Both the position numbers and the translations under genes were made by a program. 64,000 bases of DNA from Nitrospirota bacterium (lineage in GTDB: Bacteria; Nitrospirota; Nitrospiria; Nitrospirales; Nitrospiraceae). The DNA lies in NCBI GenBank assembly GCA_016219645.1, contig JACRLR010000016.1, positions 310,001 through 374,000 of the forward strand, written 5' to 3'. Below are positions 1 to 64,000 of the stretch, piece after piece (position 1 is the stretch's first letter; every line of letters begins with the position of its first letter). The notes below the pieces were generated by a model. The model made no database searches, was not told the origin of the DNA, and saw only the letters and a list, made by a program, of their open reading frames with translations.

Positions 1-234
1 GATGGGCTGCGGGGAAAGGTCACGAGGCCGTCGGTCGTAAGGGTCAAGGCGTTGGACCGTCAAGGCAAATCGATGGATTTCGAAGCGACCGGGCTCTATG
101 CCGTCTGTATCCAGCACGAAATGGATCATCTCATCGGCAAAGTATTCTTGGACCGGATGACCGATATGTCCACGCTCACGCAACTCCCCGAATTTAGTAA
201 GTACTGGCAAGATGAACCCATCCCCGTGATCTAA
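1..234 (+). CDS. def: peptide deformylase, C-terminal part (gene begins before the window)
   Basis: This open frame runs from the first base of the window to a TAA, so the N-terminus is missing. It carries the HExxH-type metal motif QHEMDHL, preceded by an [11 protein letters not shown]-like helix, which is the diagnostic third motif of peptide deformylases. The enzyme removes the formyl group from the N-terminal Met of nascent proteins and uses Fe2+ or a similar metal. The tail after the motif (GKVFLDRM) also fits the family. The next gene starts 23 bases downstream on the same strand, so co-transcription is likely. The frame also stays open upstream of the TTG at position 52, so that codon is not a real start. 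Confidence 0.9.
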
Positions 235-257
235 CTTGCCGTGAAGATCCTGCGCTC

Positions 258-1982
258 GTGAAAACTCTCCTTCGAGTGCTCCAGTACCTCAGCCCGCACC
301 GTTCAATGGTGGTCGGCACCTTCCTGTTCGCAGGGTTGGCGACGGCGTTCGAGCTGGTCCCCCCCTGGCTGATTAAAGTGATTATCGACGATGTAATTCA
401 GGGGGGCCAGACTCAGCTCCTGCTCTGGGTATTTCTCGGGCTTTGTGCCGCCTATGTGCTGAGAAATCTCTGCGGGTCTATGAGGATTCGGTTGAACAAT
501 GGGCTGGAGCAGCAAGTCGTCCACGATTTGCACGTCCAGGTATTTGCCGCACTGCAGCGGTTATCGATCAAGTTTTATGAGAGTCGTCCAACAGGCGAGA
601 TCATGTCACGGGTGTTGAACGACACGGAGCATATGCAGCGCATCTTCGTCGACGGGCTGGAAGAAATCATTACGGCGGGGTTGACGCTGATCGGGATCAT
701 GACCATGCTGTTCATGCTCAACTGGAAGTTGGCTCTATTGGCGCTCGTGCCTATTCCTCTGTTGGTCGTCGGCGCGGCGCTCTTTACTAAGCGAGTCCAC
801 GGATACTATCGGGTGATCAGAAAAGGATCAGCGGAGCTGAATGCACTGTTGCAGGACATGTTGGCTGGCATCAGGGAGACGATGGGTTTCAATCGCCAGT
901 CCTATGAGCAGGAGCGGTTTGATCGGAAAAGTGATCGTTGCCGCCAGGATACGTTGAAGGCCATGTACCTCTGGTCCTACTACTCCCCTGGCATGATGCT
1001 GATCGGGAGTCTGGGCGGGGCCATGGTGCTCTGGTTCGGCACAGCCGAAGTCCTGGAGCACCGTCTTTCCGTGGGCGAACTCGTGATGTTCATCTCATAC
1101 CTTGCGCTCTTCTATGTGCCGATCAATCAGATCCACTCTGTGAATCACATGCTCCAACATGCGTTGGCTGCAAGTGAGCGGGTGTTCGAAGTGCTCGATC
1201 TCGTTCCGGAGGTCCAGGATCGACCTGACGCGATTGCGCCAACCGCTCGGTTACGGGGAGAAGTCGCCTTTCATCGCGTCGGGTTTCATTATCGAGCCGA
1301 TGCGCCGATTTTGACAAACGTGACAATATCCGTTCAGGCGGGCGAACGCGTCGCGCTGGTCGGCCCGAGCGGCGCAGGAAAGAGCACGACACTCAAACTG
1401 CTGATGCGATTCTACGATGTGACCCAAGGCTCCGTGACCATCGACGGGTACGATATCCGCGATCTGCCCTTGCCCTTTCTTCGAAGCCAAATCGGGCTGG
1501 TTCAGCAAGAGCCATTCTTATTCAATGGGACGGTGAGAGAAAACATTCTGTATGGGGATCTATCGGCCGGGCAGGACGAGATTGAGATGGCTGCGAAGGC
1601 GGCGCGAGCCCATGACTTTATCATGGCTTTGCCGGAAGGGTATGACACCTGGATCGGAGAGCGTGGGGTCAAACTTTCCGTCGGGCAACGGCAGCGTGTT
1701 TCGATTGCCCGTGTCATTCTGAAGGACCCTCCGATCGTCATGTTCGATGAGGCCACCTCCAATATCGACACAGAGACCGAGGTCAAGATTCGTGAGGCGC
1801 TGGACGATCTGACGAAAGGGCGGACGACGATCATCATTGCCCATCGACTCTCCACCATCCAAGGGGTTGACCGCATCATTGTTGTGGACCACGGGCGTGT
1901 CGTCGAAGACGGGACGCACGAGACGTTGATCGGCCATGAAGGGGTGTATGCGCGACTCTATGACGCTCAATTTCAGGTGTAG
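258..1982 (+). CDS. ABC exporter, fused membrane and ATPase domains (MsbA-like)
   Basis: The 574-residue protein has an N-terminal six-helix ABC transmembrane domain (about residues 15-300) followed by a nucleotide-binding domain. The Walker A motif GPSGAGKST lies near residue 369, the signature LSVGQRQRV near 473, and Walker B IVMFDEATSN near 492, followed by an H-loop (IIIAHRLST). This fused half-transporter layout is typical of MsbA and other lipid or peptide exporters, which act as homodimers in the inner membrane. The substrate cannot be read from the sequence. The start is the GTG at 258; no stronger ATG lies nearby. A long inverted repeat begins four bases after the stop codon. Confidence 0.93.
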   Translation: MKTLLRVLQYLSPHRSMVVGTFLFAGLATAFELVPPWLIKVIIDDVIQGGQTQLLLWVFLGLCAAYVLRNLCGSMRIRLNNGLEQQVVHDLHVQVFAALQRLSIKFYESRPTGEIMSRVLNDTEHMQRIFVDGLEEIITAGLTLIGIMTMLFMLNWKLALLALVPIPLLVVGAALFTKRVHGYYRVIRKGSAELNALLQDMLAGIRETMGFNRQSYEQERFDRKSDRCRQDTLKAMYLWSYYSPGMMLIGSLGGAMVLWFGTAEVLEHRLSVGELVMFISYLALFYVPINQIHSVNHMLQHALAASERVFEVLDLVPEVQDRPDAIAPTARLRGEVAFHRVGFHYRADAPILTNVTISVQAGERVALVGPSGAGKSTTLKLLMRFYDVTQGSVTIDGYDIRDLPLPFLRSQIGLVQQEPFLFNGTVRENILYGDLSAGQDEIEMAAKAARAHDFIMALPEGYDTWIGERGVKLSVGQRQRVSIARVILKDPPIVMFDEATSNIDTETEVKIREALDDLTKGRTTIIIAHRLSTIQGVDRIIVVDHGRVVEDGTHETLIGHEGVYARLYDAQFQV

Positions 1983-1985
1983 CGG

Positions 1986-2280
1986 CAAGATGCTGAAAAA
2001 AAGGACGGGGTGGCTGGGATGATCCCCGTGCTCGCGCAACGCGCGGCCTCAGAAGGATGGGAAGGGTAACCTAGTCGTCCTCCTGCTCGCGGAACGCGCA
2101 CGATAGGAATGTGCTCGTTCGACGCGCGCAATCGAGGATCGACTAGGTTACCCTTGACAAAGAAACGAGGAATCAGGAAAACGCGTGCAGTTGGGATCAT
2201 TCCAGTCATCCCTTACTAAGTAATAGTTCGCTGCGGCCTTGCTTGGGCGGGTGAGAAAGCCGGCTTTTTGAGCATCCTGC
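1986..2280. repeat. long nested inverted repeat, copy A
   Basis: The outer ends (GATGCTGAAAAA and CTTTTTGAGCATC) are inverted copies of each other. Inside lies a perfect 16-bp inverted repeat, AAGGGTAACCTAGTCG at 2062-2077 against 2140-2155. Between these arms is a core that starts CTCGC and contains GAATGTGCTCGTTCGA. The same core recurs at about 2989, 11914 and 24281. The element begins four bases after the ABC exporter stop. No open frame in it looks like protein. It is a REP/BIME-like element or a long terminator. Confidence 0.75.
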
Positions 2281-2291
2281 AACGTTGTGGC

Positions 2292-2352
2292 CTGGTTGGT
2301 CCGGTTTCTTCCGTGCTACAAACCAAACAAACAAAATAAACGAAACAAACCA
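2292..2352. repeat. degenerate pentamer hairpin element
   Basis: A G/T-rich left arm (GGTTGGTCCGGTTT) is followed by an A/C-rich right arm at 2321-2352 made of AAACC/AAACA-type units with a period of about five bases. Related elements occur at 3606-3700, 12501-12582, 23216-23287 and 63391-63432. Confidence 0.5.
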
Positions 2353-2430
2353 GCTAACGGATTGGTGGCCGTTGCAGGTCGAACTTGCTCACCGGTATAC
2401 TTCGATTCACTTGAGGGGGGAGTACGGACG

Positions 2431-2625
2431 ATGGTGCTGATCTACGAAAGCGATCCGTTGGATAACGAGGATGCGCGCGGGCGATTTTATCATGTCTGCC
2501 GCGGCCGGATCGATCGGAATGAAATCCACCTTCCAGCCGGTGAGCAGGTCTACGAATGTGCGGTCTGCGGAATCGATCTTGAAGCAGAAGACTTTTGGCT
2601 GGCTAGGCAGAAAGGGTCGGTTTAG
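2431..2625 (+). CDS. small hypothetical protein with a CxxC pair
   Basis: This is a 64-residue protein starting at the ATG at 2431, preceded by a G-rich ribosome binding site (TGAGGGGGGAG). It has a single CxxC (ECAVCG) near the C-terminus plus one isolated Cys, and acidic and basic residues are mixed without a signal peptide. I do not recognise a family. The cysteines could bind zinc, perhaps as a dimer. The frame stays open further upstream through the pentamer hairpin, but that part has no protein character, so the short form is preferred. The next small Cys-rich gene starts six bases after the stop. Confidence 0.55.
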   Translation: MVLIYESDPLDNEDARGRFYHVCRGRIDRNEIHLPAGEQVYECAVCGIDLEAEDFWLARQKGSV

Positions 2626-2631
2626 GTTGCC

Positions 2632-2841
2632 ATGGCTGGAAGCACAGGACGAAAAACCGTAGGCGTCTCGCGGGGGCTGATGATGCTCTGCGACACCTGC
2701 TACGCACAGGTCATCGCAGACAAATTAACCAACGAGAAGAATTTTGTTGCGAATGCCGACCTCCTTTTCGATACCATCTGTTGCGGTTGCACCGATATCA
2801 ATCGGCCGCTAATTGACGACATGGCCGGCAGCGGCGAATAA
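2632..2841 (+). CDS. small Cys-rich hypothetical protein
   Basis: This 69-residue protein contains CDTCY near residue 20 and CCGC near residue 51, a four-cysteine arrangement that suggests a zinc ribbon or a small iron-sulfur site. It has no membrane segment or signal peptide. It lies directly behind another small CxxC protein (gap of six bases), and the two are probably translated from one mRNA. A start at the internal Met-Met (about 2680) is possible. An inverted repeat begins three bases after the stop. The function is unknown. Confidence 0.5.
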   Translation: MAGSTGRKTVGVSRGLMMLCDTCYAQVIADKLTNEKNFVANADLLFDTICCGCTDINRPLIDDMAGSGE

Positions 2842-2844
2842 TGA

Positions 2845-3126
2845 GGATGTTGAAAAAGGGAGCGGGGAGTGTCCATGTGCCCTTCTTGCTCGCAGAACAG
2901 GGAGGGGGCGGAGCCTGATGATCTTCTGTGCTCGCGCAACGCGCGGCCTCAGAATGATTCGAGGGAGCAGGCAGACAGTTCTTCTTGCTCGCAGAACGCG
3001 CACGATAAGAATGTGCTCGTCCGATGCGCGCAGTAAAGGGCAGCCTCGGCCACTCCCCTTGTGAGAGGGATGAGGAGCCGGAAGATTCTCGTTGCGGTCT
3101 CGCTGGACAGTCTTTTTGAACGTCCT
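2845..3126. repeat. long inverted repeat, copy B
   Basis: The ends GGATGTTGAAAAA and CTTTTTGAACGTCC are inverted copies. The core at 2989-3033 matches copy A closely (AACGCGCACGAT followed by GAATGTGCTCGT). It begins three bases after a stop codon and fills the 336-base gap between convergent genes. Confidence 0.7.
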
Positions 3127-3177
3127 CTAGTTTTCAGGTCTGGCTATCCCTGACACTCTCCCCCTCACGCCGCAATG

Positions 3178-3507
3178 TTACCGGCAGGTTTTTCCATCGA
3201 AGTAGGTGCAGCTTGTCTCTCCAGATTTCACCTTCCACGTCTTGAGGAGTGGCGCCTGCCCTTCGCCTCTCATCTCGACGACGAAATCTGCAAGGCCTGA
3301 TATGGGGAGTTTCTCGATGTGCGGCTTGGCTGCATCAGGAACATCAATCCAGAACACGGAGCCAAATGTGGAAATCATAATGCGGTGACTTTCCTTATCA
3401 ACATGAATGACGGGACTGTAGAAGCTCTTCTCTTCGGCGAAGCCGGGGTGAATCATGAGGCTGAGGAAAATAAGAGTGAGGAAGCCAGTGAGAAGGGTCG
3501 TACGCAT
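3178..3507 (-). CDS. small exported hypothetical protein
   Basis: The protein has 109 residues if it starts at the ATG at 3507, which puts a classical signal peptide (MRTTLLTGFLTLIFLSLMI, cleavage near GFAEE) at the very N-terminus. An upstream frame extension of 12 residues is less likely. The mature part is mixed alpha/beta-like and ends in a short segment with two Cys (CTYFDGKTC), which could form a disulfide in the periplasm. No family is recognised. It lies convergent to copy B of the inverted repeat. Confidence 0.6.
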   Translation of the reverse strand: MRTTLLTGFLTLIFLSLMIHPGFAEEKSFYSPVIHVDKESHRIMISTFGSVFWIDVPDAAKPHIEKLPISGLADFVVEMRGEGQAPLLKTWKVKSGETSCTYFDGKTCR

Positions 3508-3605
3508 ATAGGACCTACCGAACACTCCCGCGTATGAGGTCAATCAGAACATCATTATTGCATTGAGGCCAAATAGAAACAAACGGGAAAATACCGGAGA
3601 GGGTT

Positions 3606-3700
3606 ATTCGGTCTATCATGTCGTCTCGGTTCTCCAGTTAGCCAAACGCATCGATGGACAAGATAGACCAGGCAGACTGAATTGACGAGATAGACCGAAT
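3606..3700. repeat. hairpin abutting the JAMM gene stop codon
   Basis: A perfect 12-bp inverted repeat, ATTCGGTCTATC at 3606-3617 and its complement at 3689-3700, encloses a loop of about 71 bases with pentamer-like GATAGACCA units. The right arm touches the TAA of the minus-strand JAMM gene, so it would form at the 3' end of that transcript. Confidence 0.6.
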
Positions 3701-4216
3701 TTATATCGGAGTTGTGATCTCTGCCGGTGTGACATTTCCACCCTTGATATTGTAGAGACGAATGTCTGGCTTCGACTTCTCCATGAGGGAAATGAGTAGG
3801 TAGTTGGGGATAGGCAGGTTGATCTTCGGCCAAATTTCTTCGTAGTCGGTGGCGATTTTGATGTCGGTGATGGAGGGACGTGCCGGGTCGTGAGGATGGG
3901 AATGGTAGACCACTTGCAGATCGAGCCCTTTGTTTCGAATATCTTTCTTCGCGGCGGAAAAGTCCTGCATATCCATTACGAAGGCAATCTCGGCTCGCTC
4001 GGCCGGGGAAAGTCGCTCCAGATGCGCGGCCTTTGCCGGGTCGAAGGAAGACAGTTTTTCGGCCCCTTCCAGCGCGACGATGTTGGTGATTCGATAGACA
4101 TAGGTGACCGTTCCATTGATCCCGGCCATGAGCCCGCAACATTCGTAGGGATCGAGTTCCCTTGCGTGGGCAACTAGGTCGTCGAGAATGTGCTGAGGGA
4201 TGACGAGATCCGACAC
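3701..4216 (-). CDS. JAMM/Mov34-family metallopeptidase (Mec-like)
   Basis: This 171-residue protein has the JAMM zinc motif HSHPHDPARPSITD (HxHP then Ser and Asp) near residues 105-118, and an upstream Glu in YECCGLMAG. Bacterial stand-alone JAMM proteins such as Mec and QbsD cleave ubiquitin-like sulfur carriers, either releasing cysteine or another product, or trimming a C-terminal tail to expose Gly-Gly. That role fits here: the gene is last in a minus-strand cluster with two ThiS/MoaD-type carriers, two E1-type enzymes, cysK and thrC. The gap to the upstream E1 gene is two bases. The role is inferred from context; the family assignment is firm. Confidence 0.85.
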   Translation of the reverse strand: MSDLVIPQHILDDLVAHARELDPYECCGLMAGINGTVTYVYRITNIVALEGAEKLSSFDPAKAAHLERLSPAERAEIAFVMDMQDFSAAKKDIRNKGLDLQVVYHSHPHDPARPSITDIKIATDYEEIWPKINLPIPNYLLISLMEKSKPDIRLYNIKGGNVTPAEITTPI

Positions 4217-4218
4217 GA

Positions 4219-5022
4219 TTAGATAGCGCAGGTGACAGTATAGTCACTCTTCAGATCAGTAATTGTTGGCGTCGGTCCGCAGAGGCGGCAGGCCGGGTCT
4301 TTGGGCCGGCGAACTTTTCTGAATTTCATCTCCAAGGCGTCGTAGATGAGCAGGCGGTCGGCCATGGTTTCGCCGATGCCAAGAATTTCTTTAATTGCTT
4401 CCGATGCTTGAAGGATGCCCATGGTTCCGGCGAGGGCTCCCAAGACGCCAGCTTCTTGGCAATTGGGAACGAGTCCAGCTGGTGGTGGCTCCGGGTAGAG
4501 ACAGCGGTAGCAGGGGTAGCCGGCATGGGGTTTGATCGTCGTGAGCTGACCTTCGAAGCGGAACATGCTGGCAGAAATGAGCGTCTTCTTGGCAAAAAAA
4601 CAGGCATCGTTCACGAGAAAACGTGTCGAAAAGTTATCGGATCCATCCAGCACGACGTCGTAATCCTTGAGGAGCGGGAGGATGTTGCCCGTATCGACTA
4701 ACTGGTGATAGGTATTGACCGTGATCTCAGGATTGATGGCCGTGAGGGTTTTCTTGCCCGATTCCACTTTTGGCGTGCCGACTGTAGCAGTGGAATGCAG
4801 GATTTGTCTCTGTAAGTTTGAGAGGTCAACGACGTCGCCATCGACCAGGCCGATGGTGCCGACACCGGCGGCGGCAAGATAGAGTCCGGCAGGAGAGCCG
4901 AGCCCCCCGGCGCCGATGAGCAAGACCTTTGCCTGCCGCAGCTTCATCTGGCCCTTGCCGCCCACCTCGCCGAGAAGAATCTGCCGGCTATACCGTTGAA
5001 TCTGTGGTTCAGTGAGTTCCAT
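4219..5022 (-). CDS. ThiF/MoeB/HesA-type E1 adenylyltransferase (second copy)
   Basis: The protein has 267 residues when started at the ATG at 5022 (MELTEPQIQRYSRQILL), which is preceded by GGAAAG. The Rossmann ATP site GAGGLGS is near residue 37, two CxxC pairs (CYRC and CRLC) can hold zinc, and a candidate catalytic Cys lies in VPNCQEAG. Such enzymes adenylate the C-terminal Gly of a sulfur-carrier protein so that it can become a thiocarboxylate. It is a paralogue of the E1 at 7087-7899, and both end in a terminal Cys-Ala motif. It sits two bases ahead of the JAMM gene. The MoaD-type carrier at 5526 is the likely partner. Confidence 0.88.
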   Translation of the reverse strand: MELTEPQIQRYSRQILLGEVGGKGQMKLRQAKVLLIGAGGLGSPAGLYLAAAGVGTIGLVDGDVVDLSNLQRQILHSTATVGTPKVESGKKTLTAINPEITVNTYHQLVDTGNILPLLKDYDVVLDGSDNFSTRFLVNDACFFAKKTLISASMFRFEGQLTTIKPHAGYPCYRCLYPEPPPAGLVPNCQEAGVLGALAGTMGILQASEAIKEILGIGETMADRLLIYDALEMKFRKVRRPKDPACRLCGPTPTITDLKSDYTVTCAI

Positions 5023-5030
5023 GTTCTTTC

Positions 5031-5110
5031 CCGTAAGGCGTGAAACGTCAGACGTCAGGCGACGGATCCTCTGAGGGTTAGCTTCCTCTTGCCCCTTACG
5101 CCTCACCCCT
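5031..5110. repeat. short inverted repeat (AAGGCGTGAAACGT type), copy 1
   Basis: GTAAGGCGTGAAACGT at the left is mirrored by CCCCTTACGCCTCACCCC at the right. A related element lies at 7909-7998. Both are upstream of E1-type genes. Confidence 0.5.
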
Positions 5111-5112
5111 AA

Positions 5113-5284
5113 CAGGGTGTTGACAAACTAATTGAGCATGACAGAAACAGAAGGCGCGGATACTCACAGATCCGTTCAGAAGCCATCGCAGGCTGTTCAG
5201 AAAGGCCGTCCAGCAAGGCCGCAGCAAGCGACGAGGCGAAGCGTACTCTGAGAACGCCGCTGGCGGACTTTGTCAACAGCCTGC
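5113..5284. repeat. long inverted repeat, variant D
   Basis: The ends GGGTGTTGACAAA and TTTGTCAACAGCC are near-perfect inverted copies. The middle is a GCAAGGCCGCAGC-type sequence. The element separates the NIL-domain gene from the E1/JAMM pair and lies 14 bases beyond the NIL gene stop, so it may end or process that transcript. Confidence 0.65.
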
Positions 5285-5298
5285 TAACCCCTGACGGG

Positions 5299-5538
5299 TT
5301 ATTCCACGACATTCAATTCGATCGGGTCGACGATGACGCCCTTCTTGCGAAGGCCTGCGATCGCCCGTTCTATCTCCGTACTGTCCCCTACCAGTTCGAG
5401 GTCCATCCATCCGGTGGTTTCACGAACGTCGGCTCGTCTGACGTTGGTAATGACTTTGAATTCGTGACCGATCTGATAAATGATCGGCTCTTTGATCTTG
5501 TCTTCTGGGAATCGGATGTGAAATTTCATGTTCGGCAT
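5299..5538 (-). CDS. NIL-domain protein
   Basis: This is a 79-residue beta-alpha-beta protein whose ending (IERAIAGLRKKGVIVDPIE) and overall pattern match the NIL domain. That domain is found at the C-terminus of MetN methionine-importer ATPases and in some sulfur-metabolism proteins. In MetN it binds methionine or another sulfur amino acid, so a regulatory or sulfur-handling role is plausible. Its ATG overlaps the end of the MoaD-type gene by 13 bases. Its Shine-Dalgarno (AGGAGG) lies inside the codons for the carrier Gly-Gly, so translation of the two is probably coupled. Confidence 0.8.
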   Translation of the reverse strand: MPNMKFHIRFPEDKIKEPIIYQIGHEFKVITNVRRADVRETTGWMDLELVGDSTEIERAIAGLRKKGVIVDPIELNVVE

Positions 5539-5813
5539 GATGAGCCTCCTGCAATGGCTGGCACGATCGAGACTTCGTCGCCGTCTTTGAGCGAGGTTTC
5601 TTTGCCCTTGAGGAACCGGATATCTTCCTCATTGACATAAATATTCACGAACCGGCGTAGCTCTCCGGTCTCGTCGCAGAGGCGATCCTTAATCCCGGGG
5701 TGGGAGGCGTTCAAGTTGTCGATCATTTCGGCGATACTCATGGCCTGGGCCTGGACCTCTCCCTGCCCCTTCGTCAGAGAACGGAGCGGGGTTGGAATGC
5801 GAACCTTAATCAT
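5526..5813 (-). CDS. MoaD/ThiS-family sulfur carrier with C-terminal tail
   Basis: The 95-residue ubiquitin-like protein begins MIKVRIPTPLRSLTKGQ and ends DGDEVSIVPAIAGGSSCRT. The fold and the penultimate hydrophobic strand are typical of MoaD and CysO. Unusually, Gly-Gly is not terminal: five residues (SSCRT) follow. They would have to be removed before an E1 could adenylate the carrier, a step known for QbsE, which is trimmed by the JAMM protease QbsD. A JAMM gene lies in the same cluster. The start ATG overlaps the thrC stop by four bases. A role in cysteine or homocysteine synthesis is inferred. Confidence 0.87.
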   Translation of the reverse strand: MIKVRIPTPLRSLTKGQGEVQAQAMSIAEMIDNLNASHPGIKDRLCDETGELRRFVNIYVNEEDIRFLKGKETSLKDGDEVSIVPAIAGGSSCRT

Positions 5814-7060
5814 GCGTCACCACCCCCGTGTTTCCCCACCTTAAAGGTCTGCTCAAAACTGACAAGGCTTGGCTGAATGCGATGAGGCCGTCCCACCGCA
5901 TCGATCACAGCCTCCTGCGTCTTCAGTCCATTCCCTGTGATATAGGCAACTGTCACATCGCTTTTCTTGATCGTGCCTTGCTTCACCAGCTTCTGGAGCA
6001 CACCGATTGTCACGCCGCCGGCGGTCTCTGCAAAAATTCCTTCGGTTTGTGCCAACAATTTGATTCCTTCCACCACTTCGTCGTCTGAAACCATGTCCAT
6101 GGAGCCCTTGCTCTCGGCGGTCGCTTTGAGGGCATAGTACCCGTCGGCGGGATTGCCGATGGCCAGAGACTTCGCAATGGTCTTGGGTTTTACGGGCTTG
6201 AAGAAATCACGTCCGGACTTGAAGGCCGTTGAAATAGGAGAGCAGCCTTCCGCCTGCGCCCCGTTGATCTTCGTCCGCACGTCGTCGATGAGACCCACGG
6301 TCTTCATTTCATGGAGACCCTTCCAGATCTTGGTCAGGAGTGAGCCGGACGCCATCGGGATGACCACTTGGTCGGGGGTGCGCCAACCGAGTTGCTCCAC
6401 GGTTTCGTAGGCCAACGTCTTCGAACCTTCCGCATAGTAGGGGCGAATGTTGATATTGACGAAGGCCCAGCCATGTTCTCCTGCGATTTCGCTGCAGAGG
6501 CGATTCACGTCGTCGTAGTTGCCTTCGACCTCGACCACGTTCGGCCGATAGATCAAATTTCCAAGAACCTTGGCCGCCTCCAAATCTCCGGGAATGAAGA
6601 CATAGGCTCGCATTCCAGCGGCAGCTGCATGGGCAGCGACAGAATTGGCCAGATTGCCTGTCGAGGCACAGGCAATGGTTTCAAATCCCAACTCACGAGC
6701 CCGAGTGATGGCGACTGCGACCACCCGATCTTTGAATGAGAGAGTGGGATGGTTGACCGTATCATTTTTAATATAGAGCTCGTCCAGTCCGAGATGGGCG
6801 CCAAGATTTTTGGCGCGGACCAGCGGCGTCATTCCAGCATGAGGGCCGAGAAATGTCGGGCCCTGCACCGGGAGGAGATCGGCATAGCGCCAGATACTGT
6901 CTGGTCCGTCCTGGATTTTCTTGCGGGAAATGCCCTTCTTGATCTCCTCGTAGTTGTACTTCACCTCGAGGGGGCCGAAGCACATTTCGCAGACATGGAT
7001 TGCCTTTGTCGGGTATTCTTTGCCGCACTCGCGGCACACTAGCGCTTTCATGGTCGCCAT
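5810..7060 (-). CDS. thrC: threonine synthase (PLP fold type II)
   Basis: The 416-residue protein has an N-terminal zinc-ribbon-like segment (CRECG and CEMC) and then a PLP domain with the Schiff-base Lys in HPTLSFKDR and the phosphate-binding loop ASTGNLANS. Threonine synthase converts O-phosphohomoserine to threonine. The setting between sulfur-carrier and E1 genes is odd for a threonine gene. A paralogue using the same substrate with a protein thiocarboxylate could in principle make homocysteine, but nothing in the residues proves that. The start at 7060 follows GAGGTGAC. It overlaps the carrier gene by four bases. Confidence 0.88.
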   Translation of the reverse strand: MATMKALVCRECGKEYPTKAIHVCEMCFGPLEVKYNYEEIKKGISRKKIQDGPDSIWRYADLLPVQGPTFLGPHAGMTPLVRAKNLGAHLGLDELYIKNDTVNHPTLSFKDRVVAVAITRARELGFETIACASTGNLANSVAAHAAAAGMRAYVFIPGDLEAAKVLGNLIYRPNVVEVEGNYDDVNRLCSEIAGEHGWAFVNINIRPYYAEGSKTLAYETVEQLGWRTPDQVVIPMASGSLLTKIWKGLHEMKTVGLIDDVRTKINGAQAEGCSPISTAFKSGRDFFKPVKPKTIAKSLAIGNPADGYYALKATAESKGSMDMVSDDEVVEGIKLLAQTEGIFAETAGGVTIGVLQKLVKQGTIKKSDVTVAYITGNGLKTQEAVIDAVGRPHRIQPSLVSFEQTFKVGKHGGGDA

Positions 7061-7086
7061 GGTGATGTCACCTCGTTCATCAATAG

Positions 7087-7899
7087 CTACGGCCGGACGG
7101 CACAGCCGGCAAACGGATCGCCGTCATCAAACAATTCAGTAATCGTCGGGTGCGCTCCGCAGAGCGCGCAGTCAGGATTGCGCTTCACGTTGATTTCTCT
7201 GAACTGTGTCTTGCGCGCATCAAAATCCAGGAATCGATTGGTGAGAGGATGGCCGATACCCAGAATGAGTTTCAAGGCCTCAGTCGCCTGGATCGTTCCA
7301 ATGATGCCCGCTAACACGCCGATCACCCCCGCCTCCTGGCAGGAGGCAACCAGCCCGGGCGGCGGCGGAGTCTTGAAGATACAACGATAACAGGCGGATT
7401 GCTTTGGCACAATGGTCGTCACGCGGCCATCGAAACGCAGGATGCCGCCGTGGACTAACGGCTTGCCGGCGAAGAAACACGCATCGTTGATCAGGAACTT
7501 AGCTGTGAAGCTATCGACCCCGTCAATGATGACATCATACCCGCTGATGATCTTCAGCGCATTGCCGGCGGTCAGCCGTTCTTCGTACATCGAGACCTGC
7601 ACGTCAGGATTCAACGATTGGATCTTTTCTTTCCCCGAGAGGACCTTGGGGCGGCCTACGTCCGATGTATGGTGAAGAATCTGTCGGTGAAGATTGGTCA
7701 GGTCTACGACATCGCTATCGATGAGGCCGATGGTGCCGATACCGGCTGCAGCCAGATAGAGCGCCACCGGCGATCCAAGGCCTCCCACGCCGACCAGGAG
7801 AATCTTGGCCTTGGCAATCTTCTTCTGCCCCTTGCCACCGACCTCAGGCAAAAGAATATGCCGGCTGTATCTGTTTATCTGATCTTCAGTAAATTCCAT
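7087..7899 (-). CDS. ThiF/MoeB/HesA-type E1 adenylyltransferase (first copy)
   Basis: This 270-residue E1 begins MEFTEDQINRYSRHILL, with a GTG codon directly before the ATG as an alternative start. It has the nucleotide site GVGGLGS, CYRC and CALC zinc pairs, and a candidate catalytic Cys in VASCQEAG. It activates the C-terminus of a sulfur carrier, most simply the ThiS encoded 1 kb upstream in the same cluster. It closely resembles the E1 at 4219-5022, so the cluster holds two carrier/E1 pairs. The short gap to cysK contains an inverted repeat. Confidence 0.88.
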   Translation of the reverse strand: MEFTEDQINRYSRHILLPEVGGKGQKKIAKAKILLVGVGGLGSPVALYLAAAGIGTIGLIDSDVVDLTNLHRQILHHTSDVGRPKVLSGKEKIQSLNPDVQVSMYEERLTAGNALKIISGYDVIIDGVDSFTAKFLINDACFFAGKPLVHGGILRFDGRVTTIVPKQSACYRCIFKTPPPPGLVASCQEAGVIGVLAGIIGTIQATEALKLILGIGHPLTNRFLDFDARKTQFREINVKRNPDCALCGAHPTITELFDDGDPFAGCAVRP

Positions 7900-7908
7900 C
7901 ACTCAATT

Positions 7909-7998
7909 CCGTTAGGCGTAAAACGTGAGGCGTGTAGGAGCGCAAAACGCCATATCCGTGATCTTTCGCCTTACCCCTTACGCCTGACCCCTCACGTC
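7909..7998. repeat. short inverted repeat (AAGGCGTGAAACGT type), copy 2
   Basis: GTTAGGCGTAAAACGTGAGG at the left faces CTTACGCCTGACCCCTCACG at the right. It is related to 5031-5110 and fills the gap between cysK and the E1 gene. Confidence 0.5.
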
Positions 7999-8926
7999 AA
8001 ATGTTAAAATACTTTTCTATACTGAGATACCGCTCGCCTGTGTCGCATAAGATCGTGACCACGTTCTTACCTGGCCCAAGTTCTTGGGCCACTTTCTGTG
8101 CAGCGAATACGTTGGCTCCAGCGGAAATTCCCACCAGGAGACCTTCCTTCTTCGAAAGCTGCTTGGCCGTTTGATAGGCCTCGTCGTCGGTCACCGTCAT
8201 GACACGATCGAGAATAGACCGGTTCAATACTTTCGGAATGAACCCCGCTCCGATGCCCTGAATCTTATGGGGCCCTGGGTCTCCACCTGATAAGACAGGC
8301 GATCCGGCCGGTTCAACCGCAATCACTTTTACAGAGGGATTCTTTTCTTTGAACAATTCCCCACATCCGGTAATGGTTCCGCCCGTACCGACCGCCGCCA
8401 CGAACGCGTCGATCTGTCCATCGAGCGAGTCGAGAATCTCAAGCGCCGTGGTCTTCTTATGCATGGCTGGATTGGCCGGATTGGAAAACTGATCCGGCAT
8501 AAAGTACGACGGATTTTGTGCGATGAGGCTCTCCGCCTCGCGGATCGAACCCTTCATGCCTTCCCAAGCAGGTGTTAAGACAAGCTGAGCGCCGTAAGAG
8601 GACAAAAGACTCGCCCGTTCCATGCTCATGCTCTCTGGCATCACGAGGATCAGCTTATAGCCTCGGACCGCAGCCACCAATGCCAGTCCGATCCCGGTGT
8701 TTCCGCTGGTCGGTTCGACGATTGTACCGCCCGGCTGCAGCTTTCCCAGTCGTTCCGCTTCGTTGATCATGTTCAGGCAGATTCGATCCTTGACACTACC
8801 ACCAGGATTGAAGAATTCGACTTTCCCGTAGATTGTCGCCCCGCCGGCAGGCGACAATCGATTCAGGCGAACGAGGGGAGTACGCCCGATAAGTTCGGTG
8901 ATGTCTTTGTGCAGGGTCATCGTCAC
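7997..8926 (-). CDS. cysK: cysteine synthase (O-acetylserine sulfhydrylase)
   Basis: The 309-residue PLP enzyme has the Schiff-base Lys at residue 46 (NPGGSVKDR), the substrate loop PTSGNTG and the phosphate-binding loop GTGGTITG. It makes cysteine from O-acetylserine and a sulfur donor. Overlap with thiS (GTGA) suggests the donor may be a carrier thiocarboxylate, as for CysM with CysO in Mycobacterium, rather than free sulfide; this is an inference from context. The GTG start sits five bases after GGAGGT, with an ATG two codons later. A second cysK-like gene lies at 52457. Confidence 0.92.
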   Translation of the reverse strand: MTMTLHKDITELIGRTPLVRLNRLSPAGGATIYGKVEFFNPGGSVKDRICLNMINEAERLGKLQPGGTIVEPTSGNTGIGLALVAAVRGYKLILVMPESMSMERASLLSSYGAQLVLTPAWEGMKGSIREAESLIAQNPSYFMPDQFSNPANPAMHKKTTALEILDSLDGQIDAFVAAVGTGGTITGCGELFKEKNPSVKVIAVEPAGSPVLSGGDPGPHKIQGIGAGFIPKVLNRSILDRVMTVTDDEAYQTAKQLSKKEGLLVGISAGANVFAAQKVAQELGPGKNVVTILCDTGERYLSIEKYFNI

Positions 8927-9123
8927 CGTCCACCTCCCATATAAAACAAGAACTCGACCCGATCGCCCTCGTTCAGGTGGGTCGTGGCAAGATGATCCCG
9001 GTCTACCATGGTATCGTTGACTTCAACCGCAACCATTTGCGGTTCAATCTTCTTGGCTTGGAGCAGGTCGAGGACCGACCCCCCTGAAATCTCTTCTGCC
9101 TTGCCATTGATTTTGACCTGCAT
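8923..9123 (-). CDS. thiS: ThiS-type sulfur carrier protein
   Basis: The protein has 66 residues from the ATG at 9123 (MQVKINGKAEEI), which follows CAGGAG. The size, the QVKING start and the C-terminus (RVEFLFYMGGGR) are typical of ThiS. An extra Arg follows the glycines, whereas ThiS normally ends in Gly-Gly, so trimming may be needed here too. Its neighbours are cysK and an E1, and I see no thiG, thiE or thiazole gene. A cysteine-forming role is therefore as likely as thiamin synthesis. It is the first gene of the minus-strand cluster. Confidence 0.85.
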   Translation of the reverse strand: MQVKINGKAEEISGGSVLDLLQAKKIEPQMVAVEVNDTMVDRDHLATTHLNEGDRVEFLFYMGGGR

Positions 9124-9145
9124 CGAGACTCCTGATATGGCCAAG

Positions 9146-9173
9146 AGATTAAACAATTTCAACACGTTATCAA
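9146..9173 (-). promoter_or_regulatory. candidate sigma-70 promoter of the sulfur-carrier cluster
   Basis: On the minus strand TTGATA is followed after 16 bases by TAATCT, about 25 bases before the thiS ribosome binding site. It is a fair match to -35/-10 elements. No TPP-riboswitch consensus is visible between it and thiS. Confidence 0.35.
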
Positions 9174-9314
9174 AGCGACTTCTCCATTGTCAAGGTAACG
9201 GAAACAGCTCCCTCCTCGCGGCCGTCTATAAAAAGGCGCTAGAAGAAATTGGTAATTTCGGGTATGCTGCGCCCCGCGCGGGATATCAGACCCCCGTAGA
9301 ATGAAAGGGTGGAC

Positions 9315-9743
9315 ATGGAACGACGGGCTGCTTCCCATACTGAAGAAGAGGAGATGAACCATCGCCGCCGGTTGTTGAATGCCGCGAAGAAAGGAGATCA
9401 GAAGGCTATCGGGAAGCTCTTAGAGCTCTATCAAGTGCGGATTTATAGCGGTGATATGGTGACGAAATTGAATAAAACTTCCGCGACGCACAAGCTTCAG
9501 GCCCAACTCGCCGAAGGGAAGCCAGTCAAGGGTGGGTCTGGAAGTCACGGCAAGAAAACTTCGCCTGCGAAGCACGCTCCCGCCAAACACATATCTGCGA
9601 AAGCGATCGCGCGTCCAGCCATCGTGAAGGGGGAAGCTAAGCCCGAGCCGAAAGCAAAACCAAAAGCGCGACCAGCGAAAGCAACAGCAAAGAAGCCCAA
9701 GAAGAATCTCAAGAAGAACGCCAAGAAGAAACACAAGAAGTAG
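9315..9743 (+). CDS. Lys/Ala/Pro-rich basic protein, histone H1-like tail
   Basis: The protein has 142 residues. An N-terminal helical part (about residues 1-60, with RRRLLNAAKKGDQKAIGKLL) is followed by a low-complexity tail of PAK, KAK and KPK units ending in KKNLKKNAKKKHKK. Such tails bind DNA or RNA electrostatically and resemble the histone H1-like proteins of several bacteria. The start at 9315 has AAAGGG at good spacing; an ATG at 9354 behind GAAGAGGAG is an alternative. It is convergent with the ClpS-like gene, with ten bases between the stops. Confidence 0.65.
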   Translation: MERRAASHTEEEEMNHRRRLLNAAKKGDQKAIGKLLELYQVRIYSGDMVTKLNKTSATHKLQAQLAEGKPVKGGSGSHGKKTSPAKHAPAKHISAKAIARPAIVKGEAKPEPKAKPKARPAKATAKKPKKNLKKNAKKKHKK

Positions 9744-9753
9744 TAAGCGGCGA

Positions 9754-10050
9754 TTATTGCACTGCCACTCGCAGCCCCCCTCCCGCCAGTTTCCCTGCGA
9801 TCTCTTCCGCCTGTGCCAGTGTTCCTTCGAACACGACGGCTTCTCCATCATGGTCGATCTTCCATGCCAGCTCAAAGGCCTTCGTGGCGTTCATGCCTGG
9901 AATGTGTTGGCAAAAGAGCGTAATTACCTGGTCGTAGGTATGGCACTCGCAGTTGAACACAACCACCCGCGCGTCGACTTGAGCACCAGTGTCGACACTG
10001 GTGCTCTCTGTCGGGACAGGGGGTGCGAAGGGTGTTTTTGTGCCAGCCAT
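9754..10050 (-). CDS. ClpS-like Clp protease adaptor, divergent
   Basis: This 98-residue protein has a disordered, Pro/Thr-rich N-terminus and a ClpS-like core (VVVFNCECHTYDQVITLF, then AFELAWKIDHDGEAVVFEG and AEEIAGKL). ClpS delivers N-degron substrates to ClpAP. The usual Asn-Asp-Asp stretch that contacts the substrate N-terminus reads Asn-Cys-Glu-Cys here, so recognition may differ or be lost. The start is the ATG at 10050. It lies 32 bases behind an uncharacterised gene on the same strand. A perfect 26-bp palindrome lies in the linker region. Confidence 0.7.
   Translation of the reverse strand: MAGTKTPFAPPVPTESTSVDTGAQVDARVVVFNCECHTYDQVITLFCQHIPGMNATKAFELAWKIDHDGEAVVFEGTLAQAEEIAGKLAGGGLRVAVQ
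9981..10006. repeat. perfect 26-bp palindrome inside the ClpS-like gene
   Basis: The arm GAGCACCAGTGTC is followed directly by its exact complement, with no loop. It encodes part of the Ser/Thr/Asp linker upstream of the ClpS core. Confidence 0.8.
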
Positions 10051-10082
10051 GGGGGCCGATTCTAGCAGACTCGCCGGAATTT

Positions 10083-10763
10083 TTAATAGCCTGTCCGGAT
10101 AAGCAGATGGTTGATTCTCGGCCAATTTTCGCGGAAGCAGGATTGCGCGTAGAGCGCAAAATGAGCGCGAGAGTCTGTGACCGGCTGGATCTGGTGAGCC
10201 AGGGCCAATGTCTGAGTATAGACGAGAGAAGCTGATGTCTTGAGAAGGGCGAGGCCATATTCAAAGTAGTGTCCGTCGGCCAGGGTCCCGCCGCTCTTCG
10301 AGAAAGCTCTCACTAGGTCGAGGTCATAGGCTTGCCGTCCGAATGAGCCGTCCATGAGGCGCAGGAGTACAGCAGGGCCTGGCACGAGACGGTCGCCGAC
10401 ACGAAGACTGTGGGATGGCTCGAAGAGTCCTCGTTGGAATCGACGGTCCCGGCAAAGTGCCATGTGAAAGATCGCGCGCCAAAGGGGATCCTGAAGGTCG
10501 CGATCGACGGCGGCTGCCACTGCCGGTGGTAGGGGTCCGCTGACATCATAGCCTTGCACGAGGCGTCCGGCCTCGACGAGGTCCGGGAAACTCAGGCCCA
10601 TCCGCTCTTGAAAGGCGGTCATCCCGGACATAGGGGTCAATTGCAGGGCCATGAAGTCGCGGAAATGGACGGAGGCAAAGCGAGTCAGGAGCCGTGCCAA
10701 GGTATCCGGGTGGCATAGGTGAAAGGGGTAGAACAGCGCGTGGGGTGCTCGGAGTCGATTCAT
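10083..10763 (-). CDS. conserved-looking hypothetical protein
   Basis: The protein has 226 residues from the ATG at 10763. It is mostly helical, rich in Leu, Phe, His and Arg, with no signal peptide and no membrane segment. I recognise no motif. An internal run DPLWRAIFHMALCRDRRF is the most distinctive part. It is divergent from the Ca2+/H+ antiporter gene (34 bases apart) and is followed 32 bases later by the ClpS-like gene, with which it probably shares a transcript. Confidence 0.6.
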   Translation of the reverse strand: MNRLRAPHALFYPFHLCHPDTLARLLTRFASVHFRDFMALQLTPMSGMTAFQERMGLSFPDLVEAGRLVQGYDVSGPLPPAVAAAVDRDLQDPLWRAIFHMALCRDRRFQRGLFEPSHSLRVGDRLVPGPAVLLRLMDGSFGRQAYDLDLVRAFSKSGGTLADGHYFEYGLALLKTSASLVYTQTLALAHQIQPVTDSRAHFALYAQSCFRENWPRINHLLIRTGY

Positions 10764-10797
10764 CGACAAAGTTTCACGGTCATGTTAGGGTTTGCGC

Positions 10798-11871
10798 GTG
10801 CGATATCTCTTCACGTCGTGGCTTGATTTCCTGCTCATCTTTGTTCCTGTGACCGTCGTGCTCGAAGTCCTGCGAGCCGATCCACTGCTGGTCTTTGTAT
10901 CAGCTGGACTTGCCATTATTCCGCTGGCGGGCCTGTTGGGGCGGGCCACAGAACATTTGACAACCCATGTCGGCGCCGGCGTTGGCGCGTTGCTCAATGC
11001 CTCGCTCGGTAATGCCGCGGAATTGATTATTGCACTGGTGGCCCTCCGCGAGGGCCTTCACGATGTTGTGAAAGCTTCTCTTACCGGCTCGATCATCGGT
11101 AACATATTACTCGTACTCGGAGTCTCGATGTTTGCCGGTGGAATAAAATACGAGCGGCAGAAGTTTAATCAAACCGCGGCCGGGATGGGCGCCAGTCTTT
11201 TGCTTCTCGCTGCCGTGGGGCTCATCATTCCTGCTCTTTTTCATTTCACTGCCTCCGATCGAGGCGCTGCGGCCGAGAAGGATTTAAGCCTAGTAATATC
11301 ATTAATATTATTCATTATTTACGCGCTAAGCCTCTTGTTTACCTTGAGGACTCATCGGCATCTTTTTGCCGGAGATTCTCATAGTGCCTCGGACCTCGGG
11401 GAGCAGCCCTGGAGCAAGCGCGCTTCGGTTACTGTGCTGACGGTGGTGACCTGTCTTGTGGCCCTGATGAGCGAAATGCTGATCAGCGCGCTTGAGCCTG
11501 CTGCCCATCGACTCGGGCTGACGCAAGTCTTCGTCGGGGTCATTCTCGTCGCCCTGGTCGGCAATGCGGCAGAACATTCCACGGCGGTGATGGTGGCGGT
11601 AAAAAACAAGATGGACCTCGCCTATGGTATTGCCGTGGGATCTAGCCTGCAGATTGCATTGCTCGTTGCACCGTTGCTTGTCTTTGCCAGTTATCTATTC
11701 GGGGCGCCATTGGATTTGATCTTCACGCCATTCGAAGTGGCTGCTGTGACGATGTCAGTTTTGGTTGTAGGGTTCGTGGCAATGGACGGAGAATCGAACT
11801 GGATGGAAGGTGCAATGTTGGTCGGGGTCTACCTGATGCTGGCTATTGCCTTTTTCTTCCTGCCGGCCTAG
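10798..11871 (+). CDS. Ca2+/H+ antiporter, CaCA/CAX family
   Basis: The 357-residue protein has about eleven hydrophobic segments and the two inverted alpha-repeats that define cation/Ca2+ exchangers: GNAAELIIALVALREG near residue 75 and GNAAEHSTAVMVAVK near 255. The Glu in each binds the cation. It would export Ca2+ (or a similar cation) in exchange for H+ across the inner membrane. The GTG at 10798 is preferred, as AGGG lies seven bases before it; the TTG at 10792 is too close to it. An inverted repeat starts two bases after the stop. Confidence 0.88.
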   Translation: MRYLFTSWLDFLLIFVPVTVVLEVLRADPLLVFVSAGLAIIPLAGLLGRATEHLTTHVGAGVGALLNASLGNAAELIIALVALREGLHDVVKASLTGSIIGNILLVLGVSMFAGGIKYERQKFNQTAAGMGASLLLLAAVGLIIPALFHFTASDRGAAAEKDLSLVISLILFIIYALSLLFTLRTHRHLFAGDSHSASDLGEQPWSKRASVTVLTVVTCLVALMSEMLISALEPAAHRLGLTQVFVGVILVALVGNAAEHSTAVMVAVKNKMDLAYGIAVGSSLQIALLVAPLLVFASYLFGAPLDLIFTPFEVAAVTMSVLVVGFVAMDGESNWMEGAMLVGVYLMLAIAFFFLPA

Positions 11872-11873
11872 CT

Positions 11874-12139
11874 GGATGCTGAAAAATGACGGGGTAGCTG
11901 GGACGATCCTCGTGCTCGCGCAACGCGCGCGATCGGAATGTGCTCGTTCGACGCGCGCACTCGAGGATCGACTAGGCTACCCTTGAAAAAGAAACGATGG
12001 ATTGGAAAGATGCGCGCAGTTGGGATCATCCCACCCACTCCTTATGAAGTGATAGTTCGTTACAGCCTTGCCCGAGGAACAGCGCGTCTTGGCGCGCTTG
12101 GGCTGGGCGGGTGAGAACCGTGGACTTTTTGAGCATCCA
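11874..12139. repeat. long inverted repeat, copy C
   Basis: The ends TGGATGCTGAAAAA and CTTTTTGAGCATCCA are inverted copies. Inside are the shared core (GAATGTGCTCGTTCGACG) and the GGATCGACTAGGCTACCCTT segment also seen in copy A. It starts right after the antiporter stop and explains the 336-base gap. Confidence 0.72.
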
Positions 12140-12207
12140 GCGCGTGAGGAGTGCGGTTTTCAAGCTTTGATTCTGCGCGTCTCGCTTTTCCCGCGCAGGT
12201 CTCTGCC

Positions 12208-12420
12208 TCAGAACTTATCCATGTCGATGACCTCCGTGGCTTCCCACAGATTCTTCGACTCCGCATCTGCCAGAGCTTTCGCCCGGTCCTCTTCCGTCTC
12301 TTCACCAAACTGAACCGGTTGCTTCGGTATAGCCTGTTCCGTCTCAGGCTGAGATGAGTCTGCCTCCGGTGGCACCGGCTGTCTTCTCCGTTTCTTCGCA
12401 GGATCCATATTGACTGGCAT
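12208..12420 (-). CDS. small charged hypothetical protein
   Basis: This 70-residue protein is rich in Glu, Lys, Pro and Gln, with a basic start (DPAKKRRRQP) and an acidic second half ending in VIDMDKF. It is probably disordered, with no Cys or membrane segment. The ATG at 12420 follows GGCGGAG with good spacing. It lies downstream of hemW on the same strand, separated by a pentamer hairpin element. The function is unknown. Confidence 0.5.
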   Translation of the reverse strand: MPVNMDPAKKRRRQPVPPEADSSQPETEQAIPKQPVQFGEETEEDRAKALADAESKNLWEATEVIDMDKF

Positions 12421-12500
12421 GGCAACTCCGCCGTGATCTCCGATCAGTGTCCACCCGACCGAAAGGCAAAGTCAACGTGTGTAGTGCAGGCGCGGAAACA

Positions 12501-12582
12501 GGTTTGTTTGGTTTGTCTCGTTTGTTTGGTTGAACCGGGCGAACCAGACAAACCAAACAGACCAAATGAACCAAATAAACCA
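12501..12582. repeat. degenerate pentamer hairpin at the hemW 3' end
   Basis: The left arm at 12501-12531 (GGTTTGTTTGGTTTGTCTCG and more) and the right arm at 12541-12582 (AACCAGACAAACCAAACAG and more) pair imperfectly over about 30 bases around a short GC-rich loop. Both arms have a five-base rhythm. It ends nine bases after the hemW stop. Confidence 0.65.
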
Positions 12583-12590
12583 GAGTGCTG

Positions 12591-13727
12591 CTAGTACAAC
12601 TGCTCGGCGATCGTGTCAGCAAAAAGGCGACCTTGTGGCGATAGTCTGCTGCGCTCACCGTCTTTTTCGATCAACCGGGCTGCGAGTAACTGTGCGGTGA
12701 CAGATGAAAGTCCATAATTTGCCGCATGTTGATGTAGGTGGCATGTGGGAATTCCTTGAATGAGTCGCAGGCCAAAAATTACGGCATCGCGGAGTTGTTC
12801 CTCTTCTGAGAGCCTGGTGCGATCTTCAATAGGCAATCGGCTTCCCGTGAGTGATGCATTGTAGGCTGCAAGGTCGGCAACGTTTCCGAATCTTGTTCCG
12901 CCCAGATAGGACTGTGCGCTCGGGCCCAACCCAAGATATTCGCCGTTGGTCCAGTAGAGCAAGTTGTGTCGGCAGGCATAGCCGGGTTTAGCGTAGTTCG
13001 ATACCTCATACCGTTCATAGCCGGCGTCGTCGAGTATCTGTTCTGCGGCCTTGTCCATGTCAATCTGCAGGCCTTCGTCTGGGGCCGGACTCCGCCCTCG
13101 CCGGATGTCGGTAGCCAGTTTCGTATCTTCTTCGACTGTCAAGGCATAGCAAGAGAGGTGTGTCGGTTCAAGGGAGAGACAGTGAGCGAGCGTCTGCCGC
13201 CAGTCTTCCAGGCTTTGGTTGGGGAGCCCATACATCACATCGAGGTTGACATTGGTAAACCCGGCCGCTTTAGCCCGACCAACTGCCCTAATAGTCTCGT
13301 GGACGGTACCGGGCCGTCCGATCAGATTCAGTTCGCTATCCTCCATCGATTCTGCGCCGAAACTGATTCTGGTGACCCCGGCCTCAAGTAGTTGTATGTG
13401 ATCCTGCTCGGAAATCGTAGAGGGGTGCGCCTCAACGGTGATTTCACAGTTTGAGACAAGAGCGAAATGCGCGCGAATCTCTGACAGGATCGCGAGGAGC
13501 TGACTCGTGGCGAGCGCCGTCGGTGTGCCACCCCCAAGATAGACCGACTGCACGGTACGGCCAGCGGCCACATGTTCTTGTGCCGACAGCCGAATTTCTT
13601 GAACGAGGGATCGGACAAAAGCCTCCGCGCGGTCCCCTCGATGGATTTCAAGGTAGAAGGCACAGAAGTCACATCGCTGTCGGCAGAAGGGGATATGGAG
13701 ATACACACCGAGGGGCGGGGGTGTCAT
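12591..13727 (-). CDS. hemW: radical SAM HemW-like protein (coproporphyrinogen III oxidase-like)
   Basis: The 378-residue protein has the radical-SAM cluster motif CRQRCDFC near residue 15 and the glycine-rich SAM segment YLGGGTPTAL. The region YGLPNQSLEDW is typical of HemW/HemN relatives. HemW-type proteins lack oxidase activity in several species and instead bind and transfer heme; true HemN has an additional N-terminal part not seen here. The ATG overlaps the stop of the upstream small gene by four bases, so the two are coupled. Confidence 0.88.
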   Translation of the reverse strand: MTPPPLGVYLHIPFCRQRCDFCAFYLEIHRGDRAEAFVRSLVQEIRLSAQEHVAAGRTVQSVYLGGGTPTALATSQLLAILSEIRAHFALVSNCEITVEAHPSTISEQDHIQLLEAGVTRISFGAESMEDSELNLIGRPGTVHETIRAVGRAKAAGFTNVNLDVMYGLPNQSLEDWRQTLAHCLSLEPTHLSCYALTVEEDTKLATDIRRGRSPAPDEGLQIDMDKAAEQILDDAGYERYEVSNYAKPGYACRHNLLYWTNGEYLGLGPSAQSYLGGTRFGNVADLAAYNASLTGSRLPIEDRTRLSEEEQLRDAVIFGLRLIQGIPTCHLHQHAANYGLSSVTAQLLAARLIEKDGERSRLSPQGRLFADTIAEQLY

Positions 13728-13996
13728 GACGTGAGACTGAATCCTTGAGGTTTGGAAAAGTCCCTCGCAAGGACGATTTCTATTTCATCGGCAGGAGACT
13801 TCCCGCGATTGCGTACATGTGTGTGCCAAGCCCGGTGTTGACGCAATGACTCGAAGAGTGCCTTGAGCAGGTCGGGTTTGATCAGCGCTTCCCACTCCTG
13901 GACCCAGGCATGGTGCTCCGCATCACCTTCATACTCGTCAGGGAATGAGGCTTCCAGGCTGAACCGAAAGGTAAAGGTTTTTTCTTCTTGGTACAT
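13724..13996 (-). CDS. small hypothetical protein upstream of hemW
   Basis: The protein has 90 residues from the ATG at 13996, which has GAGGAG four bases upstream; a longer frame lacks such a site. The sequence is acidic with aromatic residues (FSLEASFPDEYEGDAEHHAWVQEW) and ends in a basic half. There is no Cys, signal or membrane segment. Its stop overlaps the hemW start. The function is unknown; coupling suggests a link with hemW but does not prove it. Confidence 0.6.
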   Translation of the reverse strand: MYQEEKTFTFRFSLEASFPDEYEGDAEHHAWVQEWEALIKPDLLKALFESLRQHRAWHTHVRNRGKSPADEIEIVLARDFSKPQGFSLTS

Positions 13997-14076
13997 AAGA
14001 CTCCTCAGCCTCCTGGCAGATTGCGAAGTGGCCGGCTCGATCCTTATAATAGTCCTCAAGAGGGGGAATACAAGCC

Positions 14077-14304
14077 ATGCCTATCTTCGAATATGTCTGC
14101 GGAGAATGCAATCATCGGTTCGAGCTGTTGGTCTATGGCTCAACGAGCGCTGCCTGCCCAAAGTGTAAAGCCACGAAGTTGGAGAAACAGATTTCTTCGT
14201 TCGGTGTCGGCGGCACAGATGGCTGGGTATTGCCGGGGAATGGCGGAGGCGCTTGCGGAAGTTGCGGCGACCCGCGCGGCTCCGGTTCCTGCTCCACAAA
14301 TTGA
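14077..14304 (+). CDS. FmdB-family zinc-ribbon protein
   Basis: This 75-residue protein begins MPIFEYVCGECNHRFE, followed by CPKCKATKLEKQIS, which is the classic FmdB/CxxC_CXXC_SSSS ribbon with two CxxC knuckles. The Gly/Ser-rich tail carries another CGSC. The family is widespread and its role is not settled; a regulatory or nucleic-acid-binding part is usually assumed. The next gene starts two bases after the stop. Confidence 0.85.
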   Translation: MPIFEYVCGECNHRFELLVYGSTSAACPKCKATKLEKQISSFGVGGTDGWVLPGNGGGACGSCGDPRGSGSCSTN

Positions 14305-14306
14305 CC

Positions 14307-14627
14307 ATGGAGTCCGGCGATCAAGGCCTACAGCGTGCGATTACCACGATCTATCAGTCCGACCCTCTCATCAAATTGCTCAATGAGGTAAGGCTCGGCC
14401 GGATGAAACCGACCGATGCCGGGCTGCGTGCCATAACTGAATCCTGGCTGGGCACCTATCAAAAGGTCATTGCATCCGGTGGATTCAGCCGCCAGGACTT
14501 GCGCCGCATCGATCCCAATCCTCGGCTGGCACTGTTGCTTGAATGTGGAGTGGTCATGGGTGACCAGCAGGCAGTCACTGATCTTCGTGCAGGTTTTGAG
14601 CGGGCTGTCGCTGGTGCAACCGAGTAA
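14307..14627 (+). CDS. hypothetical protein
   Basis: This 106-residue all-helical protein from the ATG at 14307 contains LLNEVRLGRMKPTDAGLRAI and FSRQDLRRIDPNPRLALLLECG. It has no signal peptide and one Cys. It is two bases downstream of the FmdB-type gene, and its stop is ten bases before the next ATG, so an operon is likely. No family is recognised. Confidence 0.6.
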   Translation: MESGDQGLQRAITTIYQSDPLIKLLNEVRLGRMKPTDAGLRAITESWLGTYQKVIASGGFSRQDLRRIDPNPRLALLLECGVVMGDQQAVTDLRAGFERAVAGATE

Positions 14628-14637
14628 TCCCTATCCC

Positions 14638-15321
14638 ATGTTGGTTCTCTGGGGCATCGTCGCACTATTCCTGACTGTGGGGCCGGTTGGAGAAGGATGG
14701 GCAGAAGACACTCTCGGCGTCAGACCACTACTGACGATCGCGCCCAAGGATCTCCATAGGATCCTGCCGCCTGACTCCCACATTTTGATTGATCCTCGGT
14801 CGATTGAGCAGTTTCTTGACGCACTCGATACAAGCCCACCGGACTGGGGCCTGGTATATGGCCACGGCCACCATAACCCTGAACGTGACGAACGATTATT
14901 CAGGTTGAACCGGGAGCGTGATGCCAAGCGTGCAGGCAATCCTGTCTTGACTCAACTCATCACCTTTGTCTGGTTCGGTGAATTGTCCCGGTATGACGCG
15001 GAGGCAGGTGGATTTCACGTGGCCCTCGGCCCCGAGTTTACGCCGACGAGGTGGGGTGTTGTGCGATTCAAGTATGAGTATGTTGAGGGTGATCTTGTGG
15101 CAAAGGCCTCAGCGCCGCTACGGGACGAACTCGAACTACGGTTGGCGCGAGGTGAGCCGGTCGATATCATCGTAGCCATGACCGGGCGGCTCATTCCGGA
15201 GGAGTCGTTGCTGTACGATTTCTCGCATGACCAAGAGGGCCTCGGCGTGATTATGCCAGTGGTGAAGCTTGAACGGATCGATTATCTGTTGAGGCCACAT
15301 AAATCTGACCCTTTTCATTGA
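14638..15321 (+). CDS. exported hypothetical protein
   Basis: The protein has 227 residues from the ATG at 14638, with an N-terminal signal (LVLWGIVALFLTVGPVGEGWA, cut near AED). The mature part contains PPDWGLVYGHGHHNPERDE, a His-rich loop that could bind metal, and a C-terminal segment rich in Glu and Leu. It follows two small genes closely and is probably co-transcribed with them. I recognise no domain. A frame upstream of 14638 is open but overlaps the previous gene, so the ATG before the signal peptide is preferred. Confidence 0.6.
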   Translation: MLVLWGIVALFLTVGPVGEGWAEDTLGVRPLLTIAPKDLHRILPPDSHILIDPRSIEQFLDALDTSPPDWGLVYGHGHHNPERDERLFRLNRERDAKRAGNPVLTQLITFVWFGELSRYDAEAGGFHVALGPEFTPTRWGVVRFKYEYVEGDLVAKASAPLRDELELRLARGEPVDIIVAMTGRLIPEESLLYDFSHDQEGLGVIMPVVKLERIDYLLRPHKSDPFH

Positions 15322-15581
15322 CTCCCAATTCTCTTCTTTCGCTCCTCCAGTCCTGACTCCCTGTCTGCAGTCGCATCCCTTCTGATGGCCTCTCGGTTCT
15401 GTTTCGGTGGATGGCACCGCCGGCATCTCGATCAACTTTTGCAGCGTAGTACTGCAAACCATTGGATTTTCAAGAAGTTCGAGGTGGTTCCGGTTGCTGC
15501 TACACTTAGCGCATGTTGTTGCCAAGAGCCGAGAAGGTTTCCACTCCCGATAACTCAATCCATTCAGGAGGAATACAGGCA

Positions 15582-16313
15582 ATGTCCAAGACGCCACGTC
15601 GACCGAAGTCCGTCCTGATTCCCGGCTGCCTTGTCATGGTCTGCCTTGCCATGACTGCCTGCACAGGGGGGACCAACACATCGAAGGTCTACAGGGCCGA
15701 CGGGCAGGGCAGCAAGGCTGTCGCGAACGAGACAGACTATGATGGGCAGACGTCGACTCAATATACACAAGACTCGAAGGCGAAACGCCAGGTACCGGCT
15801 CAGCAGATGACAGAGCAGCGAAGAACCAGAAAAGTGGAGCAAATCGAAGGCCTCAGCATTGCTCCAAAACGGCGACCGAACGACCCGATCTACGTGAGCC
15901 TCGTCCCGCCGGTTCTCGACAGCAAGATGCAGGAAGCGGAGAAATCAAAGGGTTCGGTTGAGCGACAAATTCGGAGCGAATTCACTTCCGATCCTATCAT
16001 CAAACTCGTCGAGGGAGACCGTAGTTCCTCCGACAAAGGGAAAGTTCGTTCTGTACCATCTATTGCGGATGTTGAAGTCGCTCCCAAGGTTTCGATCAAG
16101 GACGTCTACGTCCTGCAGCCCAAAACCGGCAAGCCTGGCAAGATGACTGCCGTCATATTCGAAGCAACGATCACTTCCCAAGAACCGCCTATCACCTCTA
16201 CCGTGTCAGAAACCGGGCATTACTTGCAAAACGTGGAAGTCTCCAAGCGGTTTGCCTCGCAGATTAAACAGATCATCCTAGAGAGGATCGGGCCTGGTAT
16301 CCCTGCTCATTGA
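15582..16313 (+). CDS. putative lipoprotein
   Basis: The protein has 243 residues from the ATG at 15582, behind AGGAGG. The signal sequence ends in a lipobox (AMTAC followed by TGG). The mature N-terminal third is low-complexity, with many Lys, Gln, Ser and Thr; the C-terminal half (KVSIKDVYVLQPKTGKPGKM and on) looks folded. It stands alone between a 260-base gap and the terminal-inverted-repeat element. The function is unknown; the lipobox predicts membrane anchoring on the periplasmic side. Confidence 0.65.
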   Translation: MSKTPRRPKSVLIPGCLVMVCLAMTACTGGTNTSKVYRADGQGSKAVANETDYDGQTSTQYTQDSKAKRQVPAQQMTEQRRTRKVEQIEGLSIAPKRRPNDPIYVSLVPPVLDSKMQEAEKSKGSVERQIRSEFTSDPIIKLVEGDRSSSDKGKVRSVPSIADVEVAPKVSIKDVYVLQPKTGKPGKMTAVIFEATITSQEPPITSTVSETGHYLQNVEVSKRFASQIKQIILERIGPGIPAH

Positions 16314-16371
16314 CGCGGTGAATTCTGTTCTCTGAACATCATTCCTGCCGATCAGGAGAACACGAGTTAGC

Positions 16372-16567
16372 TAGCCCGCATTATTCACGAAGACTTCTAC
16401 TGCAACCGCCGATACGCCGCTGTGACAAGCCTGACGGCGGGCGGGCTCGCCGCTCAGTCGGTCGACATACTGTTTCAAGTATGCCTCCCTCCCTCGCGGC
16501 TCCGCGCACCCGTCTCGCGTGGCGTCTCGGTGGTTTCGTCACGAACTCTCGTGAATAATGCGGGCTA
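16372..16567. mobile_element. MITE-like element with 19-bp perfect terminal inverted repeats
   Basis: Both ends carry TAGCCCGCATTATTCACGA in opposite orientation (16372-16390 and 16549-16567). The 196-bp interior has no gene. Length, perfect ends and lack of coding capacity fit a non-autonomous transposable element. No clear target-site duplication is seen. Confidence 0.75.
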
Positions 16568-16743
16568 GGTAGCGTAAACAAAATCCGCACGATAAGCTGA
16601 TCCTGCCCCCAGTCCCACGTTTAGCTATACCCTAGACTCCATCCCTTCCGTTGCTATCCTAGTTGGAGAAGAAAGCCTTGCTGTTTGAACAAAGCGGCTA
16701 TTTGCGAAAGGGTTGAAACGGTTTGTGAACATGCGGCGCACCA

Positions 16744-16765
16744 GGGCCTCCATTGCAGGAGGCCC
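16744..16765. terminator. GC-rich hairpin in a convergent gap
   Basis: GGGCCTCC and GGAGGCCC form a perfect 8-bp stem with the loop ATTGCA, 30 bases after the stop of the minus-strand gene at 16795. No clear T-tract follows on either strand, so a terminator role is uncertain. Confidence 0.4.
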
Positions 16766-16794
16766 CAGTGCCTTGATGATAGCCGGTTGCAGCG

Positions 16795-17148
16795 CTACTG
16801 CACGTCGACGGTGATGGTCTGAGAGGCCGCGACGAGTGCATGGTCCTTCGTGGCGCCAGTCACAGTGATCTGGTGCATCCCCTTGGCCAGGCCCTTAAAC
16901 GATCCGGTAAACCCCTTCTGATACTCATTGTCCACGAACACGTGGGCATGGGCCGCTTGGGAGCCTTTGGTCAACTCGTACTTCAATTCAAAACTGTCGC
17001 CGACTTTGTCCCCATTCTTGGGAGATGTGATCATAATCTTCGACCCGTCCTCCATCGGTTTGTCCGCAGCGAAGACCGGTGCTCCGCTGAGCCCACCCAC
17101 CAACGCAATGCCTAGCCCTATGATTCCGATACGTCGCATCGTCTGCAT
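16795..17148 (-). CDS. small periplasmic protein
   Basis: The protein has 117 residues from the ATG at 17148, behind AAGGAGG. It has a signal peptide (MQTMRRIGIIGLGIALVGG, cleavage after VFAA). The mature beta-rich part (IMITSPKNGDKVGDSFELKY, then HAHVFVDNEYQKGF and ASQTITVDVQ) resembles small immunoglobulin-like or DUF4399/DUF6130-type periplasmic domains. The conserved HAHVFVD could bind metal. It is divergent from nothing and lies in its own unit downstream of the PKD protein gene. The role is unknown. Confidence 0.65.
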   Translation of the reverse strand: MQTMRRIGIIGLGIALVGGLSGAPVFAADKPMEDGSKIMITSPKNGDKVGDSFELKYELTKGSQAAHAHVFVDNEYQKGFTGSFKGLAKGMHQITVTGATKDHALVAASQTITVDVQ

Positions 17149-17309
17149 AACGACCTCCTTGCGGTTTGACCCGGTTAAAGGAACAGCGCACCTCAGCACA
17201 CACTACGGGAAATCTTCTTATTTGGATTCACGTTCATTTCCAGGCCCGATCGAAGAGGCTCTGATCGGAGAGCCTCCTCGATCGCATTCGTGGATGGTGG
17301 GAAGATGGT

Positions 17310-19385
17310 CTACCTATCCTGCCTGTTCTGCTTCAGCAGCGACTTGCCGTCGCGCGCGTGGTTTTCCTTGGAGCCTGATTTGCGTTTGTCCTCTTTCTCG
17401 TCATCTTCGTCATCGTTTCGAGGAGGCTTGACATTGCCGCATGAGGCAGGGGCGCCGGCCATCGGAGTTCGCACGCTCGTCAACCCGTTGGCTTTGGCGA
17501 CAAGAGCACAGGGTGCAACCTGGACAGTCACATAGAGTCTAAACCGGCCATGGCGCCCAGTTTCGCCAGTCGCAATTAGCGTGCCTGTATCGGCATCGAG
17601 AATCTCGACGGTGGTTCCATTGGGCGCCCGGCCTGCCACCTTGAGTTTCCCTGTCTCAGTATTCCATCTGGCTCTGCTGATATAGATCCCGCGTGCCGGT
17701 GGCATAACCTGTGTTTTGATCATGACCGTCGCGGGGGGACTGTCGACCTTCCCGTCATTGACGATCAGTTGTGCCACGTATTCTCCACCCGTATCCACGA
17801 GGAAGGATGCTCTGGCCGCTGTAGGATCGGACAACAGCGTGCTGCTTCCGGTCGGTTTACTCGTCAACGCCCATTTCCAGATCAAAGGATTCCCATCGGC
17901 ATCGCGCGAGGCTGTACCGTCCAGGACGACGGTGGTCCCGATTGCGACGGTCTGATCCGTTCCGGCATTTGCCACCGGCGCAGTATTGCCGGCTCCAGCC
18001 GTGATGATCACGGTATCTGGTGCGCTATTCACCGTGCCATCGTTGACGATCAGTTGACCGATATATTGGCCTGCCACATCGGCCGTAAACCTGGGCATCG
18101 CTGTGCCGGGATTCGCCAGAGTCGCCGCACTACCGGCTGGTTTGGATGTCAACGCCCATTGATAGGTCAGGGCGTTCCGATCCGCATCGGTCGAAGCGTT
18201 ACCGTCCAGGATTACTGACGCATTCACGGCCACGGTTTGATCCGGTCCTGCATTGGCGACCGGCGCGGTGTTACCTGTCGCTACAGTAATAGTGATGGTA
18301 TCCGGTGTGCTGTTCATCGTCCCATCGTTGACGATGAGTTGGGCCACGTATGGGCCCGCCTTGTCGGCCACAAAGGATGGACCGACGGCTGTGGGATTCG
18401 ACAGGGTTGCCGTGCTGCCTGGTGGCACCGAGGCGAATGACCAGTCGTAGGTCAAGGGATTCCGATCCGCGTCGTTCGAACCACTGCCGCTTAGCGTGAC
18501 CGTCGCGCTCACCTGCACTGATTGATCCGGTCCTGCATTGGCGACCGGCGCCGTGTTCCCACCAGTCGTCGTAATGGTCACGGTGTCCTGGAGGCTCGTC
18601 ACCGTCCCATCGTTGACGAGCAGTTTGATCACATATTGGCCTGCGATGCTGGCCACAAAGGTCGGCATGGCGGTGGTCGGGTTCCGCAGCTGGGCGGTGC
18701 TGCCAGGCGGCACAGACAGGAACATCCACTGGTAGGTCAGGGGATTGCCGTCCACATCGCTGGAACCGCTGCCGTTCAATGTGACCAACGCACCCACTTG
18801 CACCGTCTGGTCGGGTCCGGCATTTGCCACGGGCGCGGTATTGCCTGGCGTGGTTGTTATCGTCACCCTGGCAGGTGTGCTGCTCACCACTCCGTCGTTG
18901 ACGATCAGTTGAACGATATACTGGCCGGTCCTGTCCGCGAGAAATGTCGGCCTCACTGTGGTGGGACCGGTCAAGGTCGCGCCGCTGCCGGCTGGAAGAG
19001 ACACGAATGACCAGAGGTAGGTCAAGGGATTGCCATCCGCATCGCTGGAGCCACTGCCGTTGAGAGTGACGGTCGTTGCGGTCGTCACGCTCTGGTTCGG
19101 CCCGGCATTCGAGATAGGAGCGACATTGCTCACCGGGCAGATAGCCGTCAGGTTGTTGCCATTGAAGAACTGGCCGTTCTGGTTGAGATCCGATGTGGAA
19201 GGATTGTTCGAGGTGTGGCAGAGCGCGCAACTATTATCAGCAAAGGGGGTTGTCCCGTTAAAGGCCTGGCAGGCCTGGTCGGTCTGTCTGCCAAAACTGG
19301 ATAGGGCGTGACTCGACTCAACCGATGTTGCCAATGACAGTCCCACTGCCAGCAAAAACCACAAGGCTTTCTTAGTACTGTTCAT
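17310..19385 (-). CDS. secreted protein with five PKD/Ig-like repeats and one heme-c motif
   Basis: The protein has 691 residues from the ATG at 19385, with a signal peptide ending near ESSHALSS. Near residue 54 there is a CxxCH heme-c motif (CALCH). Five repeats of about 91 residues follow, each starting with a variant of VANAGPDQTV and containing GNPLTYxW and GQYxxxLIVNDG. This is the PKD/Big-type extracellular fold. A short C-terminal domain (about residues 590-690) ends in a Lys/Glu/Asp-rich tail. It is probably a surface or periplasmic protein with a small cytochrome-like head. The repeat identity also creates long false open frames on the other strand. Confidence 0.85.
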   Translation of the reverse strand: MNSTKKALWFLLAVGLSLATSVESSHALSSFGRQTDQACQAFNGTTPFADNSCALCHTSNNPSTSDLNQNGQFFNGNNLTAICPVSNVAPISNAGPNQSVTTATTVTLNGSGSSDADGNPLTYLWSFVSLPAGSGATLTGPTTVRPTFLADRTGQYIVQLIVNDGVVSSTPARVTITTTPGNTAPVANAGPDQTVQVGALVTLNGSGSSDVDGNPLTYQWMFLSVPPGSTAQLRNPTTAMPTFVASIAGQYVIKLLVNDGTVTSLQDTVTITTTGGNTAPVANAGPDQSVQVSATVTLSGSGSNDADRNPLTYDWSFASVPPGSTATLSNPTAVGPSFVADKAGPYVAQLIVNDGTMNSTPDTITITVATGNTAPVANAGPDQTVAVNASVILDGNASTDADRNALTYQWALTSKPAGSAATLANPGTAMPRFTADVAGQYIGQLIVNDGTVNSAPDTVIITAGAGNTAPVANAGTDQTVAIGTTVVLDGTASRDADGNPLIWKWALTSKPTGSSTLLSDPTAARASFLVDTGGEYVAQLIVNDGKVDSPPATVMIKTQVMPPARGIYISRARWNTETGKLKVAGRAPNGTTVEILDADTGTLIATGETGRHGRFRLYVTVQVAPCALVAKANGLTSVRTPMAGAPASCGNVKPPRNDDEDDEKEDKRKSGSKENHARDGKSLLKQNRQDR

Positions 19386-19639
19386 GGTTCTCTCCTTGGT
19401 GTAACTAGAGTTTCTTCCATCGGTAGTTCTCAGGCCTCGTGGCAGTGATGCGCATCTCACGCACATGCGAGTACGTGTGCTGTGTAATTACCGAGACGAG
19501 TTGAGTGCAGCCGACAGGTGAGGAGCCGTGAGCAAGCGGAGTGCCAGTTGGATTTTGTCTATGTTTTCAAAAGAAAGACCGAAGAGTTCTTATGTGCGAG
19601 GCCTGACAGAGTGTAAATATCGTCGGAAGGCTCCTACGG

Positions 19640-20041
19640 AGGTAGAACCCTACAGTGTGGAAGACGAGTCCTCATCGCGCGAACTGCGCCGTCTCCTTCT
19701 CATCCCATCTGAGGGCAAAGGCATCAGATTCGACCGACTTGATACGTCTATTGTTCTTATACGGTTTACTCGACCCACCTTCAAGCGGGCTTGAGCTCTA
19801 CCGACTCAGACCGACGGATTTGGTTATCACAGACATTGTCATGCCCGAGCGCAATGGCTTGGACATACTCCTGGAACTGACATGTGAATTCCTCGATGCC
19901 AAAGTGATCTCGATCTCAGGCGCACGAGGTGGAAAAAACGACTTGGATATCGCGAAACTCGTCGTGGCACGGTGGATCTTCCAGGAGCCCTTTTGCATGC
20001 CGCAGTTGCTGGATGCTGGACGATACGAAGCGGAGTATTAG
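19640..20041 (+). pseudogene. decayed response-regulator receiver domain
   Basis: The N-terminal receiver motif (VEDESSSRELRRLLL) is in one frame, and the rest (GLELYRLRPTDLVITDIVMP, with the phospho-acceptor Asp, then KVISISGARGG) is in another, so at least one frameshift separates them. The end, QEPFCMPQLLDA, has Glu where the conserved Lys of the QKPF motif should be. Taken together, the gene is broken and no longer selected as a phosphorelay protein. No partner kinase or start signal is visible. Confidence 0.75.
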
Positions 20042-20135
20042 CGCCATCTTCCCTGGTTCTGGCCCAGATTCAATAGCCCTCTTCACTTTTCGTTTCTCCT
20101 CAATCTGTGTAAGGTCACGCACATGCCGTCGACAG

Positions 20136-20630
20136 ATGTGCATGCGCTGGAGTATCTGTCTTCTCACAATCCTCCTCGGTGGTTGCCATGGCATGTCTTT
20201 GTTTGAGCAACCAACAGCAGAAGCTCCACCACCCATCATGTCATTGTGGACGCGCTATCAGCAGTGTCTCGTCACCACTGACCCCACGGAGTTGGCCCAA
20301 ATCATCGACCAGTTCGAGCACGTGCTGCTCGCGGGAACTAAACCCCTGTCCTGGATGAAGGTGTTGGGAGACCACGTGCTAAGCCAACCGCTCCGTACGG
20401 TGGTCGATCCCAACGCGCTTGGCGCCGCCTGCACTCTCAGGGCTGCGGCGGTCATGGTCGAGGCCGGGCATCTGACGGAAGCACGGGCGCTATACCAGCG
20501 TGTGCTCGTTCGATATGCCCATCGCGACTGGGCCTACTACGTCGAGCAGGCTCAAGAGGCATTAGCTGGCCTGCAAGATTCTGTTCCTGCCGTCATCGCG
20601 CTCCGGTCTAGTGCTGCTCCGTCTCGCTAG
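20136..20630 (+). CDS. putative lipoprotein
   Basis: The protein has 164 residues from the ATG at 20136 (alternative 20142). The N-terminus MCMRWSICLLTILLGGC is a short lipoprotein signal with lipobox LGGC. The rest is helical with a TPR-like stretch (EARALYQRVLVRYAHRDWAYYVEQAQEALAGL). The ribosome binding site is weak. It may assemble with other envelope proteins, but its role is unknown. The frame is open for a further 200 bases upstream, where it overlaps the decayed regulator and shows no protein character. Confidence 0.55.
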   Translation: MCMRWSICLLTILLGGCHGMSLFEQPTAEAPPPIMSLWTRYQQCLVTTDPTELAQIIDQFEHVLLAGTKPLSWMKVLGDHVLSQPLRTVVDPNALGAACTLRAAAVMVEAGHLTEARALYQRVLVRYAHRDWAYYVEQAQEALAGLQDSVPAVIALRSSAAPSR

Positions 20631-20728
20631 TCGTTACGGCAGTCTTTGCATACATCAACGCGCAGTGCGGTCACGCTGTAAGACTCGACACACCTGCGCG
20701 ACCCATGCGCACGTGTGTGAGGGGACCA

Positions 20729-20884
20729 ATGAAGACGACAATCTACCGGACCATGCAACGCAGCCACCGCGCCGTACAGGAATTCCGTTTCCGTGTCACG
20801 TGCTGGTGGCTCTATCAGCACGTGGAGTTTCTGGAATGGCGGCTGCGGCTGGACGCGCTGAACCTAACCGCGCCATCCGACTAG
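20729..20884 (+). CDS. very small basic aromatic protein
   Basis: This is a 51-residue frame behind GAGGGG at good spacing. The sequence is basic and aromatic (VQEFRFRVTCWWLYQHVEFL) and ends 38 bases before the next small gene. Length and composition allow an amphipathic helix at a membrane, but I recognise nothing. It is a weak but reasonable gene call. Confidence 0.35.
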   Translation: MKTTIYRTMQRSHRAVQEFRFRVTCWWLYQHVEFLEWRLRLDALNLTAPSD

Positions 20885-20922
20885 CCACTAATGGCGGTCA
20901 GAAGACCATGAAGGAGGAGGCC

Positions 20923-21186
20923 ATGCGTTGTCCAACTTGTCATTGGGCCATGGTGAGCACCAGCAGTCAGGTCATTGAGGATGAGAAAGGCACCATGACG
21001 ATTACCCGATGGCGCTGCCGACCCTGCCATGAAACGGCTGAAGAGATCCGGCTGAGCCCCGGCTATCGAGGTTCCGACTCGACGCGGATTCGGTATGCAG
21101 TTGCATCTCGTCCGGCCTCACACGTCACGGTACCAAGACGTGTGGGTGCTAAGAGAGGAACGTGCACCTATGCGGGCGCCATCTGA
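20923..21186 (+). CDS. small zinc-ribbon-like protein
   Basis: The protein has 87 residues from the ATG at 20923, which sits behind AAGGAGGAGG. It contains CPTCH near residue 3 and CRPCHE near residue 37, the two knuckles of a zinc ribbon (heme binding at CxxCH is unlikely without a signal peptide). The tail is Arg/Ser/Thr-rich. Its end overlaps the aquaporin start by 17 bases, so the two are probably co-translated. Confidence 0.5.
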   Translation: MRCPTCHWAMVSTSSQVIEDEKGTMTITRWRCRPCHETAEEIRLSPGYRGSDSTRIRYAVASRPASHVTVPRRVGAKRGTCTYAGAI

Positions 21187-21961
21187 AGTGGTGCGAGAAC
21201 ATTGGCCTGAGTATCTGATGGAGGCGGCTGGCCTCGGCATCTTTATGATCTCCGCGGCCGTCGTGACCTCGCTGCTCGAATATCCCTATTCGCCGCTCCA
21301 TCAACTGCTGCCCGATCCGGTCATTCGACGAGTGTTAATCGGAACTGCCATGGGGCTCACGGCAATCGGGATTATCTATTCTCCATGGGGAAAACGATCC
21401 GGGGCGCATCTCAATCCTGCCGTTACAGTGACTTTCTTCCGGCTTGGAAAGATTCACGGTCTGGATGCGCTCTTCTACGTGCTCGCGCAATTCGTCGGCG
21501 GGTTGATCGGGCTGCTCGTAGCGGCAATGGCTATTGGGATGGTGATTGAACATCCGACCGTCAATTACGTCGTGACAGTACCGGGGCTCGGCGGAGCCGG
21601 CATGGCTTTCGCTGCAGAAGCGAGTATCTCATTTTGGCTCATGCTCGTCGTGCTGATCGCATCGAACCAAACAAAGCTGAACGCCTGGACCGGTGTCTTT
21701 GCGGGAGTGCTCGTCGCGGTGTACATCACGGTTGAAGCTCCGCTCTCCGGCATGAGCATGAATCCGGCGCGCAGCTTTGCCTCCGCGATACCCGCACATC
21801 TCTGGACCGACTTCTGGGTGTACCTCACCGCCCCGCTATTCGGCATGCTGCTCGCAGCTGAATGCTACGTGCGGATCTGCGGCGCCCATCGCGTCCTCTG
21901 TGCGAAGCTCTATCACCACAACATCACACGCTGTATCTTCTGTTGTAACTACATGCATTGA
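21170..21961 (+). CDS. aquaporin/glycerol facilitator family channel
   Basis: The protein has 263 residues from the ATG at 21170. It has six predicted membrane segments and both half-helix motifs, HLNPAVTV near residue 80 and SMNPARSF near residue 195. The channel conducts water or small neutral solutes. The C-terminus is Cys- and His-rich (CAKLYHHNITRCIFCCNYMH), which is unusual and may be cytoplasmic. A longer frame from 21095 overlaps the small ribbon gene. Confidence 0.88.
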   Translation: MRAPSEVVREHWPEYLMEAAGLGIFMISAAVVTSLLEYPYSPLHQLLPDPVIRRVLIGTAMGLTAIGIIYSPWGKRSGAHLNPAVTVTFFRLGKIHGLDALFYVLAQFVGGLIGLLVAAMAIGMVIEHPTVNYVVTVPGLGGAGMAFAAEASISFWLMLVVLIASNQTKLNAWTGVFAGVLVAVYITVEAPLSGMSMNPARSFASAIPAHLWTDFWVYLTAPLFGMLLAAECYVRICGAHRVLCAKLYHHNITRCIFCCNYMH

Positions 21962-22162
21962 TTCCTTCGTTCTTCCGCGCCACCAGCTCCATGTCCCGTT
22001 GACGGCCTACTCTCTCCATCCCAGCAGCTCTGCCACACTTCATGTCATTCAAGGATTGTTTGTAAGCAATGGCGCATGTACACGACCAACGGGCAGAGCG
22101 GATATCCCGCGACGCTGAGTGCAATCAGCACTGTGCGATAACCACACAATAGGAGGGTTGTC

Positions 22163-22612
22163 ATGAGCGTGAAAGGTTCTCTCAAGCTCGGATTGTTATC
22201 AATGGTCGCTGCAGCAGGATTATTCACTGCCGCGAATGGGTTTGCGGCTGATGCCCACACTACGACGAAGTTCGAGGGGGTGAAGGCAAACACGGGCACG
22301 GCATCCCATTCTCGTCAAGGAAACACGGACATCTTGACAGTGTCGGACGATTACAAGATTCCGGATACTCCTGCACCACATTGGCAGGTGGTGGACTCCA
22401 AAGGGAACGTCTATCTCCTGAATCAGCAGAAGATTAAAGATGGCAAAACGAATCGTAAGATCGCACTGCCGTCATATATCCACGATGTCGCCAAGGTTCA
22501 GACATGGTGCTCGTTCGCCGAAGCGTTGTTGGGTGAGGCCTCGTTTCCGACCCCGATCGTTACGGCGTCTGGAGAGCGCACGCAATCAGACAGCATGGCG
22601 ATGAGCCGGTAA
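22163..22612 (+). CDS. exported protein with DM13-like domain
   Basis: The 149-residue protein has a signal peptide (KGSLKLGLLSMVAAAGLF, cut after GFAA) and starts at an ATG behind AGGAGG. The mature part has SDDYKIPDTPAPHWQVVDSK and then VQTWCSFAEALLGEASF, which resembles the DM13 domain with its conserved Cys. DM13 proteins are proposed to take part in electron transfer. This assignment rests on pattern only. It heads a set of secreted genes. Confidence 0.65.
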   Translation: MSVKGSLKLGLLSMVAAAGLFTAANGFAADAHTTTKFEGVKANTGTASHSRQGNTDILTVSDDYKIPDTPAPHWQVVDSKGNVYLLNQQKIKDGKTNRKIALPSYIHDVAKVQTWCSFAEALLGEASFPTPIVTASGERTQSDSMAMSR

Positions 22613-22628
22613 ATGGAGCCTTTTGGTT

Positions 22629-22665
22629 GGGACGGGGGAGGTGTGTCACACATCTCCCCCGTCCC
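22629..22665. terminator. strong 17-bp hairpin between exported-protein genes
   Basis: GGGACGGGGGAGGTGTG pairs with CACATCTCCCCCGTCCC (one G-T pair) around the triloop TCA. There is no T-tract. Between two same-strand genes it could attenuate read-through or protect an upstream mRNA end. Confidence 0.55.
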
Positions 22666-22704
22666 TCCGAGCCGTTGATCCACCGACAAGAAGGAGACGG
22701 AGTG

Positions 22705-23190
22705 ATGGCGACGAACCTCACCGTAAGTCTGACGATGGGCATGGTCTTGCTCGCTACGACGGTCCAGGCTCAGTTGATTGAGAAAACGGCTCTCACGTTG
22801 GAGGGGGCCAAGAAAGTCGCTGCTGTGGCTGAAGCCAAGGCGAAGGCTGAAGGCGTACGAGTGGTCATTGCAGTGGTCGACGAGGGCGGATCGCTGTTGC
22901 TCCTGGAGCGACTAGACGATACGCAAGTCGCCAGCGTGAATGTCGGTATCGACAAAGCAAGAACAGCGGCAATCTATCGCCGGCCCAGCAAAGTCTTCGA
23001 GGATCAAGTGAAGAACGGACGCGTTTCTGCCTTGGCCTTGCATGGAGCAGTAGCTCTGCAGGGTGGCGTGCCTATCATCGTTGATGGAAAAGTGATTGGC
23101 GCCATCGGCGTCAGTGGAGAAACACCGGGGCAGGATGAGGACATCGCGATAGCAGGAGCAGCCGTGGCTGCATCATTCACGAAACCGTAG
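22705..23190 (+). CDS. HbpS/GlcG-family secreted protein
   Basis: The protein has 161 residues from the ATG at 22705 (GTG at 22702 possible), behind AAGGAG. It has a signal peptide (MGMVLLATTVQAQ) and the GlcG/HbpS fold: LTLEGAKKVAAVAEAKAKA, VVIAVVDEGGSLLLLERL, and GGVPIIVDGKVIGAIGVSG. Relatives bind heme or other cofactors and act outside the cytoplasm. It is followed by a second HbpS-type gene fused to a cupin, so these are likely paralogues. Confidence 0.85.
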   Translation: MATNLTVSLTMGMVLLATTVQAQLIEKTALTLEGAKKVAAVAEAKAKAEGVRVVIAVVDEGGSLLLLERLDDTQVASVNVGIDKARTAAIYRRPSKVFEDQVKNGRVSALALHGAVALQGGVPIIVDGKVIGAIGVSGETPGQDEDIAIAGAAVAASFTKP

Positions 23191-23215
23191 CCGACGGCCC
23201 GCAGTAGTAACGTTT

Positions 23216-23287
23216 ATCTGGTTGATCTGGTTTGTTTGGTTTCTCTGGTTTAAGTCAGGGAAACCCAATAAACCAGATGAACGAGAC
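23216..23287. repeat. degenerate pentamer hairpin
   Basis: GTTGATCTGGTTTGTTTGG and following bases pair with AAACCCAATAAACCAGATG and following bases (about 19 of 22 match), with five-base periodicity. It lies 25 bases after the stop of the HbpS-type gene. Confidence 0.6.
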
Positions 23288-23341
23288 ACATCGCATGAAT
23301 TGTTGATCGGAACGACGACAGCTGAAGAAAGGGAGAACAGC

Positions 23342-24256
23342 ATGAAACATATACTCGCGTTTGCAGCAGGAATCACAGTACTGGGAATGGCGGCGCTTCT
23401 ACAAGCTGAATCGGTATCGGATAAGCGTGGCCTTACACTGGAGGGCGCCAAGAAAGTTATTGCAGCGACAGTGGCTGAAGCGAAACGTGTCAACGCGCCT
23501 GGAGGTTCGATTGCCATCGTCGATGACGGCGGGAATTTGCTGGCTGTGGAACGGTTGGATCAGACCTTTGCCGCTAGTGCGAACATTGCCATCGGCAAAG
23601 CGCGCACTTCAGCTCTCTTTAAGAAGCCCACGAAGGTCTTTGAAGATGCGATCAAGGGGGGACGCACCTCGATGGTCACGCTCGGAAGCGATCTTCAGAA
23701 CTTCACGCCATTGCAGGGCGGCATTCCGCTTGAATGGGAGGGCAAGGTCGTGGGGGCGATTGGGGTCAGTGGGGCAGTCAGTGCTCAGCAGGATGAAGAA
23801 CTCGCCATTGTCGGTGCCAAATCTCTCGATAACATGGAGATAGCCGGAATGACCAATGGACATACGCCGCTTTCTGTCACCTACATCGAAAGCGACAAAG
23901 TGTCGGCCTCATTTGCGAAGGGCGCAGTGCTGGTCGGTGAAGATGAAAATATGATGCACGCAGCCAGAAACTATATGGTGCACGCTAGCCATCGGGACAA
24001 GGCGGGCGTCGTTGAAGTCCACGAACTCGATACGGACATTGTTTACGTTCTCAAGGGCTCGGCAGAGCTGATCACCGGCGGTACGCCGGTCGGCTCCAAG
24101 ACCATTGCGCCGCACGAGTTCCGCGCGCCGACGGTTACCGGTGGTGAGGCGAGAAGGCTCGTCCCGGGGGACGTGGTGATTATTCCGAACGGAGTGCCGC
24201 ATTGGTTTAAGGAGGTGGAGGCGCCGTTCGATTATTACGTGGTGAAGGTAAGGTGA
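23342..24256 (+). CDS. HbpS/GlcG domain fused to a cupin domain, secreted
   Basis: The protein has 304 residues from the ATG at 23342, behind AAAGGGAG. The signal peptide ends near LLQAES. Residues about 25-180 form an HbpS/GlcG domain that closely matches the protein encoded just upstream. Residues about 200-304 form a cupin, with HELDTDIVYVLKGSAELI and GDVVIIPNGVPHWF carrying typical His and Glu metal ligands. The fusion suggests a periplasmic enzyme or a small-molecule or heme-binding protein. An extension upstream crosses a pentamer hairpin and is not coding. Confidence 0.85.
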   Translation: MKHILAFAAGITVLGMAALLQAESVSDKRGLTLEGAKKVIAATVAEAKRVNAPGGSIAIVDDGGNLLAVERLDQTFAASANIAIGKARTSALFKKPTKVFEDAIKGGRTSMVTLGSDLQNFTPLQGGIPLEWEGKVVGAIGVSGAVSAQQDEELAIVGAKSLDNMEIAGMTNGHTPLSVTYIESDKVSASFAKGAVLVGEDENMMHAARNYMVHASHRDKAGVVEVHELDTDIVYVLKGSAELITGGTPVGSKTIAPHEFRAPTVTGGEARRLVPGDVVIIPNGVPHWFKEVEAPFDYYVVKVR

Positions 24257-24257
24257 G

Positions 24258-24350
24258 GGCTGGGGAGGGTTGGCCTCCTCGCTCGCAGAGCGCGCACGAT
24301 CAGAATGTGCTCGTTCGATGCGCGCGGTAGAGGCCAATCCCTTCCCAGCC
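24258..24350. repeat. inverted repeat with the shared core, short copy E
   Basis: GGCTGGGGAGGGTTGGCCTC at 24258-24277 is inverted at 24330-24350. Between them lies the shared core (GCGCACGATCAGAATGTGCT). It starts one base after the stop of the cupin fusion. Confidence 0.7.
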
Positions 24351-24402
24351 TTTACAGAATCGAGGGACGGATAATCAAACGGCATGGAGAGGGAGTAGGA
24401 AG

Positions 24403-26028
24403 ATGAAGAGATGGATGGTGCTCGCCATGATGACGACGATTGTCTCAGGGGGGAACCCGTCGTGGTCGCAGGTGACTGGAGATGCGCCGGGGGTAAGGCC
24501 AGATGCCATTGTCGATCTCAAGACCGACGAAGGCGTCGGGTTGCTCAAAGGTCAATGGCGTTACAGCAACGTAAAGATCGTCGATGTCGATCATCATAGC
24601 CCCAGCGCAGACCTCGCTCCGTCCGGTCCGCCGAATCGAACACAGGATATTGATCTCCATGCTGGCACAGTAGATTTCGATGATTCCAAATGGGAAATGC
24701 TGAAACCGGCACAGTTGGAAGAGCGGCGATCCACTGGACGCCTCTGCTTCAATTGGTATCGCATCAGTGTAACGATCCCGGAGAAGATCGGGCCGTTCGA
24801 TTCAACAGGCTCAACCGTCGTCTTTGAGGTTGCCGTCGATGACTATGCCGAGGTGTGGGTCGATGGGAAGTTACCGTTGGTGTTGGGCCAGCCTGGGGGA
24901 CAGTTGATTAAGGGATTCAATGCGCCGAACCGGGTGGTGCTCACCAGGAACGCTCGGCCGAATCAGAAGATTCAGCTGGCTGTGTTCGGCATCAACGGAC
25001 CTCTCTCGAATCCTCCGGGCAATTTCATCTGGGTGCGCTCGGCAACACTCGACTTCTACAAGGCAACCAAGGTTGGCCCAACGCAGCTTGTGGATACCGA
25101 TATTGTCAGAGTCGATCCGACCCTCGATGCGATCGTGTCATCAGATGCCAAGCTTGAAAAACTCGCTGGCGGCTTTCTGTTCACCGAAGGCCCGGTGTGG
25201 GTCCCAGCCAACACCAGCATATCGGGGTATCTCCTCTTCAGCGATCCCAACGCTAATACTATTTATCGCTGGTCGCCTGAGGGGCAGGTCTCCGTCTTTC
25301 GGACCAAGAGTGGCTATAGCGGCTTCAACGTCGGAGAGTATCACCAACCTGGCTCGAACGGGTTGACGCTGGATCCCCAAGGACGGCTCACGATCAATCA
25401 ACATGGCAACCGGCGCGTCATCCGCGTCGAACCGCGCGGGAATATCACCGTGATGGCCGAGCGGTACGATGGCAAGCACCTTAACAGCCCCAACGATCTT
25501 GTATACCGCTCCGACGGCGCGCTGTTTTTCACCGATCCGCCGTTCGGTCTGCCGAAAGTCTTCGATGACCCGCGCAAGGAACTGCCCTACAGCGGTGTCT
25601 ATTGCGTTAAGGACGGGCAGGTGAAACTTGTAAGTACAGATCTAGATGCTCCCAACGGACTCGCCTTTTCCCCGGGCGAAGAGTTTCTGTATGTGAACAA
25701 TTGGAACGACAAGAAAAAGGTTATCCTGCGCTATGACGTAAAGTCGGATTGCACACTCACAAACGGCAGGCTGTTCTTCGACATGACCAATGTGCCGGGT
25801 GACGATGCGTTGGATGGATTGAAAGTCGATCAACAGGGCAATGTGTATTCGACCGGACCGGGCGGGCTTTGGATCATCTCGCCGGCGGGCAAGCAGCTCG
25901 GACTCATCAAAGGGCCGGAAGACCCCCACAACATGGCCTGGGGCGACGACGACGCCAAGACGTTGTATATCACGGCATCGACTGGGATCTATCGGATGAG
26001 GATGAACATTGCTGGAGTCAGGCCATGA
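24403..26028 (+). CDS. SMP-30/gluconolactonase-like protein with N-terminal beta domain, exported
   Basis: The 541-residue protein has a signal peptide (MKRWMVLAMMTTIVSG). Residues about 100-215 look like a carbohydrate-binding jelly-roll (VVFEVAVDDYAEVWVDGK). Residues about 235-541 form a six-blade SMP-30 propeller with the expected metal residues: Glu in FTEGPVW, Asn in LNSPNDL and Asp in GDDALDGL. SMP-30 enzymes hydrolyse sugar lactones. A periplasmic GMC oxidoreductase and a glucose dehydrogenase in the window make sugar-lactone turnover plausible. A GGGAG-type site lies before the ATG. Confidence 0.85.
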   Translation: MKRWMVLAMMTTIVSGGNPSWSQVTGDAPGVRPDAIVDLKTDEGVGLLKGQWRYSNVKIVDVDHHSPSADLAPSGPPNRTQDIDLHAGTVDFDDSKWEMLKPAQLEERRSTGRLCFNWYRISVTIPEKIGPFDSTGSTVVFEVAVDDYAEVWVDGKLPLVLGQPGGQLIKGFNAPNRVVLTRNARPNQKIQLAVFGINGPLSNPPGNFIWVRSATLDFYKATKVGPTQLVDTDIVRVDPTLDAIVSSDAKLEKLAGGFLFTEGPVWVPANTSISGYLLFSDPNANTIYRWSPEGQVSVFRTKSGYSGFNVGEYHQPGSNGLTLDPQGRLTINQHGNRRVIRVEPRGNITVMAERYDGKHLNSPNDLVYRSDGALFFTDPPFGLPKVFDDPRKELPYSGVYCVKDGQVKLVSTDLDAPNGLAFSPGEEFLYVNNWNDKKKVILRYDVKSDCTLTNGRLFFDMTNVPGDDALDGLKVDQQGNVYSTGPGGLWIISPAGKQLGLIKGPEDPHNMAWGDDDAKTLYITASTGIYRMRMNIAGVRP

Positions 26029-26201
26029 GCGATTTCACAGCTGACTCTTGGCCAACCTGGACCTATGACTGCACCGGGGCTTCACGACAACGAGAAATCC
26101 TCTGTGCCAGAGCACGCGTCATCGTTCGATGGCTGCTCCGCCGGGGAGCCACCATGGATAAGCATGGTCCCACGACAGAAGAACGACGGCGTCAACGGTA
26201 G
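26025..26201 (+). CDS. small hypothetical protein coupled to the gluconolactonase-like gene
   Basis: The protein has 58 residues from an ATG that overlaps the previous stop by four bases (ATGA). The sequence is short and basic in the second half (RARVIVRWLLRRGATMDKHG), with two Cys. It may be a fragment or a small regulator; I recognise nothing. The tight overlap supports translation, but not function. Confidence 0.4.
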   Translation: MSDFTADSWPTWTYDCTGASRQREILCARARVIVRWLLRRGATMDKHGPTTEERRRQR

Positions 26202-26263
26202 CGCCAGAGGCGATCCTCTGCTATGATCTTGGCCAAGAATGTTCCACGACTTGTCGTAGCACT

Positions 26264-26539
26264 GTGAAAGGCTTACTCGCCCGCATCACTCTTCCCTGCC
26301 GCGACGTGACACGGCTCGCGTCCGAATCCATGGACCGGTCACTCCCGCTCTCGACCAGAATTCAACTACAACTCCATTACTGGATATGCCAAGCGTGCAC
26401 GCAATACCGGCGGCAACTGTTGGTCCTCCGGAAGGCCACGCGGCTTGCAGCATCCGAGACTCACGCACAAACCGACGCCCAGCTTTCCGCTGCTGCGAAA
26501 GCCAGGCTCAAAGAAGCCCTTCGAGCCAGGCGCGACTAG
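26264..26539 (+). CDS. zinc-finger anti-sigma-like small protein
   Basis: The 91-residue protein starts at the GTG at 26264. It carries the H-x3-C-x2-C motif of ZAS anti-sigma domains (HYWICQACTQY) near residue 38, preceded by an upstream Cys (PCRDVTRL). The spacing matches the anti-sigma candidate at 36500, which follows an ECF sigma gene. No sigma-factor gene is adjacent here, so this copy is an orphan or acts on a distant sigma factor. The ribosome binding site is weak. Confidence 0.6.
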   Translation: MKGLLARITLPCRDVTRLASESMDRSLPLSTRIQLQLHYWICQACTQYRRQLLVLRKATRLAASETHAQTDAQLSAAAKARLKEALRARRD

Positions 26540-26743
26540 CACCACCGCTCGATCGGACTCTTCAGGGGCTGGCAGCAATCATCTTGTTATGCCACGAACC
26601 GGCGTGCGGTTGTTCGCCTGAATTGTCGGTCGTTGCGATCGCGTCACTGTATCCGCCTAATCTTCCTTTTCTGCGGCACCCTTTCCCTTGGTTTGTAAGG
26701 TCTCAGTCTGTGGACCGACTCCCTCCTGTACGAGGGAGGGGGC

Positions 26744-28288
26744 ATGTTCACTCACTACGACGTGATCATCATCGGCACTGGACCAGGTGGCGGCACGCTG
26801 GCCTACAAGCTGGCGCCGTCGGGAAAGAAGATTCTTCTCTTAGAGCGTGGCGGCTATTTGCCGCGCGAGAAGGACAACTGGAGTTCCAAGACTGTCTTTA
26901 TCGACAACAAGTACAAGGCCAAGGAGACCTGGTACGACAAGGATGGCGGCACGTTTCACCCAGGCATTCATTACAACGTCGGGGGAAACAGCAAAGTCTA
27001 TGGGGCTGCCCTGCTGCGCATGCGCCAGGAAGATTTCGGCGAGGTGAAGCATCACGGCGGCATCTCTCCGGAATGGCCCATCCGCTACGACGACCTCGAA
27101 TCTTATTACACGCAGGCCGAACATCTGTACTACGTGCACGGCAACCGTGGAGAAGATCCGACCGAACCGAAGGCCAGCGCGCCCTACAAGTATCCAGCCC
27201 TTACGCACGAACCTCGCATCCAGGAACTCCACAACGACTGGCAGAGGTGCGGCTACAAGCCCTTTCACCTGCCGGTCGGCGTGATGCTGAACGAGGAACA
27301 ACAAGAAAAGAGCGCCTGCATCCGCTGCAATACGTGCGACGGTTTTCCCTGTTTGGTCAATGCCAAGGCCGACTCGCAAGTGGTCTGTGTCGATCCGGCG
27401 TTGCGGTATCCCAATGTGTCATTGGTCACTGGTGCACTGGTCACTCGGTTAGAGACGAGCGCAGCGGGGCGAGAGGTTACCGCTGTTGATGTTGAACGAA
27501 ACGGACAACAGGAAACCTACACAGCCGGCATCGTGGTCGTCTCAGCCGGCGCGATTAACTCGTCGGCGTTGTTGCTGAAGTCCGCGAGCGAGAAACATCC
27601 GAATGGCCTGGCAAATTCCTCCGGCATGGTTGGTCGTCACTACATGTGCCATAACAACTCGGCGATGCTCGCGATTTCCAAGCGGCCGAATCCGACGGTG
27701 TTTCAGAAGACCATCGGCTTGAATGATTTCTATTTTCCCTCGGCCGAGTGGGACTATCCGATGGGCCACATTTCGATGATCGGTAAGTCGGACTTGGATA
27801 CGCTTCGGGCCGGCGCGCCGGCCTTTGCCCCCGATAAGGCTCTCGATGCGATGGCGAAACATTCGCTCGACTTCTGGATGACCTCGGAAGATCTGCCTGA
27901 TCCAAACAATCGCGTGCTCGTCGGGAAAGACGGCACGATCACGCTGGCCTATACAGAGAACAATCTGGAAGCGCATCAACGTCTCGCTGCCAAGCTCAAG
28001 AGCATGCTCAATCATATCGGCTGTGAAGACCGTTTGCTGCCGACGCATCTCTATCTCGGCAAGAAGATCCCGATCGCTGGGACCGCTCACCAGTGCGGGA
28101 CTGTGCGGTTCGGACACGATCCGAAGGTGTCTGTTCTGGATGTGAACTGCAAAGCACACGATCTGGATAATCTCTATGTCGTCGATGCGAGTTTCTTTGT
28201 GTCGAGTTCAGCGGTGAATCCCTCGCTCACGATTATTGCCAACGCATTGAGGGTGGGAGACCATCTTCTGGAAAGGCTGCATGCATGA
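26744..28288 (+). CDS. GMC-family flavoprotein oxidoreductase
   Basis: The 514-residue protein opens with the FAD-binding GTGPGGGTLAYKLA. It then has a Cys-rich patch (CIRCNTCDGFPC) near residue 195 and an active-site His region (AGTAHQCGTVRFG) toward the end, closing with NPSLTIIANALR. GMC enzymes oxidise alcohols, sugars or sterols with FAD. There is no signal peptide. The stop overlaps the start of the following NDH-2-like gene by four bases, and electrons could pass to quinone through that flavoprotein. Substrate unknown. Confidence 0.87.
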   Translation: MFTHYDVIIIGTGPGGGTLAYKLAPSGKKILLLERGGYLPREKDNWSSKTVFIDNKYKAKETWYDKDGGTFHPGIHYNVGGNSKVYGAALLRMRQEDFGEVKHHGGISPEWPIRYDDLESYYTQAEHLYYVHGNRGEDPTEPKASAPYKYPALTHEPRIQELHNDWQRCGYKPFHLPVGVMLNEEQQEKSACIRCNTCDGFPCLVNAKADSQVVCVDPALRYPNVSLVTGALVTRLETSAAGREVTAVDVERNGQQETYTAGIVVVSAGAINSSALLLKSASEKHPNGLANSSGMVGRHYMCHNNSAMLAISKRPNPTVFQKTIGLNDFYFPSAEWDYPMGHISMIGKSDLDTLRAGAPAFAPDKALDAMAKHSLDFWMTSEDLPDPNNRVLVGKDGTITLAYTENNLEAHQRLAAKLKSMLNHIGCEDRLLPTHLYLGKKIPIAGTAHQCGTVRFGHDPKVSVLDVNCKAHDLDNLYVVDASFFVSSSAVNPSLTIIANALRVGDHLLERLHA

Positions 28289-29676
28289 TTCCTCGAATGG
28301 ATGAAGTGGATCATAGAGGGTCCTGCCAGGTGGTCCCTGGGCGGAAGCATGTCGTGATCCTGGGCGGAGGCTTCGGCGGCGTGTATGCCGCGATCGAGTT
28401 CGAGAAAACACTGGCTCGGGACTCGAACGTATGCATCACACTCGTGAACCGCGAGAACTTCTTTCTCTTTACCCCGATGCTGCACGAAGTCGCCTCCGGC
28501 GACCTGGACATGACCAACATCGTCAACCCGATTCGCAAGCTCCTGCGCCGTGTGGAGTTCTTCCACGGGGAGGTGCAATCGATCAATTTGGCGCAGCGGC
28601 AGATCAGCCTGATCCATGGGGAGACGCACCATGGGCATATCATGCCTTACGATCATCTGGTACTGGCCTTTGGATCGGTCACGAACTTCTACGGTTTGCC
28701 CGGCCTGGCTGAACGGGCCCTCACGATGAAGACACTCGGCGATGCCATTTATCTTCGCAATCGCATGATTGCCCATCTGGAAGAAGCCAACTTTGAATGC
28801 GCGGCTCCGGAACGAAAGCTGCTCTTGACCTTCGTGGTCGCGGGCGGCGGATTTGCCGGAGTGGAAACGATTGCCGGAATGAACGATTTTCTCCGGGAGG
28901 CGCTCCCGTTCTATCCGCATCTCCGGCCCGACATGCTGCGCCTGGTGCTCGTGCATTCCGGCCCGGAGATTCTTCCCGAACTCGGCGAGCAATTAGGACG
29001 GTATGCCCACGAGAAGTTGTCGGAGCGCGGAGTCGAAATCAGGACCAACGTCAAAGTCGTCGAGATGTCGGATGACAATGTCCGCTTGAGCGACGGAACC
29101 GACCTGACGACAAACACGCTGGTCTGGACGGCTGGGACCGCGCCCAACCCGTTACTCGCCACGCTGCCTTGCAAGACGAAAGGGGGGCGTTTGCTCGTGA
29201 ACGATTCCCTTGAAGTGCCGGACTGGCCTGGTGTGTGGGCGTTGGGCGACTGTGCCTTGATTCCGGATCAGCTAACAGGCGGGTTTCATCCACCGACAGG
29301 ACAACATGCGATGCGTGAAGCTGCGGTAGCAGCCCGCAATGTCACGGCGGCCTTTCGCGGGACGGCGAAGCAACCATTTCGATTCAAGACTATCGGCCTG
29401 CTTGCGGCCATTGGGCGACGCACAGGCGTCGCCAGAATTTTTGGCATCAATTTCTCCGGAGTCATCGCCTGGTCCTTGTGGCGGGTGGTCTATCTCGGTA
29501 AGTTGCCGCGCATTGAAAAGAAAGTTCGCGTGCTGCTCGACTGGCTGCTGGATGTGATTTTCTCGAAAGACCTCGTCCAATTCCAGACCGTCCGTGGTCA
29601 TGCCCCAATCTCGGATCCTGTCGCTCAACCGGTTGTGGGGCTGACCGCAGAGCCGGTGACCTCCAGCCAGGGGTAG
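28285..29676 (+). CDS. type II NADH dehydrogenase-like FAD protein
   Basis: The 463-residue protein has two Rossmann motifs: GGGFGGVYAAIEF near residue 28 (FAD) and GGGFAGVET near residue 190 (NAD(P)H). The GDCALIPD segment near residue 315 closes the FAD site. Relatives (NDH-2) reduce quinone at the membrane surface without pumping protons. The C-terminal part (LGKLPRIEKKVRVLLDWLLD) can bind the membrane. It overlaps the GMC gene by four bases and sits three bases before the VOC gene. A ferredoxin- or sulfide-quinone-type partner is possible. Confidence 0.85.
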   Translation: MIPRMDEVDHRGSCQVVPGRKHVVILGGGFGGVYAAIEFEKTLARDSNVCITLVNRENFFLFTPMLHEVASGDLDMTNIVNPIRKLLRRVEFFHGEVQSINLAQRQISLIHGETHHGHIMPYDHLVLAFGSVTNFYGLPGLAERALTMKTLGDAIYLRNRMIAHLEEANFECAAPERKLLLTFVVAGGGFAGVETIAGMNDFLREALPFYPHLRPDMLRLVLVHSGPEILPELGEQLGRYAHEKLSERGVEIRTNVKVVEMSDDNVRLSDGTDLTTNTLVWTAGTAPNPLLATLPCKTKGGRLLVNDSLEVPDWPGVWALGDCALIPDQLTGGFHPPTGQHAMREAAVAARNVTAAFRGTAKQPFRFKTIGLLAAIGRRTGVARIFGINFSGVIAWSLWRVVYLGKLPRIEKKVRVLLDWLLDVIFSKDLVQFQTVRGHAPISDPVAQPVVGLTAEPVTSSQG

Positions 29677-29679
29677 GCT

Positions 29680-30717
29680 ATGCTGCTCAGGAACCGGCTC
29701 ATCAGAACCTCTCTGATCCTTGCGGTGCTGCTGTTCCTGCCGACGATGCAGGCTCTGGCGGGAGAGAGCCGCACGGCATCGGCGACCGCTGTGAGATCGA
29801 TCGGCTTTACCGTATCGGAGATGGTTCGGTCCATCTCGTTCTATTCCGATGTGCTGACGTTCAAGATTATCAGCGATGTGGAAGTGGATGGACCGGAATA
29901 CGACCAGCTCTGGGGCATTTTTGGTGTACGGGCGCGACTGGTCAAGCTGCAGCTGGGCGAGCAGCAGCTTGAGCTGATCCAGTTCCTGGCGCCGCCGGAT
30001 GTGCAGCCGATTCCTGTGCCGTCCTACAGCAACGATCTCTGGTTCCAACACGTCGCCATCGTCGTGCGCGATATGGATGCGGCCTGGGCACAACTGCGGA
30101 AACATCACGTCCGGCAGATTTCGCCTCGGCCACAGACGATTCCCATGTCGAATCCAGCCGCTGCCGGCATCAAGGCGATCAAGTTCCGCGATCCGGATGG
30201 GCACAACCTTGAATTGCTCTGGTTTCCGGAAGGGAAAGGCAACCCGATCTGGAAGAAGCCCGGCGCGAGCCTTTTCATGGGCATTGATCATACGGCCATA
30301 ACGGTGCGCAGCACGGAGAACAGCACTAAGTTCTACCGTGATCTGCTCGGGCTGACTGTTGCAGGCGGTACGCTGAACATGGGGATGGAGCAGCAATACC
30401 TTGATAGCCTACCTGGCGCGAGGGCCCGTGTGACTGGCCTGACTCCAAAGATGTCTCCGCCCGGCGTGGAGCTCCTGGAATATGAACTGCCGACTGCGGG
30501 AAGGCCGTTCCCGGTTGACTCACGTCCGACCGATCTCTGGCATTGGCAGACGACGCTGATTGTTTCTGATGTGGAGGCCGCCGCTGCAGCTTTGAGGGAA
30601 GCAGCGCACTTCGTCTCATCGACAGTTGTCACGTTTCCTGACAAATCGCTGGGCTTCACCAAGGGATTCCAGGTGCGTGATCCGGATGGACACGCTCTAC
30701 AAATCGTATCGCCATGA
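29680..30717 (+). CDS. exported protein with two VOC (glyoxalase-like) domains
   Basis: The 345-residue protein has a signal peptide (MLLRNRLIRTSLILAVLLF) cut near QALAG. Two glyoxalase/VOC modules follow: residues about 40-190 (SIGFTVSEMVRSISFYSDV, with FRDPDGHNLELL) and about 200-345 (MGIDHTAITVRSTENSTKFY, ending VRDPDGHALQIV). VOC proteins use paired beta-alpha-beta units to bind a metal and act on small molecules. The exported position is unusual for a glyoxalase. It is probably in an operon with NDH-2. Confidence 0.83.
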   Translation: MLLRNRLIRTSLILAVLLFLPTMQALAGESRTASATAVRSIGFTVSEMVRSISFYSDVLTFKIISDVEVDGPEYDQLWGIFGVRARLVKLQLGEQQLELIQFLAPPDVQPIPVPSYSNDLWFQHVAIVVRDMDAAWAQLRKHHVRQISPRPQTIPMSNPAAAGIKAIKFRDPDGHNLELLWFPEGKGNPIWKKPGASLFMGIDHTAITVRSTENSTKFYRDLLGLTVAGGTLNMGMEQQYLDSLPGARARVTGLTPKMSPPGVELLEYELPTAGRPFPVDSRPTDLWHWQTTLIVSDVEAAAAALREAAHFVSSTVVTFPDKSLGFTKGFQVRDPDGHALQIVSP

Positions 30718-30779
30718 GTGCTGCCACGTGTGCTGCGGCATAGTTGCAGAAACCCATAACGCTCTTCCGAGGTGGAAGC

Positions 30780-31529
30780 ATGATGTCTCGCCTTCTGTTG
30801 ATGATCTTGTTTCTGATCGGTGGCATAGGTGACGGGTGGGCGGCAGACGAACATGCGCTGTCCCACTGGGGCTATGAAGGCGAGGAGGGCGCTGCTCACT
30901 GGGGCATGAGAAGCTCGGCTTACATGGCCTGCGAGGCAGGCTCACACCAATCGCCGGTCAACATCTCGATGCCGAGCCACGCACAGCAACAGGAGCGGTT
31001 GGTCTTCCAATATCGATCAGGTCCTGTGCAGGCGCTGGACAACGGCCATACCATCCAAGTGAATGTGCTGTCTGGAAATGAATTGCACCTCAACGGTCGA
31101 ACCTATTTTCTACGCCAATTTCATTTCCATGATCCGAGCGAGCATCAAGTCGATGGGCGGACCTACCCGATGGAGATCCACTTGGTGCACCAAGACCGGA
31201 AGGGGCATGTGGTCGTGATTGGGGTATTCGTCGAAACTGGCTCACCGAATCGGTCACTCGCGGAACTCTGGGCCATGCTTCCGATGAAAGCGGGAGAGGT
31301 AGGTTCAGAGCACCAGTTCAATCCCCAAGACCTCATCCCCTCCAACAGCCACCATTTCTCCTATCACGGATCGTTGACTACGCCACCCTGTACCGAAGGT
31401 GTCCAGTGGATTATCTTACGCGACCCGATCTCCATGTCCACTCAACAAATCGCGCAGCTCACTTCGATCATCGGCCAGAATGCCCGCCCTATCCAGCCGT
31501 TGCACGATCGGAAAATTTACAAAGAGTAA
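30780..31529 (+). CDS. alpha-carbonic anhydrase, periplasmic
   Basis: The protein has 249 residues from the ATG at 30780 with GAGGTGG upstream. The signal peptide (MSRLLLMILFLIGGIGDGWA) is followed by HWGYEG, SHQSPVNI and the zinc residues FHFHDPSEH and MEIHLVHQD. The active-site motif is intact, so the enzyme should convert CO2 and bicarbonate in the periplasm. It may help provide inorganic carbon, a use that fits an autotroph, but this is inferred. Confidence 0.93.
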   Translation: MMSRLLLMILFLIGGIGDGWAADEHALSHWGYEGEEGAAHWGMRSSAYMACEAGSHQSPVNISMPSHAQQQERLVFQYRSGPVQALDNGHTIQVNVLSGNELHLNGRTYFLRQFHFHDPSEHQVDGRTYPMEIHLVHQDRKGHVVVIGVFVETGSPNRSLAELWAMLPMKAGEVGSEHQFNPQDLIPSNSHHFSYHGSLTTPPCTEGVQWIILRDPISMSTQQIAQLTSIIGQNARPIQPLHDRKIYKE

Positions 31530-31707
31530 CCTCTGCCCCAGTGTCTTTCCTGTTAACAGATAGTTTCGTAACGAGATGCCGTAGATTTCTTTTCCATCAA
31601 TAGCCGTATTGCAGGATTCTAGACAAGAGTGCTAGACTTCCATACTCGGCCCTGCTATTCCCCAGTACGTAACAGAACGTAGGCTAGTATTGACGGGAAA
31701 GGTCGGC

Positions 31708-34700
31708 ATGGCACAAGACACGACCACGCTGGACGATCCGAAACGGTTAGACGCGCTCCACGCCTACGAGATCCTCGATACCCAGCCAGATCCTGCCTTC
31801 GATCGACTGGCCAAATTAGCCGCGCAGATCTGCGGGACTCCCTATGCGGCGATTACATTTATCGACCGTGAGCGGCTGTTCTATAAATCGAAAATCGGGT
31901 TCACCGACGGCGAGGCGCTAGACTCGCCGGGACTTTGCCACCAGGCCCTTCGCCACACCGATCTGTGTATCGTGCCGGATACGATGCAGGGCGAGCAATT
32001 CGCTTCGAAACCGATGGTCATCGGGGATGCTCAGGTTCGCTTTTACGCCGATATGCCATTGAAGACGACGGAGGGCCATACCCTCGGCATGCTCTGTGTG
32101 CTTGACCGCATCCCGCGCCAACTCACCAAAGAGCAGGGCGACGCACTGCGGGTGCTGGCCCATGAGGTTCTCACCGAGTTGGAATTACGCCGGACTCGCA
32201 AAAGCCTGGAAGAGGGCACGTTCCGGCAAGATCCGGTGCTTGGTGCGCGATACAAGGCCGACGAGTTTCTCCGTTCGCTCGTCGAAGGCACTGTGGCCTC
32301 GACCGGCGGAGACTTTCTCCGCGAACTCGTCAAGCACGTGGCTGCGGCCTTGGGCATTCGTTACGCCTTCGTCGGCTATCTCCTTCCAGAATCACGCATT
32401 CGCACGCTCGCCTTCTGGAAAGGCGACGGCTACCTTGATCAAATGGAGTACAGTCTCGATGGCACGCCTTGCACGAAGGTGATCCAGGGCGAAACCTGCC
32501 ATTATGCGCAAGATGTCCAGCAACTTTTCCCGCATGATCAGGATCTGGTGACGTTGGGTGTCACAAGCTATTTAGCTGTCCCGCTGAAAGATCCGAAAGG
32601 CCAGGTCCTAGGCCATTTGGTCGCGATGGATATCAAACCGATGACCCTGACCTCCGATGAAATCGAGGTGTTCAAACTGTTCGGCGAACGGGCTGGCGTC
32701 GAAATTTACCGTCAAGTGCTTGAAACGTCCCTCCAGCAACGCGAGGCCACGCTTCGCGCCATCGCGGAAGGGACGGCGACCGAGGTGGGAACCAATTTTT
32801 TCCGCTCGCTCGTCAAGAGCCTGGCAACAGCCCTTGGCGTGGATTACGCCTACATTTCCGAACTCGGTGACAACGGCCAGACCTTTCGTTCGCGTGCCGG
32901 TTGGGGGAAGGGCCAGGTACTCTCGCCGTTCGACGTCCCGGCGCAGGGCCCCTGCGAGACCGTCCTCAAGCGGAATTGCGTGCACCATCCGAGCAAACTT
33001 CGAGCACTCTATCCACACGTGCAGTTGATTCAGGATATCGAGGTGGAGAGCTACTGCGGCGTTCCGGTTGTGAGCACATCGGGCAAGGTGCTTGGACATC
33101 TGGCTGTGATGGACTGCCATCTGATGCCCGACAAGGAGCTGGTTATGTCGGTGCTCGGTATCTTTGCCGCGAGAGCCGGTGCGGAGTTCGAACGGCTGTA
33201 CTATGAAGAGACGATGCACAAGAGTAACTTGACGCTCAGAGCCATCTTTGAAGGCACGGCACCTGCCGTGGGTGTGGGATTTTTCCATTCCCTCGTGAAG
33301 AACCTGGCAAGGGCCCTCGGTGTCGAATATGCGTTCGTGTCGGAATTTTGTATGGACCGGACCAAGGTGCGGACTCTGGCTTTCTGGGCCGGCGATCGGC
33401 TGAAAGACAATTTTGAGTATGCCATCGCCCATACGCCCTGCGAAAGGGTACTGGCCGGGGAGATCTATCATTGCGAGGACAAGGTCGCCGATCGTTTTCC
33501 GCTCCACAGAGAGGATCTGGAAAAGCTCGGCGTGCAGAGTTATCTGGCGATTCCGGTGACGAGCGTGAGCGGGGAGGTGCTGGGGCATCTGGCAGTCATG
33601 GACCGAAAGCCGATGGCGCTCGAGCAACTCGATCTGTCTGTATTTAAGATCTTCAGTGCGCGGGCCGGCGCCGAACTAGAGCGGCTGCACATGGAAATTG
33701 TACTGAAAGACAACGAGGAGCGGTTGCGCGACCTGTTCGACGAAGCGCCGATTGCTTACGTCTACGAGGGGCTCGATTCAAAGTTGCTTCGCGTCAACCG
33801 CACGGCGATGAAATCCCTCGGCATTACGGCGGATCAGGTCGACGGCCTCTACGGTAGGGATTTCGTTCCCAATACACCCGACGCACAACGACGCTTGAAG
33901 GAAGCGTTCGCCTCCGTCGGTAAGGGCATCGATACCAGCGGCGTCGTGCTCGAACTGCGCCGTAAGGACAACGGCAAGCCGCTCTGGATGAAGTGGTGGT
34001 CACGGCCAGACCCCTCAGGCACCTATACCCGCACGATGTTTATCGACATCACTGAGCAGGTCTTGATGGAGCAGGAGAAGGCCCGGCTTGAAGCGCAGAA
34101 TGTCTATCTGCAGGAAGAAATTAAACTCACGCACAATTTCGAAGAATTGATAGGCGGCTCGACCTCGCTGAAAAAGGTGCTGAAGAATGTGGAACGGGTT
34201 GCCCCGACCGATTCGACCGTGTTGATCACAGGGGAAACCGGGACCGGCAAGGAGTTGATCGCGCGGGCGATCCATAACTTAAGTCCGCGGAAGGGCCGCC
34301 CTCTCGTCAAAGTCAATTGTGCAGCCATTCCAGCCGGTTTGATCGAAAGCGAGCTGTTCGGTCACGAGAAAGGCGCGTTTACCGGCGCGCTGACGAAAAA
34401 GATGGGCCGTTTTGAACTGGCCGACAAGGGGACTATTTTTCTCGACGAGATCGGGGAACTCCCGCTCGATCTGCAATCGAAACTGTTGCGCGTGCTTCAA
34501 GAGGGAGAATTCGAGCGGGTGGGCGGGACGCAGACGTTCAAGGTGAACGTGCGGGTCATTGCGGCAACGAACCGGAATCTCGAACAGCTTTCTAAGACCG
34601 GCCACTATCGCCCGGACCTCTACTACCGATTGAACGTGTTTCCAATTCACCTTCCTGCGTTGCGCGAGCGTGAGAGTGATATTCCGCTGTTGGCACAATT

Positions 34701-35079
34701 TTTCGTGCGCAAGTTTGCGACGGATCTCGGCAAGAAGATCGATCGGATTCCCGAGCGGATGATGTCGACGCTTCAGCGCTACCCTTGGCCGGGGAACATT
34801 CGCGAACTGGAGCATGTGATCGAACGTGCAGTGATTTTGAGCGAGGGGCCGGAGTTGGAACCGATCGACTGGCTTTCAGCATCAGCCAGCAAGACTGGAG
34901 AGAGGAAGGCTCTGACGCTCGAAGAGGTGGAGCGTCACCATATCGTCGACATTCTCGATCAGACGAACTGGCGAGTGAGCGGCGAAAAGGGCGCAGCCAA
35001 AATCCTCGGCCTGAACCCCACGACCCTCGAGGCAAGGATGAAAAAACTCGGCATCGAACGCGTGAAACTGGAGACGTGA
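31708..35079 (+). CDS. sigma-54 enhancer-binding protein with four GAF domains and one PAS
   Basis: The protein has 1123 residues from the ATG at 31708, with AAAGG upstream. GAF 1 spans about residues 15-160. GAFs 2-4 (about 190-660) share the opening FFxSLVKxLAxALGVxYAF, so they look like internal duplications. A PAS domain is near 670-790, then an AAA+ module with Walker A GETGTGKE near 841, GAFTGA near 889 and Walker B FLDEIG. The C-terminal Fis-like helix-turn-helix ([20 protein letters not shown]) is at the end. Such proteins activate sigma-54 promoters. The likely target promoter is 250 bases downstream. Confidence 0.93.
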
Positions 35080-35186
35080 GACGTGAAGTGTCGTTCGTGA
35101 AGCGCGTGCCAGAGTAGCTACACCCCTCGTTCATTGAATCGTTTCCTGCCAAACGTTACTAACCATCAGCTTTCAGCTCGTTTCCT

Positions 35187-35239
35187 ATTGGATGCTTCCA
35201 ACTAATTGGGACGATCCCAATATTTTGGGAATTGATCTC
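35187..35239. promoter_or_regulatory. candidate enhancer sites: inverted repeats upstream of a sigma-54 promoter
   Basis: ATTGGGACGATCCCAAT at 35205-35221 has perfect 7-bp arms around CGA. TTGGATGCTTCCAA at 35188-35201 is a second palindrome, and TTTTGGGAATT follows. They lie about 110-145 bases upstream of the sigma-54 element, a normal distance for enhancer-binding-protein sites. Confidence 0.5.
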
Positions 35240-35330
35240 CGCCTATGACCCCTGTCGCCTTCTTGCAAAATCCCCATCTTGTCATTCCATATCAACTACT
35301 TATGCTGACCTGCTCTCTACGTAGTTCGCC

Positions 35331-35346
35331 TGGCATCACTGTTGCT
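35331..35346 (+). promoter_or_regulatory. sigma-54 promoter element
   Basis: TGGCATCACTGTTGCT matches the TGGCAC-N5-TTGCW consensus with GG at 35332-35333 and GC at 35344-35345, spaced ten bases apart. It lies 41 bases upstream of the STAS-like gene start, so RNA would begin near 35357. Confidence 0.65.
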
Positions 35347-35386
35347 GAATACCCGGTCGACAGACGAACACTAAGGAGCGATGGAG

Positions 35387-35659
35387 ATGATGCTCAAGAT
35401 TACGATGATTCAAGAAAGCAGGCGCGACGTGCTCATCAAGCTCGAAGGAAAAATCACGGATGAATGGGCTGTTCTCCTGGATGGAGAGTGCCGCGCCTAT
35501 CTCAGGCAGGAGAAAGCCGTGCATCTGGATTGTTCCCATGTCGATTTCATCGATGCCAGGGGGGTTGAGGTTTTGAATAACCTTCCCCAAACACAAGTCA
35601 ATCTCATGAGCGCACCCGGTTTTATCACGGAGTTGCTGCAGATTGGAGGCCGGTCATGA
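35387..35659 (+). CDS. STAS-like (anti-sigma antagonist type) protein
   Basis: The protein has 90 residues, started at the ATG at 35387, which is eight bases after AAGGAG; the ATG at 35381 is too close. The strand-helix-strand pattern with VHLDCSHVDFIDARGVEVL resembles STAS domains, where a loop Ser/Thr or Asp accepts regulation. Here the loop has Asp-Ala-Arg. It overlaps the ECF sigma gene by four bases (ATGA), so the two are coupled. It could modulate an anti-sigma protein. Confidence 0.6.
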   Translation: MMLKITMIQESRRDVLIKLEGKITDEWAVLLDGECRAYLRQEKAVHLDCSHVDFIDARGVEVLNNLPQTQVNLMSAPGFITELLQIGGRS

Positions 35660-36366
35660 ATGCAGATGCCATCACCTACACAGAGTCCATTGATTACAGC
35701 CCTTCCATGAACTGGAAAGCGCCGGCAGTCAAGTCATCCAGCCTGACGAAGGCCGAGGACACAGTCATCGCGAGACTCAAGCGCGGTGACGAAGGGGCCT
35801 TCGACGAATTGGTCAACCAGCACCACAGCGCGCTCATCCGAATGGCGATGGGCTACGTGGCAGATCGGGAAGTGGCTGAGGAAGTGGTCCAGGACACCTG
35901 GATGGCCGTGATTGAAAGTCTCGATCGGTTCGAAGGCCGTTCATCCCTTCGTACCTGGATCTGCGGGATTTTGATCCATAAGGCCAAGGATCGCGGCGTT
36001 CGCGAGAAGCGCCATACGACCTTCTCGGCCTTCGCGTCCTACGATGACGACAACGATGAAGCAGTCGATCCCTCCCGCTTCCAGCAGAGCGGCGAGTGGG
36101 CCGGTCACTGGGCCTTCCCCCCGCAGCCCTGGGACGAACGGACACCGGAGACACTGCTGGCCAGCCAGCAAGCGGTCAATGCGATGCAGCGGGCGATCGA
36201 ATCCTTGCCGGCGACCTTGAAGGAGGTGCTCGTTCTCCGCGATGTGGAAGGGGTTGAGGCCAAGGAAGTCTGCGAGATGTTGAAGATTACGGAAACCAAC
36301 CTCTATGTCAGGCTTCACCGGGCGCGAGAGCGAGTGAGAGTGGCAGTGGAAACGGCCCTCGGATGA
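35656..36366 (+). CDS. ECF (sigma-24 type) RNA polymerase sigma factor
   Basis: The 236-residue protein has a region-2 stretch (LVNQHHSALIRMAMGYVADR, then AEEVVQDTWMAVIESL) and a region-4 helix-turn-helix (LPATLKEVLVLRDVEGVEAK, then YVRLHRARERVRVAVE). The linker between them (about residues 115-175, with SGEWAGHWAFPPQPWDER) is long. It directs RNA polymerase to specific promoters. An anti-sigma zinc-finger gene lies 133 bases downstream and a STAS-like gene overlaps upstream. A sigma-54 promoter ahead of the operon would put ECF activity under the GAF-domain activator. Confidence 0.9.
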   Translation: MNADAITYTESIDYSPSMNWKAPAVKSSSLTKAEDTVIARLKRGDEGAFDELVNQHHSALIRMAMGYVADREVAEEVVQDTWMAVIESLDRFEGRSSLRTWICGILIHKAKDRGVREKRHTTFSAFASYDDDNDEAVDPSRFQQSGEWAGHWAFPPQPWDERTPETLLASQQAVNAMQRAIESLPATLKEVLVLRDVEGVEAKEVCEMLKITETNLYVRLHRARERVRVAVETALG

Positions 36367-36499
36367 TAAGATTGAGGCTGAAGTTGGAAACCGTCAGTCT
36401 CGAGCCTTCAGCCTAGAAGCTACCCTAGCAGGGAGGCGCTGTAAGAAATCGATGATCGGGGGGACTCAGGGGTGAAGTCTCAATCGATGGACACTCCTC

Positions 36500-36766
36500 A
36501 TGAAGAACCATCCTGCACCGTGGGTCCACACCGGAGTCACCTGCCGCGAGGTTACAGACTGTGCTTCTGAGTACTTGGACGACAACATTTCCATCTTGAC
36601 CAAAGTTCGAGTCGGGCTGCATCTTGTTTCCTGCACCCACTGCCGTACTTATGTGCAACAGATCGATCTTGTATCCACTGCGCTGGGCAATCTTCCCAAA
36701 CTCTATCCATCGCCCACGAATCATCTCCGTCTGAAACAGCAGTTCGCCGCCCGTCTCGCCAGCTAG
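36500..36766 (+). CDS. zinc-finger anti-sigma-like protein
   Basis: The 88-residue protein carries the H-x3-C-x2-C ZAS motif (HLVSCTHCRTY) near residue 44 and an upstream Cys (TCREVTDCASEYLDD). It has no transmembrane segment, so it would be a soluble anti-sigma. It follows an ECF sigma gene after 133 bases that contain a 9-bp hairpin (36375-36414). The ATG has no clear ribosome binding site. It is similar in layout to the orphan at 26264-26539. Confidence 0.7.
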   Translation: MKNHPAPWVHTGVTCREVTDCASEYLDDNISILTKVRVGLHLVSCTHCRTYVQQIDLVSTALGNLPKLYPSPTNHLRLKQQFAARLAS

Positions 36767-36985
36767 AGCACTCTCCCAGGCATGGGAGCTTTGCCCGGGG
36801 CTGTCCAGGATGGGAACGCGTTATCCATTCCGTTTTTCCGCGTGAAAAGCATTCGTCCGATATTCCCGAAGCACGCCATGCAAGGCTGGTGGAACTTGCC
36901 AGATCTGTAAGTTCCGTTGTCTCGGACGACATAGCCCCATGGGGCACAGATCCTCCTGTGTCTTGATCTATCATTTGGGTGCCGC

Positions 36986-38329
36986 ATGGCGAGTGCGTTG
37001 ATTTACGACCGTCTGCAATTCGCTTTCACCTGCACATTTCACTATCTCTTTCCTCAGTTGACGATGGGGCTGGCTCTGCTGTTGCTCTATCTGAGAAGCA
37101 GGGCTCTCCTTACCGGCGATGACCATTACCACCAAGTCGCGCGTTTCTGGACAAAGGTCTTTGCCTTGAGCTTTGCCTTCGGTGTCGTCACCGGCATTCC
37201 ATTGGAATTTCAGTTCGGCACCAACTGGGCGAAGTTTTCCAACTTTGCCGGCGGAGTCATCGGGCAAGTGCTGGCTATGGAAGGCATGCTCGCCTTCTTT
37301 CTGGAATCGTCGTTCCTCGGCATCTTGCTGTTCGGCGAGAAACGATTCAGTCAGCGCGTGCAATGGTTCGCTGCGCTGATGCTCTTTATTGGTTCCTGGC
37401 TCTCGGGCTATTTCATTCTGGCGACCAACGCGTGGATGCAGCATCCCGTTGCCTACACGGTTGCCCCCGATGGTCGCCTGTTTGTAGACAGTCTCTCCAG
37501 CCTCCTCACCAATCCCTGGCTCTTCTGGCAGTACACGCACAATATGACGGCGGCGGTGGTCACGGCTTCATTCGTCATGGCGGCGCTGGGCGCCTACTAT
37601 CTGCTCTCGGAGCAGCACATTAAGTATGCCAAAACCTTCCTCCGAACCGGCGTCGTGGCGGGGGCTATCGCCGCCGTGCTGATGGGATTTCCTACAGGCC
37701 ACGGGAATGCCCGGCAGGTGTTCGAGCACCAGCCGATCAAGGGCGCGGCCTTTGAAGGCTTGTTCAAGACCGAGCGCGGTGCAGGCTTACTCCTGATCGG
37801 CCAGCCGAATACCGAGACGATGACGATCGATAATCCGCTGATCATTCCGGATGCGCTCAGTGTCGTGGTCTATGACGAGCTCTACGCCGAGGTGAAAGGG
37901 CTTGATGCCTTCCCACGCGAGGACTGGCCGGACAATTTGCCGCTGCTCTATTACTCGTACCATGTCATGGTTGGTCTTGGAACCATACTTGTGTCTCTTA
38001 TGGGATTGGCGTTCCTCTGGCTCTGGCGGGGGCGTTTGTTTACCGCGAATTGGCTGCTTTGGCTACTCATGCTGTCTGCGCCGTTTCCCTATATCGCGAC
38101 GACTGCCGGCTGGATGACGGCCGAAATAGGACGTCAGCCCTGGCTCGTCTACGGTTTGTTGCGCACGGCAGACGGGGCTTCACCACTCGTCCATTCTGGC
38201 AATGCGCTGTTTACCTTGCTCGGTTTTCTGGGGCTCTATCTGGTACTAGGGCTGCTCTTTCTATTTCTGATTGGGGAAACCATCCGCCATGGACCGTCAG
38301 GACATTCGCGGTCGCCGGAGCAGGCATGA
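36986..38329 (+). CDS. cydA: cytochrome bd-type ubiquinol oxidase subunit I
   Basis: This 447-residue membrane protein has the N-terminal His (CTFHYLFPQLTMG), a Glu pair region (GMLAFFLESSFLGI), a second His in YTHNMTAAVVT and the GRQPW motif. These are ligand or quinol-site features of CydA. The Q-loop is short compared with E. coli. It overlaps cydB by four bases. The pair reduces O2 at low concentration, without proton pumping. Confidence 0.92.
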   Translation: MASALIYDRLQFAFTCTFHYLFPQLTMGLALLLLYLRSRALLTGDDHYHQVARFWTKVFALSFAFGVVTGIPLEFQFGTNWAKFSNFAGGVIGQVLAMEGMLAFFLESSFLGILLFGEKRFSQRVQWFAALMLFIGSWLSGYFILATNAWMQHPVAYTVAPDGRLFVDSLSSLLTNPWLFWQYTHNMTAAVVTASFVMAALGAYYLLSEQHIKYAKTFLRTGVVAGAIAAVLMGFPTGHGNARQVFEHQPIKGAAFEGLFKTERGAGLLLIGQPNTETMTIDNPLIIPDALSVVVYDELYAEVKGLDAFPREDWPDNLPLLYYSYHVMVGLGTILVSLMGLAFLWLWRGRLFTANWLLWLLMLSAPFPYIATTAGWMTAEIGRQPWLVYGLLRTADGASPLVHSGNALFTLLGFLGLYLVLGLLFLFLIGETIRHGPSGHSRSPEQA

Positions 38330-39354
38330 TGGAAACATTTTGGTACTGCGCCCTCACGTTGATGCTGGCAATCTATGTCGTCCTCGACGGATTCGACTTC
38401 GGCCTGGGCATCATCTATCGGTTCGTCGCACGGACTGAAGTGGACCGGCGCACGGCCTTGGCCGCAATCGGACCGGTGTGGAACGGTAATGAAGTGTGGT
38501 TGATTGCCGCGGGCGGCTTGCTCTTTTTTGCCTTTCCGAAAGCCTATGCTGCGGGGTTCAGCGGTTTTTACCTGGCCCTCACCATCGTGTTGTGGTTGTT
38601 GATCGTCCGTGGGCTTGCGCTCGAACTGCGCTCGCACCTGGCTCATGTCTTGTGGCGACAGTTCTGGGACGCGGCATTTGCCGGAGCCAGTACGTTGCTG
38701 GCCGTCGTGTTCGGCGCAACGCTCGGCAATCTCATTCGCGGCGTCCCGCTCAATCAAGACGGCTATTTCTTCATGGCACTCTGGGCCGACTTCATGATGG
38801 GACCGAATCCGGGAATTCTCAATTGGTTCACGGTCCTCATCGGAGTCACGAGCGCGGCGACCCTTGCATTCCACGGCGCCAACTATCTGGCGATGAAAAC
38901 AGAGGGCCAGTTGCGCGGACAAGCCCGCCGCGCGGCCTGGCTGACAGGGGCGGCGGCGGTGGTCCTGGTCGGACTGGCGCTGACGGCAGTTCCCTTTGCG
39001 CAGCCCTCTTTCCGTCTCAACTATGATGCTCATCCGATCGGGTACGCCTTCCCCGTCATCGGCTTGGTTGCTCTAGTGGCGGCGCTTGGATTGCGAAGAC
39101 GCGATCGCGATGCAGGAGCATTCTATGCGACGAGTCTTATGATTCTGGCGATGTTGGCCAGTACGGCCTGGGGGTCTTATCCGAATATCCTGATCACGAC
39201 GAGCGAGCCGGCATACAGCTTGACCGTCACAAACGCGACTGCAGGCGCCTACGGAATGCAGGTCGGGCTCTGGTGGTTTCTCATCGGCTTCGTTCTGATC
39301 ATCGCCTATCAGGTCATTGCGCACCGAGCCTTCTGGGGAAAGGTTCAACTATAG
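38326..39354 (+). CDS. cydB: cytochrome bd-type oxidase subunit II
   Basis: The protein has 342 residues from the ATG at 38326, overlapping cydA by four bases. Early residues METFWYCALTLMLAIYVVLD and GFDFGLGI match the start of CydB, and PVWNGNEVWLIAAGG is a conserved loop. It has about eight membrane segments and ends in QVIAHRAFWGKVQL. It supports the heme-bearing CydA subunit. A CydX-like small subunit is not visible next to it. Confidence 0.92.
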   Translation: MMETFWYCALTLMLAIYVVLDGFDFGLGIIYRFVARTEVDRRTALAAIGPVWNGNEVWLIAAGGLLFFAFPKAYAAGFSGFYLALTIVLWLLIVRGLALELRSHLAHVLWRQFWDAAFAGASTLLAVVFGATLGNLIRGVPLNQDGYFFMALWADFMMGPNPGILNWFTVLIGVTSAATLAFHGANYLAMKTEGQLRGQARRAAWLTGAAAVVLVGLALTAVPFAQPSFRLNYDAHPIGYAFPVIGLVALVAALGLRRRDRDAGAFYATSLMILAMLASTAWGSYPNILITTSEPAYSLTVTNATAGAYGMQVGLWWFLIGFVLIIAYQVIAHRAFWGKVQL

Positions 39355-39463
39355 GCGGCTCGCCTTTCATGGTAGAGGGTACAACGCTTCCGGCTGGGCA
39401 CTGCGCCGGCAACGTTACCGCTGAATGGCCATAATCCGACAACGAAACTGTGGGAGTCAGACA

Positions 39464-41011
39464 ATGATACAGGCCACCAGGTGCGGACTCGATCAGTCGA
39501 CGAATGCTACGAGGCGAGTATTTTGCTGCGGCATCGTGATGGTGTGCCTCGCCATCGGCTCCACGGGATGTGTGTCATTTGGCAAGCACGAAGCAGATGT
39601 CAAAATCATCTACGAGAAGTCTGCTCAATATCACATGCCGGACCGTAATCCTGTGATTGTGATTCCCGGCATCTTAGGCAGCAAACTCTTCGATCGCGAC
39701 TCTCAACGCACGGTGTGGGGCGCCTTTGAACCAGAATCTGTCGATCCAACCACAGCTGAAGGCGCCCGGCTGATTTCGCTCCCCGTCGAGGGGGAGCGGC
39801 AGCTAAGTGAGCTACGAGACGGGGTTGAACCGAACGGCGTGTTGGACAAAGTCCATGTCAATCTGTTCGGCGTTCCACTCAATATTCGCGCCTATGCAGG
39901 AATATTGACGACGCTGGGCGCTGGCGGATACAGGGACGAAGCGCTGGGACTTCACGCCATCGACTATGGCAACGACCACTTCACCTGTTTCCAATTCGAC
40001 TATGACTGGCGGCGTGACAACGTAGAGAGCGCAAAACGGTTGAAGAGGTTTATCGAAGAGAAACGCGCCTACGTTCAACAAGCCTACAAGGACCGTTACG
40101 GCATCGAAAAGGCCGCGGTGAAATTCGATATCGTCGCCCATTCGATGGGTGGTCTCGTCGCACGGTATTTTCTGATGTACGGCGACGCGGATTTGCCCGC
40201 AGACGGCCAAGATGCCGTCGTCACGTGGGCGGGAGCCGACTATGTTGATCGCCTGATCCTCGTCGGACCGCCCAATGCCGGATCCATCAACGCCTTGACC
40301 CAGCTCATTGAAGGATTTGACGTAGGCCGCCCGATCCTTCCGTACTACCAGGCGGCTCTTCTGGGCACGTTTCCCGCGCTCTATGAGTTGCTTCCACGCC
40401 TCCGACATGGGGCGATCGTCTGGGGCGGCGATGAATCTGCACCCGCCCCCAATCTGTACGATCCTGCGCTGTGGGAGCGGTATGAATGGGGACTCGCGTC
40501 CCGGGAGAGACGGAATGTCGAGTTTCTGCACTCGGTGTTGCCTCAGGTCGGCGATGACGAAGAGCGTCGGCGCGTCGCGATGGCGCTACAGACCACGATT
40601 CTTCGAAGAACCAAGGCGTTTCACGAGGCAATGGATCAGCCGGCCCGCTTGCCCTCCGGGGTCGACGTGTTTCTCGTTGCCGGAGATGCGGTGGACACGC
40701 CCCGGCGGGCTTCGGTTGATCGTAAGACCGGTCAATTCAAAATCATCGAATATGGAGCGGGTGATGGCACCGTATTGCGCTCAAGTGCACTGCTTGATGA
40801 ACGAGTGGGAGGCGAGTGGCGCCCTCAGTTGGTCTCGCCGATCGATTGGTCATCCGTCCTATTTTTGTTCTCGGATCATCTGGGGCTCACCCAGGATGAC
40901 GCATTTGCTGACAACGTCTTGTACTGGTTGTTGGAAGATCCAAGAACTCGGCCGGCACAGGGTGGCCGCCGTGTCGGCCGTACGCTCAGTTCGCCCGGAA
41001 AGCGAGAATAG
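39464..41011 (+). CDS. LCAT-type lipase/acyltransferase-like lipoprotein
   Basis: The protein has 515 residues from the ATG at 39464. The signal ends in a lipobox (IGSTGC near residue 38). The lipase-type nucleophile elbow AHSMGGLVARYF (Ser in HSMGG) lies near residue 225, and an early segment (NPVIVIPGILGSKLF) is typical of LCAT/PGAP1-like alpha/beta hydrolases. It may act on lipids or esters at the cell envelope. Substrate unknown. A second strand of conserved residues (GDGTVLRSSAL) could carry the catalytic Asp. Confidence 0.8.
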   Translation: MIQATRCGLDQSTNATRRVFCCGIVMVCLAIGSTGCVSFGKHEADVKIIYEKSAQYHMPDRNPVIVIPGILGSKLFDRDSQRTVWGAFEPESVDPTTAEGARLISLPVEGERQLSELRDGVEPNGVLDKVHVNLFGVPLNIRAYAGILTTLGAGGYRDEALGLHAIDYGNDHFTCFQFDYDWRRDNVESAKRLKRFIEEKRAYVQQAYKDRYGIEKAAVKFDIVAHSMGGLVARYFLMYGDADLPADGQDAVVTWAGADYVDRLILVGPPNAGSINALTQLIEGFDVGRPILPYYQAALLGTFPALYELLPRLRHGAIVWGGDESAPAPNLYDPALWERYEWGLASRERRNVEFLHSVLPQVGDDEERRRVAMALQTTILRRTKAFHEAMDQPARLPSGVDVFLVAGDAVDTPRRASVDRKTGQFKIIEYGAGDGTVLRSSALLDERVGGEWRPQLVSPIDWSSVLFLFSDHLGLTQDDAFADNVLYWLLEDPRTRPAQGGRRVGRTLSSPGKRE

Positions 41012-41194
41012 TGAGAGAAGGGTTAGGCTCACTGGCGGTGGGGAGTTATGGCATGGCCTTTCGGATACGTCAGTAGAATTGCATGTAAGGTCGGGCGGAC
41101 TCGGGCGACTACATGATAGCAGCAAAAAGCAACTTGTAGCCAAGAGAGACTTAATCGCCACAATCTTCATCCAAATCAATAAAGGAAATTTGCC

Positions 41195-41710
41195 ATGATC
41201 AGGACAGCCACCGCTACGATACCGATCGAGAGTGATACCGATACCACTTTGAGCGAGAAACTGCAGGCTCTGGGAACGTTCATGACCCGCTATGGACTGG
41301 TAGTGATCTTTGCCTGGATCGGGGCAATGAAGTTTTCCGCCTACGAAGCGAGCGGCATTCAACCGTTGGTCGCTAATAGTCCCTTGATGAGTTGGCTCTA
41401 CAACATCTTCAGCGTGCAGGCCTTCTCGAACTGGCTCGGTGTATTGGAAATTGCCATCGCCGTGATGATTGCAGTTAGGCCTGTCTCCGCAAAAATCTCA
41501 GCAGTAGGCAGTGCGCTGGGCGCGGTGCTGTTCCTGGGCACTCTCAGTTTCATGCTGTCCACGCCACCTGTGTGGGAGGCTAGCTTGGGTGGGTTCCCCG
41601 CCCTGTCGGTCGCGCCGGGACAATTCTTATTGAAGGACCTGGCACTGTTGGGAGCATCGATTTGGACGCTGGGCGAAGCGCTCTCAGGTATGAGTCATAA
41701 GTCACGATAA
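41195..41710 (+). CDS. DUF417/YkgB-family inner-membrane protein
   Basis: The 171-residue protein has four predicted membrane helices (LVVIFAWIGAMKFSAYEAS, then AIAVMIAVRPVS, and LGAVLFLGTLSFML). WIGAMKFSAYEA is a hallmark of DUF417, whose E. coli member RclC is linked to reactive-chlorine defence. The ATG is behind AAAGG. It is next to glucose dehydrogenase and near cydAB. Its exact task is not known. Confidence 0.85.
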   Translation: MIRTATATIPIESDTDTTLSEKLQALGTFMTRYGLVVIFAWIGAMKFSAYEASGIQPLVANSPLMSWLYNIFSVQAFSNWLGVLEIAIAVMIAVRPVSAKISAVGSALGAVLFLGTLSFMLSTPPVWEASLGGFPALSVAPGQFLLKDLALLGASIWTLGEALSGMSHKSR

Positions 41711-41748
41711 ATAAAACAGACCGGTAGATAACGATAGGAGAACATACG

Positions 41749-42852
41749 ATGCGAGCCATAGCTGTGCTCCCGGGAAAACCCAACTCAATCCATCTGGCGG
41801 AACTGCCCAAGCCATTGGTCCACGAAATCCCCAATGGAAGAGGCGTGTTGGTGCAAGTGCTGCGCGTCGGGGTGGATGGCACTGACAGAGAAATCAACGC
41901 CGCCGAATATGGCCAGGCTCCGCCAGGTTACGATTTTCTCGTGATCGGCCATGAGTGTTTTGGGCGGGTGCTGGAAGTCGGCCCCAACGTCACAGAGTTC
42001 GTGCCAGGCGATTATGTGGTCCCGACAGTGCGGCGCCCAGGCGGCAGCTTCTACGACCAGATAGGCCAGTACGACATGACCAGCGAGGATGTCTACTACG
42101 AGCGGGGGATCAACCTCCGTCACGGCTACCTGACCGAGCTGTTTGTGGATGATCCGGAATATCTGGTCAAAATTCCGAAAGGGCTCAAGGATGTGGCTGT
42201 TCTGCTTGAGCCGACCTCGATCATTGAAAAAGGCATCATCCAGGCCTATGAAGCGCAGCGACGGTTCAAGGTCTGGCGACCGAAGAAAGCGGCGGTGCTG
42301 GGGGCAGGAACTGTGGGATTGCTCGCGGCCCTCTCGCTGAAGATGAAGGGCTTCGAGGTCACCAGTTTCGGGAAAGAGAGTAGGCCGTCACGCAATCTCG
42401 ATCTTCTGGAGGAATTGGGTGTGCGGTACATCTCGACGAACGATCTGTCGATCCGAGAAGCGGCGAAACGTTTTGGCCCGTTCGATCTCATGTTCGAAGC
42501 GACCGGCTATTCTCCTGTGGTGTTCGAGGCCATGGAATGTCTCGGCAAGAACGGCGTGCTGGTGTTGGCGAGCGTGACGGGAGGCGACCGTGAACATGCA
42601 GTCCCGGCGGACAAAATCAATCTGGACTTCGTGCTCGGAAACAAGCTGGTTGTTGGGACTGTCAATGCCAATCGCGAATACTTTGAAACAGGCGTGTACG
42701 ACTTTGCGCGAGCCGAGCTGGAGTTCCCTGGCTGGCTCCCGAAGTTGCTGACTCATCCGGTGACAGGGCTGGAGAACTATCAGGAAATGATGCAGACGCT
42801 GACGAAGGAACGCAACGCAATTAAGGTTTTTGTGAATGTTGCGTACGACTAA
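41749..42852 (+). CDS. glucose 1-dehydrogenase-like MDR oxidoreductase
   Basis: The 367-residue protein has a GroES-like N-terminal part ([12 protein letters not shown]) and an NAD(P)-binding site ([17 protein letters not shown]) near residue 185. The C-terminal third ([19 protein letters not shown]) fits the glucose dehydrogenase C-terminal family. It would oxidise an aldose at C1 to a lactone, which could then be hydrolysed. This fits the gluconolactonase-like gene, though they are 15 kb apart and one is exported. A good AGGAG site precedes the ATG. Confidence 0.82.
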
Positions 42853-42973
42853 AGGACATGACTGTGACCAATTATCCCGGTGGGCTCATCGGATGCTGTG
42901 TTGACATGAATGTTCGGAGGGCTCAGGCTGTACAAGGGTATTTATCCACTACTACTACACTAGGAGGTTTGTG

Positions 42974-43288
42974 ATGAAAAAGATTATGCTGTCGGTCATT
43001 GCAGTCATGTGTGTGGCGGGTTTCAGCTCCCTTTCATTTGCCGAAGATATGGGGAAGATGAAGGGGGAAATGATGGGCGAGATGAAGGGTGAGATGAAAG
43101 GTATGAAGGGGGAAACGGGCGAGATGAAGGGCGAAATGAAGGGTGAGATGAAGGGAATGAAGGGCGAGATGAAGGGCAAGCATGATGAGATGAAGGGGGA
43201 AATGAAAGGTAAGCATGATGAGATGAAAGGGGAAATGAAAAGCATGAAGGGGGAAATGGGCGAGATGAAGGGAGCTATGGGGAAGTAG
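42974..43288 (+). CDS. periplasmic Met/Lys/Gly/Glu repeat protein
   Basis: The protein has 104 residues from the ATG at 42974 with AGGAGG six bases before. A signal peptide (KIMLSVIAVMCVAGF, cut after SFA) is followed by about 75 residues made of MKGE, MKG and MMGE units, with two copies of KHDEMKGEMK. Met and His spacing could bind Cu or another soft metal, and the Lys/Glu pattern favours a helix. The codons vary little, so the DNA is also repetitive. No family is recognised. Confidence 0.75.
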   Translation: MKKIMLSVIAVMCVAGFSSLSFAEDMGKMKGEMMGEMKGEMKGMKGETGEMKGEMKGEMKGMKGEMKGKHDEMKGEMKGKHDEMKGEMKSMKGEMGEMKGAMGK

Positions 43289-43318
43289 GAGTTTATCCGG
43301 TCTCTTGTTTGATCCTCT

Positions 43319-43363
43319 CGGCCTGTGGTCGGTTCGACACTGATCGCAGGCCGTTCTGTTTCT
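43319..43363 (+). terminator. candidate rho-independent terminator
   Basis: CGGCCTG at 43319-43325 pairs with CAGGCCG at 43347-43353, extended by several more pairs, then TTCTGTTTCT. It lies 30 bases after the repeat protein stop. Confidence 0.5.
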
Positions 43364-43446
43364 GCACCTCACCGGCCTTGTAAGAATCGAGGCCGGGCGT
43401 CGACTAAGGAGCAGACAGGTGGTCCACAGCCAGAGGAGATACGATC

Positions 43447-44427
43447 ATGACCGCGCTCATTCACGAAGAAGCCGGAACAAGTATAGGCCGGGAGGAAGAG
43501 CCCGTTTCTGGGCCGGCGATGAAGGCCGACCAGTTCCCATCCACAGATCAATCTGACTCAGTCGATCTTACCGCAAACCAGGATGACGCGTTGGCTGCAC
43601 GACCTGCCTCATCTCCGGCGATCGAGAGGGTCTATCGCCATCGGTTACCAGTAAGGATCAGCCATTGGCTCAATGTCCCCATTCTTATCATCCTGATTAT
43701 GAGCGGGCTCCAAATTTTCAATGCCCATCCGGCTCTCTATTGGGGCGATCGATCCGATCGCGATCGGCCGTTGATCTCGATCCGTCCTGAAAAAACCGAG
43801 AGCGGCGAGATGCGCGGCATCACGACCATTCTGGGCTATAAGTTCGACACAACAGGAGTGCTCGGCTATTCGGATGGCAAGCGCCGAGCCTTCCCTGCCT
43901 GGGCGACCATTCCGAGCGCCAAAATTCTGGCGATGGGACGGCAGTGGCACCTGTTCTTCGCGTGGCTCCTCGTCATCAATGGGTTGTTTTTCACGGCTTA
44001 TGCATTGATCAGTCGGCATGCGGCTCGCGATCTGGCTCCGACCGGCGAAGACCTGCGTGGTATCGGCAAGGCCGTCAAAGACCACATTGTCCTGCGGCAT
44101 CCCCAAGGTGAGGAGGCCAAGCGGTACAACGTGCTGCAAAAACTCGCCTATGTCGTGATTCTGTTCGTGGTGGCGCCGTTGATCGTGCTGACGGGCCTTG
44201 CGATGTCGCCGACGATCGATGCGGCGGTCCCCTGGCTGCTCACGATATTCGGCGGGCGGCAGGCGGCGAGGACGATCCATTTCGTTGCCTGTTTTTCATT
44301 CGTCGCTTTTATTATCGTCCACGTAGCGGAAGTCTTCTTGACAGGGTTCTTTAATAACATGCGGTCGATGGTGACGGGATGGTTTGTCGTGAAGCACGAG
44401 CGTGAAGGAGCGAGCCATGAAGCCTAG
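43447..44427 (+). CDS. cytochrome b561-type membrane subunit
   Basis: This 326-residue protein has a hydrophilic N-terminus and four to five membrane helices. Candidate heme-binding His residues are in RHRLPVRISHWLNVPILI, GRQWHLFFAWLL and ARTIHFVACFSFVAF. It matches the cytochrome b subunits of Mo-containing oxidoreductases such as thiosulfate or formate enzymes and Ni/Fe hydrogenases. The partner molybdoprotein is encoded 180 bases downstream, so the two probably move electrons between a periplasmic substrate and the quinone pool. A repeat begins right after its stop. Confidence 0.85.
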   Translation: MTALIHEEAGTSIGREEEPVSGPAMKADQFPSTDQSDSVDLTANQDDALAARPASSPAIERVYRHRLPVRISHWLNVPILIILIMSGLQIFNAHPALYWGDRSDRDRPLISIRPEKTESGEMRGITTILGYKFDTTGVLGYSDGKRRAFPAWATIPSAKILAMGRQWHLFFAWLLVINGLFFTAYALISRHAARDLAPTGEDLRGIGKAVKDHIVLRHPQGEEAKRYNVLQKLAYVVILFVVAPLIVLTGLAMSPTIDAAVPWLLTIFGGRQAARTIHFVACFSFVAFIIVHVAEVFLTGFFNNMRSMVTGWFVVKHEREGASHEA

Positions 44428-44552
44428 CAGGATGTTCAAAGCAGCCGCCAGCGTCGTTCTCGCATCGTTCAGACCCTCAACGTACCCCAGAGGGTACGCC
44501 TCCGGGTCTTCACTCGCTGCGGCCTTGCTGGACTGCTGCTTTGAACATTCTG
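44428..44552. repeat. 125-bp inverted repeat, copy F1
   Basis: The ends CAGGATGTTCAAAGCAG and CTGCTTTGAACATTCTG are inverted copies. The interior is about 90 percent identical to 45385-45508 and has a short hairpin (GTACCC against GGGTAC). It starts on the base after the cytochrome b stop. Confidence 0.8.
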
Positions 44553-44606
44553 CGGGAAAGGCGTCTAGCGCTTGCCTAGCATCGCTCGACACATTGAGGA
44601 GGCACC

Positions 44607-45383
44607 ATGGTTCCACATAAACGCGCAATGGAACGCAGGCAGTTTCTGAAGGGGACATTGGGCGCTGCGAGTCTCGTAACCCTCGCCGGCTGTGATAATT
44701 TGTCGCAGAGCAGTTGGTTCCCCTCCATCTTGAGTCAGGCCGAGAAACTGACCGAACGGGCACAACGGGCGGTGACGCCGGCCGACGCCCTGGCGAAAGA
44801 ATATGGAGAGGGCGACATCTCAAAGGTATTTCCGGCGAACGGGAACACCGATCCCGGCACTGGTGAGTATGCCGAACACGTTGCGCAGAAGTTTGCCAAA
44901 TGGACGGTCATGGTCGGCGGTTTAGTTCAGACCCCCACGAGTTGGTCGCTTGCAGCACTGAAAGAGTTGCCATCACGGACACAAATTACCCGGCATGACT
45001 GTGTCGAAGGCTGGAGTGCCATCGGCAAGTGGACGGGAGTCCCGCTCGGTGACCTCATGCGCGAGGTTCAACCATTGCCGACTGCCCGATACGCGGTCTT
45101 CTATTGTGCCGATGTGGATGAAGAAGGGGTGCCGTACTACGAGAGCATGACCCTGGCCGACTGCTTCCACCCGCAAACGATCCTGGCTTACGAGTTGAAT
45201 GGTGCTCCGTTGGATGTTCCCCATGGCGCGCCGATTCGCCTCCGTTTTGAACGCCAACTTGGGTACAAACAGGCGAAGTATGTGACGATGATTGAGCTGG
45301 TGGAGACCTTTTCCGGTATTAGAGGCGGGAAGGGCGGGTATTGGGAGGATGACCAAGGGTATGAGTGGTACGCGGGAATCTAA
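44607..45383 (+). CDS. molybdopterin-dependent oxidoreductase (sulfite-oxidase/MsrP-like)
   Basis: The 258-residue protein has a twin-arginine-like or lipobox signal (MERRQFLKGTLGAASLVTLAG then C). The molybdenum-coordinating Cys lies in TRHDCVEGWSAIGKW near residue 133, typical of the sulfite-oxidase fold, and KYVTMIELVETF near the end fits. It has no C-terminal dimerisation domain, so it resembles MsrP/YedY rather than plant sulfite oxidase. The ATG at 44607 has a strong GAGGAGG site. It probably pairs with the cytochrome b encoded just upstream. Confidence 0.88.
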   Translation: MVPHKRAMERRQFLKGTLGAASLVTLAGCDNLSQSSWFPSILSQAEKLTERAQRAVTPADALAKEYGEGDISKVFPANGNTDPGTGEYAEHVAQKFAKWTVMVGGLVQTPTSWSLAALKELPSRTQITRHDCVEGWSAIGKWTGVPLGDLMREVQPLPTARYAVFYCADVDEEGVPYYESMTLADCFHPQTILAYELNGAPLDVPHGAPIRLRFERQLGYKQAKYVTMIELVETFSGIRGGKGGYWEDDQGYEWYAGI

Positions 45384-45384
45384 T

Positions 45385-45508
45385 CAGGATGGTGAAACAA
45401 GCCGCCAGCTGCGTTCTCGCATCGTTCAGACCCTCAACGTACCCTAAAAAGTACGCCTCGGGTCTTCACTCGCTGCGGCCTTGCTGGGCGACTCGTTTGA
45501 CCATCCTG
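45385..45508. repeat. 124-bp inverted repeat, copy F2
   Basis: The ends CAGGATGGTGAAACAA and TTTGACCATCCTG are inverted copies. It matches copy F1 in the same orientation and starts two bases after the molybdoprotein stop. Its sequence runs in frame into the next gene and mimics an N-terminal extension. Confidence 0.8.
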
Positions 45509-45511
45509 GGG

Positions 45512-46702
45512 ATGTTTGGACCGGCCCTGCTCATAAGCCTTTCTGGTTGCCTGTCGCCGATTGCCATTCATCGGGCGGTGATCGAGTACGACCGGACGGT
45601 GAGCTACGTTGAAGCGGATCTCTTGCTCTTGAACATCGCACGCGCGCGGCACCATCGTCCGGTGCATTTCACGGCGGTTTCCAGCGTCGCGGCCACGTTT
45701 GATTTCCGCACGAGCGCAGGAATTCGTGGCGGTTTTGGACCTGTTACTGACTCGAGAGATCGGCCCCTGAATCTCGAATATAGCGCCAGCATCGCCGAGA
45801 ATCCCACGATCACGATCATACCGGTTACCGGTGAAGAATTTACCAAACGAGTCCTGCGATCGCTCGACGAGGCCAAGTTCGAGTTCCTTGTCCGACAAGG
45901 CTACGATATCAACATGGTCCTGCGCCTCATGGCGCGGGGGATTGCGATCGACGATGAGCGCGGCCCCATCGTCTTGTTTAACGCGCCTTCGCAAGGAGAA
46001 GGGTACCAAGAATTTCGTCGTCGCCTCCTGCATTTGGCCGGATTGGATGCGGAGCGAAAACTCTATGTCGGGCCGATACTCTTCGAGGAGAGCCACGCGG
46101 TCCGAACAAATCGTCCGCCGAATCCGGACGAAGTCGTGGCGGCCCTGGAAAAGGGATTTCGTTGGGAAGGGGACAGCGAGGGGAAGATTCACACGGTTCG
46201 TCGAAAAGCGGTGGGCCGACTATTGATCGCCAATTACGATCCGGCCCGCCTTTCAAACGACGAGCGCCGATTGCTCCACGAGGAGGCGCAACGTGTGCCT
46301 CTGGACTCCGTACTCGTGGATATTCGCCCAGGCTTTCCGGGAGGCGAGTACCCGCTGCACGGGTCGATCCTGCTTCGCAGTATGAACGCGATTATCGGGT
46401 TCGTAGCCAAGAGTATCGAAGAAGAACTCGAAATGATGGTGTCCCCCGATCCACGCACCAAAACTGTGGTCAGGAATCCCGCCAGGACGCTCGAAATCGA
46501 AGAGTCCGATTCGAAGCCCGGTGACTTTGAATTTTCAGTGCTGTTCGATGGCCGCTACTATTCGATCCGCAAGTATCCCGTGAGCCAGGGCATGGTTCCG
46601 AGTTGGAATCAAGAGGCCTTTGCAGTCCTGTCGAACCTGTTTCAAATGACGGTGACGGATCTCACAAGGTACCCGACCCCGGCGATTGCGATTGCCAAGT
46701 AG
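45512..46702 (+). CDS. putative lipoprotein of unknown function
   Basis: The protein has about 396 residues if it starts at the ATG at 45512 just past the repeat; TTG at 45497 is another option. The start region MFGPALLISLSGC is a lipobox signal. The rest is mixed alpha/beta (VEADLLLLNIARARHHRPVH, later LVDIRPGFPGGEYPLHGSI). A frame open from 45365 includes the repeat and is rejected as coding. No domain is recognised. Envelope attachment is expected. Confidence 0.65.
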   Translation: MFGPALLISLSGCLSPIAIHRAVIEYDRTVSYVEADLLLLNIARARHHRPVHFTAVSSVAATFDFRTSAGIRGGFGPVTDSRDRPLNLEYSASIAENPTITIIPVTGEEFTKRVLRSLDEAKFEFLVRQGYDINMVLRLMARGIAIDDERGPIVLFNAPSQGEGYQEFRRRLLHLAGLDAERKLYVGPILFEESHAVRTNRPPNPDEVVAALEKGFRWEGDSEGKIHTVRRKAVGRLLIANYDPARLSNDERRLLHEEAQRVPLDSVLVDIRPGFPGGEYPLHGSILLRSMNAIIGFVAKSIEEELEMMVSPDPRTKTVVRNPARTLEIEESDSKPGDFEFSVLFDGRYYSIRKYPVSQGMVPSWNQEAFAVLSNLFQMTVTDLTRYPTPAIAIAK

Positions 46703-46880
46703 ATCCGGGGTTGGCCCGGAATCATAGGCTAGAACCTATCTCAAAATCGATTACATGACATCATGAGCGATATGAAACGTCAGACACCGAGAGGTAGACC
46801 CCAGAAAATCACAGGAAATCGGCAAACTGCGCGCTGCTTGATCGTCCAGTACCACCTACTCCGGCACTGTCGGGGTGCTC

Positions 46881-47348
46881 ATGACCTGGTTCGTAGCCAA
46901 TGCGGGAGTTGGCATGAAGGCGCCGGAGATTATGAACGAGACATGGCTGAACAGCGCGCCATTGCATCTGTCAGACTTGAAGGGCAAGGTGGTGATGGTC
47001 GAGTTCTGGACGTTCGGCTGCTACAACTGCCGAAATGTCGAACCCTACGTGAAGCAATGGTATCAGAAGTATGCGGGCAAGGGGTTCATCGTCATCGGCG
47101 TACATTCGCCGGAATTCTCCTACGAACAAGACCTTGCGAAGGTGAAACAATATATCCGAGAACACGACATCCGCTTTCCGGTCCCCATCGACAATGACTT
47201 CTCGACATGGAATCGCTATGGCAATCGGTACTGGCCTGCGATGTATTTTGTCGACAAACAGGGTGTGATTCGCCATGTACGGATCGGTGAAGGCGGCTAC
47301 CGTGAGACTGAACAGTTGATCCAAACGTTGTTAGCTGAGACAGACTAA
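46881..47348 (+). CDS. thioredoxin-like redoxin with TlpA/DipZ-type fold, N-terminus uncertain
   Basis: The core has the thioredoxin-like motif FWTFGCYNCRNVEPYVKQWY, with the CxxC near residue 49 counted from the ATG at 46881, and FPVPIDNDFSTWNRYGNRYWP later. It probably reduces or transfers disulfides or reacts with peroxides. The start is unclear. An ATG at 46914 has a GGGAG site, one at 46881 does not. The sequence just upstream (ANAGVG preceded by hydrophobic residues) looks like part of a signal anchor whose beginning is out of frame. Confidence 0.75.
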   Translation: MTWFVANAGVGMKAPEIMNETWLNSAPLHLSDLKGKVVMVEFWTFGCYNCRNVEPYVKQWYQKYAGKGFIVIGVHSPEFSYEQDLAKVKQYIREHDIRFPVPIDNDFSTWNRYGNRYWPAMYFVDKQGVIRHVRIGEGGYRETEQLIQTLLAETD

Positions 47349-47680
47349 TTCCCATTCATCCATGAACAGCTTTGCTGTATCAGTCTCGCCTTTCTCTCAT
47401 GTCTGGCGAGTCCTGTATGAAATGGCGACTTCGCTGGCCGGGCTATTTCGTCGGGTACTGTCGGTTGTGGGTCGTTGTTGCAGGGTTCCCTCGGACATAC
47501 GGAATGTTCAGGAGTGCCGCTCGATCTCTGATCCATCCTGAGAGCCAGTCAGCCCCAGCCGGTTTGTCCTTCTGCTACGACGTGCATGGCTTTGTGTTGT
47601 CAACGTGCCGCTGGAAGCTTGACGAGGACATCCTGCTCACACTAGACTAGCAAAATACTGGTATTTCACGAGGAGCTTCT
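47349..47680. other. intergenic gap with no recognisable gene
   Basis: Open frames here are rich in Arg, Cys and Trp without a ribosome binding site or a known motif. I see no hairpin, repeat or RNA gene. Confidence 0.5.
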
Positions 47681-48373
47681 ATGGCAGAACTGCGTGTGCT
47701 GAATAAGGAGAAAAAGTCGACAACGGTACAGGATTCGGCTGCGTTGACCATTCAGTTGGCCGCAGGCTTGGAAAAAATTGGCCTTGCGATGAAGAGTCGA
47801 ACGTGGCGACGTGAAGGTCGAGCCGGCCTTGGACCATTGCAACGGCAGGTTCTGACTCTTCTTCGGTCCAAGCCTGAGCAACGGGCGCGAGTGTCTACCG
47901 TGGCAAACGAGTTGGCTGTCAGGCTTCCGACTGCGTCAGAAGTTATCGCGACGCTTGAGCGGAAACAGTTGGTCCGACGGCGTCATGACACGACTGACAG
48001 ACGGGTCGTGGTAGCCCAGTTGACGGCCAAAGGGAATAGGGCCTCCACGCCTTCCTCCCGCATGCCAGATCGGCTTGCGACAGCGACCGAGGCGCTCTCG
48101 GAACCGGAGCAGGTCGTCCTCCTTACGTCGCTTGTGAAGATGATCCGCAGTCTCCAAGACCAGGGTGAGATTTCTGCCACGCGGATGTGCGTGTCCTGTC
48201 AGTACTTTCGCCCCAATCAACATGCCGGTGCCGATCGGACGCATCACTGTGATTATCTGAAGGCTTCGTTCGGTGATAGTTCGCTACGGCTTAATTGCCA
48301 GGTATATGAACCGGCTTCAACCGCACAGGTCAATCAGACGTGGGAAAACTTTATTGGTTCTCGTACCGCCTAG
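47681..48373 (+). CDS. MarR-family regulator with C-terminal Cys cluster
   Basis: The 230-residue protein has a winged helix (about residues 60-130; LPTASEVIATLERKQLVRRR and DTTDRRVVVAQLTAKG), typical of MarR. The C-terminal 60 residues add CVSCQYFRPNQH, then HHCDYL and LNCQVYEPA, giving four Cys and several His that could bind a metal or iron-sulfur cluster. Regulation by redox state, metal or NO is therefore possible. The ATG follows GAGGAG. The direct target genes are not obvious. Confidence 0.85.
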   Translation: MAELRVLNKEKKSTTVQDSAALTIQLAAGLEKIGLAMKSRTWRREGRAGLGPLQRQVLTLLRSKPEQRARVSTVANELAVRLPTASEVIATLERKQLVRRRHDTTDRRVVVAQLTAKGNRASTPSSRMPDRLATATEALSEPEQVVLLTSLVKMIRSLQDQGEISATRMCVSCQYFRPNQHAGADRTHHCDYLKASFGDSSLRLNCQVYEPASTAQVNQTWENFIGSRTA

Positions 48374-48450
48374 GACCTGTTCTCCAGCTACTGTAGTCAG
48401 ATTGGTTGGATTGTAGTATGGACGGGATTGTGGGGAAGGGGGGGGGAATC

Positions 48451-48684
48451 ATGCGTGACGGAAGGACAGCCACTCTCTTTAAAAAAGGCTCAGCCCGATC
48501 ATCAGAGGATGAATGGCTCGGGCCGGAATCCCATATGCCGAATTTGAGTCGAGAACTTCGACGTCGTGAACCGAGGAGAATGGGCTTCTCTTCCGGTTGG
48601 ATCGTTGGAGCGATGTTTGCGGCAGGCGTGGCAGCCGGATGTCTGACGATGAGCCTCTTCACTCGACGGTCCCGGACCTTTTAA
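48451..48684 (+). CDS. small single-pass membrane protein
   Basis: The 77-residue protein starts at the ATG at 48451, which follows a run of ten G (a strong ribosome binding site). A hydrophobic helix (GWIVGAMFAAGVAAGCLTMS) lies near the C-terminus, ending in RRSRTF, so the tail is probably cytoplasmic. It follows the MarR gene and has no recognised family. The poly-G run is a possible slippage site. Confidence 0.5.
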   Translation: MRDGRTATLFKKGSARSSEDEWLGPESHMPNLSRELRRREPRRMGFSSGWIVGAMFAAGVAAGCLTMSLFTRRSRTF

Positions 48685-48836
48685 TTTTCCTTCGACAGAG
48701 GCCCGGTGACGTCGCTCTTACCTCGGCCAACAGAGCCCAGGAGCTACCCCTTGTTTGGGCATCCTGCTGAAATATTCTCTGCTTACCCACGCACTGTCTA
48801 AAATAGCTTTTCCGCTTCTGCGAACACTGTTCGTCT

Positions 48837-49394
48837 TCAGCTCGGTCCTTTTCGATACAGAAGGTGATCGGCCTCGATCTGAGCGAGCAGATCGTCCATC
48901 GCGGCTTGGACAGCTTCGACAATGGGCCTCTGATCCGAAGCCGTGACCCACCGCACGCTCGATCCCATTGTTTCTTTCTCTACCAGATAGGACTTGACCG
49001 GTGGTTTCGCAGAAGGACCCAGGGTTGATTCCAGGCGTAGTCGATAATGGTAGTTGCCGCTGGATCGCATGGCCAGCCAGCTTTTGACGGTGAGAGTGAG
49101 GTCGGCCGGTCTATCGCCTACCGAAGTAAAAGTCTGGCGCGATCGGATATAGTCGGTGATGGCAGAACGTAGATCTTCTGCCGGCCACTCAAGCAAGGTG
49201 ATGCCTTGCCTGTGGTCGGCTCCTTCCAGTGCGAGAGATGGCACTATGACTTGTAGTGATTGAGCGATGGTGACTGGTGAAACAGTCTGAGGCGCAGCGG
49301 TGACGTGAATCCGATGGACACAGCCCGAACTGAGCAGCAGGGAGCCGCAGAGAAGTGTTCGAGAAGAATAGCGCAGAAGTCTGCCGGCGCTCAC
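48837..49394 (-). CDS. putative lipoprotein
   Basis: The 185-residue protein has a lipobox (LLLSSGC near residue 25). The mature part contains DYIRSRQTFTSVGDRPADLT, YHYRLRLESTLGPSAK and, near the end, VQAAMDDLLAQIEADHLLY. It resembles small outer-membrane lipoproteins that form parts of larger assemblies, but I cannot name it. Its start overlaps the stop of the next upstream lipoprotein gene by four bases, so the two are coupled. Confidence 0.65.
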   Translation of the reverse strand: MSAGRLLRYSSRTLLCGSLLLSSGCVHRIHVTAAPQTVSPVTIAQSLQVIVPSLALEGADHRQGITLLEWPAEDLRSAITDYIRSRQTFTSVGDRPADLTLTVKSWLAMRSSGNYHYRLRLESTLGPSAKPPVKSYLVEKETMGSSVRWVTASDQRPIVEAVQAAMDDLLAQIEADHLLYRKGPS

Positions 49395-49879
49395 GGAGTG
49401 GTCGGGGTGGAGGTGGGTGAATCGATTATATCCAAATCCCGTAAGGCGCGCAGGGCCTGTTCACGGTGCGGTCGGTCTGAGGGATTCGTATAGGTGTCAA
49501 TCACGCGGCGATACGTGGCGCGGGCTTGAGGGTACTGGCGTTTGATGGCGAAGTATTGTCCCATTGCAAGCCAGTTTGAGGCTGCTGTTTCGTTGGCGGT
49601 CTTCATCAAGGCAAACTCCCGTTCGACCGCCGTGCTACCCTGTTGGGCGCCTCGTTTCCTGACAGTGTCTCCCATCTCGCTCGCCATCGCTTCAATCTGC
49701 TCATTGTCTCGGATTGCGGATTCCACCCGGTTGGATTTCAGATTGTCGTAGAACGCCTCTGTATGATTCTTAATCAGGTTCGCCCGTTCTTGGTAGGTAT
49801 CATGGGCACAACTTGCCAGTATCAGGCTACAGGCAACGAGCATCATGGATCTATAGGATACAAATCTAGGTCTGTTCAT
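49391..49879 (-). CDS. putative lipoprotein, helical
   Basis: The 162-residue protein has the lipobox LILASC near residue 24. The mature part is helical with a TPR-like end (YPQARATYRRVIDTYTNP, then REQALRALRDLDII). It is the first gene of the lipoprotein pair. Such TPR lipoproteins often serve in envelope assembly. No specific role can be given. Confidence 0.65.
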   Translation of the reverse strand: MNRPRFVSYRSMMLVACSLILASCAHDTYQERANLIKNHTEAFYDNLKSNRVESAIRDNEQIEAMASEMGDTVRKRGAQQGSTAVEREFALMKTANETAASNWLAMGQYFAIKRQYPQARATYRRVIDTYTNPSDRPHREQALRALRDLDIIDSPTSTPTTP

Positions 49880-50053
49880 CGAATCCTGCTCCTTGAGTTC
49901 TTACCAGGCGAGGCGCCAATGTTCCCGAAATAACTCATCCTACCGAATTCAGAGAAGAAACGCGACTGGATGTTCCGAACCCCCGCTCTCCTCTAGTGAC
50001 ACATGAGTCCGAAGTATGGTAAGAGTCCCACTCATTTTTGTAAGCCCTGTATT

Positions 50054-50131
50054 GTCCCCATCGTCTAGCCTGGCCTAGGACATTGCCCTTTCAAGGCAGT
50101 AACACGGGTTCAAATCCCGTTGGGGACACCA
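50054..50131 (+). tRNA. tRNA-Glu (anticodon TTC)
   Basis: GTCCCCA at 50054-50060 pairs with TGGGGAC at 50121-50127. The anticodon loop reads CTTTCAA, the T-arm is GGGTTCAAATCCC, and a CCA end is encoded at 50129-50131. All four arms can be folded. Confidence 0.95.
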
Positions 50132-50246
50132 GTACTACGTGACACGCGTAAAGACTGTCGATTCTGAGCGCCGGCCCTCCAAGGATCGTAGCATTTATCA
50201 ATTCTCCAGGTGTTCGCCGGATTCCCTTGAGTGAGGACGTAGGGCC

Positions 50247-50981
50247 ATGCGGACGAGTGAGTCTTATACCGTCACTGTCTTGTTGGATGTCAACAATGCA
50301 CAGGACATCGATGACCGCGCGGAAGCGCGTACCTACCTCGTGGCTGACCGTGGATCTGGCAAGGCCGTGATTATTGACGCAGTCATAGAAAATCTCGAAC
50401 GTGATTGCAAAACCATTCGAGACCTTGGCCTTACACTACTCTTCGCCCTGGAAACGCACGTTCATGCCGACCACATTACGGGTGCATCCCAAATCAAAGA
50501 GCGCACTGGTGCGCGGATCGTCTATGGTGGCTCTGCAAAAGGCGTGGTCATTGGTGCGGATATATTTCTCTTTGATGGAGAAACGCTGCTGGTCGGCGAC
50601 ACATCTATTCAAGCGATCGCCACGCCGGGGCATACAGACTGCTGCACCAGTTACGTAGTGCCCGGCGCAGTATTCACTGGCGATACCCTATTCATCGGTG
50701 GCAACGGCCGTACTGACCTGCAGGGTGGCTCGGCGGAGACACTCTTCGATTCGGTACGCCGGAAGTTGTTTGCTCTTCCAGACGACACCACCGTCTATCC
50801 GGGTCACGATTACAACGGCCGGGTGTCATCGACGATCGGCAAGGAAAAGCAATGGAACGAACGACTGAACCTGTCCATTTCTAAAGCCGCATTCGTCGAG
50901 ATGATGAACGCCAGGAAAGTGCCACTGCCCGCAAAAATGAGTATCGCAGTCCCCGCCAACATGCGAGCGGGTCGCATCTGA
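50247..50981 (+). CDS. ETHE1-type metallo-beta-lactamase-fold hydrolase (persulfide dioxygenase-like)
   Basis: The 244-residue protein has the metal motif ETHVHADHITGA near residue 70, then ATPGHTDCCTSY and TVYPGHDYNGRV. These match ETHE1-like sulfur dioxygenases, which use one iron and oxidise glutathione persulfide to sulfite. Substrate choice cannot be read from the sequence; glyoxalase II is another relative. It starts behind GTAGGG and precedes a decayed sulfur gene and cysE, so a role in sulfur handling is sensible. Confidence 0.85.
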   Translation: MRTSESYTVTVLLDVNNAQDIDDRAEARTYLVADRGSGKAVIIDAVIENLERDCKTIRDLGLTLLFALETHVHADHITGASQIKERTGARIVYGGSAKGVVIGADIFLFDGETLLVGDTSIQAIATPGHTDCCTSYVVPGAVFTGDTLFIGGNGRTDLQGGSAETLFDSVRRKLFALPDDTTVYPGHDYNGRVSSTIGKEKQWNERLNLSISKAAFVEMMNARKVPLPAKMSIAVPANMRAGRI

Positions 50982-51058
50982 CCTGGCACAGCTCAGGAAG
51001 ATGAGCGATCCAGCCTAGCAGACCACCAACGGCCGATGCTCTGGCTTCTACCAAGGCC

Positions 51059-51280
51059 AGCGTGTTATTGTTTAGAGTGGATAGTATTCGGAACGAATAG
51101 GTCGGCAGACGTTGGGATCGGCACGGCATCGCAACGGTGAGGTCTAAACACCCCTGCGATCAACCCCGCGAAGGCCAATTCGGATTAGAAGGGACCGTCC
51201 GCCCGTTGCTGGCGTTTTACAACAAGTGTGACGAGTTCGAGATTCTAGTCCGGGTCCCGCAGGATTTCCGGCGTCACTGA
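51059..51280 (+). pseudogene. relic of a SufS-type cysteine desulfurase, C-terminal part
   Basis: One frame, interrupted by a TAG at 51098, still reads RHGIATVRSKHPCDQP followed by FGLEGTVRPLLAFYNKCDEF. Functional SufS proteins have GIAVRTGHHC at the catalytic Cys and TVRASLAFYNTREE near the end. The catalytic Cys is still present, but the N-terminal two-thirds and the PLP Lys region are gone. It is six bases from the cysE start. Confidence 0.7.
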
Positions 51281-51285
51281 ACGGC

Positions 51286-52260
51286 ATGGACGGCGACACG
51301 ATGCGACGACAGGAAACTTCGGCGACTAATTGGAACCTTGATCATCTCGTCGCGGAGCTGCGCTCCTCACGTGAGCTCACGCACAACATCAATCGTCATG
51401 GACGAATTCAGAAATTGCCATCGCGGAAAACCCTACTCGGCATTGTGGAAGGTCTATGTGCCGCGCTGTTTCCGATGCACTACGGCCGGGCAGATTTGAA
51501 CGAGACGAACATCGATTATTTTGTCGGACACACCTTGAATCAGACCTTGCCTCTTTTGCAGGATCAAGTCCGGAGAGGATTGGTATTCACGTCCAACGCG
51601 GACGAACAGGACGACCGCTCGCTTACTGAAAGAGCGGGCAGAATTACGAGTGAATTCGCAGGCCAGCTTCCGGCGATCCGGGCGTTGCTCTTCACCGATT
51701 TAGAAGCCGCTTACCAAGGTGATCCTGCGGCCACCAGCACTTCGGAGGTTCTTCTCTGCTATCCTGGCATGCATGCCGTCATCTACTATCGTATTGCCCA
51801 TGCCTTGCATCGTTTGGAGGCGCCGCTAATCCCTCGGTTGATCTCGGAAATCGCGCATTCCTCCACCGGCATCGATATTCACCCGGCTGCCGAGATCGGC
51901 AGTCACTTCTTTGTCGATCACGGGACCGGTGTCGTCATCGGGGAAACCAGCATCATCGGAAAGCGTGTCCGTCTCTATCAAGCTGTGACTCTTGGCGCCA
52001 AGCGGTTCACAGAAGGCGAGCACGGCGATCTGATTAAGGGAGAGCCTCGCCATCCGATCTTGGAGGATGATGTGGTGATCTACGCGGGTGCCACGATCTT
52101 GGGGCGCGTCACCATCGGCCAGGAGTCGGTCATCGGCGGGAACGTGTGGCTCACTCAAAGCGTGCCGGCGCGAAGTCATGTCGTCCAGGCGCAAATGCGC
52201 ACCTCGCCAACCATTCAACCGAAACCGACCGACGGCCAGTCCGCACACCGGAAGACATAG
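51286..52260 (+). CDS. cysE: serine O-acetyltransferase
   Basis: The 324-residue protein has a helical N-terminal half and a left-handed beta-helix of hexapeptide repeats (IDIHPAAEIGSHFFVDHGTG, then VVIGETSIIGKRVRLYQAV). This is the longer SAT type seen in several non-enteric bacteria. It makes O-acetylserine, the acceptor used by cysteine synthase. The neighbouring minus-strand gene at 52457 encodes such an enzyme. The C-terminal end (MRTSPTIQPKPTDGQSAHR) is flexible. Confidence 0.88.
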   Translation: MDGDTMRRQETSATNWNLDHLVAELRSSRELTHNINRHGRIQKLPSRKTLLGIVEGLCAALFPMHYGRADLNETNIDYFVGHTLNQTLPLLQDQVRRGLVFTSNADEQDDRSLTERAGRITSEFAGQLPAIRALLFTDLEAAYQGDPAATSTSEVLLCYPGMHAVIYYRIAHALHRLEAPLIPRLISEIAHSSTGIDIHPAAEIGSHFFVDHGTGVVIGETSIIGKRVRLYQAVTLGAKRFTEGEHGDLIKGEPRHPILEDDVVIYAGATILGRVTIGQESVIGGNVWLTQSVPARSHVVQAQMRTSPTIQPKPTDGQSAHRKT

Positions 52261-52456
52261 CGGTCGTCTGGTTTGTGTCCTCCTTGCTCGCCCGCCTTTT
52301 GCGCTCTATTTGTTACACCGCTCTTGAGGGAAGCAGGTCTATAAACATCCATTGTCCTGCGTCCAGGATTCCAATCCGGACAGGATGAAAACGCTGCGTC
52401 CGTAGGAGGTCGACTATAGTGCGAAGTCGGATTCCTTCGGAAGCTGGACCGCCGTT

Positions 52457-53464
52457 TCACGCCTCAAGAAGGGTATCGACGAGCAGATCTGTCCTCAGTC
52501 CGTTTGCCGCAAGCCATTCTGGATTGAAGATTCTGGATTGATACTTCGCGCCGGAGTCGCAAAGGATTGTCACGATGGTCTGGCCCGGTCCACGCTCAAG
52601 GGCCAGCCGCACCGCGCCGGCGACATTGATGCCGGAGGACAGGCCGAGAAAAAGCCCTTCCTCGCGCAGGAGTTGGTACAGGATGGTGAGCGCGTCTTGA
52701 TCGGGAATGCGCCACGCACCGTCCACAGCAATGCCCTCGATGTTTTTGGTCACGCGACCCTGGCCGATGCCTTCAGCAAAGGAATCCCCGTCGTTCGTCT
52801 CCGTGTTGCCGTTGGTGAACCACGACCACATAGCCGCACCATAGGGGTCGGCGCAGCCGACGAAAATTTTCTGGTTGCGCTCCTTGAGGTACAGCGTGGT
52901 TCCGCCCAGCGTGCCGCCGGTGCCGACGGCGGAAACAAAGGCACTTACCTTTCCAGCGGTCTGCTCCCAGATCTCTGGGCCTGTGGTGCGGTAGTGGATG
53001 AGGCGGTTGGCGGTATTGTCGAACTGGTTGGCCCAGAACCAGCCCTTTTCCTCTGCCATCCTTCGGGCGACATGGTTGTAGTTGCCCGGATTGGAATAGG
53101 GTTTCTCCGGCACGGGGAGTACCTCCGCGCCAAGCGCGCGCAGAAGGTGTATTTTTTCCTGCGACTGGGTTTCGGGAATGACGATGACGGAATGGTACCC
53201 CCTAGCGTGGCCGATGACTGTGAGGCCGATGCCGGTGTTTCCAGCCGTGCCCTCGACGATCGTGCCGTCTGGCCGCAGGAGCCCTCTGGCCTCCGCGTCC
53301 AGGATGATACCAAGCGCGGCACGGTCCTTCACCGATCCGCCGGGGTTCATGAATTCGGCCTTGCCGAGGATTTCGCAGCCAGTCAGTTCCGAAAGGCGGC
53401 GCAGGCGAATGAGCGGAGTGTTACCGACGTGACCATCAACCCCATGGTAGCGTAAATCATTCAT
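52457..53464 (-). CDS. cysteine synthase-like PLP enzyme, second copy
   Basis: The 335-residue protein has the Schiff-base Lys at residue 46 (NPGGSVKDR), EGTAGNTGIG as the substrate loop and GTGGTLGG as phosphate-binding loop. It differs from the cluster copy at 7997-8926 by a longer C-terminal end (YQSRIFNPEWLAANGLRTDL) and by the insert NTETNDGDSFAEGIGQGRVT. Those features fit cysteine synthase-like proteins that may act on other substrates. It converges with cysE, so O-acetylserine is its likely substrate. Confidence 0.85.
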   Translation of the reverse strand: MNDLRYHGVDGHVGNTPLIRLRRLSELTGCEILGKAEFMNPGGSVKDRAALGIILDAEARGLLRPDGTIVEGTAGNTGIGLTVIGHARGYHSVIVIPETQSQEKIHLLRALGAEVLPVPEKPYSNPGNYNHVARRMAEEKGWFWANQFDNTANRLIHYRTTGPEIWEQTAGKVSAFVSAVGTGGTLGGTTLYLKERNQKIFVGCADPYGAAMWSWFTNGNTETNDGDSFAEGIGQGRVTKNIEGIAVDGAWRIPDQDALTILYQLLREEGLFLGLSSGINVAGAVRLALERGPGQTIVTILCDSGAKYQSRIFNPEWLAANGLRTDLLVDTLLEA

Positions 53465-54593
53465 CTAATACGTTTGTGGTTCCATTCCGCAATCTTCGTA
53501 GTCGAGTCTAATACTGCTTTACATCACAAAACGCAAGGGGGCGTGAGTCCAGACCGTTCAATGTTGATTACGCCGTTGAAAAGCCTACCGACGGCTACCT
53601 CCCCTTGGTACGGGTAGGCCTATCGCCCCCTGCACCTCATGCCAGATTTGTACGCGGCTCGGGAGTAGATTCCCGAGAACCTGCCGCGTCTTCACCCGGT
53701 GTCTGTCTGTCTGTCTGTGTGGACCAGTCCGCGAGATAGCCGTGCTGTTTTTTCGACGTGTGCCGGGGATCAAGGTTCTGGAGAACCTAGAGGTCGACGA
53801 GAGCATGTTTGTGGCAAGCCCCAACTCCATTTTGCCGTGGAGAATGAGGAGCGGTTGCCTCCGAGGGAAAGAGTTAACCGGACTGTGGCGAGGGTGGGTG
53901 AGGGAGTGGGGTTCCTGTTTTATGCTGGAGTCTGATCTGATGGAGTGGCAAGTTGGGCACCCCCGAATGTTTCTTCACAGCGGTGAGACCGGAAGTTAGC
54001 GGAACTTCGAGAAAAAGAGGTAGCGTGCTCTCTGGCAATGTGAGCGGGCGGCGAAGTACCCACTTCCCCTTCGTGGGTGTGCTGTCACTGGAGAAGGGGA
54101 TTACCTCTCCGGTACCGGCATTGCGTAACATGGGGGTGGTTGCTTTTTTCCATCGCTGAAAATTCCGCAATCGTCGCCACACCTCAGATAGAGCCATATG
54201 CATTCCCTTAACAGCCTTAAGAGGTTAATGGCACCTCGATCGATGGTGACGGGTATGAGCAAATACGATACCACTGTGGTCTTCTAGGACCCCCATCATA
54301 CAAATGGGGTCATCACTCTACGAAATGTCGTGACGGGCTGCATCCGGATCCATCTTTATGCGATTCGCATGAACAGCAGCTGCTGTATTCATTGGGCGTC
54401 AGTCAGTGCACTCCTGTGCACAGTTGTGCCATGAGGCGCTCAACATATTTCCGTCTCTGGTTCGCATGAGAGGAATTGCTAAGATTGCTGGCCGCTCTCT
54501 CTTATTGTAGATGCCGTATAACGTCATTTCCTCGGTACTGGACTTGCGCATCGTACGTATATCTACTAGAATTAAAACTCTTGCGAGGTCCCT
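53465..54593. other. gene-poor 1.1-kb stretch with hairpins and a tetranucleotide repeat
   Basis: A hairpin CTCGGGA/TCCCGAG (53658-53677), four GTCT units (53701-53716) and GACCCC/GGGGTC (54289-54312) are present. Several open frames of 60-110 codons exist on both strands without ribosome binding sites or known motifs. I see nothing that supports a gene. Confidence 0.5.
54544..54572 (+). promoter_or_regulatory. candidate promoter of the PilZ gene
   Basis: TTGCGC is followed after 17 bases by TAGAAT, 21 bases before the PilZ ATG. GAGG ahead of the ATG is the ribosome binding site. Confidence 0.45.
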
Positions 54594-54926
54594 ATGCCCT
54601 TCATCATCCGCTCGTATCGGCGTTTCCCAGTGCAGTGCCCCGTCAGCTATAACGCTGGTACTTCTCAGGGCCTAGGCACCGTATGGAATTTCTCGGTGAA
54701 CGGATGGAAGCTCTCCGGTGATGTGCCGCTGCAAGTTGGGCAGACCTGCCCGTTAACTGTCACCTTGCCGAACCAGGAAAGCATCTTCGTGGATGCTGCG
54801 ATCGTCCGGTGGGTCAGGGGGCAGGAGTATGGCCTGGAAACCGTAACGGTGGACAAGCCAACCCAGAGCCGGGTAGAGCACATGGTCAAACACCTCGAAG
54901 AGGCAAACCTGGAATGCGGGGAATGA
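54594..54926 (+). CDS. PilZ-domain protein (c-di-GMP-binding type)
   Basis: The 110-residue protein has RSYRRFPVQCPVSYN (RxxR region) near residue 6 and NFSVNGWKLS (DxSxxG-type) near residue 31, the two halves of the c-di-GMP site, followed by the barrel strands (IFVDAAIVRWVRGQEYGLE). The first motif has the two Arg, and Asn replaces Asp in the second, which is tolerated in the family. It stands alone. It could link c-di-GMP to type IV pili, whose ATPases lie 4 kb downstream. Confidence 0.85.
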   Translation: MPFIIRSYRRFPVQCPVSYNAGTSQGLGTVWNFSVNGWKLSGDVPLQVGQTCPLTVTLPNQESIFVDAAIVRWVRGQEYGLETVTVDKPTQSRVEHMVKHLEEANLECGE

Positions 54927-55279
54927 TCAACGGCCGCTCCATACTGTATGAATCCAAGTCCTTCGAAGCTGCAGTCTCCACCATATGGGAGATCGCGGTC
55001 ATTGTAAAAATACTGAAACGTATGGGCTACAATCCAGCGCAGGAAAACACCCGTGAGTCGAGAGGGGCCGGCCAGCTTCCTCAAGGGACTGCCTAACTGC
55101 GTATTGGAACCGAGCTGCGATTCCGTTCGGTTCAGCAGAACGATTGATGTACGAATGATTATGAAAAGACACCACCGAGTTGCTATCGTTGTCGGTGATG
55201 CGTGTGGTTCGACAGACGTGCGCCGGTCTAATGGCGCCAATGTCGATTATGAGGTAGTTAAAGACGTCTTGAACGTGCT
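54927..55279. other. intergenic stretch without a recognisable gene
   Basis: Open frames here are short and lack ribosome binding sites. No hairpin or repeat stands out. The composition shifts toward AT compared with the upstream third of the window. Confidence 0.4.
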
Positions 55280-55750
55280 CTATTTATCTCCCTTGCGCCT
55301 CTTTTGCCTCCCTCCTATACGCTCGCGTTCGCGTTCGTAACCGACGGCGGCATAGTACAGCGCGCGATCGAAGAACTTGCCGAGTAGGAACAGCAGCTCC
55401 AGCTCCCCGTGTAGTTCCATGGCGGTATCAGACAGGCCTTCGCGCTGGACAAAGATCCGCAGGTGCTCCTTGGTTGAGGTGACGGCCCAAAGGAAGTGGC
55501 TGTAGGCCACCCCCTGCTCGCAGCGGCGTGTCCCCAGCTCGGTGTAACGCTGCTCTAGCTCGGCCTCGGTCTTGTTCAGCAGCCAGTCACTTAGGTTGCG
55601 GTAGATCTCATGGGTGCGGGCTTCGAGTTCGGCTGACGGGACTTTGTGCAGATCGCTGCACCGGGGGGAGTTCCAAACCTTCTCGCTGAGCTCGCGGGAA
55701 AGCCGTTCAGAGTGCTTCTCGATGAGCTCCACTAATCGGATAGCCAGCAT
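55280..55750 (-). CDS. all-helical protein, RsbRD N-terminal-like
   Basis: The 156-residue protein is a helix bundle (LVELIEKHSERLSRELSEKV, then EIYRNLSDWLLNKTEAELEQ, then YSHFLWAVTSTKEHLRIFVQ). This fits the RsbRD N-terminal sensory domain that controls sigma-factor partner-switching. No kinase or STAS part is attached, and no Cys cluster is seen. A very basic tail (RERERIGGRQKRRKGDK) ends it. The best guess is a stand-alone sensor, with moderate support. Confidence 0.55.
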   Translation of the reverse strand: MLAIRLVELIEKHSERLSRELSEKVWNSPRCSDLHKVPSAELEARTHEIYRNLSDWLLNKTEAELEQRYTELGTRRCEQGVAYSHFLWAVTSTKEHLRIFVQREGLSDTAMELHGELELLFLLGKFFDRALYYAAVGYERERERIGGRQKRRKGDK

Positions 55751-55885
55751 AACAATCCTCCATCTTACATACCAAAATTCTATGCCGTGGGGGCGAAGAA
55801 AAGCAAGCCGATAGATAAATGGTTTGGGAGCATCATGGCTCCTCAGGCGCTGTCACGTATCCGTCGCGAGTGCAGGTAATGGCCG

Positions 55886-56458
55886 TTACGATTGCAACTC
55901 GGGGATAGATGTAACGAAAAGATCAAAAAGATAACCATCTCCAAATGGGCGCACGTCGCACTTGGATACGAAATCTACGGGGATTTCGAAAAGTGATGAG
56001 GCTTTGTCCCCTGAGCGAGGGAACGTGAGTATATGGAAGTTTTTTGGACGAGCCAGATATTTTTCTATGTCCTCGTCAGAGGCATACCCGACATAGTACA
56101 CAATTCCATCATGATGTTTATGAATTTCTAACGAGGATGTGTTGCCACGTTTAGTACGTAGTGATTCAACGTTGCACATTGAGAACCCGTATACTCCATT
56201 CGGCACATCCTGTATTTTTATTCCATCTTCCAGTTCGGTTAGTGCTCTAAGTTGGTGTTCTCGCCGTAGGGCCAGGACGTCTTTGGGGGCAGTTTCTACG
56301 TCCGGTATCTTCCGGACATCGCGCTGGGTGTTTTGTGTTTGATTATCTCTATTCCAAATGCCGGCGATGTCGATGGAGGAATTCAATTTGACAAGGAGGT
56401 AACCCAATATCGCCAACACAACCAGCACAATGATCAGATACAAGGGCCACCGTTTCAT
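55886..56458 (-). CDS. membrane-anchored hypothetical protein
   Basis: The 190-residue protein has one N-terminal membrane helix (YLIIVLVVLAILGYLLVKL), after which the chain should lie outside. The mature part (HHDGIVYYVGYASDEDIEKY, then LTFPRSGDKASSLFEI) is not recognised. Codon use is AT-richer than the flanking genes, a sign that it may have been acquired. There is no partner gene nearby. Confidence 0.6.
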   Translation of the reverse strand: MKRWPLYLIIVLVVLAILGYLLVKLNSSIDIAGIWNRDNQTQNTQRDVRKIPDVETAPKDVLALRREHQLRALTELEDGIKIQDVPNGVYGFSMCNVESLRTKRGNTSSLEIHKHHDGIVYYVGYASDEDIEKYLARPKNFHILTFPRSGDKASSLFEIPVDFVSKCDVRPFGDGYLFDLFVTSIPELQS

Positions 56459-56893
56459 ATCTATTAGGATACGCCGAAGCCCCCCCCAAGTAAAAAATAA
56501 TAGGGAAAGAGAGGCTTGTGTTGCTGCTGCCGGAGGTTGGGGCGGAGGAGATAGACCTAAAGAAGCTCACAATGTGTCGTGTGGGAATGCTGTATTCATT
56601 CTGGATTCAGGTCGGATAATAGGCGTATTTCAATAAATCAACAGATCCGAACGAGAAATGTATAGAAAGCAGACCTGAATGTCTGTTGACGATGGCCCGT
56701 TACGCCTGGAGCTGAATAAGTCTGGGAAAACAAGGATTTAGTATTCGATAGAGCCTAGAACTTGTATGACGCGCACAGCTCTTCCCACTCACTCCTAACT
56801 CATGGAGTGGGAAGAGCCACGGCAACTTGCAGTCTTCTGAACTTTCACGGTACAGATGTCGTAGCGTGAAAGACCTACTCAACGGATTATCGT
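56459..56893. other. AT-richer intergenic stretch with two hairpins
   Basis: GCTCTTCCCACTC at 56778-56790 pairs perfectly with 56805-56817 (13 bp, loop 14). CTTTCACG at 56842-56849 pairs with 56865-56872. No gene is supported. Confidence 0.5.
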
Positions 56894-56923
56894 AAAATAC
56901 AGACAAACGCACATGCTGTGCGT
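56894..56923 (-). terminator. rho-independent terminator of the microprotein gene
   Basis: On the minus strand ACGCACA-GCA-TGTGCGT forms a perfect 7-bp stem, followed by TTGTCTGTATTTT. It starts four bases after the TAA of the microprotein. Confidence 0.75.
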
Positions 56924-56927
56924 GCCA

Positions 56928-57014
56928 TTATCTGTCGTATGGCGTAAACAATATCAGAGCTGCTCCCGCCACGAATACACCGACTAAGCCCGCCATGGGT
57001 AACCAGATTTCCAT
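56928..57014 (-). CDS. 28-residue single-helix membrane microprotein
   Basis: The protein starts at the ATG at 57014 behind a perfect AGGAGG (spacing six) and ends 87 bases later, with a terminator right after. It reads MEIWLPMAGLVG, then a hydrophobic FVAGAALILF and a short polar end (TPYDR). It is smaller than the CydX or CcoQ type of respiratory accessory subunits but similar in style. No family is recognised. Because the start, stop and terminator are so complete, the gene is probably real. Confidence 0.65.
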   Translation of the reverse strand: MEIWLPMAGLVGVFVAGAALILFTPYDR

Positions 57015-57364
57015 AATAACCTCCTAGGTTTGGTGGTGGATTTGACTATGGCTTACACTAATGTTGTTTATCATTCAGTTCGGTAGCCCGATATAATCAT
57101 TCGGGGGCGAAGTTACCACAAGCCACCGTTTATAGCAACTAATATAAACCAATGATTTTTTAGGGACATATTGCTGGATGGCCCCAACATCAATCATAGA
57201 CCGGCCAAAAAGAGGGGAGTCTTGTAGGAATGAGAAGGATCCGCTAAAGAATAGCCCGATGGAATTGCTTGTGACCGAAGCGCGAATTGAGTTTGTCTCG
57301 TGAGCTGGATACACTGGCCGATGGGCGGCTGGACCATGCCTCATGCAAGGTCTTGGAGATCCAG

Positions 57365-58231
57365 ATGAGGATATGGGGGAAACAGGCAATATTGTGGATT
57401 GGAATCAGTCTCATGACGGGCGGGCTCTGTCTCGGGGCAGGGGAGCAACAGCCCGTGGAGGGCGGGTACGTAGCTTCGTCGGTCGAGGCAGGTCGAGGGA
57501 GGGATAATGCTCCCATGGTTTTCATAGCTTCAGGTCCCTTCACGATGGGTAGTAATGAGGGGCTTCCCAATGAGCGTCCTGAACATACCGTGGCACTTGA
57601 TGCTTTTTATATCGATAAGTATGAAGTCACCCTGAACCTCTATCAGAAATTTCTGGAAGCAGAGAAACGCGAAGCGCCGCAAACATGGGACGATGAGGCT
57701 GCGACGACGGTTGGAGATCGGCCAGCCATTGGAATGACATGGGAGTCGGCGGCTGCCTATTGTAACTGGGCGGGGAAACGACTTCCAACCGAGGCTGAGT
57801 GGGAGAAGGCGGCGCGGGGGGGTGACACGCGTCGGTATCCGTGGGGGGATATGCAGCCGTTCGTCGACATTGCAAACTATAATCGAGGCATATGGGTGAG
57901 TGAAGCCATTACATTGGCGGCGGTCACCAGTGGTCTTGAGGGAATGAGTGTCCGACATGGGTTAAAAGAGGGAGGGAAAAGCCCGTTTGGTGTTTTCCAC
58001 ATGGCAGGAAACGCGGCAGAATGGGTGGCTGACTGGTATGAGCGGGACTATTATCAAAAGAGTCCTGAGAAGAATCCACCAGGCCCCGCTTCTGGGGAAA
58101 AGCGAGTGCTGCGAGGTGGATCGTGGGCGGATTTGCCCTCTGCGTTGCGTGTGACGGCGCGCTTTTCAGCTGAGCCTGATTTCGAGGATCGAACGACGGG
58201 ATTTCGCTGTGCGATGGATGCAACAAAGTGA
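57365..58231 (+). CDS. formylglycine-generating-enzyme-like (SUMF1/FGE) exported protein
   Basis: The protein has 288 residues from the ATG at 57365, with a signal peptide (MRIWGKQAILWIGISLMTGG). The mature domain has the FGE fold: FTMGSNEGLPNERPEHTV, DKYEVTLNLYQKFLE, LPTEAEWEKAARGG, and GNAAEWVADWYERDYY followed by LRGGSW. The catalytic Cys pair of true formylglycine-generating enzymes is not evident; only one Cys (GFRCAM) is near the usual end. It is therefore likely a non-catalytic or sensory relative. A cytochrome c follows. Confidence 0.85.
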   Translation: MRIWGKQAILWIGISLMTGGLCLGAGEQQPVEGGYVASSVEAGRGRDNAPMVFIASGPFTMGSNEGLPNERPEHTVALDAFYIDKYEVTLNLYQKFLEAEKREAPQTWDDEAATTVGDRPAIGMTWESAAAYCNWAGKRLPTEAEWEKAARGGDTRRYPWGDMQPFVDIANYNRGIWVSEAITLAAVTSGLEGMSVRHGLKEGGKSPFGVFHMAGNAAEWVADWYERDYYQKSPEKNPPGPASGEKRVLRGGSWADLPSALRVTARFSAEPDFEDRTTGFRCAMDATK

Positions 58232-58306
58232 GTAGCGCTGGCTTGATGCAGGCCGGCGAATGTTCGCGTTGACCAAAATAGTCAGGCCATCGGCGATATT
58301 GGTTCT

Positions 58307-58789
58307 ATGCCTGAACGATCTATCACACCCCTCATCGTGGTCGTATTGCTCCTCGGGACCCTCCTGGCTCTCCGTTCCCTCGATCCGCCTTCCTCGGAGA
58401 CGTTGACGCCTGTTTCACCGGTAGCGGCGCTCGTTCCTGACATGGTCCCGTTGGTCACAGGAAATGAACCGATCTCGGAGATCTTTACGAAAGCCGGTTG
58501 CCCAGTGTGCCACATCGTACCGGGCATTCCGGGGGCCGATGGGCGAGTAGGCCCACCTCTTCTATTAGCCACCACAGGACCCGCCAGATTGGCCGATCCG
58601 GCATACCGAGGCCACGCGAAGACGGTGCATGACTACGTGATCGAATCAGTCATTGAACCGGGATTGTTCGTCGTACCGGGATATCCTTCCGGCACGATGC
58701 CGAACTGGTATGGCGCAAAACTCAGCGGCCTCGCGCTGGAAAAAATTTCGTCATATCTCGAACGCCAAGGGGCGGCAGCAGTTCAATAA
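58307..58789 (+). CDS. small cytochrome c-like protein, membrane-anchored
   Basis: The 160-residue protein has an N-terminal helix (LIVVVLLLGTLLALRSL) and one CxxCH heme motif (CPVCHIVPG) near residue 65. A Met in GTMPNWYGAKL near residue 129 could be the distal ligand. It has the size of a class I cytochrome c with an anchor. It follows the FGE-like gene closely and would carry electrons in the periplasm. Confidence 0.8.
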   Translation: MPERSITPLIVVVLLLGTLLALRSLDPPSSETLTPVSPVAALVPDMVPLVTGNEPISEIFTKAGCPVCHIVPGIPGADGRVGPPLLLATTGPARLADPAYRGHAKTVHDYVIESVIEPGLFVVPGYPSGTMPNWYGAKLSGLALEKISSYLERQGAAAVQ

Positions 58790-58841
58790 GCACAAAGATC
58801 TTCGCAGGATTGTTGATGAGCCGTGTGGGCTTGGAGGGGAC

Positions 58842-60017
58842 CTATCGTTTGCGGAGGGGGGTCACGTTTCCTGAGGCGTGACCTTGGATTTTAAAGGCAT
58901 CGGTTGAAGAGGTACCTGGTCTCTTGTCGAGGAGGGCGTTAACTGCGTCGTCGCCTCTCAGGCCTTCGATCTTGACCTTGAGCCGGAGATTATTGGCGCT
59001 ATCGGCATTGATCAGGGCTTGTTCGAGCGAAATTCGTTCCTCCTTATACAGGTGGAACAAGACGTGGTCGAAGGTCTGACAGCCTTCGTCAAGCCCTTGC
59101 TCCATCGCTTCTTTGAGCAAATCGACCTCTGATTTTTTGATCAGATCCTTTATCCGGGGGGTGTCGAGCATGATTTCCAGCGCGGGGACACGTTTCCCAT
59201 CCAGAGATGGCACGAGCCGCTGAGAGACGATGGCCCGAAGATTGAGCGACAACTGGAGATAGATCTGCGCATGGCGCTCCACCGGGAAAAAATTCATGAT
59301 GCGCTCGATCGCCTGGTTCGCATTGTTCGAGTGGAGAGTGCCGATGCAGAGATGTCCGGTTTCCGCGAAGGTGATCGCGGCTTCCATCGTTTCGGTGTCC
59401 CGGATTTCGCCGATCAGAATCACATCCGGCGCCTGCCGCAGGGTATTCTTGAGGGCATTTTGAAATGAAAGGGTGTCAAAGCCCACTTCTCGCTGCGTCA
59501 CGAGCGATCGCTTATGATTGTGAACGAACTCGATCGGATCTTCCACGGTGACGATATGGCCGGGATGGGTGGAGTTACGGTGGTCGATCATGGCTGCGAG
59601 GGTCGTGGACTTTCCGGAACCGGTGGCTCCGACAACCAGCACCAATCCACGCTTGGTCATGGCGATGTCTTTGACAATCGGAGGCAAGCCTAGCTGCTCG
59701 ACGGTTTGAATCTCGGCTTTGATATGCCGAAACACCAAGCCGACATTCCCTCGCTGGCGAAAAATATTCACACGGAAACGGCCGAGCTCCTTATAATAGA
59801 GAGCCAGGTTCATTTCCATCTTTTCTTCGAATTCTTCGCGCTGTTGACCCCGCATAAGTGCCAGCGCAAGGGCTTCGAGTTGTTCGTTGGTAAACGGTGG
59901 CGCGCCGGTTTGTTGTGTCGAACCGTGGACGCGATACGTGGGAGCCGAGTCGACGGTCAAGTACAGGTCCGACGCCTCTTGATCCACCATGACTTTCAAC
60001 AGACTGCGAACATCCAT
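58842..60017 (-). CDS. PilT/PilU-type twitching-motility ATPase
   Basis: The 391-residue protein starts at the ATG at 60017. It has Walker A GATGSGKST near residue 130 and the conserved segments VTVEDPIEFVHNHKRS, ILIGEIRDTETMEAA and TGHLCIGTLHSNNA. It is a hexameric retraction ATPase of type IV pili. The longer C-terminus (LRLKVKIEGLRGDDAVN) differs from the classic PilT, so it may be PilU-like. It is 29 bases after pilT on the minus strand. Confidence 0.9.
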   Translation of the reverse strand: MDVRSLLKVMVDQEASDLYLTVDSAPTYRVHGSTQQTGAPPFTNEQLEALALALMRGQQREEFEEKMEMNLALYYKELGRFRVNIFRQRGNVGLVFRHIKAEIQTVEQLGLPPIVKDIAMTKRGLVLVVGATGSGKSTTLAAMIDHRNSTHPGHIVTVEDPIEFVHNHKRSLVTQREVGFDTLSFQNALKNTLRQAPDVILIGEIRDTETMEAAITFAETGHLCIGTLHSNNANQAIERIMNFFPVERHAQIYLQLSLNLRAIVSQRLVPSLDGKRVPALEIMLDTPRIKDLIKKSEVDLLKEAMEQGLDEGCQTFDHVLFHLYKEERISLEQALINADSANNLRLKVKIEGLRGDDAVNALLDKRPGTSSTDAFKIQGHASGNVTPLRKR

Positions 60018-60046
60018 TGCAACCCCCGTGTTCTTGCCAGGTATCT

Positions 60047-61105
60047 TTAGGCTGCGCCGCCCATTGAGGTTCCAAACAGATTGGGATTCATGCTCCGAGA
60101 CTGGGCTTCGCCTTTGGTGACGACCCCGCGGGACGCCAGCTCGAATAGCGCCATGTCCATCGTTTGCATACCGTCTTTCTGACTGGCCTGCATGATTCCA
60201 GGAATCTGGTGTAATTTACCTTCTCGGATAAGATTCCGGACCGCGGTCGTGGCGACCATGATCTCGAGGGCAGCGACACGTCCGCCTGCTTTTCTCTTCA
60301 GTAGAGTTTGGGTAATGACTGCTTCCAAGGCTTCTGCGAGCTGTGTGCGGATTTGAGACTGCTGGTTTGGGGGAAACGCGTCGATGATGCGGTCGATGGT
60401 TTTCGGCGCGCTGGAGGTGTGGAGCGTGCCGAAGACCAAGTGCCCCGTTTCCGCCGCAGTCAACGCGAGCTGGATGGTTTCCAAATCGCGCATTTCACCC
60501 ACGAGGATGATGTCCGGGTCTTCGCGGAGGGATGCTCTCAGTGCGTTGGCGAATGACAGGGTATGGACGCCCATCTCCCGCTGATTCACGAGGCATTTTT
60601 TCGTTTTGTGGATAAATTCGATCGGATCTTCGATTGTGATGATGTGGCCTTCGAACGTGTTGTTCAAATAATCGACCATGGAGGCCAGGGTGGTCGATTT
60701 ACCAGACCCGGTTGGGCCGGTCACAAGGATCAGTCCCTTTTCCCGATCGCAGAGCTGCCGTACAATGGGAGGCATTCCGAGTTTTTCCAGCGGAATGATC
60801 TCCGTGGGAATATTTCGGAAGACGGCGCCAAGCCCGCGGTGTTGGACGAAGACATTGACCCGGAATCGCGCGATGTCTCCCAGTTCAAAGGAAAAATCGC
60901 ACTCGCGCTTTTCCTCAAAATTCTTCCGCTGCGTATCGCTCATCATGTCGTAGATCAGCGCGTGAGTTTCTTCCGAGGTGAGTGAGGGGTGATCGAGTTT
61001 CTTAAGATCTCCATTGATGCGGATCATCGGCGGTTCGCCCGCACTGATGTGACAATCCGATGCACCCTCCTTGGCCGTGAAGGTCAGGAGCTTCGAAATA
61101 TCCAT
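60047..61105 (-). CDS. pilT: twitching-motility ATPase PilT
   Basis: The 352-residue protein has Walker A GPTGSGKST near residue 130, and ITIEDPIEFIHKTKKC, VGEMRDLETIQLALTA and TGHLVFGTLHTSSA. It drives depolymerisation of type IV pili. The length and segments match classic PilT. It is upstream of a second PilT-type gene, so retraction may use both. The upstream gap has no hairpin I could call. Confidence 0.92.
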   Translation of the reverse strand: MDISKLLTFTAKEGASDCHISAGEPPMIRINGDLKKLDHPSLTSEETHALIYDMMSDTQRKNFEEKRECDFSFELGDIARFRVNVFVQHRGLGAVFRNIPTEIIPLEKLGMPPIVRQLCDREKGLILVTGPTGSGKSTTLASMVDYLNNTFEGHIITIEDPIEFIHKTKKCLVNQREMGVHTLSFANALRASLREDPDIILVGEMRDLETIQLALTAAETGHLVFGTLHTSSAPKTIDRIIDAFPPNQQSQIRTQLAEALEAVITQTLLKRKAGGRVAALEIMVATTAVRNLIREGKLHQIPGIMQASQKDGMQTMDMALFELASRGVVTKGEAQSRSMNPNLFGTSMGGAA

Positions 61106-61267
61106 GAAGGGGACTCCTTGGCAAATGCAGATTGTGAAATGATAGCGTCAGACTTCTAGACTACGTGGGAGCATGATGCCATAGGATGATGAAAAAGCAA
61201 GAAAATAGCCGGAAGCGGCTGAGTATATTCTCCGGTGGCCTATCACAGAGTGAGGCGGGGGATTCGA

Positions 61268-62449
61268 TCAGATCAGTCCCGACAATTGTCCAGCACGTTG
61301 AAATGCGGTGAGGGCCTGATCGATCTGGTTCACGGTGTGTTCGGAAGTCACCGTGACGCGGACGCGGCTGGTCGCGTTCGGAACGGTAGGAGGCCGAATC
61401 GCCGGAGCATAGACACCTTCTCTGAACAGGTGCTGGGCAAACGTGAGGGCAATCTCAGCATCGCCGACGAGGATTGGCATGATGGGAGTGACGGTGGGGG
61501 ACAGGTTGAATCCCAATCTGGTCAATCCTGTGAACAGGCGTTCACGGTTAGCCCACAGGCGTGCACGTCGTTCCGGCTCTCGCTGCATGATGCGTAGGGC
61601 TGCCGTGACGGCGGCAGCCGAACTTGGTGGAGGTGCAGTGGTAAAGATGAAGGACCGGCTCGTGTTCATGAGGTAGCGGATCAATGTCGAAGGCCCAGCA
61701 AGGTAAGCGCCGCTGCTGCCGAAGGCTTTACCCAACGTACCCATCTGAAACGGGAGATCCGCATTGATGCCGAAGTGTTCGGCTGTTCCTCGTCCATGCA
61801 GTCCCATTACGCCAGTGCCATGGGCATCATCGATATAGAGGTCGGCTTCATAGTCTTGAGCCAATTGACTGAGTTCGGGCAATGGCGCAAGGTCTCCATC
61901 CATACTGAACAGGCCGTCGGTCACAATCAGGGTCCGTCGCACCCGGCGCCGTTTTGCCAGAAGGGACTTGAGGTGATCAGTATCCTTGTGGCGATAGACC
62001 CGAAAATCGGCTGCGCTCAAACGGCAGCCGTCGATCAAGCTGGCATGGCTCAAACGGTCGGCCAGGACCAATTCGCCTCGCCCGATCAATGCAGGGATAG
62101 TTCCGATATTGGCAAGGTAGCCGGAGCTAAAAGTTAGCGCGGCTTCGGTTCCCTTGAATTGTGCCAGAGCGGACTCGAGCTCTTGATGAGGCGGCAACGA
62201 GCCTGAGATCAGTCGAGCGGCGCCGGCGCCAGCACCAAACCGTTGTGTCGCCTCGATGGCAGATTGAACCACTTCCGGGTGCATAGCCAACCCCAAATAG
62301 TCGTTCGAGGCGAACAGAAGAATCTGGCGTCCTGCCATCTCAACCGACGGACCGGTGCCGGAATGGAGGGGCGTGAGGTGCCGGGTCAGGTGCCGCGCAG
62401 CCAGTTCTTGTAGTCGTTGTTCAAGCATCAGACGGTGCCAGTCATACAC
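61268..62449 (-). CDS. bioF: 8-amino-7-oxononanoate synthase (BioF)
   Basis: The 393-residue PLP enzyme has LFASNDYLGLAMHPEV, YIDDAHGTGVMG and the Schiff-base Lys region MGTLGKAFGSSG. These are the markers of the alpha-oxoamine synthase family, in which BioF condenses pimeloyl thioester and alanine in biotin synthesis. Other members (Kbl, HemA) differ at the substrate site. No other biotin gene is in the window. Confidence 0.9.
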   Translation of the reverse strand: MYDWHRLMLEQRLQELAARHLTRHLTPLHSGTGPSVEMAGRQILLFASNDYLGLAMHPEVVQSAIEATQRFGAGAGAARLISGSLPPHQELESALAQFKGTEAALTFSSGYLANIGTIPALIGRGELVLADRLSHASLIDGCRLSAADFRVYRHKDTDHLKSLLAKRRRVRRTLIVTDGLFSMDGDLAPLPELSQLAQDYEADLYIDDAHGTGVMGLHGRGTAEHFGINADLPFQMGTLGKAFGSSGAYLAGPSTLIRYLMNTSRSFIFTTAPPPSSAAAVTAALRIMQREPERRARLWANRERLFTGLTRLGFNLSPTVTPIMPILVGDAEIALTFAQHLFREGVYAPAIRPPTVPNATSRVRVTVTSEHTVNQIDQALTAFQRAGQLSGLI

Positions 62450-62578
62450 GTGGCGGAGCGAGTGCCTTCTGAGAGTCGACAGGTAGTAGTTGCCTCATTG
62501 ACAAATTCGTGACATCCTTAGTATAAGCGCGCACACAAATCGAGGAAACAGACCTCACGCTCTCCGACGAATCCATCC

Positions 62579-63361
62579 ATGAGCTACCGCATCAAGGTCC
62601 CGGCGAAAACTCTTCCGGTCGATGAAGCTCATATGCTGAGCTGGCTTGGCCAGACGCTGCATCGATCACAGGGTTATCGACGCCCCCTGTTAGTCGGTTT
62701 AGGGGTATTGCTGCTCGCCTCCGCCGTGGTCGGAGGGGTGTTTTATGTTGACCGCCAGGCTGTGCAGAAGGCACAAGACCTAGAGCGGGAGGCGGTGCGC
62801 TTTTTGACTGTTCCGTCTGCCGGTGATGCACAGAAGGCCGATCACGCAGTAAAAGAAGCGATCGCGAGGTATCGGCAGATTGCCGATCAATACCCACGTA
62901 CCCCGACGGCACCACTCGCCTTGTATCATTTGGGGAATATGTTGGTCCAGACCAATGACCTGAGTGCAGCGATTGAGGCCTATCAACGATTTCTTGCATC
63001 CTATGCATCGAACCCGTCATTCGCCGGGTTGGTACAACAACGCTTGGCGTATGTCTACCTGCTCAAAGGAGATCGGGACCAAGCGATGAAGGCCCTTACC
63101 AGTATTTTGGAATCCCCCGGCACGCTGAACAGGGATCAGGCGTTGTTTGAGCTGGCACGTCTGGAGGAGTCCCAATCGCGCCCTGATGCGGCGGTGGCTC
63201 GGTATCAAGAACTGATCAAGACCTATCCAAACTCTCCTTTCACCAGTGAAGCAACGATTCGAACTAAGATCATTGATGTCAAAAAATCGCAAGAAACAAT
63301 GCCTGCCTCGACATCGACAACCCCGGCTGCGCCGTCCCCAACCGGTAAGAAGAGCCCCTAG
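62579..63361 (+). CDS. TPR membrane protein (YfgM/BamD-like)
   Basis: The 260-residue protein has a cytoplasmic N-terminus, one membrane helix (LLVGLGVLLLASAVVGGVFY) and TPR repeats (about residues 90-230, for example LYHLGNMLVQTNDLSAAIEA and YVYLLKGDRDQAMKALTSIL). The C-terminal Thr/Ser/Pro-rich end is disordered. The topology fits YfgM-type or ancillary envelope-assembly TPR proteins. It sits alone, convergent with an MltD-like gene. Confidence 0.75.
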   Translation: MSYRIKVPAKTLPVDEAHMLSWLGQTLHRSQGYRRPLLVGLGVLLLASAVVGGVFYVDRQAVQKAQDLEREAVRFLTVPSAGDAQKADHAVKEAIARYRQIADQYPRTPTAPLALYHLGNMLVQTNDLSAAIEAYQRFLASYASNPSFAGLVQQRLAYVYLLKGDRDQAMKALTSILESPGTLNRDQALFELARLEESQSRPDAAVARYQELIKTYPNSPFTSEATIRTKIIDVKKSQETMPASTSTTPAAPSPTGKKSP

Positions 63362-63390
63362 CGGGATAGCCGTGCGAGTTGGTCGGTCTT

Positions 63391-63432
63391 GCTAACCAGA
63401 TAAACGAGACAAATCTGAAAAACCAAATAAAG
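63391..63432. repeat. A/C-rich pentamer tract between convergent genes
   Basis: Units such as AACCAG, AAACGAG and AAACCAAATAAAG recur at about five bases, as in the other pentamer elements. A left arm is weak here. Confidence 0.4.
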
Positions 63433-63467
63433 GTTTTCTTGGGCTGATGGATCAGGTCGACTTCCGG

Positions 63468-64000
63468 TTAGCGACTGATAACGAGAAAGTCGCCCGGTCG
63501 AATGGTTGGGCTGGAAAGGCTATTCTTCGTTTTGAGCGTGTTGAGCGGGACGCGAAACCGCTTCGATACCTTTCCCAGCGTGTCTCCTGTGCGGACTTTA
63601 TACCAGCGAGAGGGCTCGGCGGTTGCAAACTGAGCCTTGGCCGGTAGAGGCGGAAATTTATAGGTCGGGATCCGGTCAAGCACCTGTTCCACTTTTGCTT
63701 TCGTTCCTACCGGAACCTTCAAGTGATAGGTCTCATCACCAGGGGGTGTCGCGTCTCTCCGCAACTCGGGATTCAAGAGCCGGAGTTCTTCATAAGGAAT
63801 GCCGGTGGCGTTGGAGATCGTGCGAAAATGGACAGGCCTTGTGATGATCGCTTCATCAAACTGATGCGGCTCGGCAGATTCCTGAGAGAAGCCGTATCGA
63901 TCAGGGTTCCTTGCGATAATCGTGGCGGCCATAAATCGCGGCACGTACTCCTTCGTCTCGCGCCGGATCAATCGTGTCTTGGAAATCTCGGAAAAGCTTT
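63468..64000 (-). CDS. MltD-like lytic transglycosylase, C-terminal part with LysM domain (runs past the window)
   Basis: The frame is open to the last base of the window, so the gene begins outside. The segment AFSEISKTRLIRRETKEYVP, then ARNPDRYGF, is the end of the transglycosylase domain of MltD-type enzymes. It is followed by a LysM repeat (YKVRTGDTLGKVSKRFRVPL). LysM binds peptidoglycan. The LysM ends with the stop (DFLVISR). At least one further LysM-like segment (LKVPVGTKAKVEQVLDRI) precedes it. The missing start prevents a signal-peptide check. Confidence 0.85.
   Translation of the reverse strand, partial: SFSEISKTRLIRRETKEYVPRFMAATIIARNPDRYGFSQESAEPHQFDEAIITRPVHFRTISNATGIPYEELRLLNPELRRDATPPGDETYHLKVPVGTKAKVEQVLDRIPTYKFPPLPAKAQFATAEPSRWYKVRTGDTLGKVSKRFRVPLNTLKTKNSLSSPTIRPGDFLVISR

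Follow-up and report, generated by a model that had tools for sequence, protein, structure and literature searches.

A predicted, conserved sigma-54 to ECF sigma factor cascade in Nitrospira

Which genes does the ECF sigma factor encoded beside a sigma-54 enhancer-binding protein (EBP) read in Nitrospira, and which polymerase transcribes the sigma factor gene itself? Members of Nitrospira are key organisms in nitrite oxidation, including that in water treatment systems, and their gene regulation is little known. The window, by which we mean the whole 64,000-nucleotide stretch of DNA analysed, belongs to contig C16 of a 3.65-Mb Nitrospira-type genome, and an initial annotation of it had proposed a sigma-54 to ECF cascade. 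Promoter anatomy, conservation of the enhancer, co-occurrence of the parts and the presence of rpoN all favour this proposal. A real and conserved cascade of this kind, with the promoter anatomy described below, is strongly supported by the sequence comparisons. For these, 41 relatives of the ECF protein were found, of which 40, in Nitrospira-type genomes, were used as loci L017-L056; all but one of the relatives found are Nitrospira or Nitrospiraceae records, two of which are labelled Nitrosospira. Nitrospira moscoviensis is among the carriers of the locus (L046).

The ECF sigma factor, its anti-sigma factor and a putative regulon

The following features make up the STAS-ECF region and the gene downstream of it.

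35390-35659, + strand: STAS-domain protein (Pfam), with the conserved start MLKIT at 35390, not 35381
35656-36366, + strand: ECF sigma factor (Pfam, NCBIfam), overlapping the STAS gene by 4 bases
36440-36465, + strand: predicted ECF-type promoter of the anti-sigma gene, TGTAAG-N16-GGAC, with one mismatch, at a position shared by relatives
36500-36766, + strand: zinc-type anti-sigma factor of 88 aa (NF052368, above cut-off)

The NCBIfam equivalogs shown for the ECF protein were all below cut-off. In three loci (L037, L040 and L053), ECF paralogues with 54-78% identity occur without STAS gene, enhancer or -24/-12 element, beside a different conserved gene set that includes a two-component pair in L037 and L053.

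The anti-sigma factor is a soluble NF052368 protein and not a multi-helix membrane protein of the NrsF family; comparison with solved structures gave no match. It carries the motif C-x25-H-x3-C-x2-C, present in 30 of 32 loci, and these zinc ligands suggest thiol-redox release. The initial annotation had placed the STAS, ECF and anti-sigma genes in a single operon; the three genes are indeed there, but the last appears to have an ECF-type promoter of its own, and such a site precedes it in nearly all loci possessing an anti-sigma gene. Transcription might also run on from STAS-ECF into the anti-sigma gene. An inverted repeat, AGGCTGAAG...CTTCAGCCT, was noticed by eye downstream of the ECF gene and ahead of the anti-sigma promoter (window 36372-36415); it has no T run, and no terminator was called there.

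The targets of the ECF sigma factor itself had been missed. The motif TGTAAG-N16-CGAC was found in upstream regions of neighbouring genes: across 41 loci, it occurred 62 times on the gene (+) strand as compared to 2 times on the - strand, and the reversed-string control gave 1 match. Its flanks are biased, with R after TGTAAG and A two bases further on after CGAC. Nine exact copies exist genome-wide, six of them in the window, all on one strand. Since the raw pattern was near control level in many genomes of the genus, the evidence lies in the clustering and placement of the sites, not in their number. A weighted matrix placed sites before anti-sigma, DUF417, dehydrogenase, YHS, cytochrome b and GMC genes; it was trained on the same loci, and its strand ratio of 99 to 4 is thus partly circular. 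The sites in the window, together with one associated gene, are as follows.

20108-20133, + strand: exact ECF-type motif with no clear downstream gene
20677-20702, + strand: exact ECF-type motif ca. 420 bp before a MIP/aquaporin gene (21095), to which its link is uncertain
22061-22086, + strand: exact ECF-type motif before genes for a small secreted-type protein (22163) and HbpS-like proteins (22627, 23222)
26694-26719, + strand: predicted ECF-type promoter upstream of genes for GMC oxidoreductase, NDH-2, glyoxalase and carbonic anhydrase (26744-31529)
41084-41109, + strand: predicted ECF-type promoter upstream of genes for a DUF417/RclC-like protein (41195-41710) and a dehydrogenase (41749-42852)
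42974-43288, + strand: methionine-rich repeat peptide (23 Met in 104 residues) with an apparent signal peptide
43379-43404, + strand: predicted ECF-type promoter before genes for cytochrome b561 (43447-44427) and an MsrP-like molybdopterin oxidoreductase (44607-45383)

Oxidant-defence genes read by the ECF sigma factor are well supported as the regulon, with a motif that is statistical and a link to this particular ECF that we infer. The best NCBIfam matches were RclC for the DUF417 protein (99 bits, below the cut-off of 275) and MsrP for the molybdopterin oxidoreductase (95 bits, below the cut-off of 207). The partner of the MsrP-like protein here is cytochrome b561, not MsrQ, and the methionine-rich peptide is encoded nearby. 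A similar peptide occurs in 22 loci, the window included, and no conserved promoter was seen directly before its gene. Under hypochlorous acid, Brucella uses an ECF/anti-sigma pair to express a methionine-rich MXKDX peptide and MsrPQ-like proteins from promoters of the form (T/C)GTAAC-N17-CGAA (PMC8315932), and the DUF417 protein RcrB of uropathogenic Escherichia coli is a homologue of RclC (PMC9600549). Based on these parallels, the RclC-like protein, the MsrP-like protein and the methionine-rich peptide point to reactive chlorine or related oxidants, which is our best guess for the signal. That the regulon serves general redox or membrane stress and not reactive chlorine species is a serious, though not the favoured, possibility, because GMC oxidoreductase, NDH-2, glyoxalase and, in some loci, cytochrome bd are also among its genes and the RclC and MsrP matches are remote; the joint presence of a methionine-rich peptide, an MsrP-like and an RclC-like protein nevertheless resembles the sets that respond to HOCl in these two organisms. 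Genes of the chlorite dismutase family were seen at C16:222891-223277, C52:67724-68281 and C15:48385-48645, away from ECF sites.

Upstream of the STAS gene, neither the motif nor the matrix search found an ECF-type site, and autoregulation of the ECF gene was rejected on this ground.

The sigma-54 promoter and its upstream sites

The region between the EBP gene and the STAS gene contains the following features.

31690-35079, + strand: EBP with four GAF domains, a PAS domain, a sigma-54 AAA+ domain (GAFTGA) and a Fis-type HTH (Pfam; neighbourhood)
35183-35188, + strand: accessory enhancer half-site, TCCTAT here and TCCCAA/T in relatives (78% column identity)
35196-35211, no strand assigned: predicted enhancer site A, TTCCAA-CTAA-TTGGGA, from tandem pattern searches (half-sites 98% and 92% conserved)
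35215-35230, no strand assigned: predicted enhancer site B, TCCCAA-TATT-TTGGGA (half-sites 98% and 93% conserved)
35290-35302, + strand: predicted IHF-type site TATCAACTACTTA, matching WATCARNNNNTTR at 9/9 positions, 41 bp before -24
35331-35346, + strand: predicted sigma-54 -24/-12 promoter TGGCATCACTGTTGCT

The promoter element is near consensus, with the correct spacing of 10 nt from GG to GC, and transcription would be expected to start near 35357. The bare pattern TGGCAY-N5-TTGCW (up to one mismatch) had 4 matches in the window as compared to 3.9 by chance; since the pattern alone was thus unremarkable, it was tested by comparison among relatives. In 34 aligned upstream regions, the -24/-12 columns showed 98-99% identity while the flanks showed 45-48%, and the element lay 44-54 bases ahead of the STAS start in nearly all STAS-bearing loci. 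The 16-base element recognised by the initial annotation, with GG and GC at the right spacing, is therefore near-invariant, and rpoN, on which the proposal depended, is present in the genome (PF04552, 189 bits). A -24/-12 element was also searched for upstream of the EBP gene and none was found, so that sigma-54 control of the EBP gene was rejected. In one locus, an exact ECF-type motif lies 215 bp upstream of the EBP gene (L047:2792-2817); positive feedback is possible in that lineage.

Between promoter and enhancer, the initial annotation had missed the IHF-type site. This block is ca. 87% conserved in the 34 aligned regions, and 27 of the 34 loci match WATCARNNNNTTR at 8 or more of 9 positions upstream of -24, mostly at -40/-41. 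The genome contains an IHF alpha gene (above cut-off) and an IHF beta-like gene (111.9 bits, cut-off 115). The sister family has lost the ATCAA half of the site and keeps only [CT]ACTT[AG]. In its loci L091-L093, the place of the Nitrospira IHF-type site, ca. 40 bp upstream of -24 and directly before the sigma-54 promoter, is taken by a terminator-like hairpin that has a T run (AACCGGCCAC...GTGGCCGGTTTT). Because of this replacement and the lost half, binding of IHF at 35290-35302 is considered no more than likely. The other reading, in which the block is promoter context or the site of a second regulator, would fit the sister-family loci and the IHF beta match slightly below cut-off; we regard it as unlikely without dismissing it, given the 8-9/9 consensus positions at a mostly fixed spacing and the fact that IHF between enhancer and promoter is the usual arrangement, including at the hrpL promoter (PMC5263251).

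Upstream of this likely IHF site, sites A and B form two 16-bp repeats 19 bp apart (TCCCAA-N4-TTGGGA-N3-TCCCAA-N4-TTGGGA), ca. 100-135 bp before -24, site A having one mismatch to TCCCAA-N4-TTGGGA; the accessory half-site is 13 bp upstream of site A. The four half-sites are 92-98% conserved in the aligned regions, again with flanks of 45-48%. TTGGGA-type palindromes had been noted here before and are present, but in another register: TTGGGA-N3-TCCCAA is the inner junction of the two TCCCAA-N4-TTGGGA units, and this register was rejected, since in the alignment its outer copies (at 35187 and after 35230) do not keep their palindromic form. The genome search that had been suggested for the same palindrome returned a single exact copy in 3.65 Mb, TTGGGACGATCCCAA at 35206-35220. 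The near-copies (TTGGGATCATCCCA) were rejected as further targets, being a dispersed repeat. This repeat, around GCGCAGTTGGGATCATCCCA[CG]CCAC, has many genomic copies and resembles the enhancer palindrome in a different context; examples are window 12020-12034 and 2191-2205 and loci L003-L015.

The spacing from enhancer to -24 is kept, also where ca. 1.6 kb and another gene part the EBP gene from the STAS gene, and the enhancer block is thus part of the STAS promoter and not the tail of the EBP gene. The extra gene, of ca. 450-500 aa, occurs in 11 loci (L025-L028, L030, L032, L034, L036, L043, L049 and L052), in which enhancer and promoter remain with STAS; the one member scanned had no Pfam match. 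Allowing up to 3 mismatches, the tandem enhancer was found once in each of 7 of the 32 genus genomes and in none of the other 25, and exactly these 7 encode a full-length ECF orthologue with at least 80% identity. It was found in 45 of 396 genomes of the phylum, all but one in the same family or order; the lone match outside the order is poor, and the EBP-STAS-ECF genes are absent there. Nine further non-chance loci were retrieved by the enhancer alone, eight with EBP-STAS-ECF, also in the sister family, and one on a contig that stops after the EBP gene. In four of the eight, the ECF protein is just 42-46% and the STAS protein 29-32% identical. As no protein was used in this search, the retrieval is an independent confirmation.

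The gene next to the enhancer had been described as a four-GAF EBP and the likely activator. Pfam agrees on the domains (PF00158, 246 bits; HTH_8, 34 bits) and adds the PAS domain, and GAFTGA was seen in the translation. The gene adjoins STAS-ECF in nearly all relatives whose contig extends to it. This EBP likely acts at the tandem enhancer, a pairing based on neighbourhood. The promoter and enhancer could be real and yet be served by another EBP of the genome, as six further places resemble the HTH region (39-56% identity); this is improbable, since the nearest other HTH is only 56% identical, over 52 residues, and in the Nitrospirales loci compared, the sister family included, the EBP gene accompanies the enhancer. 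Least probable of all is that a sigma-70 promoter serves the operon, with the palindromes as a repressor operator: a weak 9/12 sigma-70-like match at 35279-35306 does overlap the region, but shuffled sequences give matches of about this quality and it shows no conservation as a block, the -24/-12 element is nearly invariant, and operators normally overlap the promoter whereas these palindromes lie ca. 100-135 bp upstream of -24.

The proposed cascade and known systems

Partner switching, the input that the initial annotation had added to the cascade, found no support in the STAS protein and was rejected. Of 35 STAS proteins, 33 have Ala, Gly, Gln, Val or Glu at the position that presumably corresponds to the SpoIIAA phosphoserine, and 2 have Ser; in the sister family the residue there is likewise not Ser/Thr. 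The match to RsbS is very weak, and of the conserved neighbours identified, part of which were scanned, none was recognised as a kinase or phosphatase partner; such partners could be encoded elsewhere. The STAS protein is probably an unphosphorylated binding partner, which is the weakest step of the model.

The cascade may work as described below. The EBP would bind the two tandem TCCCAA-N4-TTGGGA sites, and DNA bent by IHF would bring it to the sigma-54 polymerase at 35331-35346, starting STAS-ECF transcription; we infer this activation from anatomy, conservation and co-occurrence. The cytosolic zinc-thiol anti-sigma factor, as its motif suggests, would hold the ECF protein until oxidised. 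Once released, the ECF sigma factor would read the TGTAAG-N16-CGAC promoters of the RclC-like DUF417, dehydrogenase and cytochrome b/MsrP-like genes, and would transcribe its own anti-sigma gene, giving negative feedback. Taken as a whole, this two-step model, from EBP and sigma-54 to the ECF and on to an oxidant-defence regulon and the ECF's own inhibitor, appears quite probable. With a sigma-54 promoter and no ECF site before STAS, and an ECF site before the anti-sigma gene, the sigma gene would be transcribed by sigma-54 polymerase and the anti-sigma gene seemingly by the ECF. We tentatively suggest a two-key switch, in which different holoenzymes transcribe the ECF and its redox-released anti-sigma factor and the mostly phosphosite-less STAS protein is a third input. 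The locus offers a complete promoter layout, an activator that apparently has one target and a defined regulon motif, and the seemingly separate promoters of ECF and anti-sigma factor bear on the tuning of such cascades.

Two-step sigma switches are known; new here are the STAS gene, the zinc anti-sigma factor under apparent ECF control and the redox regulon. The literature searched, which lay largely outside subscription journals, held no description of such a cascade in Nitrospira. The anti-sigma factor has the ligand spacing of RsrA, C-x25-H-x3-C-x2-C, and in this resembles the redox anti-sigma factor of the SigR/RsrA pair; its sequence match to the RsrA model is weak (20.7 bits, cut-off 62.5). 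SigF/NrsF of Azospira, reportedly described by Melnyk in 2015, is an ECF/anti-sigma system that we liken to this one together with BcrS/AbcS of Brucella. The latter (BcrS/AbcS - bcrXQP, ECF16) is similar in that an ECF/anti-sigma pair lies beside a methionine-rich repeat peptide and a pair of the methionine sulfoxide reductase type, to which the MsrP-like protein and cytochrome b561 may correspond here, and its target sequence resembles the motif found here; it differs in that its anti-sigma factor has six membrane helices (NrsF) and its ECF drives its own operon (PMC8315932), whereas here the anti-sigma factor is a soluble zinc protein and the ECF would be supplied by sigma-54. Sigma-54 regulators beside nxr genes have already been noted in Nitrospira; in the relevant passages these concern nitrite oxidoreductase, with no ECF target described, unlike the present case (PMC6606698, PMC7522533).

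The closest known cascade is HrpRS - sigma-54 - HrpL (ECF32) of Pseudomonas syringae, which shares an ECF gene under a sigma-54 promoter with upstream activator sites, an IHF site and negative feedback (PMC8999054, PMC5263251). Control of an ECF gene by sigma-54 and an EBP, the HrpL-type feature, is predicted here from anatomy. Unlike HrpL, the Nitrospira locus has one GAF-domain EBP in place of the HrpR/HrpS pair and a different enhancer, a STAS gene and a zinc anti-sigma factor are added, feedback would act by way of an anti-sigma gene under ECF control, and the output would be a redox regulon instead of type III secretion.

Follow-up and report, generated by a model that had tools for sequence, protein, structure and literature searches.

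Is a reading frame of only 28 codons, placed between ordinary genes of a Nitrospirota genome, a real gene, and what might its product do? The frame lies in a 64,000-nucleotide stretch (the window; contig JACRLR010000016.1, positions 310,001 to 374,000, assembly GCA_016219645.1), where it is accompanied by the following elements.

56928–57014, minus strand: microprotein ORF of 28 codons plus TAA, with an ATG start; product MEIWLPMAGLVGVFVAGAALILFTPYDR
57020–57025, minus strand: Shine–Dalgarno (SD) sequence AGGAGG, 5 nt before the ATG
57015–57064, minus strand: conserved leader (..CATAGTCAAATCCACCACCAAACCTAGGAGGTTATT), from the alignment and the leader model
57110–57138, minus strand: promoter-like block TTGCTA-17-TAACTT with a TG-extended -10, inside a motif common to cassettes elsewhere
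56907–56923, minus strand: hairpin 3' of the stop, a probable terminator whose T-run is interrupted; conserved 3' element

Judged from the sequence, the ORF is a real gene and belongs to a family of ~30-residue single-helix membrane proteins. The complete membrane microprotein gene proposed in a preliminary description of this DNA is supported by intact family members, by purifying selection and by the co-conservation of leader, start and 3' end with the ORF. The ribosome binding site and ATG reported there were confirmed, with AGGAGG located 5 nt from the ATG and all 20 aligned leaders sharing GGAGG. The single hydrophobic helix was also borne out, the peptide reaching a top Kyte–Doolittle mean of 2.33 over a 19-residue stretch. 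The hairpin (56923–56907) is indeed present after the stop and contains a 7-bp stem and a 3-nt loop, but calling it a textbook terminator was an overstatement. It is plausible rather than textbook, because the T-run behind it is broken (TTTGTCTGTATTTT) and the ORF together with its 3' end folds no better than shuffled sequences (z -0.50). The leader shows no special folding relative to shuffles (z -0.28). The block at 57110–57138 would serve as the promoter.

The combination of these signals is rare by chance. Six ORFs of 15–60 aa in the window have an exact AGGAGG 4–9 nt upstream, and among them the microprotein ORF alone is hydrophobic (at least 1.6) and it alone has a terminator-like site. 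SD, hydrophobic ORF and terminator occur together once in the real window and never in 100 first-order Markov copies, which contain 4.82 SD-ORFs per copy, the hydrophobic ones amounting to 0.05 per copy. The surroundings had been described as gene-poor, which is misleading: the gene occupies a single ~830-bp gap between ordinary genes, bounded by the end of a 190-aa ORF (56458) and the start of a gene with an FGE-sulfatase domain (~57287). The window's own genome carries a single copy of the gene.

Relatives were found throughout part of the genus. A protein profile gave strong matches at 20 loci in 13 of 32 genus genomes (E 1.6e-12 or better), and the window sequence matched the profile, which was built including it, at E 8.2e-16. 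A leader-only model (20 loci) and a 3'-end-only model (13 loci; L027, L035 and L037 were omitted because their 3' end is different) each recovered one extra locus, at E 3.3e-6 and 2.1e-6, respectively. Both point to the same site in genome G013 (L121 1205–1297), where a divergent membrane peptide, MEAPFIILALLFIVFCGLTGLILGINNNPK, lies between the family leader and 3' end. The window's leader and 3' element matched these models, which contain the window sequence, at E 1.1e-10 and 1.7e-7. The search of related genomes for the helix with the same flanking signals, as had been suggested, gave 21 cassettes in 14 of the 32 genus genomes, all re-found by a profile that includes the G013 peptide. Named relatives are Nitrospira sp. 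RSF3, RSF11, CG24A and CG24E as well as other Nitrospira or Nitrospirae MAGs. Frame-disrupting changes in relatives, named beforehand as evidence against the gene, did not appear, since all 21 matched members are free of internal stops.

Several weaker candidates were rejected. Single-sequence matches in G024, G009 and G022 (E 0.17–0.49) do not have the C-terminal motif and did not come up again with the profile at E<=0.1, and a match in G012 (E 0.088) sits in a 532-residue frame with a stop. The leader model returned 48 matches, of which 21 are the cassettes and the other 27 have E 0.0189 or weaker; ten of the 12 inspected among these 27 are response-regulator-like genes, sharing mainly the SD region. 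Leader match L128 is a short secreted-type ORF, and L132 has no proper ORF. Hits of the G013 peptide with E values of 0.02 and above fall within long frames and were put down to chance.

Outside the genus, the profile including the G013 peptide found zero matches in the other 143 of 175 genomes of the same family, and the first profile found none beyond the genus in a phylum sample of 295 genomes. None of 21 pattern stretches from viral contigs was confirmed as a relative, and no relative was found in the plasmids searched. Among the genomes searched, the family is so far confined to one genus, in genomes with genes for ammonia monooxygenase (AMO; amo), the genus comprising comammox bacteria, which take ammonia oxidation through to nitrate. 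Gene callers usually apply a minimum length that a gene of this size does not reach, and a conserved gene under that limit is easily missed in every genome of a group. The genus of the window is probably GTDB Palsa-1315, which has been described as comammox clade B (PMC12625717, PMC11784365). Because this clade is described as having no pure culture (PMC11784365), genes confined to the lineage are hard to find by experiment.

The substitution pattern argues for a translated product. Compared with its syntenic orthologue in G030, the window ORF shows 10 synonymous and 2 nonsynonymous differences (0, 2 and 10 by codon position), indicating that this pair is under purifying selection. Comparing 17 of the 20 members in all pairs gave a pN/pS of 0.45 with no saturation correction; the three left out carry a 3-residue insertion, and the set did not contain G013. 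Other close pairs are less lopsided, among them G018a–G023 (5 synonymous versus 6 nonsynonymous) and G006–G025 (3 versus 4), still under the ratio of sites. Identity with G030 extends over 74 of 87 aligned ORF columns, while the flanks are lower and variable except for one upstream block of 36/40. This block spans 57131–57170 and shares positions with the promoter-like motif and with an inverted repeat of 80%. The family starts with ATG, GTG or TTG, each behind a conserved SD, and its core ORF spans 28–31 residues. M1, F14, I21, P25 and Y26 are invariant in 17 of 17 aligned rows; the divergent G013 peptide is without P25-Y26, its P-Y-D-K tail being missing. Conservation follows a helical periodicity, with the strongest angle at 105 degrees (p 0.038, uncorrected, from 13 chosen sequences). 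In addition, residue 2 is acidic and the overall charge is near-neutral, in which the peptide differs from cationic pore-formers.

The leader (..GTAGTCGAATCCACCATCAACCCAGGAGGTTATC) and the 3' hairpin element travel together with the ORF, and the neighbourhoods differ between cassette groups, with no linked partner gene. Neither a peroxiredoxin-like gene that lies close to some of the cassettes nor the shared neighbours of response-regulator and PilZ-like type were judged specific. Strong folding of the 3' end was seen in G014 (z -4.66); five other folded pieces were unremarkable (z -0.28 to -1.14).

The best explanation, to which we assign a probability of roughly 0.45, is that the peptide is particular to this lineage and serves a membrane complex as an accessory single-helix subunit or as a modulator, much like CydX or CydH. 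The free-standing mini-gene, consisting of promoter-like block, short strong-SD leader, ORF and terminator hairpin, would produce a single-pass inner-membrane peptide, whose Lys/Arg after P-Y-D/E would face the cytoplasm according to the positive-inside rule. The conserved helix face formed by V11, F14, A18, I21 and P25 may dock on a larger membrane protein or on a second copy, and the docked peptide would stabilise or tune its partner, a role that CydX, CydH or CcoM play in terminal oxidases. The partner would probably be a complex of the comammox Nitrospira energy chain that functions without the peptide in relatives lacking it. Packing of the helix on a partner is favoured by the helical periodicity, the aromatic/proline C-terminus, the near-neutral charge and the unmasked SD. 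Purifying selection, the invariant residues, the restriction of the cassette to amo-positive genomes of the genus and the existence of orphan genes for small subunits elsewhere also count in favour of this reading. Several observations speak against a subunit: the missing partner gene and differing neighbourhoods, sequence searches that matched neither CydX nor another small-subunit family, the divergent G013 member without the P-Y-D-K tail, the lack of the cassette in 6 of 20 amo-positive genus genomes and in 55 amoB-positive genomes of another genus, and an amo association that amounts to about one event. Moreover, loci that stand alone, occur in several or tandem copies and are often absent would suit a type I toxin as well. 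Should the peptide be a subunit, structures and proteomes of these organisms will contain a helix without an assignment, for which the family is a candidate.

Known small subunits offer parallels of different closeness. CydH/YnhF and CcoM are orphans of ~30 residues that add a single helix to terminal oxidases as accessory subunits, and the family is likened to them, by description only, in size, orphan status and single helix. CydX of cytochrome bd oxidase (37 aa) is described as a very short membrane protein with few highly conserved residues, as here, and some of its homologues are described as orphan genes outside the cyd operon, away from cydAB, like the free-standing family studied here (PMC4325964). 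In contrast to CydX, the family has its own promoter-like block, leader and terminator, and no CydX profile match. With 17 members as queries, Pfam gave no CydX and weak chance matches only (best E 0.01), and NCBIfam gave neither CydX nor a type I toxin, only BlyA (E 0.14) and PspB (E 0.18). The best PDB match, IsiA, is not significant (E 0.24), and the best PHROGs match (E 0.003) is to an unnamed family and is weak given 17 x 38,880 comparisons. No oxidase domain is present among ten window neighbours, so the window locus has no cydAB linkage. A surface survey of the literature on Nitrospira microproteins, comammox transcriptomes, AMO cryo-EM and Nitrospira CydX found nothing resembling the family.

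A somewhat unlikely alternative is a stress- or state-induced membrane modulator without a fixed partner, which would oligomerise in lipid and lower membrane potential or fluidity. The model for it is YohP of E. coli, described as a 27-aa protein that lowers membrane potential and fluidity; it is similar to the family in size and as an orphan membrane protein, by description only (PMC12719787). Specific regulation is suggested by the upstream motif common to some cassettes: the block TAGTTGCCnTnAaCAGGCtCTTaTGGTAT, read as a -35/extended -10 promoter, is found in 9 of 21 cassettes, in shortened form in G004, and is replaced by TTGACT-16-TATAAT in G016. However, the conserved aromatic/proline C-terminus and the one conserved helix face suggest contact with a protein.

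A type I toxin, whose translation would be blocked by an antisense RNA or by the fold of its own mRNA, is unlikely. The type I toxins Ldr, Ibs and TisB are small hydrophobic ORFs, multicopy or tandem and intergenic, and the Ldr and Ibs loci occur as tandem duplicates; the family resembles them in these features: its hydrophobic ORF is short and comes with a promoter-like block and a terminator of its own, the neighbourhoods differ, and absence is frequent. Tandem or paired copies exist in 5 of the 14 genomes (tandem in G006, G025, G027 and G028, with the promoter-like block before the first copy only; ~140 bp apart in G005), and two more, G018 and G019, carry two unlinked copies each. Furthermore, CCTCCC, which is complementary to the SD, occurs in several cassette 3' ends, but it is missing from the window's cassette. 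A scan for sigma-70-like sites found no shared antisense promoter-like site, only isolated ones, at positions that vary, in five of the 21 cassettes. The leader without special folding, the acidic second residue, the near-neutral charge and the NCBIfam result also stand against a toxin.

The subunit reading can be extended to a microprotein subunit that would have arisen in one comammox lineage, be made in pairs from a self-contained, copyable cassette, and tune AMO or a coupled respiratory chain. This more specific proposal we consider quite unlikely.

It is improbable that the peptide is a dedicated accessory helix of comammox AMO or of a directly coupled electron carrier in the lineage; an AMO subunit is possible and not required by the data. 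In its favour, amoC (19 of 32 genus genomes) or amoB (adding G030) marks 20 genomes as amo-positive, and the cassette occurs in 14 of these 20, so that all 14 cassette genomes carry amoC or amoB, and in none of the 12 amo-negative ones (naive probability 8e-5). Nevertheless, in a ribosomal L2-region tree of 29 genomes (without G003, G004 and G029) the amo-positive genomes fall on one side of one branch, with support of only 36. Since they are close to one clade, the association amounts to about one evolutionary event, and an independent-pairs test of it was unable to reach significance. On the same tree, the distribution of the cassette requires five changes. The six amo-positive genus genomes without the cassette include four under 85% complete, together with G026 (94%) and G031 (99%), and no cassette was found in 55 amoB-positive genomes of another genus in the same family; because the peptide is missing from all of these, no core nitrification enzyme strictly needs it. 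A search of 11 stretches that surround amo genes in seven genomes did not find the upstream block either. In G006, G025 and G027, the contigs that bear related tandem cassettes gave no amoC match. In G028, two AmoC-like genes (L030 3854–4657 and 5229–6272) are located ~2–4.5 kb from the tandem cassette.

A chance ORF within a conserved structured RNA is extremely improbable. The DNA-level conservation of leader and 3' end speaks for it; against it, third-position substitutions dominate in the comparison with the G030 orthologue (0, 2, 10), starts swap between ATG, GTG and TTG, and G013 retains leader and 3' end although its peptide has diverged, remaining a membrane helix. The sole match in an Rfam search of the window was a tRNA. 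Downstream of the gene, the same gap contains two strong inverted repeats, one at 56842–56872 (12 nt at 92%) and the other at 56778–56817 (13 nt at 100%), the latter also found in G030 (L024 8347–8382).
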